The position numbers and the translations under genes were made by a program. The notes below the pieces were generated by a model. It had not been told where the DNA came from. It saw only the letters and a list, made by a program, of their open reading frames with translations, and did not search any database. This document shows positions 1 to 18,004 of a stretch of DNA of 18,004 nt, piece after piece; position 1 is the stretch's first letter, and each line of letters opens with the position of its first letter. The stretch comes from an uncultured bacterium (GTDB taxonomy: Bacteria > Bacillota > Clostridia > Christensenellales > Pumilibacteraceae). The stretch covers positions 1 through 18,004 of the forward strand of contig CATKFJ010000232.1 in NCBI GenBank assembly GCA_949747725.1, written 5' to 3'.

Positions 1-1372
1 AAATGCCTATGCCGTGCGTTTCGTGCACCACGTAATCGCCCACCTTGGGCAATTCCGCCATGCCCGTACGTCGTACCGACTCGAACGGATCGCGCTTCAT
101 GCCGACGTTGCGCATGCCGATAACAACGGTATTTATATCGAAAAACACACCGCCGTCCGCCGTCGGAAAAATATAATCCACGCCGAAACAGTCTATCTGT
201 TCCAAGCCCTGTCTTATATCGGCGGCGATGAGAACGCGCATGCCGCGCGACTTCCAACCGTCGACGTCGTTTTTAAGTTCCGCCAAGTTCCGACCGTAAA
301 GCGGCAGATCGATGCTCTTGAATTTATACACCCTGTCGGGCGAAAAAAATCTGTTATTGCTGTCTATGGCGTGAAAGCATAACGCCGCGCCCGATACGGG
401 CGGCGTTTTAACGAGATTGTGTTCCGAACAGTACGGCGCTTCGCCGGCTTCTATAAGCCGCTTGGCGCGCGAAACGTGTTCGCGGTAGGCAAACACGCAG
501 TTGTCGTAAACGGTTTTGGCGTCCTCGAAAACTATGGGCATGCCGCAAAACTTATCGAGCGTGGTATGCTCGAACAGCGACAGAACGGTCTGTTCCCCGT
601 CGCTGTCGCCCGACCTGAGCCGTTCCGCCATGCGGTGTTCCGGCGGAATGCCCGACGACTTGCGTTTCTCGCCCTCAGCAATCAGTTTTTCTATTGCGCC
701 GCTCCTATCGGAACAAAGCGTTTCGGTCGCCGGATACGCGACAAACTTATCCAATCTGTCGCCGGCGCTCTGCGACGCCGTATCGAGCGCGCGCACGGAA
801 TCGCATTCGTACCCGAAAAATTCGATACGCGCCGCCTCGCCGCTCGGCGCGCACACGTCTATTATATCGCCGCGCACCGAAAACTGCGCCGGTTCTTCCA
901 CATGTCCGCTGCGCGTGTAGCCCGCCGCGGTAAGCGCGCGCAAAACGTCGTCCGTGCGCAGTTTTTTACCGACCTCGAACGTGACCGACGCATCGACCAA
1001 AGCCTGAGCGCGCGGCACGATCTGCATAAGCGCCTCGGACGTTGTAACTACGACTTGGCACTTGCCGCTCGCTATATTGTATAGCGCCTTGGCGCGTGCG
1101 CCCGACCGCTCCATTCCCGAAATGAGTATAACGTTGTTTTTGGGCAACAACAATTCCGCCGTCGGAAAATGCAAAGACAGCTCGACGAACGCCGTGCGCG
1201 CCGATACGACGTCGGCGCAAACAAACATAAACTTATCGAGCGCACAGCAAAACAGCAGTGCGTCCGACTTGCTAAGACCGAAAACGGACGTGCGCTTGCC
1301 GCTCTTTACCGCAGCTATCGCTTCGCCCGTCGTACCGCCCGAGTTATTTAGTATTTCGCCGATGTCTTGCAT
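1..1372 (-). CDS. mfd: Transcription-repair coupling factor Mfd, N-terminal part (runs off the left edge)
   Basis: Mfd is a DNA translocase that removes RNA polymerase stalled at lesions and recruits UvrA. The open frame runs from an ATG at 1372 to the window edge without a stop: 457 codons of a protein usually near 1,150 residues. It holds the UvrB-like N-terminal module (for example DVCAPSGEAARIEFFGYECD around residues 160-180), which in this family lacks ATPase function, and the last codons read GDYVVHETHGIG, the start of the RNA-polymerase-interacting (CarD-like) domain. The translocase motifs lie outside the window. An in-frame TAA two codons upstream fixes the ATG as the most upstream possible start; the ribosome site is weak. 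It starts 44 bp after the pth stop, so it is probably cotranscribed with pth, a pairing known from Bacillus. The identification is firm. Confidence 0.95.
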   Translation of the reverse strand, partial: MQDIGEILNNSGGTTGEAIAAVKSGKRTSVFGLSKSDALLFCCALDKFMFVCADVVSARTAFVELSLHFPTAELLLPKNNVILISGMERSGARAKALYNIASGKCQVVVTTSEALMQIVPRAQALVDASVTFEVGKKLRTDDVLRALTAAGYTRSGHVEEPAQFSVRGDIIDVCAPSGEAARIEFFGYECDSVRALDTASQSAGDRLDKFVAYPATETLCSDRSGAIEKLIAEGEKRKSSGIPPEHRMAERLRSGDSDGEQTVLSLFEHTTLDKFCGMPIVFEDAKTVYDNCVFAYREHVSRAKRLIEAGEAPYCSEHNLVKTPPVSGAALCFHAIDSNNRFFSPDRVYKFKSIDLPLYGRNLAELKNDVDGWKSRGMRVLIAADIRQGLEQIDCFGVDYIFPTADGGVFFDINTVVIGMRNVGMKRDPFESVRRTGMAELPKVGDYVVHETHGIGI

Positions 1373-1416
1373 AATTTAAATTCGAAATCGGGAATTGTCG
1401 ATCGCTTTCCGATCCT

Positions 1417-2001
1417 TTATTCCCGAGTTAAACCGTTCCCGACGTCCACCGTAAGCGTCTGCCACGGTTTGCCGATAAGCCAATCTTCTATAAAATCGCA
1501 CGCCGCGCCGCATGCCGCATCCATGCACGGCCGCCACTCTGCAGGCACGTGCGACAGCACGTAATCGGCAAGCGCCATATAGTTCGGTCTGAACCCGATA
1601 CCGATACGCACTCTTGCGAATTCGGAAGAACCGAGCTTGGCTGTTATATCGCGCATACCGTTGTGCGTTCCGGCAGACCCCTTTTCGCGCGCACGCACAA
1701 CGCCTTTGGCTATATCTATATCGTCGTACACGACAAGGATATCTTCGGGCGCGATCTTATAGTAGCGCGACAGTTGCGCAACCGCGTCGCCCGAAAGATT
1801 CATATAAGTATTCGGCTTGCACAAAAGCGATTTCTGCCCGAACAAGATCGGATCGGATAAGTACGCGTTGCTTTTTTTGTCTAACGCAAAATCGGGCGCA
1901 CAAAACCTCGACGCGAGTTTATCCGCCGCATTGAACCCGATATTGTGATATGTGTCCCGATAATCGTTCCCGGGATTGCCCAAGCCGACTACAAGTTTCA
2001 T
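1417..2001 (-). CDS. pth: Peptidyl-tRNA hydrolase (Pth)
   Basis: Pth cleaves the ester bond of peptidyl-tRNAs that drop off ribosomes and so recycles tRNA in the cytosol. The 194-residue product has the usual length. All key residues of the E. coli enzyme have counterparts: Asn9 in GLGNPG, catalytic His19 in YHNIGF, Asn68 in NTYMNLSG, Asp93 in VVYDDID and Asn114 in GTHNGMRDI. An in-frame TTG lies two codons further upstream, but the ATG at 2001 gives the canonical MKLVVGLGNPG start. That ATG lies 2 bp after the stop of the upstream CxxC gene and has no obvious ribosome site of its own, so translational coupling is likely. It sits between that gene and mfd in one minus-strand operon. Confidence 0.96.
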   Translation of the reverse strand: MKLVVGLGNPGNDYRDTYHNIGFNAADKLASRFCAPDFALDKKSNAYLSDPILFGQKSLLCKPNTYMNLSGDAVAQLSRYYKIAPEDILVVYDDIDIAKGVVRAREKGSAGTHNGMRDITAKLGSSEFARVRIGIGFRPNYMALADYVLSHVPAEWRPCMDAACGAACDFIEDWLIGKPWQTLTVDVGNGLTRE

Positions 2002-2003
2002 TA

Positions 2004-2213
2004 TCAATCGATAACGGCGTTGAGCTTATCTACAAGCTCGTTCACGTCGTTGCCGTGCGCGGCAGCCGCTTCGGCAACCGTTTCGCCGCGCGATATGGGG
2101 CAACCCAAGCAGTGCATGCCCATATCGAAAAACACCTGCGCCACTTTTTCGTTTTCGGGCGCAATGCACAATACGTCGTAGATAGTCATATCGGCAGTTA
2201 CTTTATTAGCCAT
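2004..2213 (-). CDS. Small CxxC redox-disulfide domain protein (DUF1858 / TIGR03980 type)
   Basis: The 69-residue protein consists of one domain with the signature GMHCLGCPISRGETVAEAA and a following HGND segment, as in the DUF1858 family (also seen as an N-terminal part of ScdA/Ric proteins and beside hybrid-cluster proteins). Cys35 and Cys38 form the CxxC pair that is thought to undergo redox change or bind metal; Cys16 is extra. The frame stays open upstream, but the ATG at 2213 is chosen because a clear AAAGGAG lies 7-8 bases before it. It is the first gene of an operon with pth and mfd, driven by the promoter at 2248-2276. The biochemical role of stand-alone members is not established, and the link with pth and mfd is only positional. 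Confidence 0.85.
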   Translation of the reverse strand: MANKVTADMTIYDVLCIAPENEKVAQVFFDMGMHCLGCPISRGETVAEAAAAHGNDVNELVDKLNAVID

Positions 2214-2247
2214 GACGGTTCTCCTTTTATATCCGTTTTTCCAATGT

Positions 2248-2276
2248 AGTATAAACTTTAATCGTAAGTTTGTCAA
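2248..2276 (-). promoter_or_regulatory. Promoter of the DUF1858-pth-mfd operon
   Basis: On the minus strand a perfect TTGACA (2276-2271) is followed after 17 bases by TATACT (2253-2248). The predicted transcription start near 2241 leaves a leader of about 28 nt containing the AAAGGAG of the CxxC gene. The site lies after the loaP stop, so loaP and the pth-mfd operon can be transcribed separately. Confidence 0.8.
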
Positions 2277-2306
2277 TCGTTTGCCGCACTCGACCGCACG
2301 CCGCGC

Positions 2307-2873
2307 CTATTCGGTCCTTTGCACGATCTCCAAAGCGACGCGCGCCTTTATCTTGCCGCCGAACATATCCAATTCGATATCGGCATAGCGGTTGTGACGG
2401 TTGATATACGTTATAAGCCCTTCATAACCTTTGAGCGGACCGTCCTCTACCGTCACTTTGTCGCCGACTATATACCCGACCGAACATTCCAAACAGCGTT
2501 TGCCGCGCAAAAGAAACTCGAGTCGCCGCCGCTCGTCTATGGGTAACGCTATATTACCGTGCGACGACCCCATGCGCAACAGCCGTATTATGTCCTGCGA
2601 ACCGTAAATGTATGCGCCGAACTCGCGCACGAACACTTCGGGCGGCATGGTTGTTTCCATAAAAACATAGCCCGGGAACAGCGGACGTTTGCGGTATGAT
2701 TTTCCTATCAGTCTGTCTTGCTTGCTGCGGTAATAGTATTCCGATTCGGGACAGAACGGATCGAACTCATAGTCGAACGTTTGTTTTTGTATATATCTGT
2801 TTATGTCTGCTATAACGCGCTGTTCGGAATTGGCGCGCACGTACATGACATACCACTGATACGGCTCTTGCAT
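2307..2873 (-). CDS. loaP: NusG-family antiterminator, LoaP-like
   Basis: The 188-residue protein has a NusG N-terminal domain (WYVMYVRANSEQ at 7-18, LFPGYVFME at 65-73) and a KOW domain (GDKVTVEDGPLKGYEG at 137-152), with an ending of MFGGKIKARVALEIV. The linker and C-terminal pattern resemble LoaP, a specialised NusG paralogue of Firmicutes that promotes read-through of long operons by acting with a two-hairpin RNA leader. It is unlikely to be housekeeping NusG, which normally sits beside secE and rplK; neither is here. The ATG at 2873 has GAGGAG 7-8 bases upstream. Its own promoter is at 2898-2926, and the next operon starts from a separate promoter, so loaP looks monocistronic. No LoaP target operon is evident in this window. 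Alternative: another NusG-like paralogue such as RfaH type. Confidence 0.85.
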   Translation of the reverse strand: MQEPYQWYVMYVRANSEQRVIADINRYIQKQTFDYEFDPFCPESEYYYRSKQDRLIGKSYRKRPLFPGYVFMETTMPPEVFVREFGAYIYGSQDIIRLLRMGSSHGNIALPIDERRRLEFLLRGKRCLECSVGYIVGDKVTVEDGPLKGYEGLITYINRHNRYADIELDMFGGKIKARVALEIVQRTE

Positions 2874-2897
2874 GATCTCTCCTCGCTCGGTAGATAG

Positions 2898-2926
2898 ATT
2901 ATTATTCTAACATATTATTCCGACAA
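2898..2926 (-). promoter_or_regulatory. Probable loaP promoter
   Basis: On the minus strand TTGTCG (2926-2921) and AATAAT (2903-2898) are separated by 17 bases. The start would be near 2891, giving an 18-nt leader that includes the ribosome site of loaP. Confidence 0.5.
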
Positions 2927-2975
2927 AAAAAAGTGTTTTGACGCGATTACCGCAACTCATTTGCTTATAAAAGAC

Positions 2976-3005
2976 TTGACAACGGTTATAGTACGGTGAT
3001 AAACT
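2976..3005 (+). promoter_or_regulatory. Candidate promoter of the DivIC/FtsB-like gene
   Basis: A perfect TTGACA (2976-2981) is followed by TAAACT (3000-3005) after 18 bases or GATAAA (2998-3003) after 16. Either choice puts the transcription start within a few bases of the ATG at 3012, so the leader would be very short or absent. The -10 is weak, so confidence is moderate. Confidence 0.45.
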
Positions 3006-3011
3006 ATCGTT

Positions 3012-3338
3012 ATGGTCGATAAAGAGAGAACAAAAAGATCGGGCGCGCACAAACAGACGTCCGCACAAACCAACCGTACGGTTATAAAAATAGTAGTCGC
3101 GGCTCTTTCCGTGTTTTTGTTGTTGCTTATAATAGCGCTTATAATAAATCTCGTTAAACTCGGCGCGGTGAACAGCCGCAAAAAAGCGCTCGAAAACCAA
3201 AACGCGCAGCTTGCGCAGATAATAGAAAAGAACGACGGCATGATAGATTACTGCGCCTCTTCCGAGTTTGTGGAAAACTATGCGCGCGAAATGCTCGATA
3301 TGGTTTACCGCGGCGAAATAGTAGTAGACAGCGAATAA
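3012..3338 (+). CDS. DivIC/FtsB-like septum formation initiator
   Basis: Small bitopic division proteins of this family form a complex with FtsL (and DivIB/FtsQ) at the septum. The 108-residue product has the right size and layout: a basic cytoplasmic N-terminus (1-23), one membrane segment (about 24-48), a coiled-coil with Asn/Gln/Leu spacing (KALENQNAQLAQIIEKN, 58-74) and the typical C-terminal ending SSEFVENYAREMLDMVYRGEIVV, in which an 'AREKLGMV.PGE'-like motif is visible. Only a weak GGTGAT precedes the ATG at 3012. It is divergent from loaP and ends in a strong terminator. In Bacillus, divIC also lies not far from pth and mfd. Whether it is DivIC or FtsL cannot be fully settled from sequence, but the ending favours DivIC/FtsB. 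Confidence 0.82.
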   Translation: MVDKERTKRSGAHKQTSAQTNRTVIKIVVAALSVFLLLLIIALIINLVKLGAVNSRKKALENQNAQLAQIIEKNDGMIDYCASSEFVENYAREMLDMVYRGEIVVDSE

Positions 3339-3348
3339 CCGCAAAAAG

Positions 3349-3382
3349 AAGACCGTTACATTGCGCAACGGTCTTTATTATT
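3349..3382 (+). terminator. Intrinsic terminator after the DivIC/FtsB-like gene
   Basis: A perfect 9-bp stem, AAGACCGTT (3349-3357) with AACGGTCTT (3367-3375), encloses a 9-base loop and is followed by a T-rich run TTATTATTT. It closes the transcript 11 bp after the stop at 3338. The next gene begins about 40 bp further on. Confidence 0.8.
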
Positions 3383-3417
3383 TAAATCTATTCCCAATCC
3401 AACATTACGGAGGAATT

Positions 3418-4251
3418 ATGCTTGCAGCGATAGACATCGGATCCAATTCGATTCGCATGGCGACGGATAGCGGTATCATACGTTCGACGATCACCAAACT
3501 CGCCGACGGCTTGCAATTTACGGGCAAGCTGTCCGAAACGGGCATAGCGGCAACGGAAGCCGCGCTCAGATCGTACATTGACGAATGCCGAGCGTTGGGC
3601 TGCGAAAAAACGATCGCGTTTGCGACCGAAGCGGTACGCCGCGCCGCAGACGGCAACGACTTTATTGCGCGCATCAAGAAAAATATCGGGCTCGACATAA
3701 TACTGCTCTCTCCCGAACAGGAAGCGGAGCTGGCGCTGTTCGGCGCGGACAAACCGAGCGGCGCGGTAACGGTATGCGATCTCGGCGGCGGTTCGCTCGA
3801 GGTAATTTCGTCGCCCGACGGAACAAGACCCGACTATGTAAAAAGCCTGCCGCTCGGCGTGGTGGTGCTCAAAAACACATTCGACGGGGATTATCGCAAA
3901 GCAATAGACACCCTGCCGCAAACGGTATCGGAATACGGCGAAATACATAAACGTCCCGTCGTTATTTCGGGCGGCAGCGCTTGCGCGATAGCCGCAGGCA
4001 TACTCGATCTCAAGGTCTACGACAAGACAGCCGTTACGCGCAAGTTCACGGCAAAACAGCTCGACGAATTCATGCCAATAGCTTTAAGTCCCAAGCTCGC
4101 GACTTTCCGTCCCGTATGCGCGCGCCGAGCAGATACCCTGCCGTACGGCGCGATAATTATACAGGCGCTGTTGAATCACTTGAACGCAACCGAATTCCAT
4201 GTTTCGGACGCAGGCAATCTCGACGCGATAATAAAAGGCTATAAAATTTAA
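3418..4251 (+). CDS. Ppx/GppA-family phosphatase (short form)
   Basis: The family hydrolyses polyphosphate or the 5'-phosphate of pppGpp, using an ASKHA (actin/hexokinase-like) fold. The 277-residue product contains the phosphate-1 loop AIDIGSNSIRM (4-14), the segment FATEAVRRA (68-76), LSPEQEAELALFG (97-109) with the acidic residues at the catalytic position, the second glycine loop CDLGGGSLEV (120-129) and the adenosine motif SGGSACAIA (184-192). It lacks the C-terminal HD-like domain of long exopolyphosphatases, so it is the ~300-residue form. The frame extends upstream, but the ATG at 3418 follows GGAGG by 5 bases and starts directly before the first motif. Substrate (polyphosphate versus pppGpp) cannot be told. 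The stop overlaps the convergent metallophosphoesterase stop by 4 bp. Confidence 0.92.
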   Translation: MLAAIDIGSNSIRMATDSGIIRSTITKLADGLQFTGKLSETGIAATEAALRSYIDECRALGCEKTIAFATEAVRRAADGNDFIARIKKNIGLDIILLSPEQEAELALFGADKPSGAVTVCDLGGGSLEVISSPDGTRPDYVKSLPLGVVVLKNTFDGDYRKAIDTLPQTVSEYGEIHKRPVVISGGSACAIAAGILDLKVYDKTAVTRKFTAKQLDEFMPIALSPKLATFRPVCARRADTLPYGAIIIQALLNHLNATEFHVSDAGNLDAIIKGYKI

Positions 4252-5372
4252 TTTTTGATTTCCGCTATCACGTATTCCGCAGGCGCGGATGTCTTAACGG
4301 GAAATCCCCAACCGGCAAGCCCCGACGTTACTATCGCTTGACAGTGTTCGCCTATCGTTGCGTGCCCGTAATTCAGATCGTTCAGCTTGAACAGATCGAA
4401 CAGTAAATTTGCCGGAAATATCTGTCCGCCGTGCGTATGCCCCGATAAAATAAGATCGACGCCGGCATCCGCGTTTTCGGCGTACTCGTGCGGTTGGTGA
4501 TCGAGCGTAATAACGAAACTATTCGGATCGACCCCGTTCATAAGCTCGGCTATAGGTTTTCGTCCACCGTTTGCACGGTACGATCTGTCCTCGCGCCCAA
4601 TAAGCGTAAGCTCGGAATTTACGGTATACGCCTCGTCGCGCAATACTGTTATTCCGCTGTCCGTGATTGCCTGTTCCAGCTCGGCTTCCGTGAACGCCGC
4701 CGTATCGGAATACAACTGCCTGTCATGATTGCCGTACACATAAAACACGCCGAATTCGCTCTTTATCGACCCCAGCGCGTCAAAGACTTCGCGCATGCCG
4801 TCCGCAGTCGTACTCTCGTCGACGATATCGCCGCACAGCACGACGACGCTCGGGTATGCGGCGCTTATTTCGTCGCAAATGCGGTCAAGCTCTGCGCCGT
4901 CTATCGATATACCGTAATGCACGTCGGAGATAAGCGCAACGGTGTACCCCTCGGCGCGCAAGCTTTTTTTCGTAAAGACACTATAATCGGCGCGCACAAC
5001 GTTATTCATTACCGCATAACCGGCTATTACCATAACAAGCGCCGCAACAAGCGGAACGATTCCGCTGCCGTAAACCGTTTTCCACGCTTCACATCCGTCC
5101 GCATATCTTTTTTTGCACGCTTTTTTAACGATAAAATTCGCAAAGTCGAAAACAAGCGCGAATACCAAAATATGCAACGTAAAAACGGCGCCGATCCCCA
5201 TATCGGACGCGAAAACCGCAGCCAAACATGCGGCGATAAGCGCTATTACCGCTCCGAACGCACGATCCGTTTTTATATCGATCCCGGCGACGGTACAAGC
5301 ACGCCGTATGTAAAAATAATAGAACGAAAAGGCAATGGCAGCCAACAACGCCGACATTATGTACATAAACAT
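4248..5372 (-). CDS. Membrane-anchored metallophosphoesterase (YkuE/YaeI type)
   Basis: The 374-residue protein has several hydrophobic N-terminal segments (about 5-22, 38-54, 60-80, 104-123) followed by a calcineurin-like phosphoesterase domain. All metal-binding motifs are present: SDVHYG (Asp150, His152), CGDIVDE (Asp182), YGNHDR (Asn215, His216), LDHQPHE (His292) and SGHTHGGQ (His312, His314). By charge the catalytic domain probably faces outward. Relatives act on phospholipid-type substrates such as UDP-diacylglucosamine or undecaprenyl derivatives, but the substrate here is unknown. The ATG at 5372 is preceded by a perfect AGGAGG with 8 bases spacing. It has its own promoter and overlaps the Ppx/GppA stop by 4 bp at its 3' end. 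Confidence 0.92.
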   Translation of the reverse strand: MFMYIMSALLAAIAFSFYYFYIRRACTVAGIDIKTDRAFGAVIALIAACLAAVFASDMGIGAVFTLHILVFALVFDFANFIVKKACKKRYADGCEAWKTVYGSGIVPLVAALVMVIAGYAVMNNVVRADYSVFTKKSLRAEGYTVALISDVHYGISIDGAELDRICDEISAAYPSVVVLCGDIVDESTTADGMREVFDALGSIKSEFGVFYVYGNHDRQLYSDTAAFTEAELEQAITDSGITVLRDEAYTVNSELTLIGREDRSYRANGGRKPIAELMNGVDPNSFVITLDHQPHEYAENADAGVDLILSGHTHGGQIFPANLLFDLFKLNDLNYGHATIGEHCQAIVTSGLAGWGFPVKTSAPAEYVIAEIKN

Positions 5373-5402
5373 TTATTATGCCTCCTCGATCGAATTTGAT
5401 AT

Positions 5403-5431
5403 ATTATATACGATATCATTTAAAAAGTCAA
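5403..5431 (-). promoter_or_regulatory. Promoter of the metallophosphoesterase gene
   Basis: On the minus strand TTGACT (5431-5426) is followed after 17 bases by a perfect TATAAT (5408-5403). The start would be near 5396, 24 bases before the ATG, and the leader contains the AGGAGG site. Confidence 0.78.
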
Positions 5432-5449
5432 TGTTACATATATTAAAGC

Positions 5450-6118
5450 ATGGCGTTTATTTGGCTGATAATGCTGTCGACGTCGCTCGGGCTGATGATA
5501 TTCACCGACCCTGCCGCCGCAGTGAATTCCATGATAACGGGCGCGCACGGCGCAGTAGAGCTTTCGCTTAACCTGCTCGCGCTGTACGCGTTTTGGCTCG
5601 GGTTCTTTTCGCTTATAGAAAAACTCGGGCTGTCGCGCGGTCTCGAAAAACTGCTCCGCCCCGTGATATCGCGACTGTTCCCTTCTTGCGACCGGGAAAC
5701 GCGCAAATACATAACCATGAACGTGTCTGCCAATCTGTTGGGGCTTGGCAATGCCGCCACGCCCATGGCGATATCCGCAATAAACCGCATGGATAACGGC
5801 AGTAAAAAAGCGTCGACCGACATGATAATGCTGACCGTGATCTCGGCGACAAGCTTGCAGATACTGCCCACAACGGTTATAGGCATGCGCGCTACGGCAG
5901 GCTCCGCCAACCCTGCGGACTTTCTTTTCCCGTCGCTCGTCGCCACGGTGCTTTCAACGGTTATAGGTATAATCGGCGTTAAACTGTGCGCCGCCGTGTT
6001 CGACAGAAAACGCAACGGCACGCCAGACGCGCATGCCGAAAGATCTCCGCTGTTTCCGACCGATCGATCCAAACCGCGCCGCAAAAAACGCGCGCGGCGC
6101 AAGGGGGTCGCGTCATGA
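5450..6118 (+). CDS. spmA: Spore maturation protein A (SpmA)
   Basis: SpmA and SpmB are membrane proteins needed for full dehydration of the spore core; both carry the nucleoside-recognition 'Gate' domain. The 222-residue product has the typical N-terminus MAFIWLIMLSTSLGLMIFT, the stretch ELSLNLLALYAFWLGFFSLIE (about 38-58), the conserved NLLGLGNAATPMAI (94-107) and LQILPTTVIGMRA (about 136-148). A basic tail (RKRNG to GVAS, about 185-222) is longer than usual. The ribosome site before the ATG at 5450 is weak. Its TGA overlaps the spmB ATG (ATGA), indicating coupled translation. No convincing sporulation-sigma promoter was found upstream. The presence of the pair implies an organism that sporulates or descends from sporulators. 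Confidence 0.93.
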   Translation: MAFIWLIMLSTSLGLMIFTDPAAAVNSMITGAHGAVELSLNLLALYAFWLGFFSLIEKLGLSRGLEKLLRPVISRLFPSCDRETRKYITMNVSANLLGLGNAATPMAISAINRMDNGSKKASTDMIMLTVISATSLQILPTTVIGMRATAGSANPADFLFPSLVATVLSTVIGIIGVKLCAAVFDRKRNGTPDAHAERSPLFPTDRSKPRRKKRARRKGVAS

Positions 6119-6621
6119 GCGCTTACATTATCCCCATTCTGTTTTTGATAGTCTTGCTTCTGTCGTTTATCCGCCGCAAAGAACCGTACGGCGGTTTTAT
6201 AGACGGCGCGCGCCAAGCCGTGGATCTTACGATAAACGTTTTTCCCTACCTCCTCGCCGTTATGGTCGCCGTCGAAGCGTTCCGCGTATCGGGCGCGTCG
6301 GCTTATCTTGCGCAAGCGGTCGCACCCGTGCTTAACACCGTAGGTCTGCCCAAAGAACTCGCCGAGCTTTTACTGCTCCGCCCCGTATCGGGCGCAGGCT
6401 CGCTCGCCATACTCGACGGCATCTATACCGACTACGGCGCGGACAGCTATATCGGGCGGTGCGCGTCCGTCATATACGGCTCGAGCGAAACGATTTTCTA
6501 CATATCCACAATTTACTTCTCACAGTCGCACGTACGAAAACTGCGCTATGCGATTCCCGTCGCGCTCGTCGCAACTATAACGGGCTGTATCGTCGGGTGT
6601 TATCTATTAAGATTTTTTTGA
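6115..6621 (+). CDS. spmB: Spore maturation protein B (SpmB)
   Basis: The 168-residue membrane protein shows the SpmB pattern: hydrophobic N-terminus (4-18), KEPYGGFIDGARQAVDLTINV, then YLLAVMVAVEAFRVSGA, LLLRPVSGAGSLAIL (about 83-97) and YGSSETIFYISTIYFSQSHV (about 121-140), ending in a last membrane segment. The ATG at 6115 overlaps the spmA stop and has AAGGGGG about 7 bases upstream. The frame stays open further upstream, but only this start gives the family N-terminus. Its last 22 bp overlap the 3' end of the convergent membrane-protein gene of the A+T-rich segment, so that segment begins inside the spmB 3' end. Confidence 0.93.
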   Translation: MSAYIIPILFLIVLLLSFIRRKEPYGGFIDGARQAVDLTINVFPYLLAVMVAVEAFRVSGASAYLAQAVAPVLNTVGLPKELAELLLLRPVSGAGSLAILDGIYTDYGADSYIGRCASVIYGSSETIFYISTIYFSQSHVRKLRYAIPVALVATITGCIVGCYLLRFF

Positions 6622-7847
6622 CGCCTCGCCACGATCGTAACAATCGCAACAACAATAAGAACAGCGCAAGTGATTACAATACTAAAGATAACGACAGTTT
6701 TACTCACTCCGTCGTTAACATTCGCCGATGTATCGATCGGTTTTTCTGTCGCACCGAATGCAAAACAAAAATCTTCCGAAGTTTCCGCAGTACAAATCAA
6801 ACCGCTCTTTTCCGTTTTTATATTTGATTCTATAATATAAGGATTATCATCGTTCAATTTAACAGTATAATCTGTTTTATAATTTCCCGTTTGTTTATGT
6901 TCCACGGAATATATCAAAGAATTCGATATGTAATTGCGCTGCACTGTTATCGGCAATGTGTAATTTATTACCGCCTCTCTATCTATTGCCACAATAAATT
7001 TGTATGCGTTCAACCGAAGATAATCAATTGAATACAAAAACAGTTCGTCATATTTAATATACGAATTTCGTAGCAATAATTTATTAACTTCCGAATAGAA
7101 ATAATCTATAGGAACTCCTCCGTAGTCATCATAATAATATTTGAGCGATTCATATTGTTTGCATATATAATCTTTGCAAGTCATAATCTCGCTCCTATAT
7201 TCGCAACTGCTGTCAAACAAATGCTCCGTAAAATCGCCAAGCACAAAAAAGTTATAATACGGTTTTGAAAAAGCATTTCGAAAAGTCCAGCAATAATTAC
7301 CCTTTCCCATTTGAGATAATGCCGACTCATTGGAAGTTTCATAAATAAAGCTGTTGTTTTCTTTGAATGATAGCGAAATTGTTATTATCTCGCCGTTTGG
7401 AATAACGGAATAAAGCGTACCTATTATATTGTCGTCTAAAATAGGCGAAAAGTTATTTTCTATATCAAAACTATAATCTGTTTCCAATGTTTGATTACCA
7501 AACCAAACAGCGCCGTTCACCGCTTGACCGTTTAGCATTACGTTAAATTGAGGAACTTCTCTTGCCGTCGATATAAACGGAATTGCAAATTCTGCCTTAC
7601 TCATATCTTTATTCGCCGTTACCCTGTAATTCGCTTCTTTCAGACCTATTCCATGCGATAGCAACTCCGTATCTGTAAAATCAAAACTTACATCGCCGTC
7701 TATGACCATCTCGGAACAAGCGCAATAAAGTCCGTATGTCGGAATTCTTTTACTTAACGTTTGCGCATTGGCAAATACCGGAAAAACAGAATATAAAGTT
7801 ATTGAAAGTACGGTAAATATAATTACTGGTATTTTCTTATTTTTCAT
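6600..7847 (-). CDS. Exported protein with C-terminal membrane anchor, unknown family
   Basis: I do not recognise the family. The 415-residue product starts with a signal peptide (basic MKNKK, hydrophobic core to about residue 24, likely cleavage after FANA near 28). The middle reads as beta-rich: it has the stretches MVIDGDVSFDFTDTELL (47-63) and AEFAIPFISTAREVPQFNVMLNGQ (about 85-108), and a second block of strand-like sequence near 300-370. A hydrophobic segment at about 385-408 is followed by RRQKNLNR, so the protein is probably an outward-facing domain anchored by one C-terminal helix. It begins 1 bp after the SLOG gene stop, with GGGAG in the SLOG 3' end as ribosome site, so the two are coupled. 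Codon and base use is A+T rich, unlike the flanking genes. Its stop overlaps spmB by 22 bp. Confidence 0.75.
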   Translation of the reverse strand: MKNKKIPVIIFTVLSITLYSVFPVFANAQTLSKRIPTYGLYCACSEMVIDGDVSFDFTDTELLSHGIGLKEANYRVTANKDMSKAEFAIPFISTAREVPQFNVMLNGQAVNGAVWFGNQTLETDYSFDIENNFSPILDDNIIGTLYSVIPNGEIITISLSFKENNSFIYETSNESALSQMGKGNYCWTFRNAFSKPYYNFFVLGDFTEHLFDSSCEYRSEIMTCKDYICKQYESLKYYYDDYGGVPIDYFYSEVNKLLLRNSYIKYDELFLYSIDYLRLNAYKFIVAIDREAVINYTLPITVQRNYISNSLIYSVEHKQTGNYKTDYTVKLNDDNPYIIESNIKTEKSGLICTAETSEDFCFAFGATEKPIDTSANVNDGVSKTVVIFSIVITCAVLIVVAIVTIVARRQKNLNR

Positions 7848-7848
7848 A

Positions 7849-8316
7849 TTAGATAATCTCCCAACCGTCGATTATACTTATAATCGGCTTTTTCTTTTTA
7901 TAAGCATACTCGCAAGCCATATATGCTCCCCCGCAATGCGTTATCACTCCCGCAATGATAAAATCGGCAATATCGACTAACTGTTTATTGGTTTCTATGA
8001 TAGCCAATCGATTGGGCACTCTCCTTTCCAAAAGATAAACACTGTCGTCAAAACAACTCGGCAGACTAAATGAGTCATCTGAACTCTTTGTTTTTTCCGG
8101 AATGTATGACAACACCATAGTATTTTTCAAATGCGGATAAACGTCTTTCAATTCTTTTACCAAATAACTGCAATACACATCAAAATCACCGCGAAAACCC
8201 GAATAGAATTGAGTAACGCCTCTAGTTTCTATGATGTCTTTTAATATCAGCAAAAGTTTATCCCTGTATTGTTTAACATCCATATAGCGATGTCCGAAAA
8301 AAGCACATGATTTCAT
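7849..8316 (-). CDS. SLOG-superfamily nucleotide-binding protein (DUF1273/YpsA-like)
   Basis: The 155-residue protein looks like one Rossmann-like SLOG domain: MKSCAFFGHRY at the N-terminus, FYSGFRGDFDVYC (37-49) in place of the family's G-x-x-G-x-D loop, LKDVYPHLKNTMVLSYIPEK (56-75), and a C-terminal ITHCGGAYMACEYAYKKKKPI (125-145) with the GG turn. SLOG proteins (named after SMF/DprA and LOG) bind nucleotides or nucleotide-derived ligands, and several are linked to conflict systems; the ligand here is unknown. The ATG at 8316 is preferred over one 8 codons upstream because AAAGGAC lies about 9 bases before it and the motif begins at once. It is the first gene of a two-gene operon with the anchored exported protein and is divergent from a double-HTH regulator. 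Confidence 0.75.
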   Translation of the reverse strand: MKSCAFFGHRYMDVKQYRDKLLLILKDIIETRGVTQFYSGFRGDFDVYCSYLVKELKDVYPHLKNTMVLSYIPEKTKSSDDSFSLPSCFDDSVYLLERRVPNRLAIIETNKQLVDIADFIIAGVITHCGGAYMACEYAYKKKKPIISIIDGWEII

Positions 8317-8365
8317 TTTTATTTGTCCTTTTGTTTGCATATATTAACGTCAATTCGCATTGCGT

Positions 8366-8429
8366 ATTGTCGTTTACAAAGCAAATATATAATATCATTA
8401 GATGACGACAATGTAAATTGTTTATTGTC
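8366..8429. promoter_or_regulatory. Overlapping divergent promoters with palindromic operator-like sites
   Basis: Minus strand: TTTACA (8417-8412), 17 bases, TATTAT (8394-8389), start near 8382, serving the SLOG operon. Plus strand: a perfect TATAAT (8388-8393) with a poor -35 (TTGTCG 8367-8372, 15-base spacer), serving the regulator. The two -10 boxes overlap. A perfect palindrome ACAAT-GTAA-ATTGT (8408-8421) covers the SLOG -35. ATTGTCG (8366-8372), CGACAAT (8406-8412) and ATTGTC (8424-8429) form further inverted repeats. The arrangement fits autoregulation and repression by the adjacent double-HTH protein; this is inference. Confidence 0.6.
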
Positions 8430-8449
8430 TAACCGCAAAGGGATTTGTA

Positions 8450-8914
8450 ATGGCTATTTCGAAAGAGTTTCAAAAACGGTTTATAGAACTGACAAACGAT
8501 ATAGATGTAAAAAGCAAGGACAAGAAAGCCGAGGTAATAGGCATCAATCGTTCGACATTTTCAAACGCGTTTAATTATGGCATAGTTCCTAAAACTCCTT
8601 CTTTGATTCGCATTGCCGATTACTTTAATATATCGGTAGATTATTTGATAGCCAACACGAACGAAGACTATTTCGATAGGTCGACCCATCCTAAAAATTT
8701 TTTCGTGCGGCTGGAAGAACTGCGAATAGAGCACAACATCAAAACCAGATACGAATTAGCTCAAAAATTGCTTATTCACAGGAATAATATAGCCCAATGG
8801 TATAAATTAGATTGCTTGCCGTTGATTGACGATTTAATTATTATTGCAAGCTATTTTAACGTATCCGTAGACTATCTACTCGGCAGAACCGACGACAGAA
8901 CGCCTTTAAAATAA
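8450..8914 (+). CDS. Transcriptional regulator with two tandem XRE-type HTH domains
   Basis: The 154-residue protein contains two Cro/C1-type helix-turn-helix units. The first spans about 8-68 (KKAEVIGINRSTFSNAF, then IRIADYFNISVDYLI) and the second about 84-146 (TRYELAQKLLIHRNNIAQWY, then IIIASYFNVSVDYLLGRTD). Both end in the same YFN-x-SVDYL pattern, which points to an internal duplication. There is no other domain, so it may bind two half-sites as one chain. AAAGGGA precedes the ATG at 8450 by 7 bases. It is divergent from the SLOG operon and shares its A+T-rich composition. Likely a repressor acting on the palindromes in the intergenic region and perhaps on the RNA promoter downstream; that part is inference. 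Its stop codon overlaps the end of the convergent RNA gene. Confidence 0.85.
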   Translation: MAISKEFQKRFIELTNDIDVKSKDKKAEVIGINRSTFSNAFNYGIVPKTPSLIRIADYFNISVDYLIANTNEDYFDRSTHPKNFFVRLEELRIEHNIKTRYELAQKLLIHRNNIAQWYKLDCLPLIDDLIIIASYFNVSVDYLLGRTDDRTPLK

Positions 8915-8944
8915 AAAAGCGCTATCCCCTTGCGAGAACAGCGC
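8908..8944 (-). terminator. Intrinsic terminator of the candidate RNA
   Basis: Read on the minus strand, GCGCT (8944-8940) pairs with AGCGC (8923-8919), and inside it TTCTC pairs with GGGGA (with G-U pairs) around a GCAA tetraloop of the GNRA type. The stem is followed directly by TTTTTTATTTT (8918-8908). The run of T is on the minus side only, so it ends the minus-strand transcript, not the HTH gene. Confidence 0.75.
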
Positions 8945-9077
8945 CGCAGAATATACTGTTCATCGCTTAGTCGCCAAACCAAAATTACAATCCGCATGAG
9001 AATTGTAAACGATTACGAGTATAGTTCTACCTATAGCTATTCTCATGCGGAATAAAAATATGTAATTTTGGTTTGGC
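8912..9077 (-). ncRNA. Candidate structured non-coding RNA (about 166 nt), no known family recognised
   Basis: Three independent signals delimit it. A near-perfect promoter (TTGACA-17-TAAAAT, 9113-9085) predicts a start at 9078-9077, exactly the first base of a long hairpin. The hairpin (9077-8973) has a perfect 17-bp basal stem (GCCAAACCAAAATTACA, plus-strand 8973-8989, with 9061-9077), an asymmetric internal loop (10 versus 2 bases), a perfect 12-bp upper stem (CCGCATGAGAAT, 8992-9003, with 9039-9050) and a 35-base apical region with a small TATAG/CTATA helix. A 28-base linker then leads to an intrinsic terminator at 8944-8908. The RNA is convergent with the double-HTH gene and touches its stop codon. 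No conserved coding frame is evident. It does not match the layout I know for 6S, tmRNA, SRP or RNase P RNA, and there is no reverse transcriptase for a retron. Confidence 0.65.
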
Positions 9078-9084
9078 AATTACA

Positions 9085-9113
9085 ATTTTATCAAATATAT
9101 TTGTTTTTGTCAA
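9085..9113 (-). promoter_or_regulatory. Promoter of the candidate RNA
   Basis: On the minus strand a perfect TTGACA (9113-9108), a 17-base spacer and TAAAAT (9090-9085) give a start at about 9078. The 11-base direct repeat GGCAATTACAA (plus-strand reading) occurs at 9075-9085, covering the start site, and again at 9127-9137, just upstream of the -35. Confidence 0.75.
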
Positions 9114-9126
9114 TAAAAAGGCGATC

Positions 9127-9151
9127 GGCAATTACAAATGACAAATTGTAA
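9127..9151. promoter_or_regulatory. Operator-like palindrome upstream of the RNA promoter
   Basis: TTACAA (9132-9137) and TTGTAA (9146-9151) form an inverted repeat with an 8-base spacer, and the left half is part of the direct repeat GGCAATTACAA (9127-9137) that recurs at the RNA start site (9075-9085). Binding of a regulator to both copies would bracket the promoter. Which protein binds is unknown; the neighbouring double-HTH protein is the obvious candidate. Confidence 0.4.
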
Positions 9152-9173
9152 CTTCTTTATTTTTCCTAACATA

Positions 9174-9210
9174 AAAAGCGGCGACGAATAACGTTCGACG
9201 CCGCTTTTAT
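9174..9210. terminator. Bidirectional intrinsic terminator between the GGGtGRT gene and the RNA gene
   Basis: A 10-bp stem AAAAGCGGCG (9174-9183) with CGCCGCTTTT (9199-9208), extended by CGAA/TTCG inside, is flanked by A and T runs on both sides. On the minus strand it would end read-through from the NifU-like/GGGtGRT operon before it enters the RNA promoter; it also stops plus-strand transcripts. Confidence 0.75.
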
Positions 9211-9309
9211 GTTTGATTATATATACTTAATATTTGCTTACTTTCTTTCTTATGGGATAAGAACGGAACAGTTTATATCACTTGCAAACAATAACTCAAG
9301 CTTTTCTTG

Positions 9310-9337
9310 CTTACTTCTTTTCCCGAAAAGAAGTAAG
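9310..9337. repeat. Perfect 12-bp hairpin directly after the GGGtGRT stop
   Basis: CTTACTTCTTTT (9310-9321) and AAAAGAAGTAAG (9326-9337) form a perfect stem with a 4-base loop, abutting the stop codon at 9338-9340. No T run follows on the minus strand, so it may protect the mRNA 3' end or slow decay and not terminate; the terminator at 9174-9210 lies 100 bp further on. The rest of 9211-9309 holds no gene or clear signal. Confidence 0.55.
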
Positions 9338-10336
9338 TTATTTGGCAAGCGAAACCGCAACGGCGCATGCAACGGTAGCGCCGACCATGGGGTTATTGCC
9401 CATACCGATAAGCCCCATCATTTCGACGTGCGCCGGCACGGAGCTACTGCCTGCGAACTGCGCGTCGCTATGCATACGACCCATGGTATCGGTCATGCCG
9501 TACGATGCCGGGCCGGCAGCTACTTTATCGGGGTCAAGGGTCCTGCCCGTACCGCCGCCGCTCGCTACCGAGAAATACTTTTTATCGTTTTCCTGACACC
9601 ATTTTTTATACGTACCGGCAACGGGGTGTTGGAAACGCGTGGGGTTGGTGGAGTTACCCGTGATCGATACGTCCACCTTTTCGTGACGCATGATCGCAAC
9701 GCCCTCGCTCACATCGTCGGCGCCGTAGCAGCGCACTTTTGCGCGCTCGCCGTCCGAGAACGGAACTTCGCGAACGATCTTAAGCTCGCCCGTAAAGTAG
9801 TCGTACTTTGTCTGAACATATGTAAACCCGTTGATACGCGAGATTATGTACGCCGCGTCCTTGCCCAAGCCGTTAAGTATGACGCGGAGCGGTTTTTTAC
9901 GCGCCTTGTTGGCGTTGCGCGCAATACCGATCGCGCCTTCCGCAGCAGCGAACGACTCGTGACCGGCGAGGAACGCAAAGCAATCCGTTTCTTCGCGGAG
10001 CAACATTGCCCCGAGATTGCCGTGTCCCAAACCGACTTTGCGCTGATCGGCGACACTGCCGGGGATACAGAACGACTGCAAGCCGATACCGATGCACTCG
10101 GCGGCGTCCGCGGCGGTCTTAACGCCCTTTTTGAACGCTATGGCGCAACCGACGGTGTACGCCCATACCGCGTTCTCGAACGCTATGGGCTGAACGCCTT
10201 TTACGATCTCTTCCACATTGACACCGCGTTTAAGGCAGATGTCGCGCGCGTCCTCGAGGGACTTGATGCCATAGTTTTTAAGCTCGGCATTTATCTTATC
10301 TATTCTTCTTTCGTATCCTTCGAATGTAACAGCCAT
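9338..10336 (-). CDS. GGGtGRT protein (conserved, function unknown)
   Basis: The 332-residue protein carries the eponymous motif SGGGTGRTLDPDK at about 259-271, followed by GMTDTMGRMHSDAQFAG and a glycine-rich C-terminus. Other conserved-looking parts are FENAVWAYTVGCAIAFKKG (about 53-71), GLGHGNLGAMLLREETDCFAFLAGHESFAAAEGAIG (about 102-137) and IISRINGFTYVQTKYDYFTG. I know the family only as an uncharacterised protein encoded next to a NifU-like scaffold protein, as here: the upstream gene ends 15 bp before this ATG. GGAGGG lies 7 bases before the start at 10336. It has no membrane segment and no Cys cluster. A role in handling an Fe-S cluster or a small metabolite together with its partner is plausible but unproven. 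Confidence 0.85.
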   Translation of the reverse strand: MAVTFEGYERRIDKINAELKNYGIKSLEDARDICLKRGVNVEEIVKGVQPIAFENAVWAYTVGCAIAFKKGVKTAADAAECIGIGLQSFCIPGSVADQRKVGLGHGNLGAMLLREETDCFAFLAGHESFAAAEGAIGIARNANKARKKPLRVILNGLGKDAAYIISRINGFTYVQTKYDYFTGELKIVREVPFSDGERAKVRCYGADDVSEGVAIMRHEKVDVSITGNSTNPTRFQHPVAGTYKKWCQENDKKYFSVASGGGTGRTLDPDKVAAGPASYGMTDTMGRMHSDAQFAGSSSVPAHVEMMGLIGMGNNPMVGATVACAVAVSLAK

Positions 10337-10351
10337 GATTATTCCCTCCTA

Positions 10352-11044
10352 CTACTCGTTGCGCGGCACTATATACTTAGCCGCGTTTTCGAATCTGCCG
10401 TAATGCTTTTTGGACTTTTCGAGCGCGTCGTTGCCGCTCATGCCCTCTTGCACGTATTTCATAAGCAAGCCGAGGTTGACATACTCATAGCCGGTGATCT
10501 CGCCGTTCTTGTCGAGCGCAAGACGCGTGACATAGCCTTCCGCCATTTCGAGATAGCGCGGTCCTTTGAGCTTGGTCGAGTACATTGTACCCACCTGCGA
10601 GCGCAAGCCTTTGCCGAGATCCTCGAGTCCCGCGCCTACGGGCAGACCCGCGTCGGAGAACGCCGATTGCGTTCTGCCGTAAACTATCTGTAAAAACAGC
10701 TCGCGCATTGCCACGTTAATGGCGTCGCAAACAAGATCGGTATTGACCGCCTCGAGCAACGTCTTGCCGGGCAGAATTTCCGCCGCCATAGCCGCCGAGT
10801 GCGTCATACCCGAGCAGCCGATCGTTTCGACCAGCGCTTCCTCGATAACGCCGTTCTTGATGTTGAGCGTAAGCTTACACGTGCCCTGTTGGGGCGCGCA
10901 GCAACCGCAGCCGTGCTTAAGTCCGCTGATATCCTTGATATCATAGGCTTGAACCCACTTGCCCTCTTCGGGAATGGGAGCAGGACCGTGATTGCAACCT
11001 TTTGCAACGCACTGCATGTTTTCCACTTCGCGTGAATATTGCAT
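10352..11044 (-). CDS. NifU-like Fe-S cluster scaffold protein, partner of GGGtGRT
   Basis: The 230-residue protein resembles the NifU/IscU N-terminal scaffold fold in its central part (CKLTLNIKNGVIEEALVETIGCSGMTHSAAMAAEIL, about 56-91) but has an unusually Cys-rich N-terminus: Cys12, Cys17, Cys46, Cys48, Cys49 (HGCGCC), Cys56, Cys77 and Cys106. That suggests it binds an Fe-S cluster or metal stably and is not an ordinary transfer scaffold. The C-terminal third (KLKGPRYLEMAEGYVTRLALDKNGEITGYEYVN) is absent from IscU. The ATG at 11044 follows GGAGGATTTT. It is the first gene of a two-gene operon; the promoter at 11117-11145 precedes it by about 70 bp. The pairing with GGGtGRT is characteristic; the function of the pair is not known to me. 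Confidence 0.82.
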   Translation of the reverse strand: MQYSREVENMQCVAKGCNHGPAPIPEEGKWVQAYDIKDISGLKHGCGCCAPQQGTCKLTLNIKNGVIEEALVETIGCSGMTHSAAMAAEILPGKTLLEAVNTDLVCDAINVAMRELFLQIVYGRTQSAFSDAGLPVGAGLEDLGKGLRSQVGTMYSTKLKGPRYLEMAEGYVTRLALDKNGEITGYEYVNLGLLMKYVQEGMSGNDALEKSKKHYGRFENAAKYIVPRNE

Positions 11045-11116
11045 AAAATCCTCCGAAAAATTTTTGTTTTTGCTTTTTTATCTGCCGCTGTTCCGCGCGG
11101 CATTACGTACTGTACA

Positions 11117-11145
11117 AGTATAACACAATCTACATTTAAACGCAA
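11117..11145 (-). promoter_or_regulatory. Promoter of the NifU-like/GGGtGRT operon
   Basis: On the minus strand TTGCGT (11145-11140) and TATACT (11122-11117) are 17 bases apart, with a TG one base before the -10 (extended -10 type). Just downstream lies the near-palindrome CGTACTGTACAAGTA (11106-11120), which may be an operator. Confidence 0.6.
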
Positions 11146-11263
11146 GATTTTACAAAAAGAATTATAAATTTTTATGCGCTACTTCTTCTGCAAAAGAACG
11201 GCAATCAAGTTCCGAATTATTTTTCGTTTTTCTGCGCAAACTAACAACCGAACGGAGGATAAC

Positions 11264-11734
11264 ATGGAAACCGAAATGACCAAAGAACAGCAAGTCAAGC
11301 GCGAACGCGAAGTCGAATTTTTAAAACAATTGCACCAAGCCGCACAAATGGGCAGGGACGCGCTCGAACACGTCAATACCAATATCGGACCGGGCGAACT
11401 GAGAACGGCAGTCGAAAAAGACATATTCGATTATTCGGACGTCTGTTCTCAAATCACCGAAAAACTCGAGGAGCGCGACGAACAGCCGAAAAGCGTCGGC
11501 AAAATAGCGCGCACAATGTCCGGCTTGATGATCGATTTCAAAATAAACGACGAAACGCCCGAACGCGAAGTCGCAAAAATGATAATCGACGGCACGACCA
11601 AGGGCGTTACCGAATGCACGTCCAAACTGAGCGATTATGCCGACGTGGACAACGACGTGAAAAATATCGGCTATAAACTGCTTTGGGTCGAACAAAAAAA
11701 TATAGACGAAATGCGCAGATTTTTGCATAACTGA
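11264..11734 (+). CDS. Four-helix, ferritin-like protein (DUF2383-type), function unknown
   Basis: The 156-residue protein is predicted to be all alpha with no Cys pair or membrane segment. The layout recalls ferritin-like proteins of the DUF2383 type found in Clostridia: helix 1 QQVKREREVEFLKQLHQAAQMGRDAL, helix 2 GELRTAVEKDIFDYSDVCSQITEKLEE, helix 3 SVGKIARTMSGLMIDFKI, helix 4 REVAKMIIDGTTKGVTECTSKLSDYA and a last helix VEQKNIDEMRRFL. The family's SVGKIA...MIIDGT pattern is visible. Paired Glu/His metal ligands are not obvious in helices 1 and 2, so it may not bind a di-iron centre. The ATG at 11264 has GGAGG 5 bases upstream; an earlier ATG at 11174 lacks a ribosome site. It is monocistronic and divergent from the NifU-like operon. 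Assignment is tentative. Confidence 0.7.
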   Translation: METEMTKEQQVKREREVEFLKQLHQAAQMGRDALEHVNTNIGPGELRTAVEKDIFDYSDVCSQITEKLEERDEQPKSVGKIARTMSGLMIDFKINDETPEREVAKMIIDGTTKGVTECTSKLSDYADVDNDVKNIGYKLLWVEQKNIDEMRRFLHN

Positions 11735-11744
11735 TAAAAAACGG

Positions 11745-11773
11745 TTGACAACAAAAATTCAAACTGATATATT
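11745..11773 (+). promoter_or_regulatory. Promoter of the MATE exporter transcript
   Basis: A perfect TTGACA (11745-11750) is followed after 17 bases by TATATT (11768-11773), placing the start near 11780. The -35 lies just 11 bp after the stop of the ferritin-like gene. Confidence 0.72.
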
Positions 11774-11779
11774 ATGTCA

Positions 11780-11863
11780 CAGTCATCGGAGAACTTTCAA
11801 TCCCGATTGAAAAGTTGACAAGATGTCGGGCGGGCTCGGTAAATTTTAACCGAGCCTTTTTGT
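11780..11863 (+). promoter_or_regulatory. Structured leader with intrinsic terminator before the MATE gene (candidate riboswitch/attenuator)
   Basis: The leader of about 110 nt contains a hairpin AACTTTCAAT (11792-11801) with ATTGAA(A)AGTT (11806-11816; one bulged A) and a CCCG tetraloop. The downstream word TCGGG (11826-11830) is complementary to the loop, which allows a pseudoknot or an alternative stem. It is followed by a terminator, GGCTCGGT (11833-11840) with ACCGAGCC (11849-11856) and then TTTTTGT. A second CGGG (11831-11834) overlaps the terminator stem and could serve as an antiterminator partner. The gene's ribosome site lies after the terminator, so a transcription attenuation switch is plausible. 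It does not match any riboswitch class I can recall. Confidence 0.5.
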
Positions 11864-11890
11864 ATGAGTTTTATCGAGCGAGGAGTAATC

Positions 11891-13252
11891 GTGACACGCA
11901 TGCAGATTTCGGATAAATTCACATTTTTCAGGCTAATACGTTTCGCACTGCCCACTATCATCATGGTGATTTTCACGTCGTTGTACGGTATTGTGGACGG
12001 TTTATTTATTTCCAACGTTGTCGGCGACGACGCTTTTACAGCCGTCAATTTGTTTTTGCCCGTTTTCTATATGCTCGGGTCTATCGGGTTTCTGCTCGGC
12101 AGCGGCGGTTGCGCGCTTATTGCCAAACTTTTCGGTCAAGGCGACGAACATACTGCGCGCCGCATGTTTTCGGGACTTTTTATTATTACCGCGGTAACTG
12201 CCGCAACGTTTACTGCGATCATGATCCCCGTAATGCCCCGAGTAGCGTCGGCGCTCGGCGCGAAAGGCGACGTGTACGGTCACTGCGTTACGTACGGGCG
12301 AATAATGCTCGCCGGGCTTGTGCCGTTTATACTTCAATCGTTTTTTCAATACTATTTCGCCGTAGCCGACCGCCCCAAACTCGGGCTTGCCATTACGGTC
12401 GCCGCAGGCGTTACCAACATGCTCGGCGATTTTTTGCTTATCTATGTCGCAGATATGGGCGTAGTGGGCGCGGCAGTCGCGACCATTGTCGGCGAATGCG
12501 TGGGCAGCGTTATTCCCGTTGCGTATTTCTTTATAAAGAAAGGCAAACGCTTATACTTTGCCAAACCGTCGTTCAATGCGAAAACCATATTCAAGATCTG
12601 TTCCAACGGCTCGTCGGAAATGATAACCAATATATCCTCTTCGCTCGTAAACATGCTGTACAACTTCCAACTCCTTAAATACATCGGCAACGACGGCGTG
12701 GTGGCGTACGGTATACTGATGTACATAGGCTTTATCTTTATCGGTTGCTATCTCGGTTTTGCCGTCGGAGTATCGCCGATCGTCGGCTACAACTACGGTG
12801 CGAACGACCGCGAACAACTGCAAAGCATATTTAAAAAATGCCTGCTGTTCTATACCGCAGCAGCCGTGATCATGACCGCGCTTTCCGAAGCGCTGGCTTC
12901 ACCACTCGCGTACGTGTTTGTAAACTACGACGAAAATCTGTTGGAGCTTACGACGCTTGCCATTCGCATATATTCACTGTCGTTCCTGATAAGCGGATTC
13001 AATATTTTCGCGTCCGCATTCTTTACCGCGCTCAATAACGGACCCGTATCGTTTATAATATCCGTATCGCGCACGCTCTTGTTCCAGATCGGCGCGGTAT
13101 TCCTCACGCCGCTCATATTCGGCGTGAACGGGATATGGAGCGCAACGGCTGTCGCCGAACTTCTGTCGCTCGCGATCTCCGTCACCATGATAATGATCTA
13201 TCGCACAAAATACGGCTATGTAAAATCCGCGACGCTTAATTCCGACGCTTGA
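11891..13252 (+). CDS. MATE-family efflux transporter
   Basis: MATE proteins export cationic drugs and metabolites in exchange for Na+ or H+. The 453-residue product has the family length and about 12 membrane segments in two similar halves. Family patterns include FALPTIIMVIFTSLYGIVDGLFIS and GDDAFTAVNLFLPV in the first bundle, YYFAVADRPKLGLAIT between helices, and GFAVGVSPIVGYNYGAND and FNIFASAFFTALNNGP in the second half. The GTG at 11891 is taken as start because GCGAGGAG ends 5 bases before it. An ATG at 11864 lies inside the terminator tail without a ribosome site, and the ATG at 11900 is too far from the site. The upstream leader suggests ligand-dependent control. Substrate unknown. 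Confidence 0.92.
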   Translation: MTRMQISDKFTFFRLIRFALPTIIMVIFTSLYGIVDGLFISNVVGDDAFTAVNLFLPVFYMLGSIGFLLGSGGCALIAKLFGQGDEHTARRMFSGLFIITAVTAATFTAIMIPVMPRVASALGAKGDVYGHCVTYGRIMLAGLVPFILQSFFQYYFAVADRPKLGLAITVAAGVTNMLGDFLLIYVADMGVVGAAVATIVGECVGSVIPVAYFFIKKGKRLYFAKPSFNAKTIFKICSNGSSEMITNISSSLVNMLYNFQLLKYIGNDGVVAYGILMYIGFIFIGCYLGFAVGVSPIVGYNYGANDREQLQSIFKKCLLFYTAAAVIMTALSEALASPLAYVFVNYDENLLELTTLAIRIYSLSFLISGFNIFASAFFTALNNGPVSFIISVSRTLLFQIGAVFLTPLIFGVNGIWSATAVAELLSLAISVTMIMIYRTKYGYVKSATLNSDA

Positions 13253-13338
13253 TCACTCATAACTCTACTATTTTTTGAGTTGCTAATTATCCGCGTATAT
13301 TTTCCGATAAATTCGACAAAATAATATCGAGGAGGAAA

Positions 13339-13503
13339 ATGTTTAACATGGATAAGCTTACATCGGGCAAGATTGCCCCCAAAACGGGCGCATACAACAT
13401 TGTATCGTCCAAAGGCAAAGTCGTAGGTTCGGTTCACGTCAAAAAAGGCAACAGAATGCCTCCGACGCGTCACGCCAACAGCCATTTCGAGATCGACGGC
13501 TGA
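13339..13503 (+). CDS. Small YjzC-like protein (54 residues)
   Basis: This small gene was found by reading downstream of a strong GAGGAGG at 13329-13335. It encodes 54 residues with the pattern GKIAPKTGAYNIV, then KGKVVGSVHVKKGNRMPPT, then NSHFEIDG, which resembles small YjzC-type proteins of Firmicutes (a KAP-x-x-G-x-Y start, a basic centre with G-x-x-x-PPT and an N-x-x-W/F end). Function is unknown. The ATG at 13339 lies only 3 bases after the ribosome site; a second Met codon at 13348 is 12 bases away, so the exact start is uncertain. It sits 86 bp after the MATE stop and is followed by a short hairpin (AAGGAA/TTCCTT, 13515-13531) and a stronger terminator at 13573. Confidence 0.65.
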   Translation: MFNMDKLTSGKIAPKTGAYNIVSSKGKVVGSVHVKKGNRMPPTRHANSHFEIDG

Positions 13504-13572
13504 TCTGCGGCGACAAGGAAAACAATTCCTTTTATATAGCGGCGCTTTTCCTAATCTGCCGTTACGAAAAAA

Positions 13573-13602
13573 CCTTGCATACTCGTTACGCAAGGCTTTT
13601 TT
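13573..13602. terminator. Bidirectional terminator between the YjzC-like gene and the ABC permease
   Basis: CCTTGC (13573-13578) pairs with GCAAGG (13590-13595) around an 11-base loop, with AAAAAA before and TTTTTT after. It serves the plus-strand small gene and the minus-strand ABC exporter operon, whose permease stops at 13615. Confidence 0.78.
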
Positions 13603-13614
13603 GTCGTATGTATT

Positions 13615-16206
13615 TTATTCCACGCTCTTAAGCGCTTCGACCATGGATATATTTTTTATTTTTATATTGAACATGAGCGTGGCGATAAGCGAAAACGCGA
13701 ACGTAAGCAGCATGCAACCTATCGCGACGTACCAGCTCAAAAACGACGATATAAACACGTTGAACGACGACGATATATATATAAGCCACAGCATCAGCCC
13801 GTAGCCGAGCGGCAGACCTATCGCACAGCCGATAAGAGTTATCACTAAATTTTCAACGATAATCATTGCCGCTGTTTCTTTTTGCTTATATCCGAGTACC
13901 ATCAGCGTGGCGATCTCTCTCGTGCGTTCTTTAAGATTGGTCGCCGTAATGTTGTATATTACCGCGACGGCAAGCACTGCCGCACCGATAACGAACAGTA
14001 TGACCGCATAATCCAACAACGACATTTTATCCTTGAGCGATTCGAACACCGTCGCGAACGAACGCACGTCGCGAACGATACCGTCGTACCCCTCCAATAT
14101 TTCGATCGCCGTTTCGAGGCTCGTGCCGTCGGTGACCGAAATGTACGCCGTATCCGCAAACAGCCCCACGCCCTTTTCGGTAAACAGCTTGTAACTGCAA
14201 TATGCCTTTTGCTCGAAATATTCGTACACGATATGCGTAACGGTAACCGTCATATCCACCGAATGATTATCGAGAGCATAACCGGTAACGCGCACCGTGT
14301 CGCCCACTTTCGCACCAAGCTTATCCGCAAGCGCGGTCGGTATGGCAAACGTGTTTTCGTCAAACGTAACTCTATTCTCGCCGCTTATATCCGTATAAAT
14401 TTTTATGCAGTCGGGATCGGCGTATTCTATATCCGTCAAATCGCGCGGCAACGCCATGACCGTCATGTCCGCCGTTTTACCGTCAAGCTCGAACCGTCCC
14501 GAAAACGACGGAACAAACGTTATACTTTTAAGATATTCCACGCCGTTTCTATCGGATATTTCAGCAATATCGAACGTTTCGAGATCGACGGGCGCATTGA
14601 TCGATACGGTAAGATCGTACCCGACAGACTTGTCGTAACCGTCAAACGAAAAATCCATATTGTCTTTAAGCCCGATAAGCCCGATAAGCAACGCAATACA
14701 TCCGATAATACCGACGGACGAAAGCAGCATGCGCAGTTTATGCAAAAACATATTGCGCATATTCATTTTCGTACCGAAGCCCAACCGTTTCCACAATCCC
14801 GTCCAACGCTCGGCAAGAATGCGCTTGGTCTTTTTGGGCGGCTTCGGGCGCATGGCTTGCGCCGGTTGGATCTTAAGCGTATGATGACACGACAAAAACG
14901 CGGCTAAGCACGCAAGCGCGGCGGCTACCGCTATGCCGAGTATCAAAAACAATACGCTTACATGTTGCGGCGTCGGCGGCATGCTGAACTGCCGCAAATA
15001 CAGAAAATTCATCAACCACGGCACAAACAGTATACCTGCGCCGCCGCCGACAACACCGCCAATAATGCACGCAAACAGCGCATAAAAGATATACGAAAAA
15101 TAAATACTGCCCTTGCTTACGCCGATCGCTTGTATCACGCCGATCTGCATGCGCTGATTGTCTACCGTTTTCGAAAGGGATATTATCGTTATCGCCGCCG
15201 CTACGGCAAAGAACATAAACGGCAACACGCCGGCAAGCGCCGCTATTGTGTCGTTGAGGCTGTTAAACGCCGTTACCGACGGGAAGTTTTCGCGGTCGAG
15301 CTTATACATATACAATCCTGCCGCCGCGCCCGTATCGGCAAACATTGCGTTTATGTCTTCCGCGCTCGACAGCGAATAGCGTTCGAACAATTTGTCGGTA
15401 TCAAGATTGCCCGTGCCGATTATCTTTATGCCGTTAAACACGTCGACGTCTTTCGTCACGTCTTCGAACGTTCTGACAACGGGAACAAGCCCGACGTTTT
15501 CTATATACACGGGCGGCAAAACGATCTCAGCGTCTTCCGTATACAGATCGATGTCATCCATATTTACATACGCCGTAATAAACTCGTCGGGCAGCGCCGA
15601 TGTGTTGCGCACGTTTACTTTATATATAACATCGGGCGAATGATATATTCCGCTTACTTTAAAGCCGTACTTGACCGATTCCGTTTCGGTCGTGTATTGC
15701 GCCGTCTGCTCCCCCGAGTTCTGCGTGTTCATTTCAAGCGTTATTGTTTTGAGCGTGGCAATATCGAAATCGAGCGTGTCGCCTATATTTATGTTGTGCC
15801 GTTCCGCCGCTACGGTATCGACCAATATCTCGCCGTGCGCCGGCATAGCGCCCGAAACAATCGTCGGTTCGTCGATACCATCGGTAAGCGTCGTTACGGT
15901 CAGATCGATCTTTTTACCGCCTACCGCCGTTTGCGAATGGAAAGTATTATAGCCGGCGGCTTGCTTTACGCCCGACTCCGCCGCGATCTCTGCGACAGCC
16001 GTCGAGTTTACGTACATATATTCGGCTCGCGACGTCGCATAATTGCTTAAAGAATAATAGTCGTGCACCTGATTGGTTATCGCCGCAGATCCCGCAGTTA
16101 TTCCGGCAAAGAAAAAGCACCCGATTATTATCACCGCAACAATCGAAATAAAACTGCCTATGGTTTCGCGAATGTCCCGAAACGTTTTCAGCATTATGTA
16201 TTTCAT
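13615..16206 (-). CDS. ABC transporter permease with two FtsX-type domains
   Basis: The 863-residue membrane protein has two MacB/FtsX-type units: membrane helix 1 (about 17-43), an outward domain of roughly 280 residues, three helices (about 330-470), a cytoplasmic basic stretch (PKPPKKTKR), helix 5 (about 500-520), a second outward domain, and three last helices up to the C-terminus. Typical coupling segments are QRMQIGVIQAIGVSKGSI in the first unit and ERTREIATLMVLGYKQKE in the second. Such fused permeases pair with LolD/MacB-type ATPases and act as exporters or mechanotransmitters (bacteriocin resistance, lipoprotein or peptide export). The ATG at 16206 follows GGAG by 6 bases and is preferred over a TTG at 16218. 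It is the last gene of a TetR-ATPase-permease operon. Confidence 0.92.
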   Translation of the reverse strand: MKYIMLKTFRDIRETIGSFISIVAVIIIGCFFFAGITAGSAAITNQVHDYYSLSNYATSRAEYMYVNSTAVAEIAAESGVKQAAGYNTFHSQTAVGGKKIDLTVTTLTDGIDEPTIVSGAMPAHGEILVDTVAAERHNINIGDTLDFDIATLKTITLEMNTQNSGEQTAQYTTETESVKYGFKVSGIYHSPDVIYKVNVRNTSALPDEFITAYVNMDDIDLYTEDAEIVLPPVYIENVGLVPVVRTFEDVTKDVDVFNGIKIIGTGNLDTDKLFERYSLSSAEDINAMFADTGAAAGLYMYKLDRENFPSVTAFNSLNDTIAALAGVLPFMFFAVAAAITIISLSKTVDNQRMQIGVIQAIGVSKGSIYFSYIFYALFACIIGGVVGGGAGILFVPWLMNFLYLRQFSMPPTPQHVSVLFLILGIAVAAALACLAAFLSCHHTLKIQPAQAMRPKPPKKTKRILAERWTGLWKRLGFGTKMNMRNMFLHKLRMLLSSVGIIGCIALLIGLIGLKDNMDFSFDGYDKSVGYDLTVSINAPVDLETFDIAEISDRNGVEYLKSITFVPSFSGRFELDGKTADMTVMALPRDLTDIEYADPDCIKIYTDISGENRVTFDENTFAIPTALADKLGAKVGDTVRVTGYALDNHSVDMTVTVTHIVYEYFEQKAYCSYKLFTEKGVGLFADTAYISVTDGTSLETAIEILEGYDGIVRDVRSFATVFESLKDKMSLLDYAVILFVIGAAVLAVAVIYNITATNLKERTREIATLMVLGYKQKETAAMIIVENLVITLIGCAIGLPLGYGLMLWLIYISSSFNVFISSFLSWYVAIGCMLLTFAFSLIATLMFNIKIKNISMVEALKSVE

Positions 16207-16239
16207 CGGGTTCTCCAAGTCGATTCGTACGGCGTTTGT

Positions 16240-16941
16240 CTACCACTCTATCGTGTCGACGGGAACGCGCTCGGCATTGATATCTATTTTTTCCACTTTG
16301 CCGCTGCGCATATGTATTACTTTGTCCGCCATCGGCGCGATCGCGCTGTTATGAGTGATAAGCACCACCGTCTTATTGTACTTGAGGTTTACGTCCTCAA
16401 GCAGTTTCAGCACCATTTTCCCCGTCTTGTAATCGAGCGCGCCCGTCGGCTCGTCGCATAGAAGCAGTAACGGGTTTTTGGCGACCGCGCGCGCGATCGC
16501 CACGCGCTGTTGCTCGCCGCCGGACAACTGACTCGGAAAGTTTTTTGCGCGATCCGCAAGTCCTACTTTTTCGAGCGTTTCCGCAGGATCGAGATGTTCG
16601 GGCGCGACCGACGCGGCAAACTCGACGTTTTCGAGCGCGTTAAGATTGGAAATCAGATTGTAAAACTGGAATACAAACCCTACTTTTTCGCGACGGTACA
16701 TTGTAAGCTGTTTGCGGTTGTACTTTGTAATATCCTCGTCGTCCACGATAACCGCGCCGCCCGACGCGCCGTCCATGCCGCCGAGAATGTTCAAAACCGT
16801 GGACTTGCCCGCGCCCGACGCGCCGAGCACCACAACAAACTCGCCTGCGTCGACGGCAAAATCCACTCCCGCAAGCGCAGGTATTTCCACTTCGCCGAGC
16901 TTGTATATCTTACTGACGTTTTTAAACTCGATAAGGCTCAT
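16240..16941 (-). CDS. ABC transporter ATPase (LolD/MacB type)
   Basis: The 233-residue nucleotide-binding subunit has every motif: Walker [10 protein letters not shown] (40-48), Q-loop FQFYNL (91-96), signature LSGGEQQR (139-146), Walker B LLLLCDEP (158-165), D-loop ALD (168-170) and switch His197 in THN. The GEVEIPAL segment before Walker A and the [14 protein letters not shown] pattern place it in the MacB/LolD/FtsE-like group that works with FtsX-type permeases, here the gene 33 bp downstream. Its ATG overlaps the TetR stop (ATGA), so regulator and transporter are translationally coupled. Substrate is not deducible. Confidence 0.95.
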
Positions 16942-17462
16942 TGCTTACCTCCGTCGGGCGTGCAGAACATGCCTGCCGTTTTCACTTTGCCGTAATACGA
17001 ATACCATTTGACTTTGAGTTCGTCGCGCGGCGCGAGCGCGGTAAGATCGTCGAGTATGCCGCAAACAAGCGCCGAAAGATCCTTTTCGCTCTGCGAAGCG
17101 TCGCCGTCGTCGGGCGCATGGCGTTGCGAACAGATAAAGTCGAAATATGCGCCGTCCTCTATGGCAAACTCGTTAAGCACCGATCTTATCTCGCCGAACA
17201 TCTCTTGCGGTTCCGACCCGTTCTTGAGAATGACGGCGAACTCGCGCCGCAAAAGCTGTAACCGATCGATGCAAAGCATACGGACTATCTCGTCCTTGCT
17301 CTCGAAATAAACATAGACCGTGGCTTTGGAGTATCCGGCTTCTTTTGCGAGCATATTCATATTCATGCCGTCGTAGCCGTACTGCATGAGCAATCTGTCT
17401 GCCGTGTCCAACAGCGTTTTTCTGTGATAGCGCGTTGCCGCCGCCTTCTTCTCTTCCGACAT
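16938..17462 (-). CDS. TetR-family transcriptional regulator
   Basis: The 174-residue protein has a TetR DNA-binding domain at about 12-58 (LLDTADRLLMQYGYDGMNMNMLAKEAGYSKATVYVYFESKDEIV) with the usual helix-turn-helix and the KATVYVYFESKDEI signature. The C-terminal part is an unclassified ligand domain, slightly shorter than usual. GAGGA lies 5 bases before the ATG at 17462. As first gene of the operon with the ABC exporter it most likely represses its own promoter and is released by the exporter's substrate; this is inference from TetR-transporter pairs. The promoter at 17486-17514 is a perfect consensus, which makes a repressor role more likely than an activator role. Confidence 0.93.
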   Translation of the reverse strand: MSEEKKAAATRYHRKTLLDTADRLLMQYGYDGMNMNMLAKEAGYSKATVYVYFESKDEIVRMLCIDRLQLLRREFAVILKNGSEPQEMFGEIRSVLNEFAIEDGAYFDFICSQRHAPDDGDASQSEKDLSALVCGILDDLTALAPRDELKVKWYSYYGKVKTAGMFCTPDGGKQ

Positions 17463-17485
17463 ATTTTCCTCGTGGTTTGTTTCGT

Positions 17486-17514
17486 ATTATACCACTATTA
17501 TGCGCAACTGTCAA
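17486..17514 (-). promoter_or_regulatory. Consensus promoter of the TetR-ABC exporter operon
   Basis: On the minus strand a perfect TTGACA (17514-17509), a 17-base spacer and a perfect TATAAT (17491-17486). The start would be near 17479. I see no clear palindromic operator over it; the spacer and -10 contain two ATAATA-like words. Confidence 0.85.
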
Positions 17515-17665
17515 CCCACTTCTTTTGTTATTTTATCGCCGTGTATGGCAGCAGTCAATTCGGAAATCCTAATTATTTATCAGTCTATCAAGTTATTATT
17601 CTACCGCATAAACGCTTTACTTTTAAATCAGAATCAAGTATAATATACCCACATCTTAATAATTC
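17515..17665. other. Intergenic stretch with the promoter of the former tRNA-Ser locus
   Basis: No gene is seen here. TTTACT (17616-17621) and a perfect TATAAT (17639-17644), 17 bases apart, form a plus-strand promoter with a start near 17651, 15 bases before the truncated tRNA-Ser copy. It fits the original promoter of that tRNA gene. Confidence 0.5.
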
Positions 17666-17705
17666 GGAGGCGTATCGAAGCGGTCATAACGAGGCGGTCT
17701 TGAAA
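17666..17705 (+). pseudogene. tRNA-Ser 5' fragment, broken at the anticodon loop
   Basis: These 40 bases match the first 40 bases of the tRNA-Ser at 17936 at 37 positions (differences at 7, 16 and 30), covering acceptor 5' strand, D arm, 5' anticodon stem and the loop up to CTTGAAA. After that the match stops: the 3' anticodon stem, variable arm, T arm and acceptor 3' strand are missing. The break lies in the anticodon loop. TTGAAAT (17700-17706) is part of a perfect inverted repeat with ATTTCAA (17714-17720) across a 7-base spacer. Confidence 0.8.
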
Positions 17706-17935
17706 TGCGATTGATTTCAATGGGTTTATTCCCCTAAATCTTTCTACAAATGTTTTTGGACTACTCGCAAACACGCTTAAAACACTTGCTTTCGGTAGCG
17801 AAATCGTTATAAAATAGCCATACGCGGCAGCTCGTTCAATAGGTCAAGTTTTTCTACAAAACAACCGTGCGAACACAAACTTCTACAAATATTTCTGCAA
17901 AATGTTTTTTTTGCGGAAATCATATCAAAAAATAC
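17706..17935. other. Intergenic segment between the two tRNA-Ser copies, with a short dispersed repeat
   Basis: No coding gene is seen. The word TTCTACAAA occurs three times (17742-17750, 17852-17860, 17881-17889), with a near copy TTCTGCAAA at 17892-17900. A candidate plus-strand promoter for the intact tRNA is TTGCTT (17786-17791), 16 bases, TATAAA (17808-17813). No integrase or other mobility gene lies in this stretch. Confidence 0.45.
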
Positions 17936-18004
17936 GGAGGCATATCGAAGTGGTCATAACGAGGTGGTCTTGAAAACCATTTGCCTTAACGGGCACGGGG
18001 GTTC
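17936..18004 (+). tRNA. tRNA-Ser (anticodon UGA), 3' end cut by the window edge
   Basis: The sequence folds as a class II tRNA: acceptor 5' strand GGAGGCA, D arm TCG/CGA with GTGG in the loop, anticodon arm GTGGT-CTTGAAA-ACCAT (one G-U pair) with anticodon TGA, a long variable arm with TGCC/GGCA, and the start of the T arm (CGGGGGTTC). TGA reads UCA-type serine codons. About 20 bases, including the T arm 3' strand and the acceptor 3' strand (expected TGCCTCC), lie beyond the window. Confidence 0.92.

Follow-up and report, generated by a model that had tools for sequence, protein, structure and literature searches.

A probable family of cis-regulatory leader RNAs in front of SLOG and other genes in gut Clostridia

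What is a strongly folded RNA with its own promoter doing beside the genes for a double-HTH regulator and a SLOG protein? The question arises from the window, an 18,004-nt stretch of DNA (contig CATKFJ010000232.1) from an uncultured bacterium of the Pumilibacteraceae. An initial annotation, made from the letters alone, had read the RNA as a stand-alone gene without a recognised family, perhaps the RNA part of a system with its two neighbours. The comparative analysis described here leads us to regard the window RNA as a likely member of a new cis-regulatory leader family, acting as an attenuator of transcription (and partly of translation) with a strong promoter of its own.

The RNA unit in the window

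The features on which the discussion draws are the following, in the order in which the RNA strand is read.

9085..9113, minus: sigma-70 promoter TTGACA-17-TAAAAT with TG before the -10 hexamer (extended -10), 11 of 12 consensus bases
8912..9077, minus: structured RNA of 166 nt, probable leader, from its fold and its covariance-model match
9061..9077, minus: 5' strand of the outer stem P1, from the minimum free energy (MFE) fold and covariation; begins about at the predicted +1
9039..9051, minus: 5' strand of the inner stem P2, from the MFE fold and covariation
9017..9031, minus: apical loop GGUAGAACUAUACUC, 5' partner of the predicted pseudoknot PK1
8991..9003, minus: 3' strand of P2, from the MFE fold and covariation
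8973..8989, minus: 3' strand of P1, from the MFE fold and covariation
8955..8966, minus: 5' strand of the predicted antiterminator, GCGA-U-GAACAGU, from the antiterminator hairpin (-12.5 kcal/mol), family-wide duplex tests and a weaker column test
8946..8960, minus: 3' half of the linker, AACAGUAUAUUCUGC, 3' partner of PK1
8932..8942, minus: 3' strand of the predicted antiterminator, GCUGUUCUCGC, part of the terminator 5' arm and loop
8913..8945, minus: intrinsic terminator with a 12-bp stem (-18.4 kcal/mol), GCAA loop and U run (T run in the DNA)
8450..8914, plus: double-HTH repressor-like protein of 154 aa, HTH families in Pfam; its 3' end abuts the RNA 3' end
7849..8316, minus (the RNA strand): SLOG (YpsA-like) protein, about 0.6 kb from the RNA 3' end; weak Pfam YpsA match, below the cut-off
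6600..7847, minus: 415-aa protein downstream of SLOG, exported and membrane-anchored by eye

Much of the original description of the unit stands. The promoter ends 7 nt ahead of position 9077, the first base of the hairpin, which is where the initial annotation had placed the start of transcription. The hairpin is 105 nt long, and in the MFE fold of 8912-9077 its outer stem has the 17 bp first given; the inner stem has 13 bp rather than 12, and the internal loop is 9/1 (5'/3') rather than 10/2. That the fold goes beyond chance can be seen from its energy, -68.3 kcal/mol compared to a mean of -34.7 for shuffled sequences (z -8.6), with none of 200 shuffles as good, and from the recurrence of promoter, stems and terminator across many genomes, with compensatory changes. 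The GNRA-looped terminator with its T run (8945-8913) does end a unit of about 166 nt. Within it, the motif AAGGGG resembles the Shine-Dalgarno sequence of relatives in which a SLOG gene follows directly. The A+T-rich character of the segment is real as well, with a GC content of 0.32-0.40 vs mostly 0.42-0.60.

Short reading frames were considered as leader peptides and set aside. A 28-codon frame beginning with ATG was noted by eye in the hairpin and not taken as coding, and neither was an ORF that some relatives have over linker and terminator, since its frame differs in L077 and it meets a stop in L071 (both by eye).

Distribution of the RNA and the genes behind it

The claim that the RNA belongs to no recognised family agrees with scans against Rfam (15), which covered, of all RNA loci, the window and 20 loci at gathering score and 15 loci at lax thresholds. 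At gathering score the RNA was unmatched across the whole window and the 20 loci, and only tRNAs were returned. When E values up to 5 were allowed on 8880-9140, there were four weak matches, the best of which (E = 0.018) reached 23.6 bits where the gathering score is 211 and was for that reason taken as chance; at E <= 0.5, the 15 loci gave tRNAs and a few weak matches, none overlapping the RNA. Among the papers listed by title and keyword searches, none linked SLOG, DUF1273 or YpsA to a riboswitch, leader RNA or noncoding RNA. A survey of structured RNAs in the gut reports 3161 candidates from intergenic regions of human-microbiome bacteria; SLOG, YpsA, lipoprotein and DprA do not appear in its main text, and a fragment of the present family may be among its candidates. 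Within these Rfam 15 scans and literature searches, the family is apparently undescribed.

The RNA had no blastn match in the phage or the plasmid collection. Viral contigs scanned with a DNA pattern yielded a single locus, L036, and none when scanned for close SLOG relatives. Beside the RNA of L036 lie what resemble, by eye, a Y-family (UmuC/DinB-type) polymerase (834-2330) and a YolD-like protein (2327-2734), a pairing known from mobile elements.

Among 74 genomes of the Pumilibacteraceae, a DNA search returned one homologue, L026, on a 7528-bp contig from another genus. Its stem sequences differ from those of the window; its promoter, fold and neighbours (a convergent double-HTH gene and SLOG) are alike. 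Scans based on a SLOG alignment and on a loop pattern added L028, L029 (on the same contig as L067) and L036. When 396 genomes of the order were searched with a sequence-only model built from these four and the window, 32 had a match (E <= 0.01), six of them weakly (E 0.0026-0.008) and left aside. A covariance model was then built from 11 sequences. It did not confirm L094, one of the loci of the sequence-only model, and it matched L097 at E = 0.003 only; on the window, itself one of the 11 sequences, it gives 162.7 bits over 8906-9077.

At E <= 0.001 the covariance model found the RNA in 19/41, 57/151 and 7/46 genomes of three families of the order. In a family outside the order, 4/16 genomes matched. 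In a sample of the class (E <= 0.01), 9 of 391 genomes matched, six within the order and three outside, and in a sample of the phylum that served as a specificity control, the single match in 388 genomes was the window's own genome, the other 387 having none. The most matches in one genome were nine (G175), tandem copies counted. The family is frequent in families of the same order and sporadic outside it. For the analyses below, 98 sources were used; duplicate loci, L094 and L097 were left out, and matches without a locus in the three-family scans are not included. These sources hold 114 matches, from which two antisense palindromes (window plus strand, L152 minus strand) and one duplicate (L172) were removed, leaving 111 distinct RNAs, the window included and 11 of them used to build the model.

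What follows these RNAs? In 80 of the 111, an ORF on the same strand starts at most 120 nt downstream; 26 of these are SLOG genes, 24 are of the lipobox type (a few doubtful), 9 have a zinc-ribbon N-terminus and 21 are other ORFs of at least 60 aa. Another seven RNAs, the window among them, have a SLOG gene at 173-636 nt, and 24 of the 111 have none of these gene starts. Within the 1.2 kb searched, a same-strand SLOG gene was found behind 33 of the 111 RNAs, the commonest single downstream class and a lower bound, since L098 and the last L090 copy end 68 nt past the RNA and the SLOG gene of L067 lies beyond 1.2 kb. A non-SLOG ORF of at least 60 aa starts within 120 nt of 54/111 RNAs. The downstream SLOG proteins are divergent, with 24-26% identity to the window SLOG between groups. 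Zinc-ribbon proteins beginning like MNKCSKCGTEFEG were seen behind the RNA in L112, L116, L117, L120, L123, L127, L135 and L138.

A stricter count gives the same picture with controls. Of the 98 RNAs with enough flank, 67 have an ORF of at least 100 aa that starts at -12 to +120 nt from their end, compared to 7/98 for divergent upstream starts and 35/98 for an arbitrary upstream window on the same strand, and the family as a whole has in this respect the 5' position of cis-acting attenuators. The RNA copies are probably for the most part leaders, and the description of the window RNA as stand-alone is not confirmed and probably wrong, most copies having a same-strand ORF closely behind. The proposed membership in an HTH/SLOG system fares better in part: the linkage is recurrent, but it is not specific, as copies also precede lipobox-type, zinc-ribbon and other genes.

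The start of translation may be involved as well. In 17 SLOG copies the start codon abuts the U-run. None of these 17 has a Shine-Dalgarno sequence in the usual place (<= 14 nt), and in 16 of them a Shine-Dalgarno-like sequence lies up to 26 nt upstream, inside the terminator hairpin. Of 60 other copies, nine of them with a more distant SLOG start, 45 carry such a sequence at the usual spacing.

Competing helices and how they may act

The initial annotation had named compensatory changes in the stems as supporting evidence, and the homologues have them. Column tests, here and below, used all 113 distinct rows, the two antisense palindromes included. In an alignment that was fitted to this structure, 40 of the 41 base pairs in the nested stems have double changes, compared to a shuffled mean of 34.6, and 91.8% of the cells are paired vs 63.8% when shuffled and 39-51% when slid.

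Two further helices, both absent from the structure of the covariance model, involve the linker between hairpin and terminator. In PK1, the apical loop (GGUAG...) pairs with the 3' half of the linker (...UUCUAC); in the antiterminator, the 5' half of the linker pairs with the 5' arm and loop of the terminator. The stabilities of antiterminator and terminator were compared in 108 RNAs (three copies with a short apical loop left out), and permutation and shuffled-linker tests were run on 94 (14 further similar copies left out). The PK1 duplex has -13.6 kcal/mol with the RNA's own partner vs -9.1 with the partners of other copies, below all 2000 permutations (n = 94). The own partner ranks first in 8/94 with a median rank of 8, and with shuffled linkers the value is -6.6 kcal/mol, the own duplex falling below the shuffled mean in 93/94. 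The antiterminator behaves alike: -13.2 for own vs -8.6 kcal/mol for cross pairs, again below all 2000 permutations (n = 94), the own partner first in 11/94 with a median rank of 7, -6.6 kcal/mol with shuffled linkers, and the own duplex below the shuffled mean in 94/94.

The column tests on these two helices are to be read with the fact that their columns were picked from duplexes of the same sequences. For PK1, 88.5% of cells are paired vs 84.7% when shuffled; sliding the columns by one leaves 18.6-21.8% paired, and sliding by -2 still 74.4%. Double changes occur in 9 of its 11 pairs, which 8 of 500 shuffles achieve, and in 50 cells vs 19.3 when shuffled. For the antiterminator the test is weak, with 79.5% of cells paired vs 75.3% shuffled and 35 double-change cells vs 14.3, and columns slid by +1 give more (44). 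Taken with an alignment fitted to the nested stems and columns chosen from the sequences themselves, these results indicate a conserved secondary structure with compensatory changes.

The antiterminator would take at least three bases of the terminator stem in 89/94 RNAs and overlap PK1 by at least two linker bases in 66/94. As far as sequence can tell, a competing antiterminator and terminator, with a rival pseudoknot, is present in nearly all copies. In the window, PK1 and the terminator use separate bases and the antiterminator draws on bases of both; the predicted energies are -18.4 kcal/mol for the terminator, -12.5 for the antiterminator hairpin and -11.1 for PK1. Across the family the antiterminator is more stable than the terminator in 13 of 108 RNAs only, and because it is not the stabler in the other 95, opening the terminator would need a trigger or kinetics.

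How could such a switch work? Transcription would begin about where P1 does, and the P1/P2 hairpin would then present its apical loop. In one outcome, the 3' half of the linker would pair with this loop (PK1), the terminator would form and the gene would be off. In the other, where PK1 is prevented or delayed, the linker's 5' half would pair with the terminator 5' arm and loop, and the terminator would be undone; the downstream gene would then be transcribed and, in members followed directly by SLOG, the Shine-Dalgarno sequence would be freed too. The simplest logic would be PK1 plus terminator for off and antiterminator for on. In the window, read-through would run antisense over the HTH gene and then into the SLOG and membrane-protein genes, and it could raise SLOG and lower HTH together. 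Support for the attenuator reading comes from the promoter and the terminator, from the two rival helices and from the place that most copies take ahead of a gene; the switching itself, a trigger, the default state and the control of SLOG by the window copy are what we infer from them. With every base of the switching helices assigned, reporters could put the mechanism to a direct test.

Riboswitch-type attenuators are known for a 5' position, a conserved and covarying fold, a pseudoknot, a competing antiterminator and terminator, and functionally diverse targets. The present family is like them, orphan candidates included, in all of these class features. It differs in having no Rfam family match in the loci scanned and, by eye, few invariant unpaired bases, and hence no obvious ligand pocket. 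Its copies also bring their own promoter, P1 begins about at +1, and the competitor of the antiterminator is a pseudoknot between loop and linker. T-box leaders likewise have a competing terminator and antiterminator, as this family does, but no T-box match was returned by Rfam in the loci scanned and no T-box sequence was seen by eye. The best reading is an attenuator class with an architecture of its own.

One could go further and consider the family a portable cassette of promoter and switch, that is, a new riboswitch class apart from the Rfam families, responding to a single signal (perhaps derived from a nucleotide, like the ligands of SLOG proteins) and co-ordinating SLOG and cell-surface proteins in gut Clostridia, with the window's sub-clade rewired so that read-through yields both SLOG transcription and an antisense RNA to the repressor gene. 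This extension is tentative and more apt to be wrong than right. SLOG relatives that sense nucleotides function in phage defence, for example ThsA of Thoeris (PMC11204291). If the attenuator reading is true, a frequent, multi-copy class of regulatory RNA, linked to SLOG proteins, would be added for a group of mostly uncultured Clostridia, and the target genes common to its copies would be a route to finding the trigger.

Other readings and the window's own copy

Do these RNAs need the genes behind them? The window RNA could instead be a free, trans-acting small RNA of 166 nt, made abundantly, ended by a strong terminator and directed at other mRNAs or at a protein; the adjacent genes would not be its targets. 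Like small RNA genes, it has its own promoter and terminator. Promoter-like sites (at least 9 of 12) precede 82/111 copies vs 26/535 control windows, the -10 hexamer stands 6-7 nt from the matched start in 17 of 30 copies checked, and terminators are part of the model. Tandem copies, 23 in all at 9 of 97 loci, are unusual for a simple leader, and a promoter scoring 10-11 of 12 accompanies 15 of the 23. Of the four copies in L090, three precede an ATG-TAA and no gene. As to the window, an antisense gene comes next, and the gap between HTH and SLOG has a promoter-like site (8417-8389, 10/12; two sites were found where 1.1 are expected), so SLOG expression may also be independent of the RNA; with SLOG some 0.6 kb off, an antisense gene between and a promoter-like site of its own, the window copy could act as a free small RNA. 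A free RNA, however, would have no need for a linker whose 5' half is complementary to the terminator arm. Against it stand also the Shine-Dalgarno sequence inside the terminator where the start codon abuts (16/17) and the excess of same-strand ORF starts within 120 nt over the arbitrary upstream window (67/98 vs 35/98). We consider it unlikely, though less so for the window copy and for tandem arrays.

Tandem arrays of two to four RNA copies were seen at L090:4727-5683, L096:4026-5145, L145:1022-1668, L150:1278-1879 and L067:4714-5119. The first three of the four copies in L090 each have the ATG-TAA behind them, and in L096 truncated SLOG genes stand behind the first two; promoters were noted further upstream in both, by eye.

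Type III toxin-antitoxin loci consist of a promoter, a pseudoknotted RNA (sometimes repeated), a terminator and a protein gene. This order, with tandem copies at times, is that of the present loci, and SLOG as the commonest downstream class would be the obvious protein, which the pseudoknotted RNA would bind and silence while the terminator set the ratio of RNA to mRNA. In ToxIN, the RNA ToxI is a co-transcribed pseudoknot (PMC5772629). The likeness ends with the proteins: those behind the present RNAs (SLOG, lipobox-type, zinc-ribbon and others) include none recognised as ToxN-like, no endoribonuclease toxin family of the ToxN/CptN/TenpN kind was matched by the SLOG, HTH and membrane proteins, which were the ones scanned, and these proteins gave YpsA/SLOG, HTH or nothing above cut-off. 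Many tandem copies also differ in having promoters of their own. In one family, relatives of SLOG (E <= 1e-6) occur in 12/19 RNA-bearing and 10/22 RNA-free genomes, and 7/19 RNA-bearing genomes have none; six SLOG relatives (L030-L035) have no covariance-model match in the sequence stretches scanned around them. SLOG was accordingly rejected as a trans-acting partner. With no association between SLOG and the RNA, and a different ORF within 120 nt of 54/111 RNAs, an antitoxin or otherwise SLOG-dependent RNA is disfavoured, and the RNA antitoxin that the initial annotation had offered as one option is now very improbable.

Scarcely credible is a mobile or other DNA palindrome (of the MITE type, or serving the HTH protein as operator) with the RNA fold as a by-product: the long inverted repeat, an antisense strand that also scores (28.2 bits) and the A+T-rich segment would suit it, but the window's own genome (79% complete) has a single copy, no target-site duplication was seen by eye, the pairing of loop, linker and terminator is left unexplained, and this pairing, with a conserved promoter, linker and terminator, would be meaningful only in an RNA read on one strand.

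Returning to the leader family, the window copy belongs to a sub-clade in which an HTH gene on the opposite strand stands between the RNA and a SLOG gene on the RNA strand. This order is found in the window, L026, L028, L067 and L068; among the genomes of one family, the presence of SLOG is not associated with that of the RNA. HTH genes of this type are found at 7/98 RNA loci. In four of the five loci the 3' ends of HTH gene and RNA coincide or lie a few bases apart, and L067 has a second RNA copy between. L171 has RNA and HTH in a stretch that ends there, and L036 has a different order. The HTH protein of the window is RstR-like, under the NCBIfam cut-off, and within the sub-clade it is a possible partner of the RNA. 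The window SLOG is 68% identical to its homologue in L026 and shares one profile with relatives above the YpsA cut-off (L072). The 415-aa protein has no Pfam or NCBIfam family; it has relatives near the RNA in L036 and L067.

A sub-clade with GAGUAUAGU...ACUAUACUC arms (window 9017-9044, imperfect there) could form a local hairpin in the apical loop, which would rival PK1.

A hint of how the window arrangement arose comes from L091, a locus of the same family in another genus, where the RNA sits between a GGGtGRT-like gene (by eye) and a SLOG gene that abuts the terminator; in the window, the distance from a GGGtGRT gene to the RNA is about 0.25 kb. The sub-clade likely began with a direct leader of this kind, RNA followed by SLOG, and an HTH gene then came in between. 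From its sequence, the window copy would be a rewired member of the family whose dependent gene may be SLOG. Upstream of the RNA and on the same strand, the GGGtGRT gene of the window is accompanied by a NifU-like gene (below cut-off), the two spanning 9338-11044, and by eye L091, too, has a GGGtGRT and NifU-like pair upstream of its RNA and SLOG gene.
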